Origin: an uncultured Oscillospiraceae bacterium
Lineage (GTDB): Bacteria; Bacillota; Clostridia; Oscillospirales; Oscillospiraceae
Assembly (NCBI GenBank): GCA_947629755.1
Contig: CANREY010000003.1
Span: 1-52,493, forward strand
DNA: 52,493 nt
Direction: 5' to 3'
Shown here one piece after another: positions 1-52,493 of this stretch. A model generated the notes under the pieces. It was not told the DNA's origin, made no database searches, and was given only the letters and a program-made list of their open reading frames with translations. Positions within the stretch are counted from its first letter, which is position 1. The number at the start of each line of letters is the position of its first letter. The position numbers were made by a program, and so were the translations under genes.

Positions 1-497
1 CCGAATATGTCGAGAAACTCAAGGGCCGTCTTTTTGGCCTCGTTGTACCTGTCCTGAAGTATATACTGGGGCACCTGCCCCTGTACGCAGGCCGACAGGG
101 CTATGAGCCCCTCGGAGTGCTCCCGCAAAAGCTCCATGTCCACTCTCGGCTTCATGTAAAAGCCCTCCACAAAGCCCATGGACACCAGATGGCAGAGATT
201 TTTATACCCCGTCTCGTCCTTGCAGAGAAGTATAAGGTGGTAGCGCACGGTGTCCTCCCCGTGCTCCTTGTCAAATCTGGTCCTTGGGGCCACGTAGACC
301 TCACAGCCGATTATGGGCTTTATGCCTTCTTTCTTGCACTCCTTATAAAAGGCCACGGCGCCGTACATGACGCCGTGATCGGTTATGGCAAGGCACGTCT
401 GTCCCAGCTCCCGCGCGCGGCGGGGCAGGTCCTTTATCCTGCACGCCCCGTCAAGAAGGCTGTATTCAGAGTGGACATGTAAATGAGTAAAGGACAT
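1..497 (-). CDS. dnaE: DNA polymerase III subunit alpha, N-terminal PHP region (partial, runs off left edge)
   Basis: Minus-strand translation from ATG at 497: MSFTHLHVHSEYSLLDGACRIKDLPRRARELGQTCLAITDHGVMYGAVAFYKECKKEGIKPIIGCEVYVAPR; DnaE PHP motifs. Missed by the ORF track because it is truncated. Confidence 0.95.
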   Translation of the reverse strand, partial: MSFTHLHVHSEYSLLDGACRIKDLPRRARELGQTCLAITDHGVMYGAVAFYKECKKEGIKPIIGCEVYVAPRTRFDKEHGEDTVRYHLILLCKDETGYKNLCHLVSMGFVEGFYMKPRVDMELLREHSEGLIALSACVQGQVPQYILQDRYNEAKKTALEFLDIF

Positions 498-544
498 ACG
501 CTCTCCTTTCCGCTGCCATACCGGAGCCCTTACGTATACTAAAT

Positions 545-1435
545 TTATTTCTCCCCCGCGAGCTTCCGAAGCTCCCGGAGCCTGTGATTGAGGCCCGATT
601 TCGTCACCTTCGGGTCGCACAGCGCCCCCAGCTCCTCCAAGCTCAGCTCCGGGTTCTCCTCCCGAAGACGCGCGGCCTCCTGAAGCTTGGGGGAGAGATT
701 TTCAAGCTCCCCGGTGCTTCTCAGCTTCCTTATGGCCTCCAGTGTGGCGGCGCTGGCCTCCACCGTCTTTGTGACGTTGGCGGTGTCGCAGTTGACCTTG
801 CGGTTGACCTGATTTGTCATGTCCTTTTCTATCTTCGCCGCCATCACCCGCATTGCCGCCAGCGGCGCGCCCAGAGTGGTCAGCAGGTCCTCTATGAGGT
901 CCGACTGCTTGAAGTACATGATGTAGTTGCCGCCCCTGGCCACGCTCTTTGGCTCAAAGCCCATGTCGTGGAAAAGGGCCGTTATCTCCCGGCTCACCGT
1001 GTAGTGGGCCGTCGCCAGCTCCATGTGATACCGTTTCTCCGGGTCCGTGACGGAGCCCCCCGCCAAAAAGGCCCCCCTCAAAAACGCCGTTCTGGCCTGC
1101 TCGTCCTCAAGTATGCCCAGATTCACGTGGTGGCGCACAAGTCCCCCCACATAGCCGAACTGGTCCAGTATCCTCCCGATACTCTCCGTATTCCTTATGA
1201 CGAAGGCCCTCCCCCGTCCGTTCTCCGGCGTCTCATCGAAGCTTAAGGAGAACGCCTTCATCAGGAGCTTCGGCAGTCTCTGGGCGAAGCACTCCGACCT
1301 TGTCTGGATACGTATCTCCCGGCTGTCGAAGGTGTTGCAAAAGAGCATCACGCCGTAGCACTCCGCCAGCGCCTGGGAGCGGGCGCTCAGGCTCACGCGG
1401 CACAGCTCGGCCTTTACCTCCGCTGAAAAAGACAT
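545..1435 (-). CDS. whiA: DNA-binding protein WhiA
   Basis: Protein MSFSAEVKAELCRV...; C-terminal HTH 'NLSPKLQEAARLREENPELSLEELGALCDPKVTKSGLNHRLRELRKLA'; conserved rapZ-whiA neighbourhood. Confidence 0.95.
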   Translation of the reverse strand: MSFSAEVKAELCRVSLSARSQALAECYGVMLFCNTFDSREIRIQTRSECFAQRLPKLLMKAFSLSFDETPENGRGRAFVIRNTESIGRILDQFGYVGGLVRHHVNLGILEDEQARTAFLRGAFLAGGSVTDPEKRYHMELATAHYTVSREITALFHDMGFEPKSVARGGNYIMYFKQSDLIEDLLTTLGAPLAAMRVMAAKIEKDMTNQVNRKVNCDTANVTKTVEASAATLEAIRKLRSTGELENLSPKLQEAARLREENPELSLEELGALCDPKVTKSGLNHRLRELRKLAGEK

Positions 1436-1447
1436 GGTCCCACCCCG

Positions 1448-2314
1448 TTACATCTTCGCTATGTCCCGGTGTATGCACTCCACCTCGTGGCCCCGGCCCT
1501 CAAGGTACCGCGCCAGCGCCTCGGTGACCGCCACGGACCGGTGGTGGCCGCCTGTACAGCCGATGCACACCGTCAGGTTCATCTTCCCCTCCTCCTGATA
1601 ATTGGGCAGGAGGAAGTCTATAAGCTCCTCTAATTTCCCCAAAAACTCCTTTGCCTGGTCGGAGCTGAACACGTAATCGTAGACGTCGTCGTCAAGGCCG
1701 TTTTTCTCCGTGAGCTCCGGCACGTAGAAGGGGTTGGGCAAAAATCTCACGTCGAACACAAGGTCCGCCTCTATGGGTATGCCGTACTTGTAGCCGAAGG
1801 ACATGACCGACACCCTCAGCTTCTCCGCGTCCCCCACGCCGAAAAGCCGCTGGAGCGTCCGCTGGAGCCGTCCCAGCGTGAGCCCCGTGGTGTTTATAAC
1901 GAAGTCCGCCCTGGCCCTTACGCCCTCCAGCATCTTTATCTCCCGCCGGACGGCGTTCTCAAGCCCCCCGCCCTCGGTATCAAGTGGGTGGCGGCGGCGT
2001 GTCTCCTTGTAGCGCTTGACTATTGTGTCAACTGAGGCGTCAATGTAGAGTATCTTGTACTCAAACCCCGCCGCCCCCAGCTCGTCAAGGGCCTTGAAAA
2101 GCTCGTCAAAGCCCTCTCTCGACCTGATGTCCGACACCAGCGCCACACGCTCATAGCGCCCCCTTGTGGCGGCGCACAGCTCGGCGAATTTAGGTATCAG
2201 CGCCACGGGCATATTGTCCACGCAGTAAAAGTCCAGATCCTCCAGCGCCGCGGCCACCCGGCTCTTGCCGGCCCCGGAGAGCCCTGAGATTATCAGCATA
2301 TCCATCGGTATCAC
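1448..2314 (-). CDS. rapZ: RNase adapter / nucleotide-binding protein RapZ (YvcJ)
   Basis: P-loop GLSGAGKS, 'CIGCTGGHHRSVAVTEALA' signature; next to whiA. Confidence 0.95.
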   Translation of the reverse strand: MIPMDMLIISGLSGAGKSRVAAALEDLDFYCVDNMPVALIPKFAELCAATRGRYERVALVSDIRSREGFDELFKALDELGAAGFEYKILYIDASVDTIVKRYKETRRRHPLDTEGGGLENAVRREIKMLEGVRARADFVINTTGLTLGRLQRTLQRLFGVGDAEKLRVSVMSFGYKYGIPIEADLVFDVRFLPNPFYVPELTEKNGLDDDVYDYVFSSDQAKEFLGKLEELIDFLLPNYQEEGKMNLTVCIGCTGGHHRSVAVTEALARYLEGRGHEVECIHRDIAKM

Positions 2315-2350
2315 CTCAAAACGCGTATGTTTGTTTTTTACGCCTTTACG

Positions 2351-3259
2351 TCACTTTATTATCCTGACCTCAGGCTCCAATGCCACGCCGGAGCTCTCAA
2401 ATACTCTCTCCTTTACCGTCTCCATAAGCCCTAAAACGTCCTCAAATGTGGCCTCCCCCGTATTTACGATGAACCCGGCGTGCTTTTCCGACACCTGAGC
2501 CCCGCCCAACGTAAGGCCCTTGAGCCCCGCCTCGTCTATGAGTTTCGCCGCAAAGCCGTTCTCCGGCCTCTTGAAGGTACTCCCGGCGGAGGGCAGATTT
2601 AGGGGCTGTTTTTCACGCCTCATACCGTCCAGCTCCTCCATGCGCTCACGTATCTTCGCTGGGTCTCCGGGCCTTAAGCGCAGCGTGGCCGAGAGTATGG
2701 CCTCACCCGTGCCCTCAAACCTGCTGTGGCGGTAGGAAAAGTCGCACTCCGCCCCGGTCACGGTCCTGAGAGTGCCCATGGCGTCAAGGTACGTCACGGC
2801 CTCCACCACGTCCCGTATCTCCCCGCCGTAGGCCCCGGCGTTCATATATATGCCCCCGCCCAACGAGCCCGGTATGCCGTGGGCAAACTCAAGGCCCGTG
2901 AGCCCCTCCTTCGCCGCGCCGGAGGACACCCTTGAGAGCAGTACCCCCGCGCCGGAGATCACCGTGTCCCCGGCAAAGCGCAGAGTATCGAGCCTCGCCG
3001 TGCCCAGCACCGCCAGCTCATGCCGCCTGTCGGAAAAGAGCACGTTTGAGCCGTTGCCGAGTATCATGTACTCTATTTTCCGCCGCTTTAGCTCCCTGAC
3101 GGCCCAGACGAATGCCTCTATGCTCTTGGGCTCGGCGTATAAGCTCACCGCCCCGCCTATACGGAAGGTGGTGTGCTTCCTCATTGGCTCGCCAAAAAAT
3201 ATTCCCGTTCCGGGGTAGCCTGAGTTCAGCTCCCGCGCGAACGCTTCAATAGGCTCCAT
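2351..3259 (-). CDS. murB: UDP-N-acetylmuramate dehydrogenase
   Basis: 'HTTFRIGG', 'GNGSNVLFSD', 'GIPGSLGGGIYMNAGAYGGEI', 'PSAGSTFKRPE' motifs. Confidence 0.95.
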   Translation of the reverse strand: MEPIEAFARELNSGYPGTGIFFGEPMRKHTTFRIGGAVSLYAEPKSIEAFVWAVRELKRRKIEYMILGNGSNVLFSDRRHELAVLGTARLDTLRFAGDTVISGAGVLLSRVSSGAAKEGLTGLEFAHGIPGSLGGGIYMNAGAYGGEIRDVVEAVTYLDAMGTLRTVTGAECDFSYRHSRFEGTGEAILSATLRLRPGDPAKIRERMEELDGMRREKQPLNLPSAGSTFKRPENGFAAKLIDEAGLKGLTLGGAQVSEKHAGFIVNTGEATFEDVLGLMETVKERVFESSGVALEPEVRIIK

Positions 3260-4200
3260 CAGTTATTCTCCAGACTGTCAAAATAGTCGTCAAGCTGCTC
3301 GGCGAAGTCCTTGCCGGAGTTGAGGCCCATGCGCTTTTGCCTGTTGTTCATGGCCGCCACCTCGATTATGACCGCAAGGTTCCTCCCCGGCCTTATGGGC
3401 ACCACGATGTATGGCACCTTCACGCCAAGTATGTCTATCTCCTCGGTGTCCGTGCCCATGCGGTCGTAGGCGTTCTCGGCGTTCCAGTTTTCGAGCTTTA
3501 TGACCAGGTCCACCTTCTCGCTCCACTTGACGGCCCCGTTGCCGAATATCCTGCGCACGTCCACCACGCCGATGCCCCGAAGCTCGATGTAGTTGCGTAT
3601 GAGGTCCGGCGCCGTGCCCGTGAGGGTGGTGGAGTTCACCTTCTTTATTATCACCGCGTCGTCGGATATGAGGTGGTGTCCCCGCTTTATGAGCTCTATG
3701 GCCGTCTCCGACTTGCCCATTCCGCTCTCGCCCAGTATGAGCACTCCCTCGGAATAGACCTCCAAAAACACCCCGTGGCGCATTATCTGGGGCGCCAAGG
3801 CGTTATTGAGCTTCGTTGTGAGCTCGATTATGAGCTCCGATGTCTCCCGGTGGGACTTGAGTATAGTAATGTCGTGCTCGCGGGCCGAGTCCAGCGTCCC
3901 CTCCGGTATGTTCACGTCGTGGGCGATAATTATGGCCGGCACGCCGCTTGCCATGAGCTTGTCGAGCTTGGTCCGGCGCTCCTCCTCGGAAAACTGCTGG
4001 AGGTACGCGTCCTCGTTCCAGCCCAGTATCTGGAGCCGGTCCGTGGCGAAGTTCGTGTAAAACCCGGTGAGCTGAAGTCCGGGCCTGTTGATGACGGCGG
4101 TGGTTATGAGCTTCTTGGCGTAGTCGGTGGAAGTGAAAAGGGGCTCTAAGCCGATCTGCTCGGCCAAAAGCTTCAGCGGCATTCCGTGCAATGTATCCAT
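3259..4200 (-). CDS. hprK: HPr(Ser) kinase/phosphorylase
   Basis: P-loop 'GESGMGKSETAIELIKRGH', 'LISDDAV', 'RNYIELRGIGVVDVRRIFG'. Confidence 0.95.
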   Translation of the reverse strand: MDTLHGMPLKLLAEQIGLEPLFTSTDYAKKLITTAVINRPGLQLTGFYTNFATDRLQILGWNEDAYLQQFSEEERRTKLDKLMASGVPAIIIAHDVNIPEGTLDSAREHDITILKSHRETSELIIELTTKLNNALAPQIMRHGVFLEVYSEGVLILGESGMGKSETAIELIKRGHHLISDDAVIIKKVNSTTLTGTAPDLIRNYIELRGIGVVDVRRIFGNGAVKWSEKVDLVIKLENWNAENAYDRMGTDTEEIDILGVKVPYIVVPIRPGRNLAVIIEVAAMNNRQKRMGLNSGKDFAEQLDDYFDSLENN

Positions 4201-4402
4201 ATGATTCGCCCTCCCGTTATCGGATAATCATTTGCTACAATCAGCTACTATAATTTTATACAAAAACTGTCGTTTTGGCAATAGTTTACGCAATATAAAT
4301 ATTTTCTTCTCACGCAAAAATTTTTCTTGCATTTTTCGTTTGGTTCTGCTATTATATATAGGCTTATGTCAGACATAAATTTTCTGCAAGGAGGTGCAGC
4401 AG

Positions 4403-4591
4403 ATGGCTAAGTGTGAATTTTGCGGCAAGGGCGTCTCATTTGGTATTCAGGTGAGCCACTCCCACAGGAGATCCAACCGCACCTGGAAACCGAATGTAAA
4501 GCGTGTCAAGGCCGTGGTAGACGGCTCCCCCCGCCACGTTTACGTCTGTACCCGTTGCCTCCGCAGCGGCAAGGTCACCCGTGCGGTGTAA
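4403..4591 (+). CDS. rpmB: 50S ribosomal protein L28
   Basis: MAKCEFCGKGVSFGIQVSHSHRRSNRTWKPNVKRVK...; SD AAGGAGGTG upstream; start refined from 4394 to 4403. Confidence 0.95.
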   Translation: MAKCEFCGKGVSFGIQVSHSHRRSNRTWKPNVKRVKAVVDGSPRHVYVCTRCLRSGKVTRAV

Positions 4592-4623
4592 GTAAATTTT
4601 CTGAATTTACAGTTGATAAGTCG

Positions 4624-4657
4624 ATCCCCGTCCTTTCGGACGGGGATTTGCTTTTTA
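4624..4657 (+). terminator. Rho-independent terminator after rpmB
   Basis: ATCCCCGTCC-tttc-GGACGGGGAT followed by TTGCTTTTTATTT. Confidence 0.85.
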
Positions 4658-4658
4658 T

Positions 4659-6224
4659 TTATTCCTCGCTGAGCTTCACGGTTATTATCCCGTTTATCCT
4701 CCTTACGGACCCGCCGGCGGGATAGGCGGGCATGCTTTTAAATTCCTCCGTGGCCTTTATGCCCTCCGTCTCCTGCGGGCTCACCCACGCGGAGCTGAAG
4801 CCTAAGTAGTACTCAAAAAGCCGCCCGCGGGAGTATACATTGACAAGCTCGCTTCCCGTAAATATTCCCGTGAGGTGCTCATTCGGTATCACCGCCGGCA
4901 TGGAGGCCCTGCCTATAAGCGCCACCTTCTCGCCGGGTACATACCCCTCCTGCTCCTCCACCCTTGTAAAGAGCCTTGTGAGGTAATTCTGGGCGCTCTG
5001 GCGGCTCAGGTCCATCTCCAGATAGACCTTGTTCGTTATGATGGCCCCCTCGTACCCGGTGACAGCCGTCACCGCTAAGAGCGCCGCGGCGCATATGACC
5101 GCCGCTCCCCTTCTCCACCGGCCCTTTTCGGGAAGCGCTATCCTCTCCGCCGCCGCGGCGGGGAACAGCCACATCATGACCGTGGCGTACATCATGAGCC
5201 AGTGGACGGTGCTTTCATCGGCCATGACGAACTGAAGCTCCATAGCCAGCGGCAGGACCGCCGTCAGCGCAAGGAAAAGGCAAAGGCACGCGGGCCTTTT
5301 CCAGATCTTATTTTTGTATACGAGCCACGCCGCGGCCAGAACCGACACACCGCTTGAGGCCTTCAAAAACACCGGAAAGCTCACATGCGCCGCGCCGAAC
5401 ACCGTACTTGCCGGAAATCCGAGGGCGTAGCCGTAGGCCTTCGCCACACGCTTTACGAGCGTCTTTAAGTCCACGTCCGTCATGCCGTCGATACCGGCGT
5501 AGCCCAGAAGCTCCGTCCCAGTCACAAAAAGGCACAGCTTCAGCACGACGAAATAAATGATGAGCCCCAGTGCAAGGCCCGCAAGGCACTTAAGGCAGTC
5601 GACTATCTCCCCTCTCAGGTCCCGCTCCCGCCCGCCGTCCAGCAGATCGAGTGCCAGCGCCAGCACGCAAAGCGCCGCGGCCAGCGCCAGATACGCCTGA
5701 TAACAGCCCATGCTCATGCCTATAAGCGCGGCCCCCGGCGCGAACCACCGCCAGCCCGGCCGCCTTATGAGCGCCGCGCCCGAAACCGCCATGAACATGG
5801 CGATAAAGTAGGCCGGAGCCGTGAACATATAGGCCCATGTGCACACCACCGTGGGGTGGGCCGCCATACAGAGCGCCACCGCGGCGGTACCGGGTAGACT
5901 TCGCACCCCCAGCACCCTCGCCACGGTCAATATGGTGAGCGCCAGAAATACCGACCCCACTATCCCGTTGAGCATCGGCGCGCTGATCCTGCCCGTGAGC
6001 TTTATGACGGGATTCAAAAGCCACCGCCCGGAGGGCAGAAAAGACACGCCCCCGAACATCTCGCACAGGTCGTCGTGGTTTATGAGCTTATTCGTAAAGG
6101 CGTAAAAATGCACGGCCAGGACCGCTAAAAGGCATATGAAAAACGCCGCCGTGTCCTTACGTGAAATACGCCTCTTTATCTCCGAGAATACCCTCGACAG
6201 GGCGCTCTCCTCCGGCATTCTCAC
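4659..6224 (-). CDS. Multi-TM glucosyltransferase-domain (GtrII-like) membrane protein
   Basis: 521-aa polytopic protein ('HFYAFTNKLINHDDLCEMFGG...SGRWLLNPVIKL'); start overlaps the end of a GtrA gene, with a GtrB-like GT2 upstream. Confidence 0.75.
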   Translation of the reverse strand: MRMPEESALSRVFSEIKRRISRKDTAAFFICLLAVLAVHFYAFTNKLINHDDLCEMFGGVSFLPSGRWLLNPVIKLTGRISAPMLNGIVGSVFLALTILTVARVLGVRSLPGTAAVALCMAAHPTVVCTWAYMFTAPAYFIAMFMAVSGAALIRRPGWRWFAPGAALIGMSMGCYQAYLALAAALCVLALALDLLDGGRERDLRGEIVDCLKCLAGLALGLIIYFVVLKLCLFVTGTELLGYAGIDGMTDVDLKTLVKRVAKAYGYALGFPASTVFGAAHVSFPVFLKASSGVSVLAAAWLVYKNKIWKRPACLCLFLALTAVLPLAMELQFVMADESTVHWLMMYATVMMWLFPAAAAERIALPEKGRWRRGAAVICAAALLAVTAVTGYEGAIITNKVYLEMDLSRQSAQNYLTRLFTRVEEQEGYVPGEKVALIGRASMPAVIPNEHLTGIFTGSELVNVYSRGRLFEYYLGFSSAWVSPQETEGIKATEEFKSMPAYPAGGSVRRINGIITVKLSEE

Positions 6225-6670
6225 TCCCCCTTATCGTCGGGCTTTTTCTCGGCGAAGGCGAAAAACCGCTGGCCGATGTAATTGAGCACCACAAAAAGCC
6301 CCATGCCCACGAGCATGGCCACGTTGTCCCGTACCTTCACCGACGCGCCGGAGAGTATGAGCCTCACCAAAGGCCGCGCCGCGCCGTAGGCGATGAGGTA
6401 GCACACGCTTATCTCCAGCGCGAAGCGCAGTACGGTCTTTGCTCCCTTTTCCTTATTTTTAAAGGTGAAGTGCTTATTGAGGAAGTAGCTCAATATACTG
6501 CCGAAAAAATAGTTGGCGGCGCTGGACACCCAGTAGCTTAGGTGCAGGAGATTATAAAAGGCGAACATTATGGCCGTGCCGAAAAGCGTGTTCACCACGC
6601 CCACCAGTATAAACTTAAGGAAGGTCCTGTCAAAAAACATCATGACAAAGCCACGAAGCTTCTCTTTCAC
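6221..6670 (-). CDS. GtrA family protein (polyprenyl-linked sugar flippase-like)
   Basis: 149 aa, 4 TM: 'FLKFILVGVVNTLFGTAIMFAFYNLL...YFFGSILSYFLNKHFTFK'. Confidence 0.9.
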   Translation of the reverse strand: MKEKLRGFVMMFFDRTFLKFILVGVVNTLFGTAIMFAFYNLLHLSYWVSSAANYFFGSILSYFLNKHFTFKNKEKGAKTVLRFALEISVCYLIAYGAARPLVRLILSGASVKVRDNVAMLVGMGLFVVLNYIGQRFFAFAEKKPDDKGE

Positions 6671-7599
6671 CTTATATCACCGCACTCCCTTGAGATTATA
6701 TATCTGGGCCTCCCCAGACTCTGGCGGTATATCCTGCCTATATAGTACCCCGCCACGCCCAGGCAGGCGAGTATCACGGCCACGCCCAAAGTCCCAAGGC
6801 ACCCCAAAAATACGAGCCACCCGCCGGGGGCGCTCCCCAGTACGGCGTAGAGTATCCCCGTTATCACCGCCGCAAGAGCGAAGATGACGGCAAAGACCGT
6901 GGCCAGCTGCATGGGAGCCGTGGAAAAGGCCGTGACGGAGGATATGGCGTACCTTACAAGGCTCTTGAAGGACCACTTTGACTTCCCCGCGGTCCTCTCG
7001 GCCACGGAAAACTCAAGCTCCGTCCGCTTAAAGCCCACGAAGGCCGTGAGTCCCCGGAAAAATACCTCCTGCTCCGGGAGGGTCAACAGCGTGTCCACCA
7101 CCTTCCGGTCAAGGACCATGAAGTCAGAGGACCGCTTCATGTCCAGCCCCGCTAAGCGGCTTATGACGGAGTAAAACCCGTTGGCGCAGACCTTGTGGAA
7201 AAGCGACTCCTTTCCCCTGTCGGCCTTCACGCCCTCCACCACCTCATAGCCCCGCTCCCACAGCCCGTAGAGCTCCGGGAGCTTCTCCGCCGGGTGCTGA
7301 AGGTCGCAGTCCATCACCGCGGCACATTGGCCACTCACGCGTGAAAGCCCCGCGAACACCGCCCGGTCCTTTCCGAAATTCCGGGAAAAGCTGACGCCCC
7401 GGACATGTATGTCCCTCTCATGGGCCCGCTCTATGGCCTGCCAGGTGCCGTCTACGGAGCCGTCGTCCACGAAGATAAGCTCGTAGGGTATATTGGCGTC
7501 CCTAAGCACCCCGGCCACCGTGGCCGCGGCCTTCTCCACCATGGCCTCCTCGTTGAAGGCCGGGATAACCACCGACATGAGCTTGTCCATACCCATCAC
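6667..7599 (-). CDS. Glycosyltransferase family 2 (GtrB/DPM1-like, polyprenyl-phosphate glycosyltransferase)
   Basis: 'SVVIPAFNEEAMVEKAAATV', 'FVDDGSVDGTW', 'VMDCDLQHPAEKLPEL', two C-terminal TMs. Confidence 0.92.
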   Translation of the reverse strand: MMGMDKLMSVVIPAFNEEAMVEKAAATVAGVLRDANIPYELIFVDDGSVDGTWQAIERAHERDIHVRGVSFSRNFGKDRAVFAGLSRVSGQCAAVMDCDLQHPAEKLPELYGLWERGYEVVEGVKADRGKESLFHKVCANGFYSVISRLAGLDMKRSSDFMVLDRKVVDTLLTLPEQEVFFRGLTAFVGFKRTELEFSVAERTAGKSKWSFKSLVRYAISSVTAFSTAPMQLATVFAVIFALAAVITGILYAVLGSAPGGWLVFLGCLGTLGVAVILACLGVAGYYIGRIYRQSLGRPRYIISRECGDIR

Positions 7600-7675
7600 C
7601 CCTTTTTATATCATATTAAACTACCAAAGAGCCGGAAAAGCAAGTATTAATTCAAATTGTCAAAAAACTCAAATT

Positions 7676-7752
7676 CAAATATTTTTCGCAAGGACATGCG
7701 CCTTGTGAAAAATACCTTTTGTCGGAAAAGGCCGCAGGCCTTTTTCGACAGG
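7676..7752. repeat. Intergenic modular palindromic repeat, copy B (short form)
   Basis: AATATTTTTCGCAAGGACATGCGCCTTGTGAAAAATACCTTTTGTC then GTCGGAAAAGGCCGCAGGCCTTTTTCGAC; near-identical ~45-nt start to the copy at 35680. Confidence 0.8.
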
Positions 7753-7760
7753 CTGAAGTA

Positions 7761-9086
7761 TTAATTCTCCCGCTCTCCCCGCTCCCGGATAATTATCCTT
7801 ATGGGCGTGCCCTCAAGGCCGAATACCGACCTTATCTGGTTTTCCAGGTACCGCTGATAGGAGAAATGAAAAAGCTCCGAGTCGTTGCAGAATATGACGA
7901 ACGTGGGCGGCCTTACGCTGACCTGGGTCATGTAGAATATCTTGAGCCTGCGCCCCTTGTCGCTGGGCGGCTGTACCCTCGCCTGAGCGTCGGCCAGAAC
8001 GTTATTGAGCTGTCCTGTGGTAATACGCCTGTTGGCCTGCTCGTTTACGGAATTGGCCAGAGCGAATATCCTGTCCACCCTCTGCCCCGTGAGAGCCGAG
8101 ACGAAAAGTATGGGCGCGTAGGGCATGAACGACAGGTCCCTTCTTATGTCCGCCTTCAGCTTGTCCATGGTCTTGCCGTCCTTCTCCACAAGGTCCCACT
8201 TGTTGACAAGTATGATACTGGCCCTTCCGGCCTCGTGGGCCATACCGGCCACCTTCGTGTCCTGCTCGGTGACGCCGTCTCTGGCGTCAATCATTATAAG
8301 GCACACGTCGCACCGCTCTATGGCCAGCTGTGCCCGCATTACGGAAAATTTCTCCACCCTGTCGTCAACTCTCGACTTCCGGCGCATACCGGCGGTGTCT
8401 ATGAGCACGTATTTTCCGAACTCGTTCTCAAAGGGCGTGTCCACCGCGTCACGGGTGGTCCCGGCCTCGTCGGAGACTATGACCCGCTCCTCCCCCAGTA
8501 TCCTGTTGACGATGGAGCTCTTGCCCACGTTGGGCTTGCCGATGAAGGCGAGCTTCACCGCGTCGCTGTCCGCCTCGTCCTCCTCGGCGGGGGGAAAATA
8601 CTTCATGCACTCGTCAAGAAGGTCCCCCGTCCCGTGGCCGTGGAGGGCCGACAGGGCTATGGGGTCCCCAAGTCCGAGGGCGTAGAACTCATAAATATCC
8701 GGGTTTACGGGCCCCACGGAGTCCATCTTGTTCACCGCCAGCACCACGGGCTTGCCGCTCCGCTTGAGCATATCCGCAACCTCCTGGTCCGCGGCGGTGA
8801 CGCCGGTGGATATGTCCCCCACGAACACGACGACGGTGGCCGTGTCTATGGCGATAAGGGCCTGCTCGCGCATGAAGGCCAGTATCTCGCTGTCGGCGGT
8901 AGGCTCTATCCCCCCGGTGTCGACTATGTCAAAGCTCCGCCCGGCCCACTCGCACTTGGCGTAGAGCCTGTCGCGGGTGACCCCCGGCGTGTCCTCCACT
9001 ATTGACAGCCTTGCCCCTGCAAGCTTATTGAATAAAAGGCTCTTGCCCACGTTGGGCCGGCCCACTATGGCAACTCGCGGTCTCAT
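7761..9086 (-). CDS. der: Ribosome biogenesis GTPase Der (EngA)
   Basis: Two GTPase domains: 'GRPNVGKSLLFNKL' and 'GKPNVGKSSIVNRI'. Confidence 0.97.
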   Translation of the reverse strand: MRPRVAIVGRPNVGKSLLFNKLAGARLSIVEDTPGVTRDRLYAKCEWAGRSFDIVDTGGIEPTADSEILAFMREQALIAIDTATVVVFVGDISTGVTAADQEVADMLKRSGKPVVLAVNKMDSVGPVNPDIYEFYALGLGDPIALSALHGHGTGDLLDECMKYFPPAEEDEADSDAVKLAFIGKPNVGKSSIVNRILGEERVIVSDEAGTTRDAVDTPFENEFGKYVLIDTAGMRRKSRVDDRVEKFSVMRAQLAIERCDVCLIMIDARDGVTEQDTKVAGMAHEAGRASIILVNKWDLVEKDGKTMDKLKADIRRDLSFMPYAPILFVSALTGQRVDRIFALANSVNEQANRRITTGQLNNVLADAQARVQPPSDKGRRLKIFYMTQVSVRPPTFVIFCNDSELFHFSYQRYLENQIRSVFGLEGTPIRIIIRERGEREN

Positions 9087-9102
9087 TTCTACCTCCGTTT
9101 TC

Positions 9103-10410
9103 TTATGAGAGGAACACTCTCAAAAGCTCCCCTCCGCCGTTATCCATGGGTATCACCGGCACGCCGAGAATTTTCGCGGCCTCGTCGGTGGTCATATCGT
9201 CAAGAAATACGTTCTCTCCGTCCCGGAGCATTCTGTTCGTTATATAAACTCTCTCCCCCAGATCCCGGCCCTTGAGCTGACCTGTCAGGTCCCCGCCGGT
9301 TATGAGCCCCGCCACATCGATGGTGTGGCCGAAAAAGTCGTTGACTATGGGGTAGACCCTCACGTCTATATTGGGAAATTTCTCTTTTGCCAGCGCCAGC
9401 AGCTTCTCTATGGTCCCGGCGGCCGAAACCCCCGTGGCAATCGACGCCGGCGTACCCGCGGCGGGGCCGTCCGCGTCCTCAAGGGCCTCCTGAAACTCCG
9501 AATATAGAAGCCTCAGCATACCCACGCCGTTTTCAAGCTGAGGGTAGCCCTCGTAAAAATCCTCCTCCGGCACATCTCTCCCGGCCTTCAGGTACATCTC
9601 GTCCGAGCAGAAGAATATCCTGCTCCCGTGTCGCTTAAGGCACCTTTCCGAAAAGGCCTCCACCCTGTCCACGGTCTCGGACGCCAGCTCCTTATCAAAG
9701 GGCTTTAAGGGGTAGAGCCCCTCCCTGAATTTCGTCAGTCCCACTGGTATCACGGAACAGCTACGGACCTGAGGGGCTAAACGCGCCAATTTTCTCATGG
9801 TCTTATCCAATTCGTGCCCGTCGTTGAGCCCCGGACAGCAGACTATCTGGCAGTTGAGCTCGATGCCCGCCCTCGCGAACCTTTTCAGTATCTCTATCCC
9901 CCGCCCGGCGTTTTTGTTGCCCAGCATCTTACACCGAAGCTCCGGGTCCATCGTGTGCACCGACACGTTTATGGGGGAAATTTTAAGGTCGATGACTCTC
10001 TGCACCTCCCTCTCCCCCATGTTGGTGAGGGTGAGGTAGCTCCCCGTCAGAAAGGACAGCCGAACGTCGTCGTCCTTGAAATAGAGCGTCTCCCGCATTC
10101 CCGGCGGCATCTGATCCACGAAGCAGAAAACGCAGTTATTGGCGCAGGAGCGCATTCCGTCCATCAAATACTCCTCAAAGTCGAGCCCCGCGTCCTGTCC
10201 CGGCTCCTTCTCCACCGTACATGTGAGCTCCGCCCCGTCCCTCTCCACGGTGAAATCGCTTTCCTCGTCGTAGGCGTAGTACATGTAGTCCAGCACGTCC
10301 GCGACCCGGTTGCCGTCAATGGCAAGGAGCCTGTCCCCCGGCCTTATCCCGGCTGTCTCCGCCGGGGAGCCGGGCGCCACCGTCTTTATCCTGTTTCTCT
10401 CTCCGGACAT
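9103..10410 (-). CDS. PDZ-domain radical SAM protein, DUF512 family
   Basis: N-terminal PDZ 'VAPGSPAETAGIRPGDRLLAIDG', 'CANNCVFCFVDQMP' CxxxCxxC cluster motif; adjacent to der. Confidence 0.85.
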   Translation of the reverse strand: MSGERNRIKTVAPGSPAETAGIRPGDRLLAIDGNRVADVLDYMYYAYDEESDFTVERDGAELTCTVEKEPGQDAGLDFEEYLMDGMRSCANNCVFCFVDQMPPGMRETLYFKDDDVRLSFLTGSYLTLTNMGEREVQRVIDLKISPINVSVHTMDPELRCKMLGNKNAGRGIEILKRFARAGIELNCQIVCCPGLNDGHELDKTMRKLARLAPQVRSCSVIPVGLTKFREGLYPLKPFDKELASETVDRVEAFSERCLKRHGSRIFFCSDEMYLKAGRDVPEEDFYEGYPQLENGVGMLRLLYSEFQEALEDADGPAAGTPASIATGVSAAGTIEKLLALAKEKFPNIDVRVYPIVNDFFGHTIDVAGLITGGDLTGQLKGRDLGERVYITNRMLRDGENVFLDDMTTDEAAKILGVPVIPMDNGGGELLRVFLS

Positions 10411-10491
10411 TCCCGCTCCTCCCCTCGCGCCGGACTTCTCAATAACGAAAAAGCGGCGGGTTTATGCCCGCCGTTTTTCTAAAGCTCGCTA

Positions 10492-10674
10492 TTACTCGTT
10501 CACAGATACGACTTCACGGCCATTGTATGTGCCGCAGGCCTTGCAGGCTCTGTGGGGCAGATGGAGCTCGCCGCACTTCGGGCAAGCCACGAGAGCGGGA
10601 ACGCTCAGCTTCCAGTTGGAGCCGCGCCTCTTGTCTCTCCTCGCCTTGGACACTTTCCCCTTCGGTACCGCCAT
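10492..10674 (-). CDS. rpmF: 50S ribosomal protein L32
   Basis: [23 protein letters not shown]...[25 protein letters not shown]. Confidence 0.95.
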
Positions 10675-10695
10675 AATGACACCTCCTACGAAAAT

Positions 10696-11193
10696 TCATT
10701 CTTCTTCCAGAAGCTGACTTAAAGCAGCCATTCTGGGGTCCAGGTCCTCAGCGCAACCGCAGGGCCCTTCGTTTAGATCCTTGCCGCATTTCGGGCAGAG
10801 GCCCCTGCAATCGCTCTTGCAGAGCACCCTCGGCTCAAAATTGAAGATCATCGCGTCTCTGGCTATCTCGTCGAGATCGGCAAAGCCGTTATCTAAAAGA
10901 TAGTAGTCCTCGTTGTCCTCATCCTCAAGCTCCCCGGTGAGGTATGCGGCGCCCTCGTACCGAAAAGTCCTTGAAAACTCCTTAAGACATCTGGCGCACT
11001 GGCATAGCATGTCCGCCTCGATGTCGTACCGCGCCTTTAAAAGTCCCGCGTGGTTCTCCACCCGCCCCCGAACGGTGATGGGCGTCAAATATTTAAGGAC
11101 CCCGTCGAAGGTCAGCCCCTCCCGGTCAAGCTCGAACTCAAAGTCCTCGCTCTTTCCCGGCGAGACGATAAGCTCCCTGAGATCCATTCTCAT
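10696..11193 (-). CDS. DUF177 family protein (YceD-like)
   Basis: Upstream of rpmF; 'CARCLKEF', 'CKSDCRGLCPKCGKDLNEGPCGC'; start refined to the Met at 11193 with SD AAGGGG. Confidence 0.88.
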   Translation of the reverse strand: MRMDLRELIVSPGKSEDFEFELDREGLTFDGVLKYLTPITVRGRVENHAGLLKARYDIEADMLCQCARCLKEFSRTFRYEGAAYLTGELEDEDNEDYYLLDNGFADLDEIARDAMIFNFEPRVLCKSDCRGLCPKCGKDLNEGPCGCAEDLDPRMAALSQLLEEE

Positions 11194-11358
11194 AAAGCCC
11201 ACCCCTTCCAAGTCGCGCCCTGATATTATAATAAATCCTGACGAAATTGTCAATATCTTTTTTAAAACAACAATAAAAAAGAAATGAAAATCCCACCTTT
11301 TGCCGCGCCTATCCAGAAAGTGAGCCGTCTTGCGGTAAGACGGCCCACTTTATTTTAT

Positions 11359-13158
11359 TCAGCTTGCGAATTTAGTAAGCGCCCTGTATACCATTGTCGC
11401 GGCTTGGGCGCGGGTGGCGGGGCCCTTGGGGTCGAGAAGCCCGTTGTTGCCGTTTATTATGCCGTTGTCCACGCACCAGTTGACGGCGGTCACGGCATAG
11501 CTTTCAACGGAGGACACGTCGGGGAAGTCCGGCGTCTTGTCGCAGGCCGGCTCGTCAAAATACCGCCAGAGCATGGTGGCGATCTCCTGACGGGTCACGG
11601 TGGCCTCCGGCCTTGTGCCGTCGGAGACTTTAGCGCCCACACACCACTCCATACCGGCCTTGTACCATGGGTCCCCGGCGGTATCCACGCCGTCGGCACG
11701 GGCGAGTATCGTCATGAGCATACCCCGTGTGGTGGTCACGTTGGGCGAGAATTTCCCCGCGCCGGTCCCGTTCATAAGATTATGCTCCGCCATATACTCC
11801 GCCGCCTCCGCGCACCACTCCGGCACGTCGGTGAGGGCAGGCGCAGTGGGAGTATCGGGAGTATCGGGAGTGGCGGCCTCGTCGGAATAGGGGTTGACAA
11901 AATACCCAAGCTTACCGTCCTTGAGTACGGCCACGTATGTGCCGTAGCTGTCATCTAAAAGGTCTCCCGAACTGTAAGCGAGGCAAACATCGTCAAAATC
12001 ATTCGGTTCGATCACCCTGTTGCCGTCCCGGTCGACGTAAATGTGGCCTTCATCTCCATAGACCAGCGCAAGGCCGCTGTTAAATTCCATCATGCGCGTT
12101 GAAGCAATTCTCGGCATTATCTCCTTGCCCGTAAGGTCGAGTAGCGTCACCAGAGGCTCGTTATTTACAACGGTATAAGCCCGTATGCGATCTTCACTTA
12201 TCCAACTGGAGTACCCATAGTCGTACTCTTTTCTGGAGAAGGTCCCCACGGTGTTCCCGGTCTTATCTATGACCCTGACGGTATCGCCCTCGGAGACTAA
12301 CGCGTGGCCACCGTTGAAATCTCCCGCGCTGTCGTATTTAATCGGAATGACGGTTTTACCGCTCTTGTCCACATAGCCGTATTTCAGCGCCTTTGTTTCG
12401 TCCCTTTTTCCCACGGCAATAAGGCCGTCGTAACAAAGGCTCATCGAATCGTATTCGCAGGGTATGACCTCCTTGCCAGTTGAGTCTATAGCCCCGTACT
12501 TCATGCTATCATTCCTTACAGCCGCTATGCCGTCATTAAACGGTTCAATATAGTTATATTTCCCCGGCTTCACAAGATAGTTAAATTTTGTGTCTAAGAC
12601 CGCGTAGCCGTCATTAGAAGAATGGACGAGGGCGGCGCCGTTTTCAAAGGGCATGGCAAGCCAAAGCTCGTCTGTGTACATCGGATTTCCATTGGTATCT
12701 ATATACCCGTCTTTATAACCTGTTTTTTCCGAATTTGAGTGAACCGCCGCGTACCCATCGTAGAAGGGAGTCGCGTCATAATATACAGGTTCCAGAATCA
12801 CCTTCCCGGAGGTGTCCATAAAGCCATAAGCGTCAATATCTACATTTTCACCGGCAACCCCTATCATCGCCCGGCCTTCCTTGAAAGGATAAATGAAATA
12901 ATCTCCGTATTTGTCCGTCCGGCGTCCCGTCGCCACGTCAATGTTCATCACACTGTACCCTTCATCGCCGATAAGCAGCAGAGAGAATATCCCAAACTCC
13001 TTTACGTAGCTTGCGTCGACCACATTATGGTCGCCAACCGTCTCATTGAACCATTTTACATCGAGCTTTTTCCCTCCCGCCGCCAAGGCCGGGGTCGCGA
13101 CCGCCGCGCAGAGTATGAGCGCGAGGGCCAGAGCCAAAATGCGTTTTTTTGCTTTCAT
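11359..13158 (-). CDS. Secreted WG-repeat protein with C-terminal S-layer homology (SLH) domains
   Basis: Signal peptide MKAKKRILALALALILCAAVATPALA; WG-type repeats ('YGYVDKSGKTVIPIKYD', 'YGAIDSTGKEVIPCEYD'); two SLH-like segments at C-terminus. Confidence 0.88.
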   Translation of the reverse strand: MKAKKRILALALALILCAAVATPALAAGGKKLDVKWFNETVGDHNVVDASYVKEFGIFSLLLIGDEGYSVMNIDVATGRRTDKYGDYFIYPFKEGRAMIGVAGENVDIDAYGFMDTSGKVILEPVYYDATPFYDGYAAVHSNSEKTGYKDGYIDTNGNPMYTDELWLAMPFENGAALVHSSNDGYAVLDTKFNYLVKPGKYNYIEPFNDGIAAVRNDSMKYGAIDSTGKEVIPCEYDSMSLCYDGLIAVGKRDETKALKYGYVDKSGKTVIPIKYDSAGDFNGGHALVSEGDTVRVIDKTGNTVGTFSRKEYDYGYSSWISEDRIRAYTVVNNEPLVTLLDLTGKEIMPRIASTRMMEFNSGLALVYGDEGHIYVDRDGNRVIEPNDFDDVCLAYSSGDLLDDSYGTYVAVLKDGKLGYFVNPYSDEAATPDTPDTPTAPALTDVPEWCAEAAEYMAEHNLMNGTGAGKFSPNVTTTRGMLMTILARADGVDTAGDPWYKAGMEWCVGAKVSDGTRPEATVTRQEIATMLWRYFDEPACDKTPDFPDVSSVESYAVTAVNWCVDNGIINGNNGLLDPKGPATRAQAATMVYRALTKFAS

Positions 13159-13398
13159 GTCTTTTCCTCCTTGATAATAATTATTTTTCTCCCGGCATAC
13201 CGGGGAAGTATCGCCGCTCCCCCGGTATCTTTCGCCGTGAGAAAAAACAAAAATCGCGCGTGGCGGGCAAGGAGACCCCGACACACACGCGAACATAGCA
13301 ACACGAGCCTAATTATACTTGCAAAAATTCAAGCTACAAGTTAAAATAGACATGGTGCAGAGTAATTCTGTTGTGTGGGTGGTTCGTGCACCCGCGCA

Positions 13399-13429
13399 GG
13401 AGTGAAGGGGCCGCAATCCCCTTCACTCC
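13399..13429. terminator. Perfect 12-bp hairpin, possible terminator
   Basis: GGAGTGAAGGGG-CCGCAAT-CCCCTTCACTCC, followed on + by GCCGCTATTTTGTTTT. Confidence 0.45.
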
Positions 13430-13543
13430 GCCGCTATTTTGTTTTCCTCGTGCTTATTCTACCGCATTTTATCATAATTGGCAAGAGTTTTTTGAGCTTT
13501 ATGGCATTGCCACAGCTACTCCTTTCGGAAGGAAGATCGCGAC

Positions 13544-14494
13544 TTGAGAGAATTCACCATCAACCAAAACGACGCGGGCCAGCGGCTGGACAGGTTCGTC
13601 GGGAAGGCCGTGCCGCTGCTGCCGGAGGCGCTTTTACAAAAATATATACGCTTAAAACGCATAAAGCTCAACGGCAAGGGCGCGAAGCGGGACGTGAGGC
13701 TCTCCGCCGGGGACGTGGTCTCCATGTATATTAACGATGAGTTTTTTGAAAAGCCCACGGAGGACAACGCTTGGCTCCGGATAAACACGCCGAAGGTGAA
13801 CGTGGTCTACGAGGACGAAAATATCCTCCTCGCCCACAAACCCGCCGGGGTGCTGTGCCACTCCGGGGACGGGTGGGAATACAACACGCTCATCTCAAAC
13901 ATAAAGGCGTACCTCTATAAAACCGGCCAGTGGGACCCCAAGGCCGAGAACTCCTTCTCCCCCGCCCTTTGCAACCGCATCGACCGGAACACCGAGGGGC
14001 TGGTCATTGCCGCCAAGACCGCCGAGGCGCTCCGTATTTTAGACGAAAAGATACGCGCACGGGAGATAGACAAATTTTATCTCGCCGCCGTCCACGGAAG
14101 GCTTGATCCCCCTGAGGGGGAGCTTACGGGCTTCATCTTTAAGGACAGCTCCAAAAACCGGGTCTACGTCCGTGAAAAGCCTGAGCCCGGAGCCCGCTCG
14201 GCGAGGACAAGATACAGGACCCTCCAATATAAAAACGGCCTCTCCCTCATTGAGTGCCAGCTCCTCACCGGCCGCACCCACCAGATAAGGGCCCAACTCT
14301 CCCACGCCGGCCACCCCCTTTTAGGGGACGGCAAGTACGGCAAGGACCGGCCCGACGGGGACATGCCCGGTCAGGCGCTGTGCTCATATAAGCTAAAATT
14401 TTCCTTTAAAACCGACGCCGGTTCGTTAAATTATCTGAAAGACCGTGAGTTTACGGTCCCGAAACCGTCTTTTGTCGAAAAATATTTTAATTGA
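13544..14494 (+). CDS. RluA family pseudouridine synthase
   Basis: S4-like N-terminus 'GQRLDRFVGKAVPLLPEALLQKYIRLKRIKLNGK'; 'NRIDRNTEGLVIAAKT'; 'LLTGRTHQIRAQLSHAGHPLLGDGKYG'. Confidence 0.95.
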   Translation: MREFTINQNDAGQRLDRFVGKAVPLLPEALLQKYIRLKRIKLNGKGAKRDVRLSAGDVVSMYINDEFFEKPTEDNAWLRINTPKVNVVYEDENILLAHKPAGVLCHSGDGWEYNTLISNIKAYLYKTGQWDPKAENSFSPALCNRIDRNTEGLVIAAKTAEALRILDEKIRAREIDKFYLAAVHGRLDPPEGELTGFIFKDSSKNRVYVREKPEPGARSARTRYRTLQYKNGLSLIECQLLTGRTHQIRAQLSHAGHPLLGDGKYGKDRPDGDMPGQALCSYKLKFSFKTDAGSLNYLKDREFTVPKPSFVEKYFN

Positions 14495-14506
14495 CCGAAA
14501 TATTTG

Positions 14507-14535
14507 TTGACATTCCTGAATATTATCTGTATATT
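14507..14535 (+). promoter_or_regulatory. Predicted sigma-A promoter of the pot operon
   Basis: TTGACA (14507-14512), 17 nt, TATATT (14530-14535). Confidence 0.65.
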
Positions 14536-14544
14536 TATTTCGAT

Positions 14545-14640
14545 ATCCGTGAGGAGTCTTGGTTGGAAGCTGGGGGTCTTCACGGATTTACTAATCTGTT
14601 CGTGTGTCTCCCAATGGCATACGAGAAAAGAGGGGGAGGA
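14545..14640 (+). promoter_or_regulatory. Structured 5' leader upstream of potA (candidate cis-regulatory RNA)
   Basis: ATCCGTGA (14545-14552) pairs with TCACGGAT (14580-14587); second stem CGTGTG...CATACG just before the SD. Confidence 0.4.
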
Positions 14641-14642
14641 TA

Positions 14643-15830
14643 ATGTCCAAAGAACTCATACGTCTCAAAGACGTGACCATGACCTTCGACGGCGAGACCG
14701 TCTTAAAGGACATCAACATCTATTTTAATGACAAGGAATTTCTCACGCTGCTCGGCCCCTCAGGCTGTGGCAAGACCACAATGCTGCGCATAATCGGCGG
14801 CTTCCAGACGCCGACAAGCGGGGACGTGCTGTTTGACGGCGTGAGGATAAACGACGTTCCTCCGCACCTGCGGCAGGTGAACACGGTGTTCCAGAAGTAC
14901 GCCCTTTTTCCCCATCTGAACGTCTACGACAACGTGGCCTTCGGCCTTCGCATACCCCGTGAGACCGAGGGACCCGACGGCAAGAAGCAGAAGGTGAAGC
15001 TTCCCAAGGACGAGATAGACCAGCGCGTCCGGGAGATGCTTGAGGTGGTGTCCCTGAAGGGCTTTGAGCACCGCTCCATCGCCTCCCTCTCCGGCGGCCA
15101 ACAGCAGCGCGTGGCCATTGCCCGCGCCCTCGTGAACCGCCCCAAGGTCCTTTTGCTTGACGAGCCCCTTGGCGCTCTTGACATGCGCCTTCGCAAGGAC
15201 ATGCAGCAGGAGCTCAAGCGCATACAGCAGCAGATGGGCATAACCTTCATAAACGTGACCCACGACCAGGAGGAGGCTCTGGCCATGTCCGACACCGTGG
15301 TGGTCATGAACGAGGGCGTCATACAGCAGATAGGCACGCCGGAGGACATATATAACGAGCCCAAAAACGCCTTCGTGGCGGATTTCATCGGCGAGAGCAA
15401 CATAGTCGACGGCATAATGCGCGCCGACGGCGTAGTCGAGATATTCAACCGCCGCTTCGCCTGCTTAGACGGCGGCTTTGAGAAAGATGAGCCCGTGGAC
15501 GTGGTCATAAGGCCGGAGGACGTGGACATCGTCTCCGAGGCCGAGGGCCAGCTTCGCGGCGTTGTGACCTCCGTCACCTTCAAGGGCGTCCACTACGACA
15601 CCATAGTCGACTTCTACGGCTTTAAGTGGCTCATAGAGACAACCGACTACTGCCCCGTGGACAGCCGTATCGGCATAAAGATAGACCCCGACGGGATACA
15701 CGTCATGAAAAAGAGCAAGTATTCCGGCATGTTCGGCGACTACTCCTCCTACTCCGAGGAGTACGACGAGATAAACGACCCCACCCTTATTGACGATGAT
15801 GAGGCGGAGGGCACGGCAGATGAGGAATAA
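14643..15830 (+). CDS. potA: Spermidine/putrescine ABC transporter ATP-binding protein
   Basis: [17 protein letters not shown]...; '[17 protein letters not shown]', '[16 protein letters not shown]', TOBE-like C-terminus; SD AGGGGGAGG. Confidence 0.93.
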
Positions 15831-16695
15831 GCGCTCCCTTTTCGCCGTCCCCTACGTTATCTGGATGGCGCTTTTCGTGGTGATACCCATTATCATAATG
15901 CTCGTCTACTCCCTCACCGTCCCTGTTGAGACGGCTCAGGGCGACGTGCTCCATGGCTCCCTTGAGAATTTCACCGGCATGACACTCTACGCCGGCGTAT
16001 TCGGCAGGTCCTTCTGGCTTGCCCTCGTCGCCACGGTAATATGCCTTTTCATCGGCTACCCGGTGGCCTACCTCATGAGCCGTGAAGGCCCCGGCTTTCA
16101 GCGCGTGGCAATGGCCCTCATAATGCTCCCCATGTGGATGAACTTCCTCCTTCGCACCTACGCCTGGATGTCCATTCTTGAAAATAACGGCCTTCTAAAT
16201 CAGCTTTTCGCGAAATTAGGCATAATCTCCCTCTATAACCGCCTGACCGGCAGCGACATAGACCACTTCCAGATGATACGCACCTCCGGCGCGGTGGTGC
16301 TGGGCATGGTCTACAACTACCTGCCCTTCATGATACTTCCCATCTACACCGTCCTCGTGAAGCTCGATAACCGCCTCATCGAGGCGGCGGCGGATCTTGG
16401 GGCCAACTCCGCCACGGTATTCAGGCGCGTGACGCTGCCCCTGTCTCTCTCCGGCATAGTCTCCGGCGTCACCATGGTGTTCGTCCCCTCCGTGTCCACC
16501 TTCGCCATCTCCCGCCTTCTTGGCGGCGGCAAGGAGACCATGCTTGGCGACCTCATCGAAAATCAGTTTCTCGGCGGGGCCTACAATCCCCATCTCGGCG
16601 CGGCCATATCAATGGTCATGATGGTCATTGTCCTTATCTGCATGGTGGTAATGAACCACTTCGGCGACGGTGAGGAGGAGGCGATGATGCTCTGA
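15820..16695 (+). CDS. potB: Spermidine/putrescine ABC transporter permease PotB
   Basis: '[29 protein letters not shown]' EAA loop; overlaps the potA end; start refined to 15820. Confidence 0.92.
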
Positions 16696-18704
16696 TGAAG
16701 AAAAACGGCTTCGGAGGGCGCTCGCTTATCGGCCTGTGCTTCCTCTTTCTCTACCTCCCCATATTCCTTCTCATCTTCTTCAGCTTCAACGCCGGGGAGT
16801 CCTCCGCCGTCTGGCGTGGCTTCTCCCTTCGCTGGTATGGGGAGCTATTTCAGAATAGGCTTGTCATTGAGAGCCTCGCCACTACTCTCTTAGTCTCCCT
16901 CTTGGCCACGGCCATAGCCACTGTGGCTGGGACCTTCGCCGCCATCGGCATATACAGCCTCACGAAAAAGTGGCGGGACCCCATACTTGTTGTCAACGAC
17001 ATTCCCATGATGAACGCGGACATCGTCACCGGCGTGTCCCTCTGCCTTTTCTTCGTGGCCTTTTTCAACGGCTGGGGCGGTATCGCCCGGTGGCTCAACT
17101 CATGGCAGAGCCTCATAGAATTTCCCACCCGCATGACGCTGGGCCTCACGACCCTCATAATCGCCCACGTGTCCTTTGACATACCCTACGTCATTTTGAA
17201 CGTGTCCCCCCGCCTTCGCCAGATGGACAAAAATTTGGTGGACGCGGCCCAGGACTTAGGTTGCACCTGGATGCAGGCGTTCTTCAAGGTGATATTGCCG
17301 GAGATAAAGCCCGGTATCGTCTCCGGCGCCCTTATCGCCTTCACCATGAGCGTGGACGACTTCGTCATAAGCTACTTCACAGCGGGCTCGGCCACCCAGA
17401 CGCTGGCCATGACCATCTACGGCATGACGAAAAAGCGTGTGACCCCGGTGGTCAACGCCGTCAGCACCCTCATGTTCTTAGCGGTGCTCATAGTGCTGAT
17501 AATCAACAACCTCCGCTCGGCAAAGCAGGAAAAGCTGAACGCCAAGCGGGCCTCCTTCGAACCCGTCCGTGAAAACCCCCGCGTGGAGCGCTTCAAGGCG
17601 TGGCTCACCACCCCCCGCGGGAAGCTCACAAAGCGCCTCACCGCCCTTTGCACCTGCGTCGTATTCGTGGGCACCGTGGTGTTCCTCACGGCCTTCACCA
17701 CCTCCCGCCCCGTGGTCAACGTCTGCTCCTGGGGCGAGTACATCGACGAGGACTTAATTGACGAGTTTGAGGCCGAGACGGGCATACGGGTGAACTACCA
17801 GACCACGGACTCCAACGAGACGCTCTACTCCCTTCTCAAATCCGGCGGCGCGGACTACGACGTGGTGGTCCCCTCGGACTACATGATAAGCCAGCTTATC
17901 GAGGAGGGTATGCTGGAGGAGCTGGACTACTCCCAGATACCCAACTTTGAGAAGATCGACCCGCGCTTTCGCAACCTGCCCTACGACCCGGAGAACAAGT
18001 ACACCGTCCCCTACACCTGGGGCACCGTGGGCATAATCTACAACTCCACCATGGTGGACGGCGAGATAACCAGCTGGTCCTCCCTCTATGACGAGGCAAA
18101 CGCCGGTCAGGTCCTGCTCATCGGCAACTCCCGCGATGCCTTCGGCATAGCCTTAAAGTACCTTGGCTACTCCGTGAACACCACAAACGAGGACGAGATA
18201 CGCGCGGCCTACGAGCTGGTGGCCGACGCCAACGAGCGCGGCATATTCCAAGGGAAGGTCATGGACGAGGTATTTCAGGCCATGGAGGGCGGCAACGCCG
18301 CCATCGCCACCTACTACGCCGGCGACTATCTGTCCATGCTGGAAAATAACGAGGACCTCAAATTTGTCGTCCCCGACGAGGGCTCCAACTGGTTCGTGGA
18401 CGCCATGTGCGTCCTGAAGGAGGCCCCCAACTACGACAACGCCATGAAGTGGATAAACTTCATCGCCTCCACGGACGCAAACCTTCGGAACATGGACTTC
18501 ATCTGGTACGCAAGCCCCAACTCCGAGGCCCTTGAGAAGTACCCCGCCTGGTACGAGGAGCAGTACGGCGAGGAGCTGGACCCGGAGATCTACGAGATAA
18601 TGGCCGCCCCCCAAGAGGTCCTTGACCGTTGCGAGATGTACACCGTCCTCCCCCGCGCCACCAGGACCCTCTACAACAACCTCTGGATACAGCTGGGCAT
18701 CTAA
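16695..18704 (+). CDS. potC: Fused PotC permease / PotD substrate-binding protein
   Basis: 669 aa: PotC permease with EAA loop 'DAAQDLGCTWMQAFFKVILPEIKPGIVSG', then a TM and a PotD domain 'VNVCSWGEYIDEDLIDEFEAETGIRVNYQTTDSNETLYSLLKSGGADYDVVVPSDYM'. Confidence 0.92.
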   Translation: MKKNGFGGRSLIGLCFLFLYLPIFLLIFFSFNAGESSAVWRGFSLRWYGELFQNRLVIESLATTLLVSLLATAIATVAGTFAAIGIYSLTKKWRDPILVVNDIPMMNADIVTGVSLCLFFVAFFNGWGGIARWLNSWQSLIEFPTRMTLGLTTLIIAHVSFDIPYVILNVSPRLRQMDKNLVDAAQDLGCTWMQAFFKVILPEIKPGIVSGALIAFTMSVDDFVISYFTAGSATQTLAMTIYGMTKKRVTPVVNAVSTLMFLAVLIVLIINNLRSAKQEKLNAKRASFEPVRENPRVERFKAWLTTPRGKLTKRLTALCTCVVFVGTVVFLTAFTTSRPVVNVCSWGEYIDEDLIDEFEAETGIRVNYQTTDSNETLYSLLKSGGADYDVVVPSDYMISQLIEEGMLEELDYSQIPNFEKIDPRFRNLPYDPENKYTVPYTWGTVGIIYNSTMVDGEITSWSSLYDEANAGQVLLIGNSRDAFGIALKYLGYSVNTTNEDEIRAAYELVADANERGIFQGKVMDEVFQAMEGGNAAIATYYAGDYLSMLENNEDLKFVVPDEGSNWFVDAMCVLKEAPNYDNAMKWINFIASTDANLRNMDFIWYASPNSEALEKYPAWYEEQYGEELDPEIYEIMAAPQEVLDRCEMYTVLPRATRTLYNNLWIQLGI

Positions 18705-18724
18705 AACCCCCAAAAGCACAGAAA

Positions 18725-18760
18725 AACCCTCCCCAAAACCGGGGAGGGTTTGTTGTTTGC
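18725..18760 (+). terminator. Terminator of the pot operon
   Basis: AACCCTCCCC-aaaacc-GGGGAGGGTT followed by TGTTGTTTGCTTT. Confidence 0.8.
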
Positions 18761-18768
18761 TTTAACTT

Positions 18769-19173
18769 TCAGGTCTTTCCCGAAAATCTGTTCCCGCACT
18801 TGCGGCAGGTTATCTGGAGCTTCCCCTTGCCTCTTGGGACCCTCAGATATGAGTGGCAGGTGGGACAGCGGAAAAATTTATACTCCTTGCGCTGTGAAAA
18901 CCTGACCCTGCTGTCCGCGAAATACCGCCTTACGCGTTGGGTCTTATCGAGAAACCGCCTTTCCTCCTCCCGCCTCTTATAAACATTGCGGGAGAGCACA
19001 CGGAAAAGCGTGTACACCATGGACACAGTGGTCAGAACGTAGAACACATATCCCACAACGCCCGGTATGAACGAGAGGAGAATAAACGCGAATGTCAGTA
19101 TCCACGTGAATTTTGCGATAGCGTCCATTCCGTTCCGGCCCTGAAAGAAATTATACAAAAACCGTCTTATCAT
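18769..19173 (-). CDS. Small membrane protein with C-terminal zinc-ribbon
   Basis: MIRRFLYNFFQGRNGMDAIAKFTWILTFAFILLS...; 'CPTCHSYLRVPRGKGKLQITCRKCGNRF'; start refined to 19173 with SD. Confidence 0.8.
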   Translation of the reverse strand: MIRRFLYNFFQGRNGMDAIAKFTWILTFAFILLSFIPGVVGYVFYVLTTVSMVYTLFRVLSRNVYKRREEERRFLDKTQRVRRYFADSRVRFSQRKEYKFFRCPTCHSYLRVPRGKGKLQITCRKCGNRFSGKT

Positions 19174-19265
19174 ATCCCGCCCTCCTCTCTTTTGATACAT
19201 ATATTGTAGTCAAATTTCATACCGGGAGTTTTAATAAACTGTAAATTTTCTCTCAATTATATAAA

Positions 19266-19302
19266 AATTATACCGCCCCGGTTTACCGGAGCGGTATTTT
19301 TC
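19266..19302 (-). terminator. Terminator after ftsZ
   Basis: Minus strand ATACCGCTCCGG-TAAA-CCGGGGCGGTAT AATTTTTAT. Confidence 0.75.
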
Positions 19303-19322
19303 AGTCACAGACTGTCATAGAT

Positions 19323-20441
<1,119 letters not shown>

Positions 20442-20637
20442 GATCTATCCTCCTGATAAACTTGCCGCCCTCGGCAGTTCTTTAATATATAATACCATGA
20501 TTATTTTAAACTCTTTTTTTGCCAAGGTCAATAGTTTATATGGAATTTTTGCGCAATTTATCAAATCCGCCGGTCTTTTTCCTCACAAAAACCCTCCGTC
20601 CCCGCGCGATCCGACACGACCCCGCGCAAAATCCGCC

Positions 20638-21384
20638 TCAGGACGTGTAGAGGAGCCTTCCTCCCTGTTCCTCGTCGTATATGACGTTCTGTCCGCTCCC
20701 GGCCTGGGGGTTTTGCTTCGTGAAGTGGTCTAAAAGCTGGAACTTCCTGTCCAGATCCTCCACCCGGCCGAAATTCACGTTGTAGCCGTTATAGTCAAAC
20801 GCCACTGACGAGAGATTGCTCACGTCCAGCCACTTCACCATTCCCAGAACATTGTTGTCCGTCAGGGCCTTCATAAACTCCTTTAGCGACGACAGCCTCG
20901 CGCTCTCGCCGTCCCCAAGGTCCAGGTCCCGCCCCACCTCAGGCTCCACGGGCGTTATGCCCCTGACCTCCACGTTCCCCTCCGGGGCCGCGGCCAGACG
21001 GTCAAGGATACGCAGACTGCTGTCAAGTATGAGATACTCCCCATCGAAGGCCACGGTGACAGCGGGCAGGCTCTCGGTTATCTTTATTATGACCTTCCCC
21101 GGAAGGTCCCTTTTCACGCTCACCGTGTCCACATACGGCAGCGCCTTTTTGATGCTTATTTCAGCGCTCCCCGCGCCGACGAAGAATATGCTGTCGTCCA
21201 GCTCAAGTCCTGAGGCGTCTATGACCTCCTTGGGGGTATACTTCACCGCGCCCTCCACCGTTATCTCCGACACCTTGAAAAAAAGCGCCATAGCCGCAAT
21301 GGCCGCAATGGCGAAGAACGCCACGGCCATGGTGATGTAGAGCGCCGTCCCGCCGGCGCGCCTGTATGTCCCCTTGTTACCCAT
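20638..21384 (-). CDS. ftsQ: Cell division protein FtsQ/DivIB (POTRA)
   Basis: Single N-terminal TM, 'ITVEGAVKYTPKEVIDASGL' POTRA-like; position between murA and ftsZ. Confidence 0.85.
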   Translation of the reverse strand: MGNKGTYRRAGGTALYITMAVAFFAIAAIAAMALFFKVSEITVEGAVKYTPKEVIDASGLELDDSIFFVGAGSAEISIKKALPYVDTVSVKRDLPGKVIIKITESLPAVTVAFDGEYLILDSSLRILDRLAAAPEGNVEVRGITPVEPEVGRDLDLGDGESARLSSLKEFMKALTDNNVLGMVKWLDVSNLSSVAFDYNGYNVNFGRVEDLDRKFQLLDHFTKQNPQAGSGQNVIYDEEQGGRLLYTS

Positions 21385-21385
21385 G

Positions 21386-22651
21386 TCATTTGTCCTTTCG
21401 ATCTATTCTCTCGGCGCGGCCTCCAAGCATCATGAGGCTGTCCGCTATCTTCCCGTATCCTCTGTCGATGTGGCAAAGCCGGCTTATCTCCGTCTCGCCC
21501 TCGGCGGCCAGCGCCGCCACTATGAGCGCCGCCCCGCCCCGAAGGTCCGTGGCCTCCACCTTTGCCCCGTGGAGCTTTTTCGTCCCCTCGACGATGGCCA
21601 CTCTCCCGTCCACCCTTATGTCCGCGCCGAGCCTTATGAGCTCCGGCACGTGGCGGTATCTGTTCTGAAATACTGTCTCCACAAAGGCCGTGGCCCCTTC
21701 CGCCACCGCCGCGGCCGCCATCAGCACCGGCTGGGCGTCCGTGGGAAAGCCGGGATACGGCCCCGTAATTATTGTCCCCGGCGGTACAGGTCTTTTCTCC
21801 ATGACGCACCGAAGCTCGTCTCCGTTTTCGGTTATCCGCGCTCCCATGCGCCGGAAGGCCCCGATCACCGCCCTCATGTCGCCGGTGTCGGCGTTTACGA
21901 GCGCTATGTCCCCTCCCGCGGCCGTCACCGCCGATATGTACGTGGCCGCCGCTATCCTGTCTGGGATCACCGTGTGCTCCGCGTAAGCCCTCGCGGTCCC
22001 GCCCTCCACTGTTACTGTGGAGGTCCCGGCCCCCGTGACGTTCACGCCCAGCTTTTTAAGGTACTCCCCCAGATCCCGTATCTCCGGCTCTCTTGCGGCG
22101 TTGGTTATGAAGGTCACGCCCTCCGCCCCGGCGGCGGCCAGCATACTGTTCTCCGTGGCCCCCACGCTCGGTATGGGAAGGTCTATCCTTGCCCCCGTGA
22201 GCTTTGCGGCCTTGCATATGAGGTCCCCGCCGTTTTCCTTAACGTCGGCTCCCAGCAGCCTCATTGCCTTAAGGTGCAGGTCTATGGGCCTCGGCCCCAG
22301 CTCGCACCCGCCCGGCATGGACAGTGTGGCCTCGCCGCAGCGGGCCAATATGGGCCCTAAGAATATGACCGACGAGCGCATACGCCGCATGAGCTCATCA
22401 GGTATGTCGCACCGCGTTATTTTCCGGGAATCTACCCGGACGGTGCCGTCCTCAAATTCCGCCTCGCACCCCAGATGCCGCAGAATGTCTATCGCCGCGT
22501 GCACGTCCGTAAGGTCCGGGCAATTTCTTATAACGCTCTCGCCGCCCTCCAGGACAGTGGCGGCCAATACGGGCAGGACGCTGTTTTTCGCCCCTTGGAC
22601 GGCTATCCGCCCGGAGAGCCGCTCCCCGCCCCAAATCTTCAAAACGCTCAT
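21386..22651 (-). CDS. murA: UDP-N-acetylglucosamine 1-carboxyvinyltransferase
   Basis: 'LSGRIAVQGAKNSVLPVLAATVL', 'GGCELGPRPIDLHLKAMRLLGA', 'TGPYPGFPTDAQPVLMA'. Confidence 0.97.
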   Translation of the reverse strand: MSVLKIWGGERLSGRIAVQGAKNSVLPVLAATVLEGGESVIRNCPDLTDVHAAIDILRHLGCEAEFEDGTVRVDSRKITRCDIPDELMRRMRSSVIFLGPILARCGEATLSMPGGCELGPRPIDLHLKAMRLLGADVKENGGDLICKAAKLTGARIDLPIPSVGATENSMLAAAGAEGVTFITNAAREPEIRDLGEYLKKLGVNVTGAGTSTVTVEGGTARAYAEHTVIPDRIAAATYISAVTAAGGDIALVNADTGDMRAVIGAFRRMGARITENGDELRCVMEKRPVPPGTIITGPYPGFPTDAQPVLMAAAAVAEGATAFVETVFQNRYRHVPELIRLGADIRVDGRVAIVEGTKKLHGAKVEATDLRGGAALIVAALAAEGETEISRLCHIDRGYGKIADSLMMLGGRAERIDRKDK

Positions 22652-22710
22652 AGTTACCCCCGAAAAGCATGATGTTTTCAGGTCATACTATGCGCCGTCC
22701 GCTTTTCAGG

Positions 22711-23835
22711 TCACTTTTTTAAAAGCTCCGATATAACCTCCACTATCTTCCCCGACGCGTCCCGAACTCCGAGCTTCGCGCTCCCTCTCTCAAGAGCGTC
22801 CAGCCGGGCCCTGTCCCGTATAAGGCTCACCGCCGTATTATAGAGCTGTTCCCCGGTGAGCCCCTCCTCGGATACAAGTATGGCCCCGCCGGCCTTCTCA
22901 AGCTCGCGGGCGTTTTTCGTCTGCTGGTCGTTTGTGACGTTGGGGCTGGGCACAAGTATGGAGGCCCTGCCCAGCGCCGTTATCTCCGCCAGCGTTGAGG
23001 CCCCCGCCCTGCAAAGGATAAGGTCCGCCGCCGTCATAACAAGTCCCATGTCGTCTATATAGGGCCTTAAGTCCACCCAGGCGGGCAGTCCGTAGACCCC
23101 CATCTCGCCCAGTCTCTCTATCATACGCGCAACGCCCGTGTCGCCGTTGCCCGTGGCGTGGAGGTGGTGCATGGCACCGCTTCTGGAATTGAGGCGGATA
23201 AAATCCGCCATCTTGCTGTTCATGTTGTCCGCGCCAAGGCTCCCCCAGAAGGACACGACCAGCGGCTTTCCCGCGATGCCCAGCCGCCTTTTGGCCTCCT
23301 CGCGGCTAAATCGCAGAAAGTCCTCCCTTATGGGCGTGCCGGTTATGACGACCCGCTCCGGCTTTTTGCAGTGCTCCTTTACCGAGGGGAAGGCCGCCAT
23401 CACCCTGTCCACCGTGCCGGAGAGCATCTTCGTGGTGAGCCCCGGCACCGCGTTTGACTCGTGTACGGCCGTGGGTATCCCCCTCCCGGCGGCGGCCTTC
23501 AGCACGGGGTAGCACACGTACCCTCCCGTGCCTATCACCGCGTCCGGCGCGTACACGTCCAGTATCTCCCGGCACTCCTTTTTTGACACCGAGAGATTTT
23601 TCAGCGTAGTCATATTGTGCTTTATATCCCCCGGCTTTATACCGCGGGCAAAGCCCGTTATGGTTATGTTTCGTATCTCATATCCGGCGGCGGGTATGAG
23701 CCTGTTTTCCAGCTCCCGTCCCGCGCCCACGAACAAAAACTCGCTTCCTGGCATGGTCTCCCTGAGCCTGCCCGCAATGGCCAGAGCCGGGTTTATGTGA
23801 CCCGCCGTCCCGCCGCAAACCATCAAAAACTTCAT
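22711..23835 (-). CDS. murG: Undecaprenyldiphospho-muramoylpentapeptide beta-N-acetylglucosaminyltransferase
   Basis: 'GGTAGHINPALAIA', 'VGTGGYVCYPVLKAAAGRGIPTAVHESNAVPGL', 'CRAGASTLAEITALGRASILVPSP'. Confidence 0.97.
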   Translation of the reverse strand: MKFLMVCGGTAGHINPALAIAGRLRETMPGSEFLFVGAGRELENRLIPAAGYEIRNITITGFARGIKPGDIKHNMTTLKNLSVSKKECREILDVYAPDAVIGTGGYVCYPVLKAAAGRGIPTAVHESNAVPGLTTKMLSGTVDRVMAAFPSVKEHCKKPERVVITGTPIREDFLRFSREEAKRRLGIAGKPLVVSFWGSLGADNMNSKMADFIRLNSRSGAMHHLHATGNGDTGVARMIERLGEMGVYGLPAWVDLRPYIDDMGLVMTAADLILCRAGASTLAEITALGRASILVPSPNVTNDQQTKNARELEKAGGAILVSEEGLTGEQLYNTAVSLIRDRARLDALERGSAKLGVRDASGKIVEVISELLKK

Positions 23836-25043
23836 TTATCCTTCTCGCCCTTCCTTTTTCTTAACGGAATATCTCTTGATACCGACAGAACTATTCCCAT
23901 CTCTATCAGCTGTATCCAAAGCGCCGTACCGCCATAGCTGAAAAACGGCAGTGAGATACCCGTACACGGAACAAGGTTCGTGACCACGGCCACGTTCAAA
24001 AATACCTGTATGGCCAGAAGGCTCGTTATGCCCGTAATGACCAGGGCTCCGAAGCGGTCCCGCGCGTGGAGCGCCAGCCAGTAGCCGCGGATAATGAGAA
24101 GGGCGAAGAGCACCAAAATGAGCATCGCTCCCACAAACCCCAGCTCCTCGCATACAATGGAGAAGATGAAGTCGTTGTGCTCCTCCGGAAGGTACATATA
24201 CTTCTGATGTCCCTGCCCCAGCCCCAGGCCCAGAAGGCCCCCGGAGCCGATGGCGTAGAGCGACTGGATTATCTGAAGGCCCGTGTCCAGCGGATCGGAC
24301 CAGGGATCGCGCCAGGAGGTTATGCGCGAGGAGGCGTAGGCCATCTTCGTGACTATGAGCCACCCGGCCAGCCCCACCACTATGAGCCCCACGGCGAAGT
24401 ACTGCCAGCGCGTGCCCCCGGCGAACATCATTATTGCCCCTATGGCTATAACGATGACCGAGGCGGATATATGCGGCTCTAAGAGGAGAAGTCCCACTGT
24501 GACCACAAGTATCCCCGCGAAGGGCATAACTCCGTATTTGAAGGTCCCCATGAGGTTACGGTAGTTGCAGATAAGGTCGGCAAAGGCGAGTATAATGGCG
24601 AGCTTTGCAAATTCCGAGGGCTGGAAGGTGGTAAAGCCCAAGTCGAACCAGCGGTTTGCGCCCACCGTGGAGCGCCCCACGCCGAAAAACGGCACCAGCG
24701 CCAGCATCACAAGGGTAAAAAGCAAAAGTGGCATTGCCCAGCGGCGGTAGAAATTCGTGGAAAATCTTGAGGCCACTATCATCATCACAACACCCGTCAC
24801 GGCGAATACGAGCTGCTTTACAAAGTATTCCGTGGCGTTGCCCTCGGAGTAATAGGCTCTGGCGAAGCTGGCCGACAGGACCATCACCACGCCTATCATC
24901 AGTATAAGAAGCGTCAGCAGAAAGAAGGGAAGGTCGATAGGCCCGCGTTGCGCACGGCTCTCGTCGGTCCTGTCCCGGAGCTCACGGGCGGCGTATTTCG
25001 TCTCGCCCCCCACGGCCTCGGCCGCGCTCTGGTATTTGTCCAT
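23832..25043 (-). CDS. ftsW: Peptidoglycan glycosyltransferase FtsW (SEDS family)
   Basis: 'QPSEFAKLAIILAFADL', 'LPEEHNDFIFSIVCEELGFVGA', 'GISLPFFSYGGTALW'; start refined to 25043. Confidence 0.95.
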   Translation of the reverse strand: MDKYQSAAEAVGGETKYAARELRDRTDESRAQRGPIDLPFFLLTLLILMIGVVMVLSASFARAYYSEGNATEYFVKQLVFAVTGVVMMIVASRFSTNFYRRWAMPLLLFTLVMLALVPFFGVGRSTVGANRWFDLGFTTFQPSEFAKLAIILAFADLICNYRNLMGTFKYGVMPFAGILVVTVGLLLLEPHISASVIVIAIGAIMMFAGGTRWQYFAVGLIVVGLAGWLIVTKMAYASSRITSWRDPWSDPLDTGLQIIQSLYAIGSGGLLGLGLGQGHQKYMYLPEEHNDFIFSIVCEELGFVGAMLILVLFALLIIRGYWLALHARDRFGALVITGITSLLAIQVFLNVAVVTNLVPCTGISLPFFSYGGTALWIQLIEMGIVLSVSRDIPLRKRKGEKDK

Positions 25044-25078
25044 TCTCTCCCCTCCCTCGTTCAAAATTCAGATGATCG

Positions 25079-26074
25079 TCAAATGCGGGCCCGCAGATAG
25101 GTCCCGAAAAAGCTCAGTACAGCCATAAGCGCCGAAATACCCACGAACACCGTGAATATCCGCCTCTCGCCCCAGCCGGACAGCTCCAGATGGTGGTGCA
25201 AGGGTGCCATCTTGAAAAAGCGCTTGCCGTGGGTAAGCTTGAAGTACGCCACCTGGATTATATCCGACAGCGTCTCCACGATATATACAAGCCCCAGCGG
25301 CACAAGAATGAGCGGCATGTCAAGGGCGAAGGCCGTGGCGCACACCGCCCCGCCTAAAAAGAGGGACCCCGTGTCCCCCATGAAGACCTTGGCGGGGTAG
25401 AAGTTGAAAACAAGAAATCCCACGAGCCCCCCGGCCAGCGCCGCGCCGAAAAGTCCCACGGAGCTATAACCCCACGCCGCCGCTATGGCCGCGTAGCACA
25501 CCGCCACGGGCGTTGTCACCCCCGCCGCCAGACCGTCGATGCCGTCCGTAATGTTCACGGCGTTGACGCACCCGACTATGATGAACACCGCCAGCGCCAG
25601 ATAGACGGGGTAGGGTATATTCAGGCTTACGTCAAAAAAGGGCACATACAGCGCGTGGAAGTTAAGATGTCCCTCCAGCCTCAAGAGAAGTATGAGCACC
25701 ACCGCGGCGGCCACCTGCAATATGAGCTTCTGCGCCGCCGTAAGGCCAAGATTTTGCTTTTTCTTCACCTTCTCGTAGTCGTCAAGAAATCCTATGAGCC
25801 CGAAAAGGAGCGAGAACACAAGTATTATTATGTGCCGCCAATCCCCGGCCATTATCTCGTCTAAGCCCCCGACTACGCACATAAAGGTCACGCCCGTTAT
25901 GAACATGAGCCCGCCCATTGTGGGGGTCCCCTGCTTTCCTGAGTGCCAGGAGGGGCCGTTTTCCTTTATGGTCTGTCCGGCGTGCATTCGGCGAAGGGCC
26001 GGTATGAGCACCAGCCCCACCGCCACCGTCACCAGGAATGAGCCCGTAAAGGCCCAGATAAGGTCTAAGATCAT
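25079..26074 (-). CDS. mraY: Phospho-N-acetylmuramoyl-pentapeptide-transferase
   Basis: 'GTPTMGGLMFI', 'FLDDYEKVKKKQNLGLTAAQKL', 'NAVNITDGIDGLAAG', 'FMGDTGSLFLGG', 'MAPLHHHLELSGWGE'; start refined to 26074. Confidence 0.96.
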   Translation of the reverse strand: MILDLIWAFTGSFLVTVAVGLVLIPALRRMHAGQTIKENGPSWHSGKQGTPTMGGLMFITGVTFMCVVGGLDEIMAGDWRHIIILVFSLLFGLIGFLDDYEKVKKKQNLGLTAAQKLILQVAAAVVLILLLRLEGHLNFHALYVPFFDVSLNIPYPVYLALAVFIIVGCVNAVNITDGIDGLAAGVTTPVAVCYAAIAAAWGYSSVGLFGAALAGGLVGFLVFNFYPAKVFMGDTGSLFLGGAVCATAFALDMPLILVPLGLVYIVETLSDIIQVAYFKLTHGKRFFKMAPLHHHLELSGWGERRIFTVFVGISALMAVLSFFGTYLRARI

Positions 26075-26084
26075 GTTCCCGTCC

Positions 26085-27536
26085 TCACATTGCTTTCGCG
26101 TTTTTGAAATATTCCGCCACGACCTCACGCTCGTCCAGATGGTGCTTTACGTGGTCGATCTCCTGATACGTCTCGTGGCCCTTCCCCGCCAGCACCACCG
26201 TGTCGCCTGCCTTCGCTATGTCAAGGGCCCTCGCTATGGCCTCCCGCCTGTCGCAGATGACCTCAACGGGCTTATTTTCGCCCTTTATGCCCTTCATTAT
26301 CTCGTCGATTATGGCCTCCGGCCTCTCGGTCCGCGGGTTATCCGAGGTCACTATCACGTAGTCCGACAGTCTCTCGGCGATCTCACCCATTATTGGCCGC
26401 TTCACCGGGTCCCTGTCACCGCCGCAGCCAAAGAGGACTATGACCCGCCCCTTTGTAAAGCCCCTGACGGTCTTTAAAATATTCTCCAGCGCGTCCGGCG
26501 TGTGGGCGTAGTCAATGAGCACCGTGTAGTCAGTGCCCGTGGGCACCACCTCCGCCCGGCCCTTCACGCCGGCGCAGTCACAAAGCGCCGCCTTGACCTT
26601 ATCCACCGTCACCCCGGCGCATATGCACGCCGCCGTGGCCGCCAAGGCGTTATATACCGAGAACATACCCGGTATTCCCAGCCTTATCTTCTCAAGCTTC
26701 CCCGTCATCAAAGCGCAGAAGCTCACGGAGCTTGCGTGGAGCTTTATGTCCCTCGCCGTCAGGTCCGCCTCGTCGGATTTCGCGGAGTAGGTGTATATCT
26801 CCCCCGTGGCGGCCTTCAGCATGGTATCGCTCCATGGGTCGTCTATGTTTATTATGGCCCTGTCGCACATGGTGAAGAGCCTTGACTTGGCCTTTGCGTA
26901 CTCCTCCATGGTCCTGTGGAAGTCCAGATGGTCCTCCGTGAGGTTGGTGAATATGCCCTCCATGAACCTTATGCCGTACACCCTGTCAAGGTATAGGGCG
27001 TGGGAGGACACCTCCATCACCACGTACTCACACCCCTCGTCCGCCATCTGCCGGAGTAACGCTTGGAGCTCCAAGCAGTCCGGCGTGGTCCGGTCAGTCT
27101 CAAATTCCTCGGAGCCTATCATGTTCCTGTTTGTGCCGATGAGCCCCACCTTTACGCCCAGCGTCTCCTCCAAGACCGTCTTTATGAGGTTTGTGGTGGT
27201 CGTCTTCCCGTTTGTGCCGGTGACGCCAATCATCTTCATACGCCGGGAGGGGTTGCCGTATAGGTTCCCCGCCGCCGCGGCCATGGCCCTCCGGGAATCT
27301 CGCACCGTCACCGACGGCACGCCCTCAGGGACCTCCTCCCCGATTACCGCCGCGGCCCCGGCCGCGACCGCCGCGTCTATGAACCGGTGGCCGTCGCTCT
27401 CGTAGCCCCTGACCGCCACGAAAACCGACCCCTCGGTCACCTTTCGCGAGTCCGCCACAAGGCCCGTGACCTCGGTGTCGAGATCCGCGCTCACGCTCAC
27501 AATATCAAGTCCAGAAATAAGCTCGCCAAGCTTCAT
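26085..27536 (-). CDS. murE: UDP-N-acetylmuramoyl-tripeptide synthetase MurE
   Basis: 'GVTGTNGKTTTTNLIKTVLE', 'DYAHTPDALENILKTVRGF', 'TSDNPRTERPEAIIDEI'. Confidence 0.95.
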   Translation of the reverse strand: MKLGELISGLDIVSVSADLDTEVTGLVADSRKVTEGSVFVAVRGYESDGHRFIDAAVAAGAAAVIGEEVPEGVPSVTVRDSRRAMAAAAGNLYGNPSRRMKMIGVTGTNGKTTTTNLIKTVLEETLGVKVGLIGTNRNMIGSEEFETDRTTPDCLELQALLRQMADEGCEYVVMEVSSHALYLDRVYGIRFMEGIFTNLTEDHLDFHRTMEEYAKAKSRLFTMCDRAIINIDDPWSDTMLKAATGEIYTYSAKSDEADLTARDIKLHASSVSFCALMTGKLEKIRLGIPGMFSVYNALAATAACICAGVTVDKVKAALCDCAGVKGRAEVVPTGTDYTVLIDYAHTPDALENILKTVRGFTKGRVIVLFGCGGDRDPVKRPIMGEIAERLSDYVIVTSDNPRTERPEAIIDEIMKGIKGENKPVEVICDRREAIARALDIAKAGDTVVLAGKGHETYQEIDHVKHHLDEREVVAEYFKNAKAM

Positions 27537-27565
27537 AAGCTCACCTGCCCGGAAAAACTGACTTA

Positions 27566-29896
27566 TTAATATTCGCCAAGGTTCGTGCTGTCCACCAGCG
27601 TCACGCTTATGACAGCGCCGTAAGGCACCTCAGTGCCCTGCTCCACCGCCTGAGAGGCTATCTTCACCCCTGAGATGGTTGGCGACGCGCCGGAGGTATC
27701 GAGGAACAGGCCCAGATTCTGGAGCTTGTTTCTCGCCTGCTTCACGCTGAGGCCCGTAAGGTCCGGGACCTCCACCTGCTTCTCCTCCGGGCTCTCGCCC
27801 CGGTAGAGTATCAGCTGGCTCCCCGCCGCCACTTGGGCCCCCTGCGTGGGCATCTGGGCGGTGACCGTTTCGCCCTCGCCTATCTCCCTCACCGTCAGGC
27901 CCAGCTCGTTTATCTGCTCCCTTGCCGAGACTATGTCCTTCCCCGTGAATTTGGGCACCGTCACGTCAAGAAGCGCCTCCTCCTCCGGGGTGTAGTGGGG
28001 CTGTACGCCCAGATACGGCAGTACCTCGCCCATTATTTTTCCCACATACGGGGCCGCCATCTGGCCGCCGCCTATGTATATGCCGCTCTCACTGCTGGGG
28101 TTGTCGAGCACTAAGAGCACCGCGATCTCCGGGTCCTCCGTGGGAGCCACGCCGCAGAAGGACACCATGTACTCCTTCACGCCTGTCGCCACGAAAAGCG
28201 GCGTCTTTGTGGTGGTCCCCGTCTTCCCGCCCACGTTGTAGCCGGGGACGTAGGCGTTTGAACCCGTGCCGCCCTCGTCGGCCACCACTGAGCGCAGTAT
28301 ATCGGCCACTAAGGCGCTTGTCTCCTCGCTTATTACCTGCCTTACCACCTTGGGCTCGCGGGAGTACACTACCTCCCCGTCCTCGTTCTCTATCTCCTTT
28401 ACGATGTAGGGCTCCATGAGGTACCCGCCGTTCACCGCGGCGGACACCGCCGTTATCATCTGTATGGGCGTGACGTTGAAGGTTTGCCCGAAGGACGCGG
28501 CGGCCAGGGACGACTTGTCAAGGGGATTTAAAAACTGCTCATCAGTCCACCACTGGCCCTCCGTCTCGCCGGAGAGGTCCACGCCCGTCTTCTCCCTCAG
28601 CCCGAAGGCCCTGACGTAGTTATTGTACGTCTCCGCCCCTATTTTGAGCCCTATGTTCACGAAAGCCACGTTGCACGAGTGCATCGCCGCCTCTCTTAAG
28701 GTCTGGTCCCCGTGGCCTATGCGCTTCCAGCAGTTAAGGTCCGTGTCGCGGCCCGGTATGGTCCCGGCGGGTATTTTCGCGTTACAGCGGAAGTTGTCGT
28801 TTTCGTGTACGACGCCCTCCTCAAGCCCTATGGCCATGGTGATAATCTTGAATACCGACCCCGGCTCGTAGGTATCGGATAGCGCCATATCGCGCCACAT
28901 GGCGTACTGGGCGTCCTGTATGGCCTTGCTTCTCTCCTCCTCGTCCTCGATGAGGGCTATCTCCTTAAGCTTCTCCTCCGACAGCGTGAATGGGTCGTTA
29001 AGGTCGTAGGCGTTGGCGTTGGCAAGAGCCAGTATCTCCCCGGTCTTCACGTCCATGACTATGACGCACCCGCCGTTTTGTATATAGTTTGCCTTCATGG
29101 CCTGCTGGAGATACTTCTCCGCTATGGCCTGTATAGTGCTGTCCAGCGTCAGCGTCACGTCGTTGCCATCGATGGCGTCGTTATAGTTTTGGTAATTTTC
29201 AAAGAGCATCTGCGTGCCGTTCCGGGCCACCAGCCTCACCACCGAGCCGTTGGTGCCCTCAAGCTTTGAGTCATAGAGCGCCTCTATCCCCTCAAGCCCG
29301 TAGTTGTCCGTGCCCACAAAGCCAATGACGTGGCAGGCTAAAGACCCCATGGGGTAATAGCGCTTTGAGTCCTCCTCTATGTGGACCCCGGCGAGGCTGT
29401 TCTCCTTTATGAACTCCCTCACCTCGTCCGTCTTGTCCGCCTCAAGCTTCTTGGCCACGGTCTTGTACCAGCTCTTGGTGTCCTTCATCATCTCCAGCAT
29501 GGTCTCCCGGCTCACGCCCTGGTCGCCCAGTATCCTTTCAAGGCCCGTGGCTATGAGCTCCGGGTCGTCCCCGTAGCGCTTTTCGTTCTCCTTATACTCC
29601 TTGGTTGAGTATAGCTGGATCTCATAAGGCGATATGAACACGTTATACGCCGTGGCGCTCTGGGCCAGGGCGTTTTTGTTCGTGTCGTATATCGTCCCCC
29701 GTGAGGCCGCCACTGAGACGGTCCTTGTCTGCTGGTTCACGGCCTGCTCCTCGTAGAAGTCGTGGTCCACGATCATAAGCTTGTATAGTCTCCCCACCAG
29801 AACGGAAAAAGCAACTATGCCGCACACTAAAGCCAGGACAAGTGTGCGGCCAAGTATCATTTTATTCGGTCTCTGGGTACCCTTGGATCGTGCCAT
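27566..29896 (-). CDS. SpoVD/PBP2-type penicillin-binding protein with PASTA domains
   Basis: Transpeptidase 'YEPGSVFKIITMA', 'GGKTGTTTK'; two C-terminal PASTA domains; dcw position. Confidence 0.93.
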   Translation of the reverse strand: MARSKGTQRPNKMILGRTLVLALVCGIVAFSVLVGRLYKLMIVDHDFYEEQAVNQQTRTVSVAASRGTIYDTNKNALAQSATAYNVFISPYEIQLYSTKEYKENEKRYGDDPELIATGLERILGDQGVSRETMLEMMKDTKSWYKTVAKKLEADKTDEVREFIKENSLAGVHIEEDSKRYYPMGSLACHVIGFVGTDNYGLEGIEALYDSKLEGTNGSVVRLVARNGTQMLFENYQNYNDAIDGNDVTLTLDSTIQAIAEKYLQQAMKANYIQNGGCVIVMDVKTGEILALANANAYDLNDPFTLSEEKLKEIALIEDEEERSKAIQDAQYAMWRDMALSDTYEPGSVFKIITMAIGLEEGVVHENDNFRCNAKIPAGTIPGRDTDLNCWKRIGHGDQTLREAAMHSCNVAFVNIGLKIGAETYNNYVRAFGLREKTGVDLSGETEGQWWTDEQFLNPLDKSSLAAASFGQTFNVTPIQMITAVSAAVNGGYLMEPYIVKEIENEDGEVVYSREPKVVRQVISEETSALVADILRSVVADEGGTGSNAYVPGYNVGGKTGTTTKTPLFVATGVKEYMVSFCGVAPTEDPEIAVLLVLDNPSSESGIYIGGGQMAAPYVGKIMGEVLPYLGVQPHYTPEEEALLDVTVPKFTGKDIVSAREQINELGLTVREIGEGETVTAQMPTQGAQVAAGSQLILYRGESPEEKQVEVPDLTGLSVKQARNKLQNLGLFLDTSGASPTISGVKIASQAVEQGTEVPYGAVISVTLVDSTNLGEY

Positions 29897-29960
29897 GTCA
29901 AACTCCTAAATCGCGCCCTGATGTGGAATGCCTATAATGCCTATAATAATTTATTGTCCA

Positions 29961-30518
29961 TCAGCTGAAATATTCCGGTATGGACTTTATGAATTTCACA
30001 AATCTGGCCGTCAGCGTGGCCGTCTCGTCCTCGTTCAATATCTGCGCCCTGTCGGAGAGTATCACGTTTGACCTGTCAAGCTCCGAGGTCTCCGCCTTCA
30101 CCATGCCGAGGATATTCACAGCGTAGGTCTCTATCTCCGACATATTGAAAAGCATGTTGTGCTTTATCTCCAGCGCCTCCCGTTGCTGCTCAAGCTCCGC
30201 TATGTCCGTCTCCACGGCCTTTATCTCCCCCGACAGTCCCGCCAGCCTCACGTGGCCTAACAGCACCACCACGAAAAGCGCCGCCACCGCTACGGCTCCC
30301 AGTATCGCCAAGAGCGGGAGCCCGAAGGCCTGGGCCTTCGCCTCCTCCTTGGCCGCGGCGCGCTCGCGGGCCCGCTCACGGGCACGCTCAAGGGCGTATT
30401 CGTCATATGACCGCTCCTTTTGCGGGAGCTCGTACTCCTCGGCCGTCCGGTCAAGGTCGTAGGCCACGTTGCCGTAAACGGCTCCGGAGGCGTATCTCAT
30501 TTGCGCTGTTGCTGCCAT
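29961..30518 (-). CDS. ftsL: FtsL-like cell division protein
   Basis: Single TM followed by a coiled coil 'LSGEIKAVETDIAELEQQREALEIKHNMLF'; located between rsmH and the PBP gene. Confidence 0.7.
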   Translation of the reverse strand: MAATAQMRYASGAVYGNVAYDLDRTAEEYELPQKERSYDEYALERARERARERAAAKEEAKAQAFGLPLLAILGAVAVAALFVVVLLGHVRLAGLSGEIKAVETDIAELEQQREALEIKHNMLFNMSEIETYAVNILGMVKAETSELDRSNVILSDRAQILNEDETATLTARFVKFIKSIPEYFS

Positions 30519-30554
30519 ATCTTCCGGTCCTTTCGGGTTTTTTCTGTCCTTCGC

Positions 30555-31487
30555 TCAAAGCCTCTGGGCTATCCTGAGCTTGGCGCTCCGTGAGCGGGGA
30601 TTTTCCTCAAGCTCCCGCTCCGACGGCGTTATGGGCTTTCTCGTCACGCTCTCCACCGTCTTTTTAAAGCCGCACACGCACACCGGAAAATCCGGCGGGC
30701 AGGTACAGCCGTTCTCTCTTGCCCTGATGGCGCTCTTTACTATCCGGTCCTCCAGCGAGTGGAAGCTTATAACGCAAAGCCTCCCGCCGGGCGCGAGCCT
30801 GTCCAGCGCCGTGTCCAGCATGTCCCTGAGCGCTCCAAGCTCGTCGTTCACGGCGATCCTTATGGCCTGAAAGCACCTTTTCGCCGGGTGCTGTTTCTCC
30901 CGGAGGGCCGCCGCCGGCATGGCCGACTTTATAACGTCAACCAGCTCCAGCGTAGTCTCTATGGGTTTCTCCGCCCGCCGCCTCGCTATGGCCCCGGCTA
31001 TGCGCCCTGAGTAGCGCTCCTCGCCGTACTCAAAAAATATCCTCCGAAGCTCCGCCTCCTCCCACGAGTTCACAAGCTCGTAGGCCGTCAGCGTATCCTG
31101 CTTGTCCATTCGCATATCCAGCGGCGCGTCCGCCATGTAGGAAAATCCCCGGCTTGGGTCGTCCAGCTGTGGGGAGGACACCCCCAAATCAAAGAGCATT
31201 CCGTCGGCTTTTTGTATCCCAAGCCCGTCCAGTATGGCGCCAAGGTTGCGAAAATTGTCCCTGACCAGCGTCACCCTGTCGGCCCAAGGCCGGAGACGCT
31301 CTCCGGCCTCGTCTATCGCCGCCTGGTCGCGGTCAATGCCGATGAGCCGGCCAGTGGTCAGCTTTTCGGCAATGACCGCGGAATGGCCGCCCCGCCCGAG
31401 CGTGCCATCTACATAGATGCCGTCAGGTCTCAACCTGAGTCCCTCGATACATTCCTGAAGAAGTACCGGCACATGGACTCCGCCCAT
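30555..31487 (-). CDS. rsmH: 16S rRNA (cytosine1402-N4)-methyltransferase
   Basis: 'HVPVLLQECIEGL', 'YVDGTLGRGGHS', 'FDLGVSSPQLDDPSRGFSYMADAPLDMRMD'. Confidence 0.97.
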   Translation of the reverse strand: MGGVHVPVLLQECIEGLRLRPDGIYVDGTLGRGGHSAVIAEKLTTGRLIGIDRDQAAIDEAGERLRPWADRVTLVRDNFRNLGAILDGLGIQKADGMLFDLGVSSPQLDDPSRGFSYMADAPLDMRMDKQDTLTAYELVNSWEEAELRRIFFEYGEERYSGRIAGAIARRRAEKPIETTLELVDVIKSAMPAAALREKQHPAKRCFQAIRIAVNDELGALRDMLDTALDRLAPGGRLCVISFHSLEDRIVKSAIRARENGCTCPPDFPVCVCGFKKTVESVTRKPITPSERELEENPRSRSAKLRIAQRL

Positions 31488-31909
31488 CAGAAGTCGAGCT
31501 CCTGAAGCACCTCGGCGATATTTTCAGGCGTGGTCTCCACCGTGTCAATGGCGTCCCACGCGCTCTCGTCCCAAAGCTCCGCGCACTCGCCCGCGCCGAC
31601 AACGGCCACGTTCTTATCCAAGGCCGCGAAATCTCTCAGCGCCTGAGGAAGGAGTATCCTCCCTTGGCTGTCTATCTCGCATTTGGCCGCGTGGGCAAAC
31701 AGCGGACGCATTTTTATCTGCTTTACTCTGGGCATTGCCTTTATCTTGTCCATGAACCGCTCCCAGCTCTCCGCCGAGTAGGCCGTCAGGCACCGCTCCA
31801 TGGATATGGTCACATAAAAGACCTCGCCCAGCTCCTCCCGGATACGTGAAGGTATGGCAAGACGGCCCTTGGTGTCTATCGTGTGTCTGTATACGCCTGT
31901 CATCGCCAT
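31487..31909 (-). CDS. mraZ: Transcriptional regulator MraZ
   Basis: 'YRHTIDTKGRLAIPSRIREELG', 'CEIDSQGRILLPQALRDFA' (AbrB-like pair). Confidence 0.96.
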   Translation of the reverse strand: MAMTGVYRHTIDTKGRLAIPSRIREELGEVFYVTISMERCLTAYSAESWERFMDKIKAMPRVKQIKMRPLFAHAAKCEIDSQGRILLPQALRDFAALDKNVAVVGAGECAELWDESAWDAIDTVETTPENIAEVLQELDF

Positions 31910-31949
31910 GCCTCCTTTTTCATGTCTTTGTGTGGGTTATTTGTGCACT

Positions 31950-32009
31950 TCTCCCCACTTCTCCCCACCGGGTTGGTTTTATTATATGTTCCCCGCCCAA
32001 AAAATGCAA
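31950..32009 (-). promoter_or_regulatory. mraZ/dcw promoter with MraZ-box direct repeats
   Basis: Minus strand TTGCAT (32004-32009), 17 nt, TATAAT (31981-31986); then TGGGGAGAAG-TGGGGAGAAG with 10-nt period (31952-31969). Confidence 0.75.
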
Positions 32010-32129
32010 GAGCTAATTTTATGTTTCTCAAAATTTTTTTAAATTTTAGTGTTGACATAATAGTAAAACCACAATATATGCTAAATCCGCCTTTTTCGGC
32101 CCATTTGAGACATGTCGCCAGTGGACATA

Positions 32130-32164
32130 AAAATAGCCCTCAGGGTTATGTAACCCTGAGGGCT
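32130..32164 (-). terminator. Terminator of the uvrC/rsmD/coaD/32202 operon
   Basis: AGCCCTCAGGGTTA-TG-TAACCCTGAGGGCT; minus-strand continuation ATTTTTATG. Confidence 0.8.
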
Positions 32165-32201
32165 TGCCAATATCTGTAATATTTGTTGGCTTTTATTTAC
32201 T

Positions 32202-32720
32202 TTACAGCTCGATGTCCGTCTCATTCACCGGCGACGCGGAGGACTGGGGCATCACGCTGGCTGAGGCGGCCCGGAACCGGGAGCGGGAATCCCTCACCTC
32301 GCCCAAGGCCTCGTTTATGGCCTCCTCCGTGCGCCTCAATGCATCGTCGGCATAGTCGTTGGCTATGCGCCGAAGCTCGTTGGACTTGGACTCGGCGGCG
32401 GAGATTATCTCGTTGGCCCGTATCTTGGCGGCCCTGACTACCTCCTCCTGGTCCACAAGCTGTCTTGCCCTCTGCTCGGCCACCTTGCGCATGGACTCGG
32501 CCTCGCGCTTGGCGTTGTTCACATACTCCGTGCGGGAGGCCACCAGCCTCTTGGCCTCGGCCAGCTCGCCGGGGAGCTGTGCCTTGATCTCGTCAAGGAG
32601 ATCCAGCACCTTGTCCCTCTCGATGACGCACTTCTCCGCCCCCAGGGGCAGTCCCCAGGCGTCGGTGATCATCGAGTACAGCATGTCTATGAGCTCCTGA
32701 ACGTCGTTTCCCATTTTCAT
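32202..32720 (-). CDS. Coiled-coil DivIVA/ATPase-like protein
   Basis: Predicted long helix 'AKREAESMRKVAEQRARQLVDQEEVVRAAKIRANEIISAAESKSNELRRIANDYADDALRRTEEAINEALGEV'; downstream of coaD. Confidence 0.65.
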   Translation of the reverse strand: MKMGNDVQELIDMLYSMITDAWGLPLGAEKCVIERDKVLDLLDEIKAQLPGELAEAKRLVASRTEYVNNAKREAESMRKVAEQRARQLVDQEEVVRAAKIRANEIISAAESKSNELRRIANDYADDALRRTEEAINEALGEVRDSRSRFRAASASVMPQSSASPVNETDIEL

Positions 32721-32757
32721 TTTCCTTTCTTATATATGTAGGTTCTTTATCCCGTGG

Positions 32758-33240
32758 TCAGTTTTTTGATAACCTTCTCAGCACGTCGGCCGTTATCTCC
32801 CTTGGCACCACCTTTGATATGTCCGCGTTGTAGGTGGCCATCTCCCTTGCGATGGTGGAAGATAAATATGTATACTTCTCGTCCGCCGTGAGAAACACCG
32901 TCTCTATCTCCGGGGCCAGCTTCTTATTTAGAAGCGCTATCTGAAACTCCATCTCAAAGTCAGACACGGCCCTCAGGCCCTTTATTATGAACCCGGCCTC
33001 CTGCTCTCTTGCGAAATCCACCAAGAGCCCGTCGCAGGTGGCCACGTCAACGTTGCCGTACTTTCCCGTGACACGCCGCACAAAGTCCGCCCGCTCCTGA
33101 AGCGTAAAAGTGGGCCTCTTGGCGGAGTTGACCGCCACGCAGACCACCACCCTGTCAAATATCCGGGAGGCTCTCTTTATAATATTCAAATGCCCCAATG
33201 TTATTGGGTCAAAGGATCCGGGGTATACCGCTGTCTTCAT
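32758..33240 (-). CDS. coaD: Pantetheine-phosphate adenylyltransferase
   Basis: MKTAVYPGSFDPITLGHLNIIKRAS...; 'KGLRAVSDFEMEFQIALLN', 'YLSSTIAREMA'. Confidence 0.97.
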   Translation of the reverse strand: MKTAVYPGSFDPITLGHLNIIKRASRIFDRVVVCVAVNSAKRPTFTLQERADFVRRVTGKYGNVDVATCDGLLVDFAREQEAGFIIKGLRAVSDFEMEFQIALLNKKLAPEIETVFLTADEKYTYLSSTIAREMATYNADISKVVPREITADVLRRLSKN

Positions 33241-33242
33241 GG

Positions 33243-33782
33243 TCAAATCCTCGTAAACGTCGTAAGCTTTATCCTGCCATAGCCGTACTCACGGGCTGTA
33301 AATCTGTCCTCCGGGAGCTTCAGCAACTCCTTTTCCCGTGGGCTTTCACAAATCATTATACCATTTTTATTCAATATGTCAAACCCTCCGAGAATTTTTA
33401 TCGCTTTTTCCAATAGATCCGTGGCGTAGGGCGGGTCAAGGAACACAAGGTCGAAGCCCTCCGCCGACTCAAGATAGGCTATGGAGTCGTATTTCAGCAC
33501 CTTCGCCGCCGCCTCAAGCCCCGTGGCCCTCAGATTTTCCCGCACTATTTTCAGCGCCTCCGGGCTCCTGTCCACGAACACGCACTCCGAGGCCCCGCGA
33601 CTGAGCGCCTCTATCCCCAGCTGTCCCGTGCCGGCGAAAAGGTCCAGCACCCTTGCCCCCGGTACGGAGAACTGGACTATGTTGAACATAGCCTCCTTCA
33701 CCTTGTCCGTCGTGGGCCGAATGTCGTAATTTTCCGGCTCCCGGAGCCTCCTGCCCCTGGCCGATCCCGTTATGACTCTCAT
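33243..33782 (-). CDS. rsmD: 16S rRNA (guanine966-N2)-methyltransferase RsmD
   Basis: 'MRVITGSARGRRLREP', 'RPTTDKVKEAMFNI', 'DLFAGTGQLGIEALSRGA', 'VFLDPPYA'. Confidence 0.96.
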   Translation of the reverse strand: MRVITGSARGRRLREPENYDIRPTTDKVKEAMFNIVQFSVPGARVLDLFAGTGQLGIEALSRGASECVFVDRSPEALKIVRENLRATGLEAAAKVLKYDSIAYLESAEGFDLVFLDPPYATDLLEKAIKILGGFDILNKNGIMICESPREKELLKLPEDRFTAREYGYGRIKLTTFTRI

Positions 33783-35605
33783 TTTTCTTCCCCTTCGTGG
33801 AAATTGTCGTATACCGCCTTGGCCGCGTTTTTCGGTATGACGGTGGAAAGCTCCTCCAAGCTCGCGCTCTCGATTGCATTCACGCTCTTAAAGTGCCGCA
33901 GAAGCTCCGCCTTTCGCTTCTCCCCCACTCCCTCAATGCCGTCGAGCCGGGACTTCTTCACCCGCTTTGACCTTAAGGAGCGGTGGTACTCAATGGCGAA
34001 CCTGTGCGTCTCCTCCTGTATGTTCCCAATGAACGCGAAAGCCGCCGGGTTTGCCTGTATGCCTATCTCCCGGCCCTCCGGCGTCACAAGGGCCCTTGTG
34101 CGGTGCCTGTCGTCCTTGACCATGCCGAACACCGGCACGTGTACCCCGGTACTCTCCATGGCCTCCCGTGCCGCCTCGGCGTGCCTGTCCCCGCCGTCTA
34201 TGAGCAGCAGGTCCGGAAGCTCCGAAAAGCTCTCGTCGCCCTTCGCGTATCTTACGAACCTCCTCCCCACGGCCTCACGCATGGAGCCGTAGTCGTCCTG
34301 CCCCTCTATTGTTTTCATCTTGAATTTTTTATATTCGCTCTTTTTCGGCTTCCCGTCCACGAACACCACCATGGAGGCCACCACGTCGTCAGCCCCCGTG
34401 TTTGAAATATCGAAGCTCTCCACTCTTTTCGGGATATTCTCAAGCCCCAGCGCCCCCATGAGCCACTGGGCCGTCTTTGAGACCCTCTCGGTGGCGGTGG
34501 TGTTCCGCTCCACCTCCTCCTTGGCGTTGACCCCGGCGGCCAGTATAAACTGCCTGTACATTCCCCTCTGTGGCGTGGTCACATTGACCGCGTGGCCCGC
34601 CTTCTCAGTCAAAAACCTTGAAAGCTCCTCCATATCCTCCGTCTCCACGGGCAGGAGCACCCGCGAGGGTATGAGCTCCGCGTCCATATAGTACTGCCTC
34701 ACAAGGAGCGACACCGACTCCGCCACGTCCCCCATGGGGTCCTCAAAAAGCTCGCAGTCCTTGGCTAAAAGCTGTCCCTGAACATAGTGGAGCACCGCGA
34801 AGGCCGACTTGGCCTCCCCCTCGAAAAATCCCACGGCGTCCGTATCGGAAGCCCCCTTGTTGAGAACCGTCTGACGCGTCTCCAATAGCTCCAGCGCCTT
34901 CACCGTGTCCCGGAGCTTCGCGGCCTCCTCGAACCTGAGCTCCTCCGCCGCCTTTGTCATCTTCTCCGTAAGCTCCGCCGTCAGCTCCCGGCCCCGGCCC
35001 TTGAGCACCATGACCGCCTCCGCCACGCGGGCCTTGTAGTCCTCCTCCGCCGGCACTCCCCGGCACCAGGCGTCGCACACGCCCATGTGGTGGTTAAGGC
35101 ATGGCCGCTCACGGCCTATATCCCTCGGAAACCTCCGGGTGCAGGTGGGGAGCTTCAGCGCCTTCAACAATAGCTCCAGCGCCGTCTTCGTGTTCCCGCG
35201 GGAGCCGAAGGGCCCATAATACTCCGCCCCGTCCTTCCCCCTCCGGGAGGCTATGGAGAAGCGCGGATAGGGGCTTTTTATGTCCAGCCTTATAAAGGGA
35301 TACCCCTTGTCGTCCTTTAAAAGTATGTTGTACTTTGGCTTATAGTGCTTTATGAGGGAGTTTTCCAGCACCAGCGCCTCAAACTCCGACTTTGCGATTA
35401 TGACCTCAAAGTCGTCGATGTTGGAGATCATGGCCTCGGTCTTAAGGTTGTGAGAGCCGTGGAAATAGGAGCTCACCCTGTTTTTCAGCGCCTTGGCCTT
35501 CCCCACATAAATAACCGTCCCGTCAGCGGCGTGCATGATATAACACCCCGGTTTGAGCGGCAGCGCCCCCGCCTTCTCCCTCAATTCATCAAGCTTCCTG
35601 TTCAT
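33779..35605 (-). CDS. uvrC: Excinuclease ABC subunit C
   Basis: GIY-YIG N-terminus 'KPGCYIMHAADGTVIYVGKAKALKNRVSSYFHGSH'; UVR motif; 'LLLIDGGDRHAEAAREAMES'; C-terminal HhH. Confidence 0.97.
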   Translation of the reverse strand: MNRKLDELREKAGALPLKPGCYIMHAADGTVIYVGKAKALKNRVSSYFHGSHNLKTEAMISNIDDFEVIIAKSEFEALVLENSLIKHYKPKYNILLKDDKGYPFIRLDIKSPYPRFSIASRRGKDGAEYYGPFGSRGNTKTALELLLKALKLPTCTRRFPRDIGRERPCLNHHMGVCDAWCRGVPAEEDYKARVAEAVMVLKGRGRELTAELTEKMTKAAEELRFEEAAKLRDTVKALELLETRQTVLNKGASDTDAVGFFEGEAKSAFAVLHYVQGQLLAKDCELFEDPMGDVAESVSLLVRQYYMDAELIPSRVLLPVETEDMEELSRFLTEKAGHAVNVTTPQRGMYRQFILAAGVNAKEEVERNTTATERVSKTAQWLMGALGLENIPKRVESFDISNTGADDVVASMVVFVDGKPKKSEYKKFKMKTIEGQDDYGSMREAVGRRFVRYAKGDESFSELPDLLLIDGGDRHAEAAREAMESTGVHVPVFGMVKDDRHRTRALVTPEGREIGIQANPAAFAFIGNIQEETHRFAIEYHRSLRSKRVKKSRLDGIEGVGEKRKAELLRHFKSVNAIESASLEELSTVIPKNAAKAVYDNFHEGEEK

Positions 35606-35679
35606 TCCACACCTCTTTCCCCTCGTCCTTGCGCGCTCTGATGTCCGCTGACAAGCTCCAACTAAGCGTACCCTAAATC

Positions 35680-35856
35680 AAATATTTTTCGCAAGGACAT
35701 GCGCCTTGCGAAAAATACCTTTTGTCACGCAAGTGTGCCGCTTGCGGCGCGCGCGGCGTGACGGCAGGAAAAATTTGCGAATAGGTCCGCAGACCTTTTC
35801 GCGAATTTTTCCGCACGTTCCCCTTTGTCAGCAAAGGCCCCATGGGCCTTTGCTGA
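35680..35856. repeat. Intergenic modular palindromic repeat, copy A (full form)
   Basis: Four nested hairpins: TTTTTCGCAAGG/CCTTGCGAAAAA; GTCACGC...GCGTGAC; GAAAAATT..AGGTCCGCAGACCT..AATTTTTC; TGTCAGCAAAGGCCC/GGGCCTTTGCTGACA. Confidence 0.85.
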
Positions 35857-35861
35857 CATTT

Positions 35862-35900
35862 AAAGCGGCCTGTTTCATTTTTTGAAACAGGCCGCTTTTA
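35862..35900 (-). terminator. Terminator of the HPr-like gene
   Basis: AAAGCGGCCTGTTTCA-tttttt-TGAAACAGGCCGCTTT, 16-bp stem just beyond the stop at 35914. Confidence 0.85.
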
Positions 35901-35913
35901 TATGCGCATTAAA

Positions 35914-36177
35914 TTACTCGGCGAAGTCGTGGGAGATGAGCTCGCACAGCGTCTCAACGGCACGCTCCTCGTCCTCGCCATCGGCGGAGATGGAGACGGA
36001 CATGCCCTTGATTATCCCCAGAGACAGGACGCCCAGAAGGCTCTTGGCGTTGACGCGCCGCTCCTCCTTCTCTATCCAGACCTGGCACTTGAACTCGTTG
36101 GCTTTCTGGGTGAAAAACGTCGCGGGCCTCGCGCGGAGTCCGACCTGATTTTTGACCTCTACTGTTTTAGCAAACAT
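35914..36177 (-). CDS. HPr-family protein with Arg at position 15 and Ser46 retained (Crh-like)
   Basis: MFAKTVEVKNQVGLRARPATFFTQKANEFKCQVWIEKEERRVNAKSLLGVLSLG; codon 15 reads CGC (Arg); residue 46 is Ser in 'NAKSLLGVL'. Confidence 0.92.
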   Translation of the reverse strand: MFAKTVEVKNQVGLRARPATFFTQKANEFKCQVWIEKEERRVNAKSLLGVLSLGIIKGMSVSISADGEDEERAVETLCELISHDFAE

Positions 36178-36350
36178 GTATGCCCCTCCTTATTAAAGTG
36201 CGTGTAGCCGACGCTTGAGCTTTGTTAGAATAAAAATATTTTACCAAAGCGCGCCCCGCCCGTCAATAAATAATAGTGTTGAATATTGAAGATAATTTCG
36301 TGAGGTTTAGCGTCATTTTGACAAATATGTCACATTTACTACAAATCCTC

Positions 36351-38720
36351 CTACTTTATCTCCACGATCGTCACGCCGCTCTCGCCCTCGCCGTACCGGC
36401 CCAGACGGTAGCTTTTCACCTGCTTTGACCGCTTTAAGCAATCGTGTACGGCCTTGCGCAGCACTCCCGTACCCTTGCCGTGTATGACGGTCACCGTGTT
36501 CATGTGTCGCATCTGCGCCCCGTCTATGAACCTCTCTAAGAGCGCCACCGTCTCGTCCGCCGTCATGCCCCGGACGTCGAGCTCCGATTTGGCGCTCTCG
36601 GTCGACATTGGCACCGACACCTGAGCCGGCTTTACCTTGACCTTCTCCTGCTCCACCACCCGGACCTCGCTCTGCTTGGCGGTGACCTTCATTATCCCCG
36701 CCTGGAGGCTCAGCGTCCCGTCGGGATTCACCTCCAACACCGTGGCCTTGGAGCCTATGGATATTATCTCCACCGTGTCGCCCTTCACCGCCGGCCTTGT
36801 GGGCTTTCGCTCAATGGGGGCCTCCCGCTCCGGCGTGACTTTGGCCTCCGCCTCGTTAAGCCCCTGGCGGAGCTTCGTTCTGGCCTCGTTGAGCCTCTGC
36901 CAGTCAGCGTCCGTCGCCGCCTCCCGGCGCATTCTGTCTATCTCCCGGAATGCCTCGTCCGCGGCCCTTTTGGCGTCCTCAAGTATCCTCTCGGCCTCGC
37001 CTCTGGCGTTCTTTGTAAATTTAAGTCTCTCCTCCTCGGCCCTTTTCCGCTCCTTCTCCGCCGCGTCCAGATCCTCCCTGGCCCGTCTCAGCGTCTCCTC
37101 CGTCCGGGCCCTGTGCTCCTCCGCGTCCCGGCGGTTCTCCTCAAGCTTCGTCAGGGCCTCCTCAAAGTCCACGTCCCCCTTGTCCATTCTGCGCCTTGCG
37201 TCCTCTATTATGTGCTCCGGCAGCCCCAGCCTCTCGGATATGGCAAAGGCGTTGGACTTTCCCGGTATGCCCATCAAGAGCCGGTAGGTGGGCTTTAAGG
37301 TCTTAACGTCAAACTCGCAGGAGGCGTTCATAACGCCCCTCTCCGTCATGGCGTATATCTTCAGCTCCGCATAGTGGGTGGTGGCCGCGATGCGGGCCCC
37401 CACGGACCGGGCGTACTCTATTATGGCCACGGCCAGCGCCGCGCCCTCCGCCGGGTCCGTCCCCGCGCCCAGCTCGTCAAAGAGCACCAGCGACCCCTCG
37501 CCGCACTCGGAGAGTATCCCCACGATGTTCGTCATGTGGGAGGAAAAGGTACTGAGGGACTGCTCTATGGACTGCTCGTCGCCGATGTCCGCCAGAATTT
37601 TGTCAAAAAGCGGCACCCGGCTCTCGTCCCCCGCCGGTATGTGCAGGCCGCACTGGGCCATGAGGCATATGAGCCCCAAGGTCTTTATGCTCACCGTCTT
37701 GCCCCCGGTGTTGGGCCCCGTTATGACCAGCGTGTCAAAGTCCCCGCCAAGCTCGATGTCAATGGGCACCGCCTCGGACTTTTTAAGAAGCGGGTGTCTT
37801 GCCTTTTTCAGCACTATCTCGTCCTTATCCGAAAGCTCCGGCGCCACGCACTCAAGGTCATAGCTCAGCTTCGCCTTGGCAAAGACGAGGTCGAGCTGGG
37901 TGAGCAGGTTGTAGTCCAAAATTATGCTCTCGGAAAAATCCGCCGCCTCGGCGGACATCTCCCTGAGTATCCGCTCTATCTCCCGCTCCTCACGGGCCAG
38001 AAGCTCCCGGATCTCGTTATTCGCCTTCACCGCGCTCATGGGCTCGATGAACAGCGTGGCCCCGGAGGAGCTCACGTCGTGGGTGAGCCCCGGCACGGCC
38101 CCCTTGTGCTCGGCCTTCACCGGCACCACGTACCGGCCGTTTTTCATTGTTATTATGGGCTCCTGGAGGGCCTTTTGATAGGTCGGGGAGGTTATTATCT
38201 TCTGAAGCGCCTCCCTCACCCGGCTCCCCGCCACACGCATGGCCCTTCTTATATCCGCAAGCTCCGACGAGGCGGAGTCGGCAAGCTCGTTTTCACCTAT
38301 TATGGAGTTCGTTATCTTCTCCTCTAAATACTTGTTTGCGTGCAGGGAGGAAAATAGATACCCGATACTCCTCGCCCCGCTCTCGTCCCCGGAGGCGTAG
38401 GCTATGGCGCTCCTTGCCTCCCTCAGGACATGGGCGATGTCCATAAGCTCCCTTGTGTTGAGCATTCCCCCGGCGTCGGCCCTCTTTAAGCTGTCGCGAA
38501 TGTCCTTCACCCCGGAAAATGACGGCGACGAGTAGAGCACCATCATCTCCTTAGCGTCCGTCGTCTCCTGAAGTCTCCGCTCCGCCTCGGCCCTGTCCGA
38601 CGTAGGCGCCAGAGCCCTCGCGGCCTCCTTGGCCCCGTCGCTCACCGCCTCCGCCGCCAGCATCTCAAGCACCGCCGGCAGCTCCAATATCCCCTGCGAC
38701 TTCTCATAAAGCGTCATCAT
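36351..38720 (-). CDS. mutS2: Endonuclease MutS2 (MutS-like ATPase with Smr domain)
   Basis: 'ITGPNTGGKTVSIKTLGL', 'FDELGAGTDPAEGAALA', C-terminal Smr 'LDVRGMTADETVALLERFIDGAQMRHMNTVTVIHGKGTGVLRKAVHDCLK'. Confidence 0.97.
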   Translation of the reverse strand: MMTLYEKSQGILELPAVLEMLAAEAVSDGAKEAARALAPTSDRAEAERRLQETTDAKEMMVLYSSPSFSGVKDIRDSLKRADAGGMLNTRELMDIAHVLREARSAIAYASGDESGARSIGYLFSSLHANKYLEEKITNSIIGENELADSASSELADIRRAMRVAGSRVREALQKIITSPTYQKALQEPIITMKNGRYVVPVKAEHKGAVPGLTHDVSSSGATLFIEPMSAVKANNEIRELLAREEREIERILREMSAEAADFSESIILDYNLLTQLDLVFAKAKLSYDLECVAPELSDKDEIVLKKARHPLLKKSEAVPIDIELGGDFDTLVITGPNTGGKTVSIKTLGLICLMAQCGLHIPAGDESRVPLFDKILADIGDEQSIEQSLSTFSSHMTNIVGILSECGEGSLVLFDELGAGTDPAEGAALAVAIIEYARSVGARIAATTHYAELKIYAMTERGVMNASCEFDVKTLKPTYRLLMGIPGKSNAFAISERLGLPEHIIEDARRRMDKGDVDFEEALTKLEENRRDAEEHRARTEETLRRAREDLDAAEKERKRAEEERLKFTKNARGEAERILEDAKRAADEAFREIDRMRREAATDADWQRLNEARTKLRQGLNEAEAKVTPEREAPIERKPTRPAVKGDTVEIISIGSKATVLEVNPDGTLSLQAGIMKVTAKQSEVRVVEQEKVKVKPAQVSVPMSTESAKSELDVRGMTADETVALLERFIDGAQMRHMNTVTVIHGKGTGVLRKAVHDCLKRSKQVKSYRLGRYGEGESGVTIVEIK

Positions 38721-38780
38721 CTCACCCCCTGATCATATTTCCCCCATAATACCATATATCCTCCCCCATTTCAAGCACAT

Positions 38781-38808
38781 AAAAACCCTCCGCGAAACCG
38801 CGGAGGGG
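38781..38808 (-). terminator. Minus-strand terminator upstream of mutS2
   Basis: CCCTCCGCG-aaac-CGCGGAGGG with AAAAA on the left, i.e. T5 on the minus strand. Confidence 0.7.
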
Positions 38809-38828
38809 CAAAATATTATGTCTACCCA

Positions 38829-38857
38829 TTGACGATGCCGAAAAAAGGCGGTATAAT
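38829..38857 (+). promoter_or_regulatory. Consensus sigma-A promoter of the holin-like toxin
   Basis: TTGACG (38829-38834), 17 nt, TATAAT (38852-38857). Confidence 0.8.
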
Positions 38858-38989
38858 GTCTATAACCGCGCCCAAGGGGCATGAAAACGAGCGCGGCCGG
38901 GAGCCTGCCAAGACGGTAGGCGGTGCGTTCCTCCGGTATTTTCGGAGGAAGCTTCTTGCCTCCTCCGCTAAAAGGGAGGAGGTGGTTGC

Positions 38990-39094
38990 GTGGAGCTTAC
39001 GTTGAACGAGCTTTTCCAGTTCGTCCTTGTGGTCATCGCGATCATAAAGCTGGTACTGTACATAGTCGACAGAAATCAGCCAAAAAAGAAGTAA
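38990..39094 (+). CDS. Putative holin-like toxin peptide (type I TA candidate), 34 aa
   Basis: GTG start: M(V)ELTLNELFQFVLVVIAIIKLVLYIVDRNQPKKK*; SD GGAGGAGG at 38975-38982 with 7-nt spacing; single TM, basic tail. Not in the ORF track (too short). Confidence 0.75.
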   Translation: MELTLNELFQFVLVVIAIIKLVLYIVDRNQPKKK

Positions 39095-39175
39095 CCGCCA
39101 CGGCGTCCAAAGCGAGCGGTTACTTCTATTAACCAATCCGGAGGAACCACCGTCTACCGGCATTCTCCCCTTGTG
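39082..39175 (-). ncRNA. Predicted antisense RNA antitoxin, ~94 nt
   Basis: Minus-strand promoter TTGACA-18-TATAAT just upstream; ends at stem GAAGTAACCGC/GCGGTTACTTC followed by T6 (39082-39087). Confidence 0.65.
39088..39126 (-). terminator. Hairpin terminating the antisense RNA; overlaps the toxin stop codon
   Basis: 11-bp perfect stem 39088-39098/39116-39126, T6 on the minus strand. Confidence 0.75.
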
Positions 39176-39181
39176 CCCCCT

Positions 39182-39211
39182 ATTATAGCACCCTCGCCCC
39201 TCCCTTGTCAA
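39182..39211 (-). promoter_or_regulatory. Consensus sigma-A promoter for the antisense RNA
   Basis: Minus strand TTGACA (39206-39211), 18 nt, TATAAT (39182-39187). Confidence 0.75.
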
Positions 39212-39270
39212 GTCATTTTAATTTGCTTTCAAGCAGCACCCCTCCGCCATACGCTGACGGAGGGGGATTT

Positions 39271-39978
39271 TCATTTGTCCATTCTTATCAATTTCTTGAC
39301 CCGCTTATACAGCGGAAGCGTGATCACCGACACGGCCACGGCTTTTATGAGATTGAAGGGCGCCACGCAAAGGGCGGCCATGGTGTAGACGGAGTTGACG
39401 CTGGCGTTTATGGCATGCGCCGCGTCGATTATGGCCTCTATGGGCATGTGATAGAGGGCGGCGAAGGCCGGTATGAGGTAGAAGGCGTTGAACAAGCTCC
39501 CGAACACCGTCATAATGAGCCCGCCGGATACAAGGGCGATAACGGCCCTCTTGAAGGTGCGCTTGGAATTATAGATTATAGCCGCCGGCAGCACCATGGA
39601 GCACCCCACGGCGAAGTTGGCAAAATCTCCCACGAAGGCCGTTGTGGTCCCCTTCAGGAGGAGCTTTATCACCACCTTCAGAAATTCACACACCACCCCC
39701 GCTGTGGGGCCCATGGAGAAGGCGCAGATGAGCACCGGTATCTCCGAAAAGTCCAGCTTGTAGAAGTTCGGCGCGATGAATACCAGAGACACCTCCAGCA
39801 GCATCAGCACCCCGGCAAGCGCCGCGAACATGCCCATGTAGGCCACGTAGCGGGCGGGCTCTAATTTCCGCCGCTCCTTCACCAAAAACCGCTCGGCCAG
39901 CCACGCCACGGCCACAAGGCCCGCGAAGATGGCCACGCACACGAGGACGAAGGACAGGTTTTCTTTCAGTGTTTGCAT
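39271..39978 (-). CDS. ribU: Riboflavin ECF transporter S component (RibU-like)
   Basis: MQTLKENLSFVLVCVAIFAGL...'LDFSEIPVLICAFSMGPTAGVVCEFLKVVIKLLLKGT'; preceded by an FMN riboswitch; start refined to 39978. Confidence 0.88.
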   Translation of the reverse strand: MQTLKENLSFVLVCVAIFAGLVAVAWLAERFLVKERRKLEPARYVAYMGMFAALAGVLMLLEVSLVFIAPNFYKLDFSEIPVLICAFSMGPTAGVVCEFLKVVIKLLLKGTTTAFVGDFANFAVGCSMVLPAAIIYNSKRTFKRAVIALVSGGLIMTVFGSLFNAFYLIPAFAALYHMPIEAIIDAAHAINASVNSVYTMAALCVAPFNLIKAVAVSVITLPLYKRVKKLIRMDK

Positions 39979-39995
39979 AGATAAGACCCCTTTAC

Positions 39996-40029
39996 ATGAA
40001 AAATGCGCCTGAACGGACCGTTCAGGCGC
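39996..40029 (-). terminator. Riboswitch-controlled intrinsic terminator
   Basis: Minus strand GCGCCTGAACGG-T-CCGTTCAGGCGC followed by ATTTTTCATG. Confidence 0.8.
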
Positions 40030-40055
40030 GTTACGCGCAAGGGGAGTGTAGCAAT

Positions 40056-40166
40056 CGTACATCTTCTCTCATCCAGACTTTACTGTCGGTACCGGAATCA
40101 CACCGGTTCAGCTAAACGCTCGCGGACTTTCACCGCCGGTCGGGAATCTCACCCTGCCCTGAAGAC
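40056..40166 (-). ncRNA. FMN riboswitch (RFN element)
   Basis: Minus strand 'CTTCAGGGCAGGGTGAGATTCCCGACCGGCGGTGAAAGTCCGCGAGC...GAACCGGTGTGATTCCGGTACCGACAGTAAAGTCTGGATGAGAGAAGAT' matches the RFN consensus. Confidence 0.95.
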
Positions 40167-40287
40167 TTTCCGTTCAAGTTATAGTGCCATTATACGCCGG
40201 CGGCATTTGATTTGCAATACATATCAGCAATTTATTTTTCACCTTTACGTGAAATGACCAATTTCATCATTTGACCTGTGTATCATT

Positions 40288-42606
40288 ATGGTAAACCATT
40301 CAGGTTATATTGCACGCAAAGGGGAGTTTGATTTGAAAGAGAACGTAAAGGACGCACCGTCAAAGCTTGACCGGGTGAAGTTAGCTGAGTACGCCGCGAG
40401 GTTCACCATGTCGGCCATGCTGGGGAGCGTCAGGATATTCGGGAGCTTCTCTCCCTTCGGGCCGGCGTTTCTTGGCGCCGCTCCCAAGGGGGCGGCGGGA
40501 GCGGTGACGCTGGCCGGGGCGCTCATTGGCGCTCTTGTCTCCGGCGGTGTCGCCACAAGCGTCAAATACATAGCCGCCGCTATACTTATCTGGTCCACTA
40601 TACACTTTTTCGCCGACTCCTGCCCGGACTGGTTCCCCATGGCGGTCGTATTCGGCGTGATGGCCGTGGTCGGCGCCGTATTCGCCTGGGACACGGGTTG
40701 GGAGCTTCGGGCCACCTGCCTTTGGGTGGTGGAGACCTTTATGGCCGGGGGCTTCGTCTATTTTTACGCCTCCGCCCTCGCCCCCATCGACGGCCCCGCG
40801 CAGACCGAGGCCAGGGCCGCCCAGACGGCGAGCCTTACGATACTGGCGGCCACGCTCTTAATGTCCCTGTCCCCCTTGGAGCTTTTCGGCGTACTGTCCA
40901 TCGGCCGGTGCGCCGCGGTGGTGGCGGTGCTCTTTGTGACCTACCGTGGCAGCATGGGCATGGGCTGTGTCTGCGGCGCGGTGCTGGGGGCGGCCATGGA
41001 CCTTGCCCAGGGTGGACTTCCCTTTTTCACCATGAGCTACGCCTTTTCCGCCGTGATAGCCGGTATCTTCTCAAGGTCCGGGCGGCTCCCGTTCCTCTTA
41101 GGCTATTTTGCCGGGTCGTCCCTGTCCGTACTCTGGTACTGGGGCGGCCACCGGTGGCTGATGGCCCTCTATGAGACCTTCGCCGCCCTTGTGATCTTCG
41201 CCCTCCTGCCGGAGGAGGCCATGACGAAGGCTGCCGTATTTCTGCCCCGGTCCGTCCATGGCTACGGCTTTTTGAAGGCCCGCGAGTACACCCGTGACCG
41301 TGTGGACATGTGCGCCCAGGCATTTAAAAAGCTCTACGATACCGTCCGTGAGTCCGCCGGGGCCGCCGATAACGACAGCGTCGACGTCATATTCGACCGC
41401 GCCGCCGAGGCCGTGTGCCGCTCCTGCCCCCACTCGGCCCGGTGCTGGCAGGAGAAATACGTGGATACGGTGGACGTGATGAACGGCCTTACGCCCGTCC
41501 TCGCCTCCCGCGGGACGGCGGAGCTCTCGGACCTTCCGGAGCACTTCATAAAAAGCTGTGACCGGTCAGAGCGCCTCGTCTCCGCCATAAACGCCGAGGC
41601 CCGGACCGTCCTCACAAGGCGGCAGTACCGTGCCCGGCTCCGGGAGAGCCGCGACGCGGCCTTCGCCCAGTATGAGCACGTATCGAAGCTTCTAAGCTCC
41701 CTCTCCCGTGAACTCGGAAGCGAGATGACCGTTGAGACCGCCCTTGAGCGCAAGCTCCAGAAATATCTTCGCGGTATGGCCATAAGCTCCTCCGTGGCGG
41801 TGTTCCGCGTCCGCGGCGGGCGGCTCCGGGCGGAGATAAGCTCCAACAGCCTTGGACTATTAAAGCGCGACGAGCTGTGGCTGGACAAGCTCTCCCAAGT
41901 CCTTGGCGTGCGGCTGTGTACCGGCGACGGGGACTTAAGCTCCGGCGCGCTGGTGCTCCTTGAGGCCGAGCCGTTGGCGCTGCGCGTGGGCGAGGCCAAC
42001 GCGAAAAAATCCGGCGAGACGGTGTCCGGGGACAGAAGCATGTGCTTTCGCACCGACGAGGGTATGCTCTACGTGATTTTGTCCGACGGCATGGGCTCCG
42101 GCCCTGAGGCCGCACGTATGTCCGGCGCGGCCCTCAATATCCTTGAGCGCTTCCTCAGGGCCGGCGTCACGCCGGAGCTGGCGCTCAGTATACTCTCCGA
42201 CCTCTACCTCCTCCGGGGCGGCGACGGCCTTGAGTGCGCCACAGTGGACCTTTTGCGCGTCAACATGTTCACCGGCGAGGCCTGCCTCTATAAATGCGGC
42301 GCGGCCCCGTCCTACGTAAAGCGCGGCAAGGGCGTAAAGCGCTACGCCTCCCCCGGCGTGAACCTCCGGGGCGGGACGAAAAAGCTCGGCTCAAAGCTCA
42401 CCCTCTCCCCCGGAACCTTGGCCGTAATGGCCTCCGACGGCCTCACCGCCGGCCCCGACGACAGATGGCTTCGCGACGCGCTTGCCGAGCTCGACGCCTC
42501 CGACCCCGGCGCTCTCGCCCGTGAGCTCATCTCAAAGGCCCGTGAGCGCGTCGGCGACGAGGACGACATGACCGTCATAGCCGTCGCCTGCGAGGAGAGG
42601 GAATAA
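40288..42606 (+). CDS. spoIIE: Stage II sporulation protein E (PP2C-type phosphatase)
   Basis: N-terminal multi-TM region; C-terminal PP2C 'VILSDGMGSGPEAARMSGAALNILERFLRAG'. Exact start uncertain. Confidence 0.92.
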   Translation: MVNHSGYIARKGEFDLKENVKDAPSKLDRVKLAEYAARFTMSAMLGSVRIFGSFSPFGPAFLGAAPKGAAGAVTLAGALIGALVSGGVATSVKYIAAAILIWSTIHFFADSCPDWFPMAVVFGVMAVVGAVFAWDTGWELRATCLWVVETFMAGGFVYFYASALAPIDGPAQTEARAAQTASLTILAATLLMSLSPLELFGVLSIGRCAAVVAVLFVTYRGSMGMGCVCGAVLGAAMDLAQGGLPFFTMSYAFSAVIAGIFSRSGRLPFLLGYFAGSSLSVLWYWGGHRWLMALYETFAALVIFALLPEEAMTKAAVFLPRSVHGYGFLKAREYTRDRVDMCAQAFKKLYDTVRESAGAADNDSVDVIFDRAAEAVCRSCPHSARCWQEKYVDTVDVMNGLTPVLASRGTAELSDLPEHFIKSCDRSERLVSAINAEARTVLTRRQYRARLRESRDAAFAQYEHVSKLLSSLSRELGSEMTVETALERKLQKYLRGMAISSSVAVFRVRGGRLRAEISSNSLGLLKRDELWLDKLSQVLGVRLCTGDGDLSSGALVLLEAEPLALRVGEANAKKSGETVSGDRSMCFRTDEGMLYVILSDGMGSGPEAARMSGAALNILERFLRAGVTPELALSILSDLYLLRGGDGLECATVDLLRVNMFTGEACLYKCGAAPSYVKRGKGVKRYASPGVNLRGGTKKLGSKLTLSPGTLAVMASDGLTAGPDDRWLRDALAELDASDPGALARELISKARERVGDEDDMTVIAVACEERE

Positions 42607-42637
42607 TGCCGATATAATACAAATTTAAGATGAGACG

Positions 42638-42670
42638 CCCCCTTTTTGACAAAGGCCTTTGTCAAAAGTA
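42638..42670. repeat. Short palindrome related to the intergenic repeat family
   Basis: TTTTTGACAAAGGCCTTTGTCAAAAG, 3' of spoIIE. Confidence 0.5.
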
Positions 42671-42735
42671 AAATATGCCCTTTTCGTGTATATCCTTCCA
42701 CCGAACGGGAAAAGCTTTCATATAGAGGTGATTTG

Positions 42736-43005
42736 ATGGTAAAGGGTATATCGCGGCGTGTGGTGCTCATAAAATCGCCGGATCCGAAAATATTTGACGA
42801 GGCCATATTTCTTGTCCGTGAGGAGACCGCCAAAAAGCCGGGGGTGACCTACGAGCAGATACTTCACGAGGCCGCCGACGTGGCGGAGGCTTTTGTAAAA
42901 AACAAGTTCTCCCCCGTCCGCCGCGCCGCCCTCCCCCGCTGGGTCTGGGCCGGTATCGGCGCGCTGGCGGTGGGGCTTTTGTGGCTTGCCACCGTGATTT
43001 TCTGA
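42736..43005 (+). CDS. Small protein with one C-terminal TM, unknown function
   Basis: MVKGISRRVVLIKSPDPKIFDEAIFLVREETAKKPGVTYEQILHEAADVAEAFV...; SD AGAGGTG; tail-anchored. Confidence 0.75.
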   Translation: MVKGISRRVVLIKSPDPKIFDEAIFLVREETAKKPGVTYEQILHEAADVAEAFVKNKFSPVRRAALPRWVWAGIGALAVGLLWLATVIF

Positions 43006-43142
43006 CAAAAAATATCGGTTGGGGGTGGTATTCCACCCCCAACCTCTTGTAATCCGGGGAAAAAGCTGATACAATATATATTAAGGGCTGTATGGCCCGT
43101 GATGACAGACGTGAGAGTTTTTTACATACATAAGGTGAAGCT

Positions 43143-44249
43143 ATGAAAAAAATACTTTTAGTCTTCGGCACCCGCCCGGAGGCAATAAAGATGTGCCCGC
43201 TGGTAAATGAGCTCAAGTCCCGCCACGGCGTGGAGACCTTAGTGTGCGTCACCGGCCAGCACCGGGAGATGCTCCGGCAGGTGCTGGACGCCTTCGGTGT
43301 GGAGCCGGACTACGATCTGGAGGTCATGAGCCCCGGCCAGACGCTTTTTGACGTGACGGGCCGGGTCCTCACCGGCATGAAAAAGGTGCTGGAGGAGGTA
43401 AGACCCGACGTGGTGCTGGTCCACGGCGACACAACCACCACCTTCGCCTCGGCTCTGGCCTGCTTTTACCTCAATATCCCCGTGGGCCACGTGGAGGCCG
43501 GTCTTCGGACCTACAACGTCCGCGCCCCCTACCCGGAGGAATTTAACCGCCAGGCCGTGGGCTCCATAGCCGACTACAACTTCGCCCCCACCGCCCTGGC
43601 CCGCGACAACCTCCTCCGTGAGGGCAAGCTGCCCCAGTCCATCTACGTAACCGGCAACACGGCCATCGACGCCCTCGGCACCACGGTGGTCAGCGACTTT
43701 GAGCACCCGGAGCTCAGCTGGGCCCAAGGCTCCCGGCTCGTTATCCTCACCGCCCACCGGAGGGAGAATTGGGGCGAGCCCCTTCACCACATCTTCCGGG
43801 CCGTCCGGCGGGTGGTGGAGGAGTTTCCCGACGTGAAGGTCCTCTACCCTATCCACCTAAACCCCCTCGTCCGTCAGGCCGCCGAGGAGGAGCTGGCCGG
43901 TTGCGACAGGGTCCGGATAATCGAGCCGCTGGACGTGATAGCATTTCACAACTTCCTGGCCCGCTCCTACATGATACTCACCGACTCCGGCGGCATACAG
44001 GAGGAGGCCCCCAGCCTCGGAAAGCCGGTTTTGGTCCTCCGTGACGTGACGGAGCGCCCTGAGGGCGTGAAGGCCGGCACCCTTCGGGTAATCGGCACCC
44101 GCGAGGACGTCATCTACGACGAATTTCGTACCCTCCTCACCGACGAGAAGCGCTACAACGACATGTCCCGCGCCCAGAACCCCTACGGCGACGGCCTGGC
44201 CTCCCACCGGATAGCCGATATTCTCACCAAGGGCCGCACCACCGTGTGA
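43143..44249 (+). CDS. wecB: UDP-N-acetylglucosamine 2-epimerase (non-hydrolysing)
   Basis: 'FGTRPEAIKMCPLV', 'HGDTTTTFASALACFYLNIPVGHVEAGLRTYN', 'LTDSGGIQEEAPSLGKPVLVLRDVTERPE'. Confidence 0.95.
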   Translation: MKKILLVFGTRPEAIKMCPLVNELKSRHGVETLVCVTGQHREMLRQVLDAFGVEPDYDLEVMSPGQTLFDVTGRVLTGMKKVLEEVRPDVVLVHGDTTTTFASALACFYLNIPVGHVEAGLRTYNVRAPYPEEFNRQAVGSIADYNFAPTALARDNLLREGKLPQSIYVTGNTAIDALGTTVVSDFEHPELSWAQGSRLVILTAHRRENWGEPLHHIFRAVRRVVEEFPDVKVLYPIHLNPLVRQAAEEELAGCDRVRIIEPLDVIAFHNFLARSYMILTDSGGIQEEAPSLGKPVLVLRDVTERPEGVKAGTLRVIGTREDVIYDEFRTLLTDEKRYNDMSRAQNPYGDGLASHRIADILTKGRTTV

Positions 44250-44267
44250 CGTAAACCTGTAAAGCAT

Positions 44268-44343
44268 AAGCCCCCTCTTAAGTCCGTTATACTCCCCCTC
44301 ACTTTGGGGGTGCATGGCGGGCTTAAGAAGGGGCCTGTTTTTT
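44268..44343 (+). terminator. Terminator after wecB
   Basis: CCCCTCTTAAG...CTTAAGAAGGGG stem followed by CCTGTTTTTTATTT; nested CCCCCTCACTTTGGGGG. Confidence 0.65.
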
Positions 44344-44353
44344 ATTTGAAAAA

Positions 44354-45340
44354 TCACCTTGGGAACATATCCACCGCCACGGGAGTATAGAAAAGCCCGG
44401 CGACCTCGTCAGGCGCGCGCGTCTTGCCCAGTATCCACATGAGCTTGGCTATGACCGACTCGGTGGTCATGTCGTAGGCCTCCATCACGCCGAGCTCCCG
44501 CTTTAAGCGGTTGCCAACGTGGTAGACCACCAGATCCGAGCCCTCGTTCTCCACCTGAGTGGTGAGGACCGCTATCTTCCCCTTTGCCCGCCACGTGCCG
44601 ATGCAGTCATAAAATCCCCCGGCCTCAGGAAGTCCCCCCACGCCGAAGCTCTCTATGACCACCGCATCGTTGCGCTCAAAAAGGAAGTCCAGCGCCTCCC
44701 GGCCGGCGCCGGGAATTAGCTTCAAAAGCGCCACCTTCGTGTCGAGCCGCGTTGAAAACTCCGGCCTTAAGGCGCACTCCTGGCGGATAAACCTCAGCAC
44801 CTCCCCGTCCCTTATGACGCCCAGCTCCGGGTAATTTATGCTGGAAAAGGCGGAGAAGCTCTTGGATCTTGTCTTCTTCGCTCTCGTGCCCAATATGACC
44901 TTGTGGTCAAATACTATTGACACCCCCGGCATATCCGACGAGGCGCACAAAAAAGCGTCCTCCAAGTTCATCATGGAGTCCGTGGAATCCACCCCGATGG
45001 GCTTCTGTGCCCCGGTGAGCACTATGGGCTTGGGGCTCCCCTTCACCATGTAGCTCAGTGCCGCCGCCGTGTAGGCCAACGTGTCCGTGCCGTGGGTTAT
45101 GACAAAGCCGTCGTAGTTTGCGTAATTCTTTTCTATGCACTTGGCTATCATGACCCAGTGCTCCGGCCTTATGTTTGTGCTGTCAAGGGCCAGAAGCTCC
45201 ACGGTGTCCACCTTATGCTCCCGGCCCACCTTCGGCGTCCGGCTCAGCAATCCCTCCGCCGAGATCCCCGGCGCCAGCCCCTCCCCCGTGTCCTCGGAGG
45301 CTATGGTCCCGCCGGTGGCTATAAGCAATATCCTTTTCAC
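44354..45340 (-). CDS. ansA: Type I asparaginase
   Basis: 'IATGGTIASEDTGEGL', 'YDGFVITHGTDTLAYTAAALSYMV', 'PIVLTGAQKPIGVDSTDS'. Confidence 0.93.
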   Translation of the reverse strand: MKRILLIATGGTIASEDTGEGLAPGISAEGLLSRTPKVGREHKVDTVELLALDSTNIRPEHWVMIAKCIEKNYANYDGFVITHGTDTLAYTAAALSYMVKGSPKPIVLTGAQKPIGVDSTDSMMNLEDAFLCASSDMPGVSIVFDHKVILGTRAKKTRSKSFSAFSSINYPELGVIRDGEVLRFIRQECALRPEFSTRLDTKVALLKLIPGAGREALDFLFERNDAVVIESFGVGGLPEAGGFYDCIGTWRAKGKIAVLTTQVENEGSDLVVYHVGNRLKRELGVMEAYDMTTESVIAKLMWILGKTRAPDEVAGLFYTPVAVDMFPR

Positions 45341-46041
45341 GTCTCTCTCCCCCTCCGCCCTTCACCGTTAAGCATCTCATCGAGGACCGGCCGGCCCACG
45401 ATATACGGCCCCCTGCACTCCTCAAGCAGAGCTTTATAAAACGCCTCCGCCGCTTTTTTCCGCGTCGCGGCAAGCTCCCTTCCCCTTTTAGTGTAAAACC
45501 CGTCGTACAGCCTCTCCATCTTGAATTTATACTCGTGGAAAAAGGAATTGACCGTGTCCCCAGCCCCGTCGGAGGGTATGCCGTCAGGGCCCATGTTATA
45601 TAATGGGTCCCCAACCTGTCCTTTGTAGTTGAGGGTCCTTGCTATCCCCATGGTCCCCACCGCGTCCAGTTTGTCCGCGTCAAAGAGGATCTTCGCCTCC
45701 GTGCTCTCCGGGGGCCTTGCCTTTCTGAAGCGGTGGGTCAGCACGCAGTCTCTGACGTGGGCAGCAAAGCCCTCCGCAAACCCGTGGCCCATCAGGAAAT
45801 CATAGGCCTTTTCCGCCCCCACCTCGGCGTGGCATACCGTTGGATTGGCAAACTGCTCACGCCTTCCCACGTCGTGTAGAAGGCAGGCGGCGACGAGCAC
45901 GTCAAGGTCCACGCCCTTTTCATATGACGCGATGTCCACGGCGTTATATAGCACCCTGTATATATGCTCCCTGTCGTGGGCCGCGTCGTCCATCTGGCTT
46001 TGCATATACTCATTTAAAAGCCCGTATGTCTCTCTCGTCAC
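45337..46041 (-). CDS. HD-domain phosphohydrolase
   Basis: 'HDREHIYRVLYNAVDIA', 'VAACLLHDVGRREQF', 'ILFDADKLDAVGTMGIART'; GTG start at 46041 with SD AGGAGG preferred. Confidence 0.88.
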   Translation of the reverse strand: MTRETYGLLNEYMQSQMDDAAHDREHIYRVLYNAVDIASYEKGVDLDVLVAACLLHDVGRREQFANPTVCHAEVGAEKAYDFLMGHGFAEGFAAHVRDCVLTHRFRKARPPESTEAKILFDADKLDAVGTMGIARTLNYKGQVGDPLYNMGPDGIPSDGAGDTVNSFFHEYKFKMERLYDGFYTKRGRELAATRKKAAEAFYKALLEECRGPYIVGRPVLDEMLNGEGRRGRET

Positions 46042-46172
46042 CCGCTGTCGCCTCCTTTTTTGCCATTGTACCAAATTTCGCTGAAAAATGGTAGTCCCGC
46101 GCAAAAAAATAATGACTTTTCCCAGCGGACGTGGTAAAGTTTAAGCATAAAAATCCGTGAGGTGACCGTAAA

Positions 46173-47276
46173 ATGGAGCTAAACGCCAAAAAAACAGCCG
46201 AAGCGATCTACGAAAAGGCCCTCGCCAGCGTAAAACGCAACGGCGACAAAATCCCCTACATCGCCGAAAACGGCGTATTTGACGACAGGACCGACGACAT
46301 CTGCTGGTGGACCAACGGCTTCTGGGCCGGTATGCTCTGGCAGCTCTGGGGCTACCGGGCCGACCCGGCCCTTATGGAGACCGCAAGGAGCATCGAGCGC
46401 AAGCTCGACAAAAATTTCCTCATGGCCTCCGGCATGGACCACGACAGCGGTTTTAAATGGCTCCTGACCTCCGGGGCCAGCCTGCGCCTCACCGGCGATT
46501 TATCCTCCAGAAACCGCCTCATTCTGGCAAGCGCCGACCTTGCGGGGCGCTTCAATCCCAACGGCCGCTTTATCCGCGCGTGGAACGACTCCGGCGACGG
46601 GTCCATGTCCGGCCTTGCCATCATCGACTGCCTCATGAATCTGCCACTCCTATACTGGGCAAGCGAGAACCTCCACGACCCCCGCTTTCGCGCCGTCGCC
46701 CACGCCCACGCCAAAACGGCCCTCCGGGCCTTTTTGCGGCCCGACGGCTCGGTAAACCACATCGTCGTATTTGACCCGGAGACCGGCGCAGTCCTCGACG
46801 CCCCCGGCGGTCAGGGCATTTCCCCAGGCTCGGCCTGGGCCCGCGGCCAGAGCTGGGCGATCTACGGCTTTACCCTCTCCTATATCCACACCGGCGATGC
46901 GGAGCTCTTGGCGGCGGCAAAAAAATGCGCCGACTACTTCATATCCAAGCTCCCGCCCTCCTTCCTCGTCCCCTCGGACTTCCTCCAGCCGCCGGAGTCG
47001 GAGCTTGAGGACGACTCCGCCGCCGCCTGCGCCGCCTGCGGCCTCATTGAGCTCAGCCGCATAACAGGCGAGGAGCGCTACCTCTCGGCGGCAAAACGCC
47101 TCCTGCTGGCCCTTTTGGAGGACCGCTGTGACATGGACCCCTCCCGTGACGGTATCCTCACCCACTGCACCGTCGCCTACCACGACCGCCGCCACAACCA
47201 CAACCTCATCTACGGCGACTACTTCCTCACCGAGGCCATACTGACCCTCTGCAACGCCTCCACCTTCCTCTGGTAA
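46173..47276 (+). CDS. Glycoside hydrolase family 88 protein (unsaturated uronyl hydrolase-like)
   Basis: 'WWTNGFWAGMLWQLW', 'MDHDSGFKWLLTSGA', 'QGISPGSAWARGQSWAIYGFTLSY'. Confidence 0.88.
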   Translation: MELNAKKTAEAIYEKALASVKRNGDKIPYIAENGVFDDRTDDICWWTNGFWAGMLWQLWGYRADPALMETARSIERKLDKNFLMASGMDHDSGFKWLLTSGASLRLTGDLSSRNRLILASADLAGRFNPNGRFIRAWNDSGDGSMSGLAIIDCLMNLPLLYWASENLHDPRFRAVAHAHAKTALRAFLRPDGSVNHIVVFDPETGAVLDAPGGQGISPGSAWARGQSWAIYGFTLSYIHTGDAELLAAAKKCADYFISKLPPSFLVPSDFLQPPESELEDDSAAACAACGLIELSRITGEERYLSAAKRLLLALLEDRCDMDPSRDGILTHCTVAYHDRRHNHNLIYGDYFLTEAILTLCNASTFLW

Positions 47277-47325
47277 CCCCTCGCCCCCAACCACCCCACC
47301 GCACTCCCAACAAAACGCAAAATAT

Positions 47326-47515
47326 GCCCCTCCCTTGGGAGGGGTGGCCGAGCGCAGCAGGCCTAAGTGGGCCGAATATCCGCCCCACAAAAAGGTTGCG
47401 CCTTTCGGCGCTTATTCCAAAGCGGGAGGGTTTAGAACCCTCCCCTACGCCATCTATGGAAAATCCCCCGTTCACCCCGTAGGGGCGGGTCCCAGACCCG
47501 CCCGCTCCCCCCGTC
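47326..47515. repeat. Cluster of GC-rich intergenic palindromes
   Basis: CCCCTCCCTTGGGAGGGG; GGGAGGGTTTAGAACCCTCCC; GTAGGGGCGGGTCCCAGACCCGCCCG. Confidence 0.5.
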
Positions 47516-47537
47516 CCGCCCGCAGGCGTCCCTCTCA

Positions 47538-47818
47538 TCAATATTTTTCGCAAGGACACGCGCCTTGCGAAAACCCCTCTTGTTTTGCGGAGTGTGCCAT
47601 GGGGCCCCCGGCGGGCTGTTGCCCGCTGGGGAGAGGAGGAGCGATGCCAGCGCCTGAGCCCGACCGCAGGGAGGGCGAGGTAAAGCGGCATCAGCGACGA
47701 CGAGGCCGTGCGCGGAGCAAAACGGCAGAAAAAAGTCACGAATAGGTCCGCAGACCTTTTCGTGACTTTTTTCGCACGTTCCCCCTTGATCACGAAGGCA
47801 AAGCCTTCGCGATCAAAA
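47538..47818. repeat. Intergenic modular palindromic repeat, copy C (full form with expanded inner domain)
   Basis: Same module order as copy A: TTTTTCGCAAGG../CCTTGCGAAAA; TTTTGC GGAGTGTGCC...GCGCGGA GCAAAA CGGCAG; GTCACGAATAGGTCCGCAGACCTTTTCGTGAC; CGCACGTTCCCCC; TTGATCACGAAGGC/GCCTTCGCGATCAA. Confidence 0.8.
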
Positions 47819-48988
47819 TGTATATATCCCGCAATTAATGCTCACCGTGTCCGGGTCCTCGTCCCCGTTCTCACCGTTTCCGTCCTCTCCTCCGATGTAG
47901 TACACGTTCTCGGACACCTCCCGGACGGCCTTGATCTGCTCAGCTTCGCAGAGGACCGCGTCGCAGTAATGTACGGCAAGGCCCGTCCTTATCTCCCCGT
48001 CGGTGAGCCTCCCGTCCAGCTTCACCGCGTCGCAGTCCAGCACCGTCACAAAGCCGTACCGTGACAGCATCGTCTTGTCCACGACCACCAGGTCCTGCCC
48101 TGATATGAGCTCTCCCCGGTAGGTGAACACGTCCTCGCACTCCGGCGCGAGCTTCAAAAAGCTCTCCTCCAGCTCCTCCGGTATCGCGGCTCTCCCCTCC
48201 ACATACAGGTACTCAAGCTTTGACAGAAGCTCCGCCTCCCGGCGCTCCACCGTCAATCCCCCGTCTATCCACAGCCTGTTTTCCCTTCTCAAAAGGCCCT
48301 TCGTCAGCGTCCTGTCGCCGCCCTTGTAGACCACGCCCTCCGGGACGACCGTAAGCTTCCCGTCACCCGAAAGCTCCAAAAGCTCCATGGCCTTCCGGGC
48401 GAGCCCTTCGGGCACGACCGCCTTTTCGCAGGCGAAGACCGCGCCGGACTTTATAAGAGCGTCCAGATCCGCCCCCTCGTCGATGATGACCGCGCGCTCC
48501 GTAAAGACCTTCTTCCCCGCCCAGCGAAGGCCGGAGACCTTGTCGAGCTTCACGTCGTCATCAGTAAGGACATACCCGTCGGGGTAGACAGTCTCGTTCC
48601 CCGTCACATGTACCCTGTTTGCCAAAGACCTTGGGCAGGTGACGCTCCCTATCCCATAAACGGCAGCGTAGCCGTCCAGCGTCTCACCCGCGCCCTCCCT
48701 GACCGTCAGGCTCCCCGTCACGATAAGCACCGTCGGCTCCTTCGGCGCCTCCCCCGGCTCGATGGTGAAGCTCCCGGTTTTTATCACCATCTTCACCCCT
48801 TCGGGCACGCTTATCACCGATCCCGTGTCGACCTTCACCCCGCTGTTCAGCAGTATCCTGTTGGACGCGGAAGTTACCGCCATGGCTCCGCAGTTTATCC
48901 TTATCCCGTCATACCCCACCAGCGTCTCCTCGGTGACGTTGGTGGCGTCGCAGAACCCGCAGTCTATTTTAAGCTGTTTTCTTCCCAT
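47813..48988 (-). CDS. Hypothetical beta-solenoid-like protein, partner of an ECF sigma gene
   Basis: 391 aa, repetitive short-strand pattern ('VITVPEGV'-like, 'IDGGLTVERREAELLSKLEYLYVEGRAAIPEEL'), no signal peptide or TM; 6 nt from the sigma stop. Confidence 0.7.
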   Translation of the reverse strand: MGRKQLKIDCGFCDATNVTEETLVGYDGIRINCGAMAVTSASNRILLNSGVKVDTGSVISVPEGVKMVIKTGSFTIEPGEAPKEPTVLIVTGSLTVREGAGETLDGYAAVYGIGSVTCPRSLANRVHVTGNETVYPDGYVLTDDDVKLDKVSGLRWAGKKVFTERAVIIDEGADLDALIKSGAVFACEKAVVPEGLARKAMELLELSGDGKLTVVPEGVVYKGGDRTLTKGLLRRENRLWIDGGLTVERREAELLSKLEYLYVEGRAAIPEELEESFLKLAPECEDVFTYRGELISGQDLVVVDKTMLSRYGFVTVLDCDAVKLDGRLTDGEIRTGLAVHYCDAVLCEAEQIKAVREVSENVYYIGGEDGNGENGDEDPDTVSINCGIYTF

Positions 48989-48994
48989 TTCGAT

Positions 48995-49486
48995 TCACTC
49001 CTCAAAATAATTTTTCCTTATTTTCGCCCTTGCGGACCTTAACCGCGACCTGACCGTGGAGGGCTCCATGCCGAACACGCGCCCCAGCTCTTTGGAGTCG
49101 AACCCCGCGAAATACCGAAGGTAGAATAGCTTACGCTCCGTATCCGGGAGCCTTCCTATCTCCGCGAGCACAGCCCCCCGGTCAAAGTCCTCCTCAAAGG
49201 GCCTCTCCGGTATCTCCACGTCCACGGTCCTCGCCCTGCGGCGCTGGTCTATGAATATGTTCCTGGCCGTCTTTTTGAGCCACGCCCTTTTGCCCCGGTC
49301 GTCCAGTGGCGCGAGGACATTATAATTCGCCATTGCCCGCAAAAAGGCCTCCTGGGCGATGTCCTCCGCCGCCTGTCTCTCCCCGACGAGCCTCTCAGCA
49401 AAACCTACGAGCCACAACCAGTATTTTTCATAAAGCTCCGGCGTACTATCACCGTCCTTTTCTCCGCTTTTTTCGAGCGCTCTCAC
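48995..49486 (-). CDS. ECF-type RNA polymerase sigma factor
   Basis: Region 2 'AAEDIAQEAFLRAMANY...ARNIFIDQRRR', region 4 'LPDTERKLFYLRYFAGFDSKELGRVFGMEPSTVRSRLRSARAKIRK'. Confidence 0.93.
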   Translation of the reverse strand: MRALEKSGEKDGDSTPELYEKYWLWLVGFAERLVGERQAAEDIAQEAFLRAMANYNVLAPLDDRGKRAWLKKTARNIFIDQRRRARTVDVEIPERPFEEDFDRGAVLAEIGRLPDTERKLFYLRYFAGFDSKELGRVFGMEPSTVRSRLRSARAKIRKNYFEE

Positions 49487-49529
49487 CTAATAGACGTTTT
49501 AAAAAGGTCAAGTGTTGATTTAAATTTAT

Positions 49530-49558
49530 CAAAAAACGGGGCCGCCAGCGGCGGCCCC
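49530..49558 (-). terminator. Minus-strand terminator downstream of pfp
   Basis: GGGGCCGCC-agc-GGCGGCCCC with a T6 run on the minus strand. Confidence 0.8.
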
Positions 49559-49564
49559 AAAAAG

Positions 49565-49737
49565 CATCGCAGATTTCGCGTCCGCAGACGCGAATAAGTT
49601 TCAATAATTTTTCCGGCGGCATGTACGTCGGAAAAATTCCCGCTCAGGTCCACGGAGTGTACGGGCTTCGCCCGTGCGCGGAGTGGACCGGCAAAATCTC
49701 TACTGGATTTGAAGGCCGGAACGGCCTTCAAATCCAA
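49565..49737. repeat. Intergenic modular palindromic repeat, copy D (variant)
   Basis: CGCGTCCGCAGACGCG; TTTTTCCG...CGGAAAAA; GGTCCAC GGAGTGT ACGGGC-ttc-GCCCGT GCGCGGA GTGGACC GGCAAAA; GGATTTGAAGGCC/GGCCTTCAAATCC. Confidence 0.65.
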
Positions 49738-49738
49738 G

Positions 49739-50968
49739 TCAAGCCTCCGGGCAGTAGATGTGATACGGCTGGCCCTCAATGTAGATAGGCGTGAGCTCTG
49801 CCTGAATGAGGGGACGGGCGTAGTTTAAAAACGCCGGGAGCATGTCGGTGTAGGTGTCGTTGACCCACTCTAAGGGGACCTTCTTCTCCAGATTTGCCAC
49901 CTCGGAAATGGGGTGGAGCTCCGTCAGGCACTGATAGGGCTTGTTGGATACGCGCCTGAGGGCCACCATCTCTCCCGTGTGCCCCTGGAAAGCCGCCTGA
50001 GCCGCCGCGCCGCCCACCTGATATGCCTCGGTGATGTCCGTGCGGGAAGTGAGATGCGAGGCGCACCGCTGAAGGGTGGACAGCTCGATGGAACGCGTCT
50101 TTGTGTCAAGGTTGCGCTCCACAACTCCCGCCAAGTACCTCGCCGTACCGGTCAGGTTCTTGTGGCCGAAGGCGTCCACGCGTCTGGGGTCGTCGGAGAG
50201 CTCGCAGACGTACCTTCCGTCCTCAAGCTTCACGCCCTCGGAAACGGCGATGACGATGCTGGGCTTTGTCTCCTGCATCTTGCGTACCTTCTCCACAAAG
50301 CGGTCCACATGGAAGGGCACCTCAGGAAGGCAGATCATGTCCACGCCCTCGCAGTCCTCGCCCCTCGCCAGAGCGGCGGCGGCGGTGAGCCAGCCCGCGT
50401 TGCGGCCCATTATCTCAACGATGGTCACGTATTTCGAGCCGTAGACCGTGGCGTCGCGGATTATCTCCTTCATGACCACGGATATGTATTTGGCGGCGGA
50501 GCCGTAGCCGGGGGTGTGGTCGGTTACCATCAGGTCGTTGTCGATGGTCTTGGGCACGCCCATGAAGCGTATGTCGGAGCACACATGCTCGCCGTAGTCG
50601 GCCAGCTTGCCGATGGTGTCCATGGAGTCGTTGCCGCCGATGTACATGAAATAGCCCACGTCCAGCTCATCTAAAAGCGCCATGAGCTTCTTGTACGGGG
50701 CCTCGTCCTCCCGCCAATCCGGGAGCTTGTAGCGGCAGGAGCCCAGGTAGCTTGAGGGTGTGCGCTTTAAAAGCTCTATCTCCAGCCCGGTCTTGAATTT
50801 CTGCGAAAGGTCCACATACTTGCCCTGGAGCAGTCCCTCCACCCCGTGGAGCATACCGTATACGTGCTCGACGCCCCTGGCGCGGGAAGCCTCGTACACG
50901 CCCGCGAGGGAGGAGTTTATGACCGAAGTGGGACCGCCTGACTGACCTACCATGACGTTCTTACCCAT
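49739..50968 (-). CDS. pfp: Pyrophosphate-dependent 6-phosphofructokinase
   Basis: MGKNVMVGQSGGPTSVINSSLAGV; 'YIGGNDSMDTIGKLA', 'GVPKTIDNDLMVTDHTPGYGSAAKY'; start refined to 50968 with SD AAGGAGGC. Confidence 0.92.
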   Translation of the reverse strand: MGKNVMVGQSGGPTSVINSSLAGVYEASRARGVEHVYGMLHGVEGLLQGKYVDLSQKFKTGLEIELLKRTPSSYLGSCRYKLPDWREDEAPYKKLMALLDELDVGYFMYIGGNDSMDTIGKLADYGEHVCSDIRFMGVPKTIDNDLMVTDHTPGYGSAAKYISVVMKEIIRDATVYGSKYVTIVEIMGRNAGWLTAAAALARGEDCEGVDMICLPEVPFHVDRFVEKVRKMQETKPSIVIAVSEGVKLEDGRYVCELSDDPRRVDAFGHKNLTGTARYLAGVVERNLDTKTRSIELSTLQRCASHLTSRTDITEAYQVGGAAAQAAFQGHTGEMVALRRVSNKPYQCLTELHPISEVANLEKKVPLEWVNDTYTDMLPAFLNYARPLIQAELTPIYIEGQPYHIYCPEA

Positions 50969-51040
50969 GCTGTTGCCTCCTTGATAATATTTTAATTGAT
51001 TTTGCCCTAATTCCGTGGGCCGGATTACCCAGTTTTGTAT

Positions 51041-51069
51041 ATTATAACAGAATAAATGTAAATAATCAA
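51041..51069 (-). promoter_or_regulatory. Predicted sigma-A promoter of pfp
   Basis: Minus strand TTGATT-17-TATAAT. Confidence 0.55.
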
Positions 51070-51148
51070 CAACCATTGTTGAAAAAATCCGCAAATTTAT
51101 GATATTTTGACGTATTTTACATATTTATTGTTTTTCAATAAATTTTTA

Positions 51149-51177
51149 TTGACATTCGCTATTCGCTGTGGTATTAT
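51149..51177 (+). promoter_or_regulatory. Predicted sigma-A promoter of the DUF2975 operon
   Basis: TTGACA-17-TATTAT. Confidence 0.6.
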
Positions 51178-51200
51178 CTCGGTGAAAGGAGCTGAAAAAT

Positions 51201-51704
51201 ATGGGACAAAAGGAATTATCCCTTCTTCTCCGGGCGGTCGTCGCCCTTTTGGCGGTATTTTTGGCGTGCGCCATTATCTTCTTCCTGCCGCCGCTTACAC
51301 GGGAGGTGGAGCTATTTTGCCTCGACCGGGGCATGAGCGGGCTTCTGGCCTCCACTCTCGGCGGGTGCGCCTTCCCCGCCGTCATAGCCCTGTCCGCCGT
51401 GCCCTGCTTTGCCGCCCTGTGGTTGGCCTTCGCCATATTCACCGAGATCGGCAAAAACAACAGCTTTTGCGATAAGAACGCCCGCCGCCTGCGTATAATT
51501 AGCCGCCTTGCCCTGACGGACACCTTCGTCTACGCCGTGCTTGCGGTGTTCCTCTTTGCCCTGGGCGCGAGGCACCCCTCCATCGTCTTAGTGTTCGTCT
51601 CCATCGTCCTTTGCGGCGCGGCTGTCACCGTCTGCGCGGCGGCATTGAGCCACCTTACCCAAAAGGCCGCCGACCTAAAGACCGACAGCGACCTTACCAT
51701 ATGA
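51201..51704 (+). CDS. DUF2975-like membrane protein
   Basis: 167 aa, 4 TM, followed by a YozG-like HTH gene. Confidence 0.7.
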   Translation: MGQKELSLLLRAVVALLAVFLACAIIFFLPPLTREVELFCLDRGMSGLLASTLGGCAFPAVIALSAVPCFAALWLAFAIFTEIGKNNSFCDKNARRLRIISRLALTDTFVYAVLAVFLFALGARHPSIVLVFVSIVLCGAAVTVCAAALSHLTQKAADLKTDSDLTI

Positions 51705-51713
51705 GGTGACGCC

Positions 51714-51917
51714 ATGATAACCGTAAATTTAGACGTGATGCTGGCAAAGCGCAAGATGTCCCTGACGGAGCTGGCCCAAGCGGTTGACATAACTATCGCT
51801 AACCTGTCCATACTGAAGACCGGCAAGGCCAAGGCCGTGCGTTTCTCCACCCTTGACGCCCTCTGCCGGGCCCTCAACTGCCAGCCGGGGGACATATTGG
51901 AGTGGAAGGAGGATTAA
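51714..51917 (+). CDS. Cro/C1-type HTH regulator, YozG-like
   Basis: 'ITVNLDVMLAKRKMSLTELAQAVDITIANLSILKTGKAKAVRFSTLDALCRALNCQPGDILEW'. Confidence 0.9.
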   Translation: MITVNLDVMLAKRKMSLTELAQAVDITIANLSILKTGKAKAVRFSTLDALCRALNCQPGDILEWKED

Positions 51918-51918
51918 A

Positions 51919-52493
51919 ATGGACGAAAAGGAAGAAAAGCTCACTCAAGCCTCGGAAGACAGCCTTACACCCGCGCGATCCCTCCCGCCCACGGTCCCCG
52001 ATCCTCCGAAGCTCGAAAGGGGCGACATTTTGGCCCTCATATTGGCCCTCGCCCTGTCGGCCCTGTGGTTTTACGTGTTCTCCTTTGAAAATCTGCTCCG
52101 CGTCCCGGCTTGGGGCACCACCGCCTTTGTGCTCTCGGCCCTTGGAGCTGAGGCCATTTACCTGCGCGGCAGTCTCCGCCCCACAAGATCCGGCGTTTTC
52201 CTCACGGTCTCCACCGTCCTGCTCGCCGTGGCCCCCGCCATATTCCCGGACAGAGCCCTCAGAATGCTGGACCTTATGGCCCTCTCCCTCCTCACCCCCG
52301 CCTCCGCTCTGGCCCTCGCCGGGAGGGACTTCCCCGCCATGTCCGCCAACCTCATACCTGAGACCCTTCGTCTCTTTATCCCCAATCTCTTTCGCCATAT
52401 CCCGGTGCCCTTCCGCTCCCTTCGCCGAAAGGGCAGGAGCTTCAACGGCTTCTGGACGGTGGTGCTGACCCTTGTGGTCCTCCTTCCGGTGCT
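51919..52493 (+). CDS. Multi-TM membrane protein (DUF4153/DUF4173-like), partial at right edge
   Basis: Frame from ATG at 51919: MDEKEEKLTQASEDSLTPARSLPPTVPDPPKLERGDILALILALALSALWFYVFSFENLL...; SD AAGGAGG; runs off the window. Confidence 0.7.
   Translation, partial: MDEKEEKLTQASEDSLTPARSLPPTVPDPPKLERGDILALILALALSALWFYVFSFENLLRVPAWGTTAFVLSALGAEAIYLRGSLRPTRSGVFLTVSTVLLAVAPAIFPDRALRMLDLMALSLLTPASALALAGRDFPAMSANLIPETLRLFIPNLFRHIPVPFRSLRRKGRSFNGFWTVVLTLVVLLPV

Follow-up and report, generated by a model that had tools for sequence, protein, structure and literature searches.

For the IS1182 family of insertion sequences, ISfinder lists variable direct repeats. BOX elements are intergenic repeats built of modules, the content of which varies and the secondary structure of which is conserved, and REP/BIME sequences with RAYT are palindromic intergenic repeats near the 3' ends of genes. 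We know of no terminator-duplicating insertion for BOX elements. Published treatments cover the BOX elements of Streptococcus pneumoniae (PMC3049150) and tagged REPs (PMC3733652). In staphylococci, the IS1182-family elements IS1272 and TnSha1 insert at stem-loops, many of them terminators; the stem-loop is lost and no duplication is formed (PMC4923244, PMC5678879). Duplication of the whole stem-loop appears in one of the two accounts as a possible outcome of the model when the ends join at the 5' feet (PMC5678879), and the available text of both holds no hairpin-array MITE (PMC4923244, PMC5678879).

The window analysed here, a stretch of 52,493 nucleotides from an uncultured Oscillospiraceae bacterium, carries four copies (A to D) of a repeat that resembles these systems in different respects. 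Like BOX elements it is modular, intergenic and structured, but its sequence, lineage and ends differ. With REP/BIME it shares palindromy and an intergenic position near gene 3' ends; unlike them, it has no Y1 transposase, has target duplications and contains several distinct hairpins with conserved internal motifs. It is short and non-coding with target duplications and terminal inverted repeats shared with an insertion sequence (IS), as in prokaryotic MITEs generally (review PMC10969869), whereas its interior is a multi-hairpin core that is conserved order-wide and under strong structural constraint. As for IS1272 and TnSha1, there is an IS1182-family DDE transposase and a stem-loop target, often a terminator, with no primary sequence consensus; the difference lies in the outcome, which for those elements is deletion or replacement of the stem-loop (PMC4923244, PMC5678879) and here is, repeatedly, its duplication as a whole. 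We conclude that the repeats very probably form a superfamily of MITEs, short transposons that are not autonomous, and that an IS1182-family DDE transposase moves them in trans.

The repeat family and its hairpin core

Using copy A as the blastn query against its home genome (2.2 Mb, 130 contigs), we obtained 59 matches at about 41 places, which hold full or partial copies. The repeat family proposed in the earlier note is real. A covariance model of hairpins 1 and 2, a kind of check suggested there, recovered all four window copies, with E-values of 5.9e-22 for A, 1.4e-15 for D, 1.6e-10 for B and 7e-4 for C, to be read with the fact that A and its relatives belonged to the training set. A weak match at 43114-43190 (E 0.05) could be a decayed copy or chance. 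Rfam 15 at gathering score left the repeat unmatched, the hits in other parts of the loci being to riboswitch, T-box and SRP families that are unrelated to it, which at those thresholds agrees with the earlier statement that this is not a named Rfam family; the window also holds an FMN riboswitch (RF00050) at 40057-40170 on the - strand. Viral contigs searched for the repeat pattern gave no match.

The reference copy A (35681..35858, + strand) comprises a four-hairpin core, placed by its covariance-model match and the 37-copy genomic alignment described below, with a predicted fold of -104.5 kcal/mol and a folding z-score against shuffles of -11.4 on the + strand and -9.9 on the other. Hairpin 1 (35683..35717, +), with stem TATTTTTCGCAAGG / CCTTGCGAAAAATA and loop ACATGCG, shows double changes in 6 of 13 pairs; in the family its stem base is AT-rich and its loop reads ACATGYG or GCATGTA. 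Hairpin 2 (35722..35764, +), the part of the copy that is conserved order-wide, has a variable outer stem followed by the internal motif CAAGTGTG...GCGCGCG, with U.G pairs on the + strand. The very variable stem of hairpin 3 (35767..35812, +), with a CGCA loop and a T.T mismatch, has double changes in 10 of 12 outer-stem pairs and falls into two sequence classes. Hairpin 4 (35826..35858, +) was placed from the alignment and pair statistics, and in copies bearing terminal inverted repeats its 3' arm runs into the right one. Alignment indicates that the left end of A (35640..35680, +) is eroded relative to CAGACTGTTGACAAACCCCAGCTAAGCGTACCCC in intact copies and that its target duplication is gone. 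Copy A adjoins a terminator hairpin recognised in the sequence (35863..35898), 3' of a small - strand gene (35915 onwards), and a search of A for a sigma-70-like promoter site found none.

Copy B (7653..7755, +), recognised from its sequence, the end-pattern search and the covariance model, is a shortened derivative that consists of hairpins 1 and 4 alone and retains both ends, CAAATTGTC...GACAGGCTG. The coordinates first given for the copies were confirmed, except that the interval for B was too short for the true element. Copy C (47540..47818, +; sequence and covariance model) has a GC-rich insert of ~110 nt inside hairpin 2 (about 47599-47705), and its hairpin 4 contains the stop codon of a - strand ORF at 47813-48988. 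The same segment, GGGGCCCCCGGCGGGCTGTTGCCCGCTGGGG...GCGGCATCAGCGACGACGA, also occurs in the hairpin 2 loop at four other loci (L018, L036, L193 and L201). Copy D (49560..49737, +), placed by the same two means, is a variant of the order type and has an additional 5' hairpin (stem 49575-49594) that is also present in other genera; hairpins 1 and 2 occupy 49603-49694, and the last hairpin (49705-49735) ends beside the stop codon of phosphofructokinase. All four copies belong to one family, as had been claimed, but the module order and listed motifs are not common to all, D being without AATAGGTCCGCAGACCTTTT and CGCACGTTCCCC.

To describe the covariation of the stems, 37 full home-genome copies were aligned over 197 columns, for which RNAalifold gave a consensus structure of 54 pairs. 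Standard pairing was found in 98.9% of the pair cells, and 27 of the 54 pairs had changes on both sides. The covariation score was 0.373 versus 0.152 in shuffled alignments, was reached in 0 of 500 shuffles and collapsed once partners were slid. Taken together, these outcomes mean that the covariation is real, and the co-varying stems read from the window alone are thereby borne out. Among 57 copies from several genera, the U.G pairs of hairpin 2 were present in 57 (columns 57-77) and 55 (columns 55-79), while 7 of 9 pairs in its outer stem changed on both sides. At orthologous loci (rplL and others), compensatory stem changes had occurred in place, within one and the same locus, part of which could be imitated by gene conversion between copies. 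Pair statistics, wobble pairs and in-situ compensation support the earlier proposal of selection on structure.

Pairs that are strand-neutral, being predicted from both strands, included 88 G.T and 33 A.C cells, an excess that favours folding of the + strand. As the sequences are related, the excess is suggestive and not a measure of significance.

Ends, target sites and an IS1182-family partner

Less eroded copies are non-coding, ~100-250 bp long and end in CAGNYTGTC...GACANNCTG. Left and right flanks were compared for 153 copies from the genus; in 37 of them the two sides were similar at a score unreached in ~1,500 mismatched pairings, and 38 of the 153 scored at least 12, against a null of 0.26%. 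In nearly all of the 37, the shared segment is a terminator-type hairpin, duplications in this comparison measuring 18-40 bp. Both ends were recognised in 24 copies, and in 21 of them a duplication (7-34 bp in this set) directly borders CAGNYTGTC at the left end and GACANNCTG at the right end; the null for such end-abutting duplications was 0 at a score of 6 or more and 0.9% at 5. The left inverted repeat is no longer seen in 104 of the 153 copies. Around copy B, an 11-bp target duplication, AAGTATTAATT, lies at 7642..7652 and 7756..7766 with the same boundaries but is not a hairpin, so hairpin targets are preferred, not obligatory.

At the locus L028 the site is empty in G017, the nearest relative, whose sequence there is 94% identical and contains a single terminator, AAAGCGGCGGCCCCGCAGGACCGCCGCTTT / ACAAAAGCGGCGGCCCCGCAGGACCGCCGCTTTC. 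In the home genome, the element lies between two copies of the G017-type terminator, of which the left is four bases short at its end. Species G001 acquired an insertion independently at the gene of L021, where its own terminator is duplicated; in several other species the terminator there is single.

In five cases (L037, L041, L062, L127, L266) the loops of the duplicated terminators are mutually reverse complementary, as if one hairpin had been flipped. Very short derivatives of about 40-60 bp were also seen (L197, L194, L203), with little beyond the two ends joined as one hairpin.

Searching the home genome for the end pattern led to an insertion sequence (L189) of 1,499 bp, whose inverted ends, CAGTCTGTCAAAAAACC / GGTTTTTTGACAGGCTG, are of the same kind as the repeat ends. 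Its transposase of 496 aa belongs to the IS1182 family (NF033551, E 2e-101, 340 bits against a cut-off of 270) and carries the Pfam domains DUF772 and DDE_Tnp_1. Its insertion site is again a terminator-type hairpin, GGGCGGGTTTGGAACCCGCCC, which stands on either side of the element, and a second IS end (L190) abuts hairpin 4 of one repeat copy. Four further complete IS copies in other species of the genus show whole-hairpin duplications of 23-31 bp, so that stem-loop targeting with whole-hairpin duplication is seen in 5 of 5 complete IS1182 copies of the genus. At >=88% identity, the IS occurs in 6 genomes, all with covariance-model matches, and is absent from the 12 genomes of the genus in which blastn had detected no copy of the repeat. 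Another genus (g28) has an IS1182-family element (L266) with the same kind of ends and target; outside the genus, many repeat-carrying genomes lack a detectable IS1182-family transposase.

The repeats thus show what defines MITEs: they are short and non-coding with terminal inverted repeats, have a target duplication and an empty site, and have an autonomous partner with the same ends. A match to a known MITE or IS end, which had been named in advance as counting against the original reading, was found for one part of the element. The ends match IS1182-family terminal inverted repeats, and the repeat is therefore transposon-borne, but the internal hairpin array is not part of the IS and remains unnamed. 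Shared ends, shared target and co-occurrence point to mobilisation of the repeat by the IS1182 transposase; for most copies, which are without the left inverted repeat, this would hold by extension only. In the proposed mechanism, the transposase would join the element at the two feet of an extruded stem-loop, and gap repair would then copy the hairpin, leaving a terminator on either side. With the hairpin copied, termination would be left intact, and insertion would therefore be nearly harmless.

Two other routes were considered and rejected. IS30 was dismissed as the mobiliser as IS30-family ends (GTGTTGCACTTGA...) differ from those of the repeat, and a SINE-like origin by reverse transcription, considered because the duplication length varies, was dropped since the IS1182 partner has the same ends and duplication mode. 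IS30-family elements (L065, about 1250-2355, and L066) do adjoin two copies (L030 and L038), lying at the same position directly left of hairpin 1 in copies with different hairpin types, which suggests that the IS30-family element has a site preference for the repeat.

Copies at stop codons and competing explanations

According to crude heuristic ORF calls, from which all gene orientations and stop distances given here derive, copies with a terminator duplication are mostly separated from the adjoining gene's stop codon by 32-84 nt, which places them past a terminator. In about 40-50 of the 97 copies without the left inverted repeat, the same calls put hairpin 4 at a distance of 0-9 nt from the stop codon. 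The element is kept between species in three orthologous sets (rplL and two others). We infer that stop-abutting copies are old and retained for a role at the 3' end of the adjoining gene; they may have another route of origin.

It is possible, if on balance doubtful, that the array is instead a host-encoded 3'-UTR or terminator-like regulatory RNA family, captured by the transposon-like copies, which would then be a minority. Hairpin 4 starts ~-3 to 9 nt from the stop codon in roughly half of the copies without inverted repeats, and the orthologous copies are about as conserved as the gene, with left flanks that diverge more in several. The in-place compensatory changes at these copies also speak for it, together with an orientation bias in which the adjoining 3' gene is antisense to the + strand in 111 cases versus 28 (49 versus 17 for tandem genes). 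However, terminator-duplicating insertion is shown at many loci in several genera, the set of occupied loci varies between species, and the + strand, on which G.U pairs are tolerated, is for the most part antisense to the adjoining gene. The covariation, for its part, might arise from template-switch (quasipalindrome) correction, by which hairpins would stay perfect in the absence of selection, and the inverted loops in some terminator duplicates mean that hairpin flipping does occur here. We disfavour this explanation as improbable: correction of this kind would erase mismatches, yet the U.G pairs of hairpin 2 are invariant or nearly so, the T.T mismatch of hairpin 3 is retained, G.T cells outnumber A.C cells, and loops and linkers are conserved as well. 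Many-copy intergenic palindromes would also be expected of REP/BIME-type repeats mobilised by a Y1 (RAYT) transposase, but this is scarcely credible and not supported. The REP-type transposase that the earlier note had suggested looking for did not turn up, as the genome gave no match to Y1_Tnp (PF01797), with a control search positive in 5 of 14 known genomes; to our knowledge, REPs are not characterised by target duplications or by inverted terminal repeats.

Returning to the IS1182-mobilised MITE, our best guess is that its hairpin core is a structured passenger with a one-strand fold that is tolerated and sometimes kept as a 3'-end structure at stop codons. The array would act as a folded single strand, the + strand, in which G.U pairs are tolerated, and old stop-abutting copies would be kept as 3'-end structures of the adjoining gene. 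We consider it unlikely that the transposon carries the core as a functional RNA or ssDNA, such as a structured transcript or strand to which the IS1182 transposase or a host protein binds and which mobilisation, or the choice of terminator hairpins, requires; if true, the core would be a structured nucleic-acid partner of a DDE transposase.

Distribution and significance

The covariance model of hairpins 1 and 2 had matches in 31 of 34 genomes of the genus, with up to 128 per genome where 128 candidates were scored. Antisense hairpin echoes inflate match counts, and the 83 matches in the home genome are therefore an upper estimate. Across the order, 29 of 297 genomes had matches, in 17 of 148 sampled genera from several families. 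The carriers are gut bacteria of one order with tens to over a hundred copies each; among them are rabbit-gut Oscillospiraceae MAGs, Evtepia gabavorous and Candidatus Evtepia faecigallinarum. An additional 5' hairpin, which contains the motif GCCTCGCAGAGTTT, is present in order-type copies, and whole-hairpin duplications were found in 6 of 30 of these that were examined, a count that excludes an apparent duplication at L239 as an artefact.

MITEs and hairpin-targeting IS1182 elements are already known kinds. What is apparently new is the repeat superfamily, its order-wide conserved hairpin core with invariant one-strand G.U pairs and the replicated whole-hairpin duplication; a literature search, partial in coverage and weak as evidence, returned no description of it. 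A widespread repeat of gut Oscillospirales is thereby named and tied to its likely mobilising enzyme. Whole-stem-loop duplication by an IS1182-family element, which the available accounts held only as a model, gains natural, replicated evidence and an empty site, and the insertions show a way in which terminators can be entered by a transposon and yet not be destroyed. The finding also raises the question of why a MITE should, throughout an order, keep an RNA-like structure in which wobble pairs are invariant.
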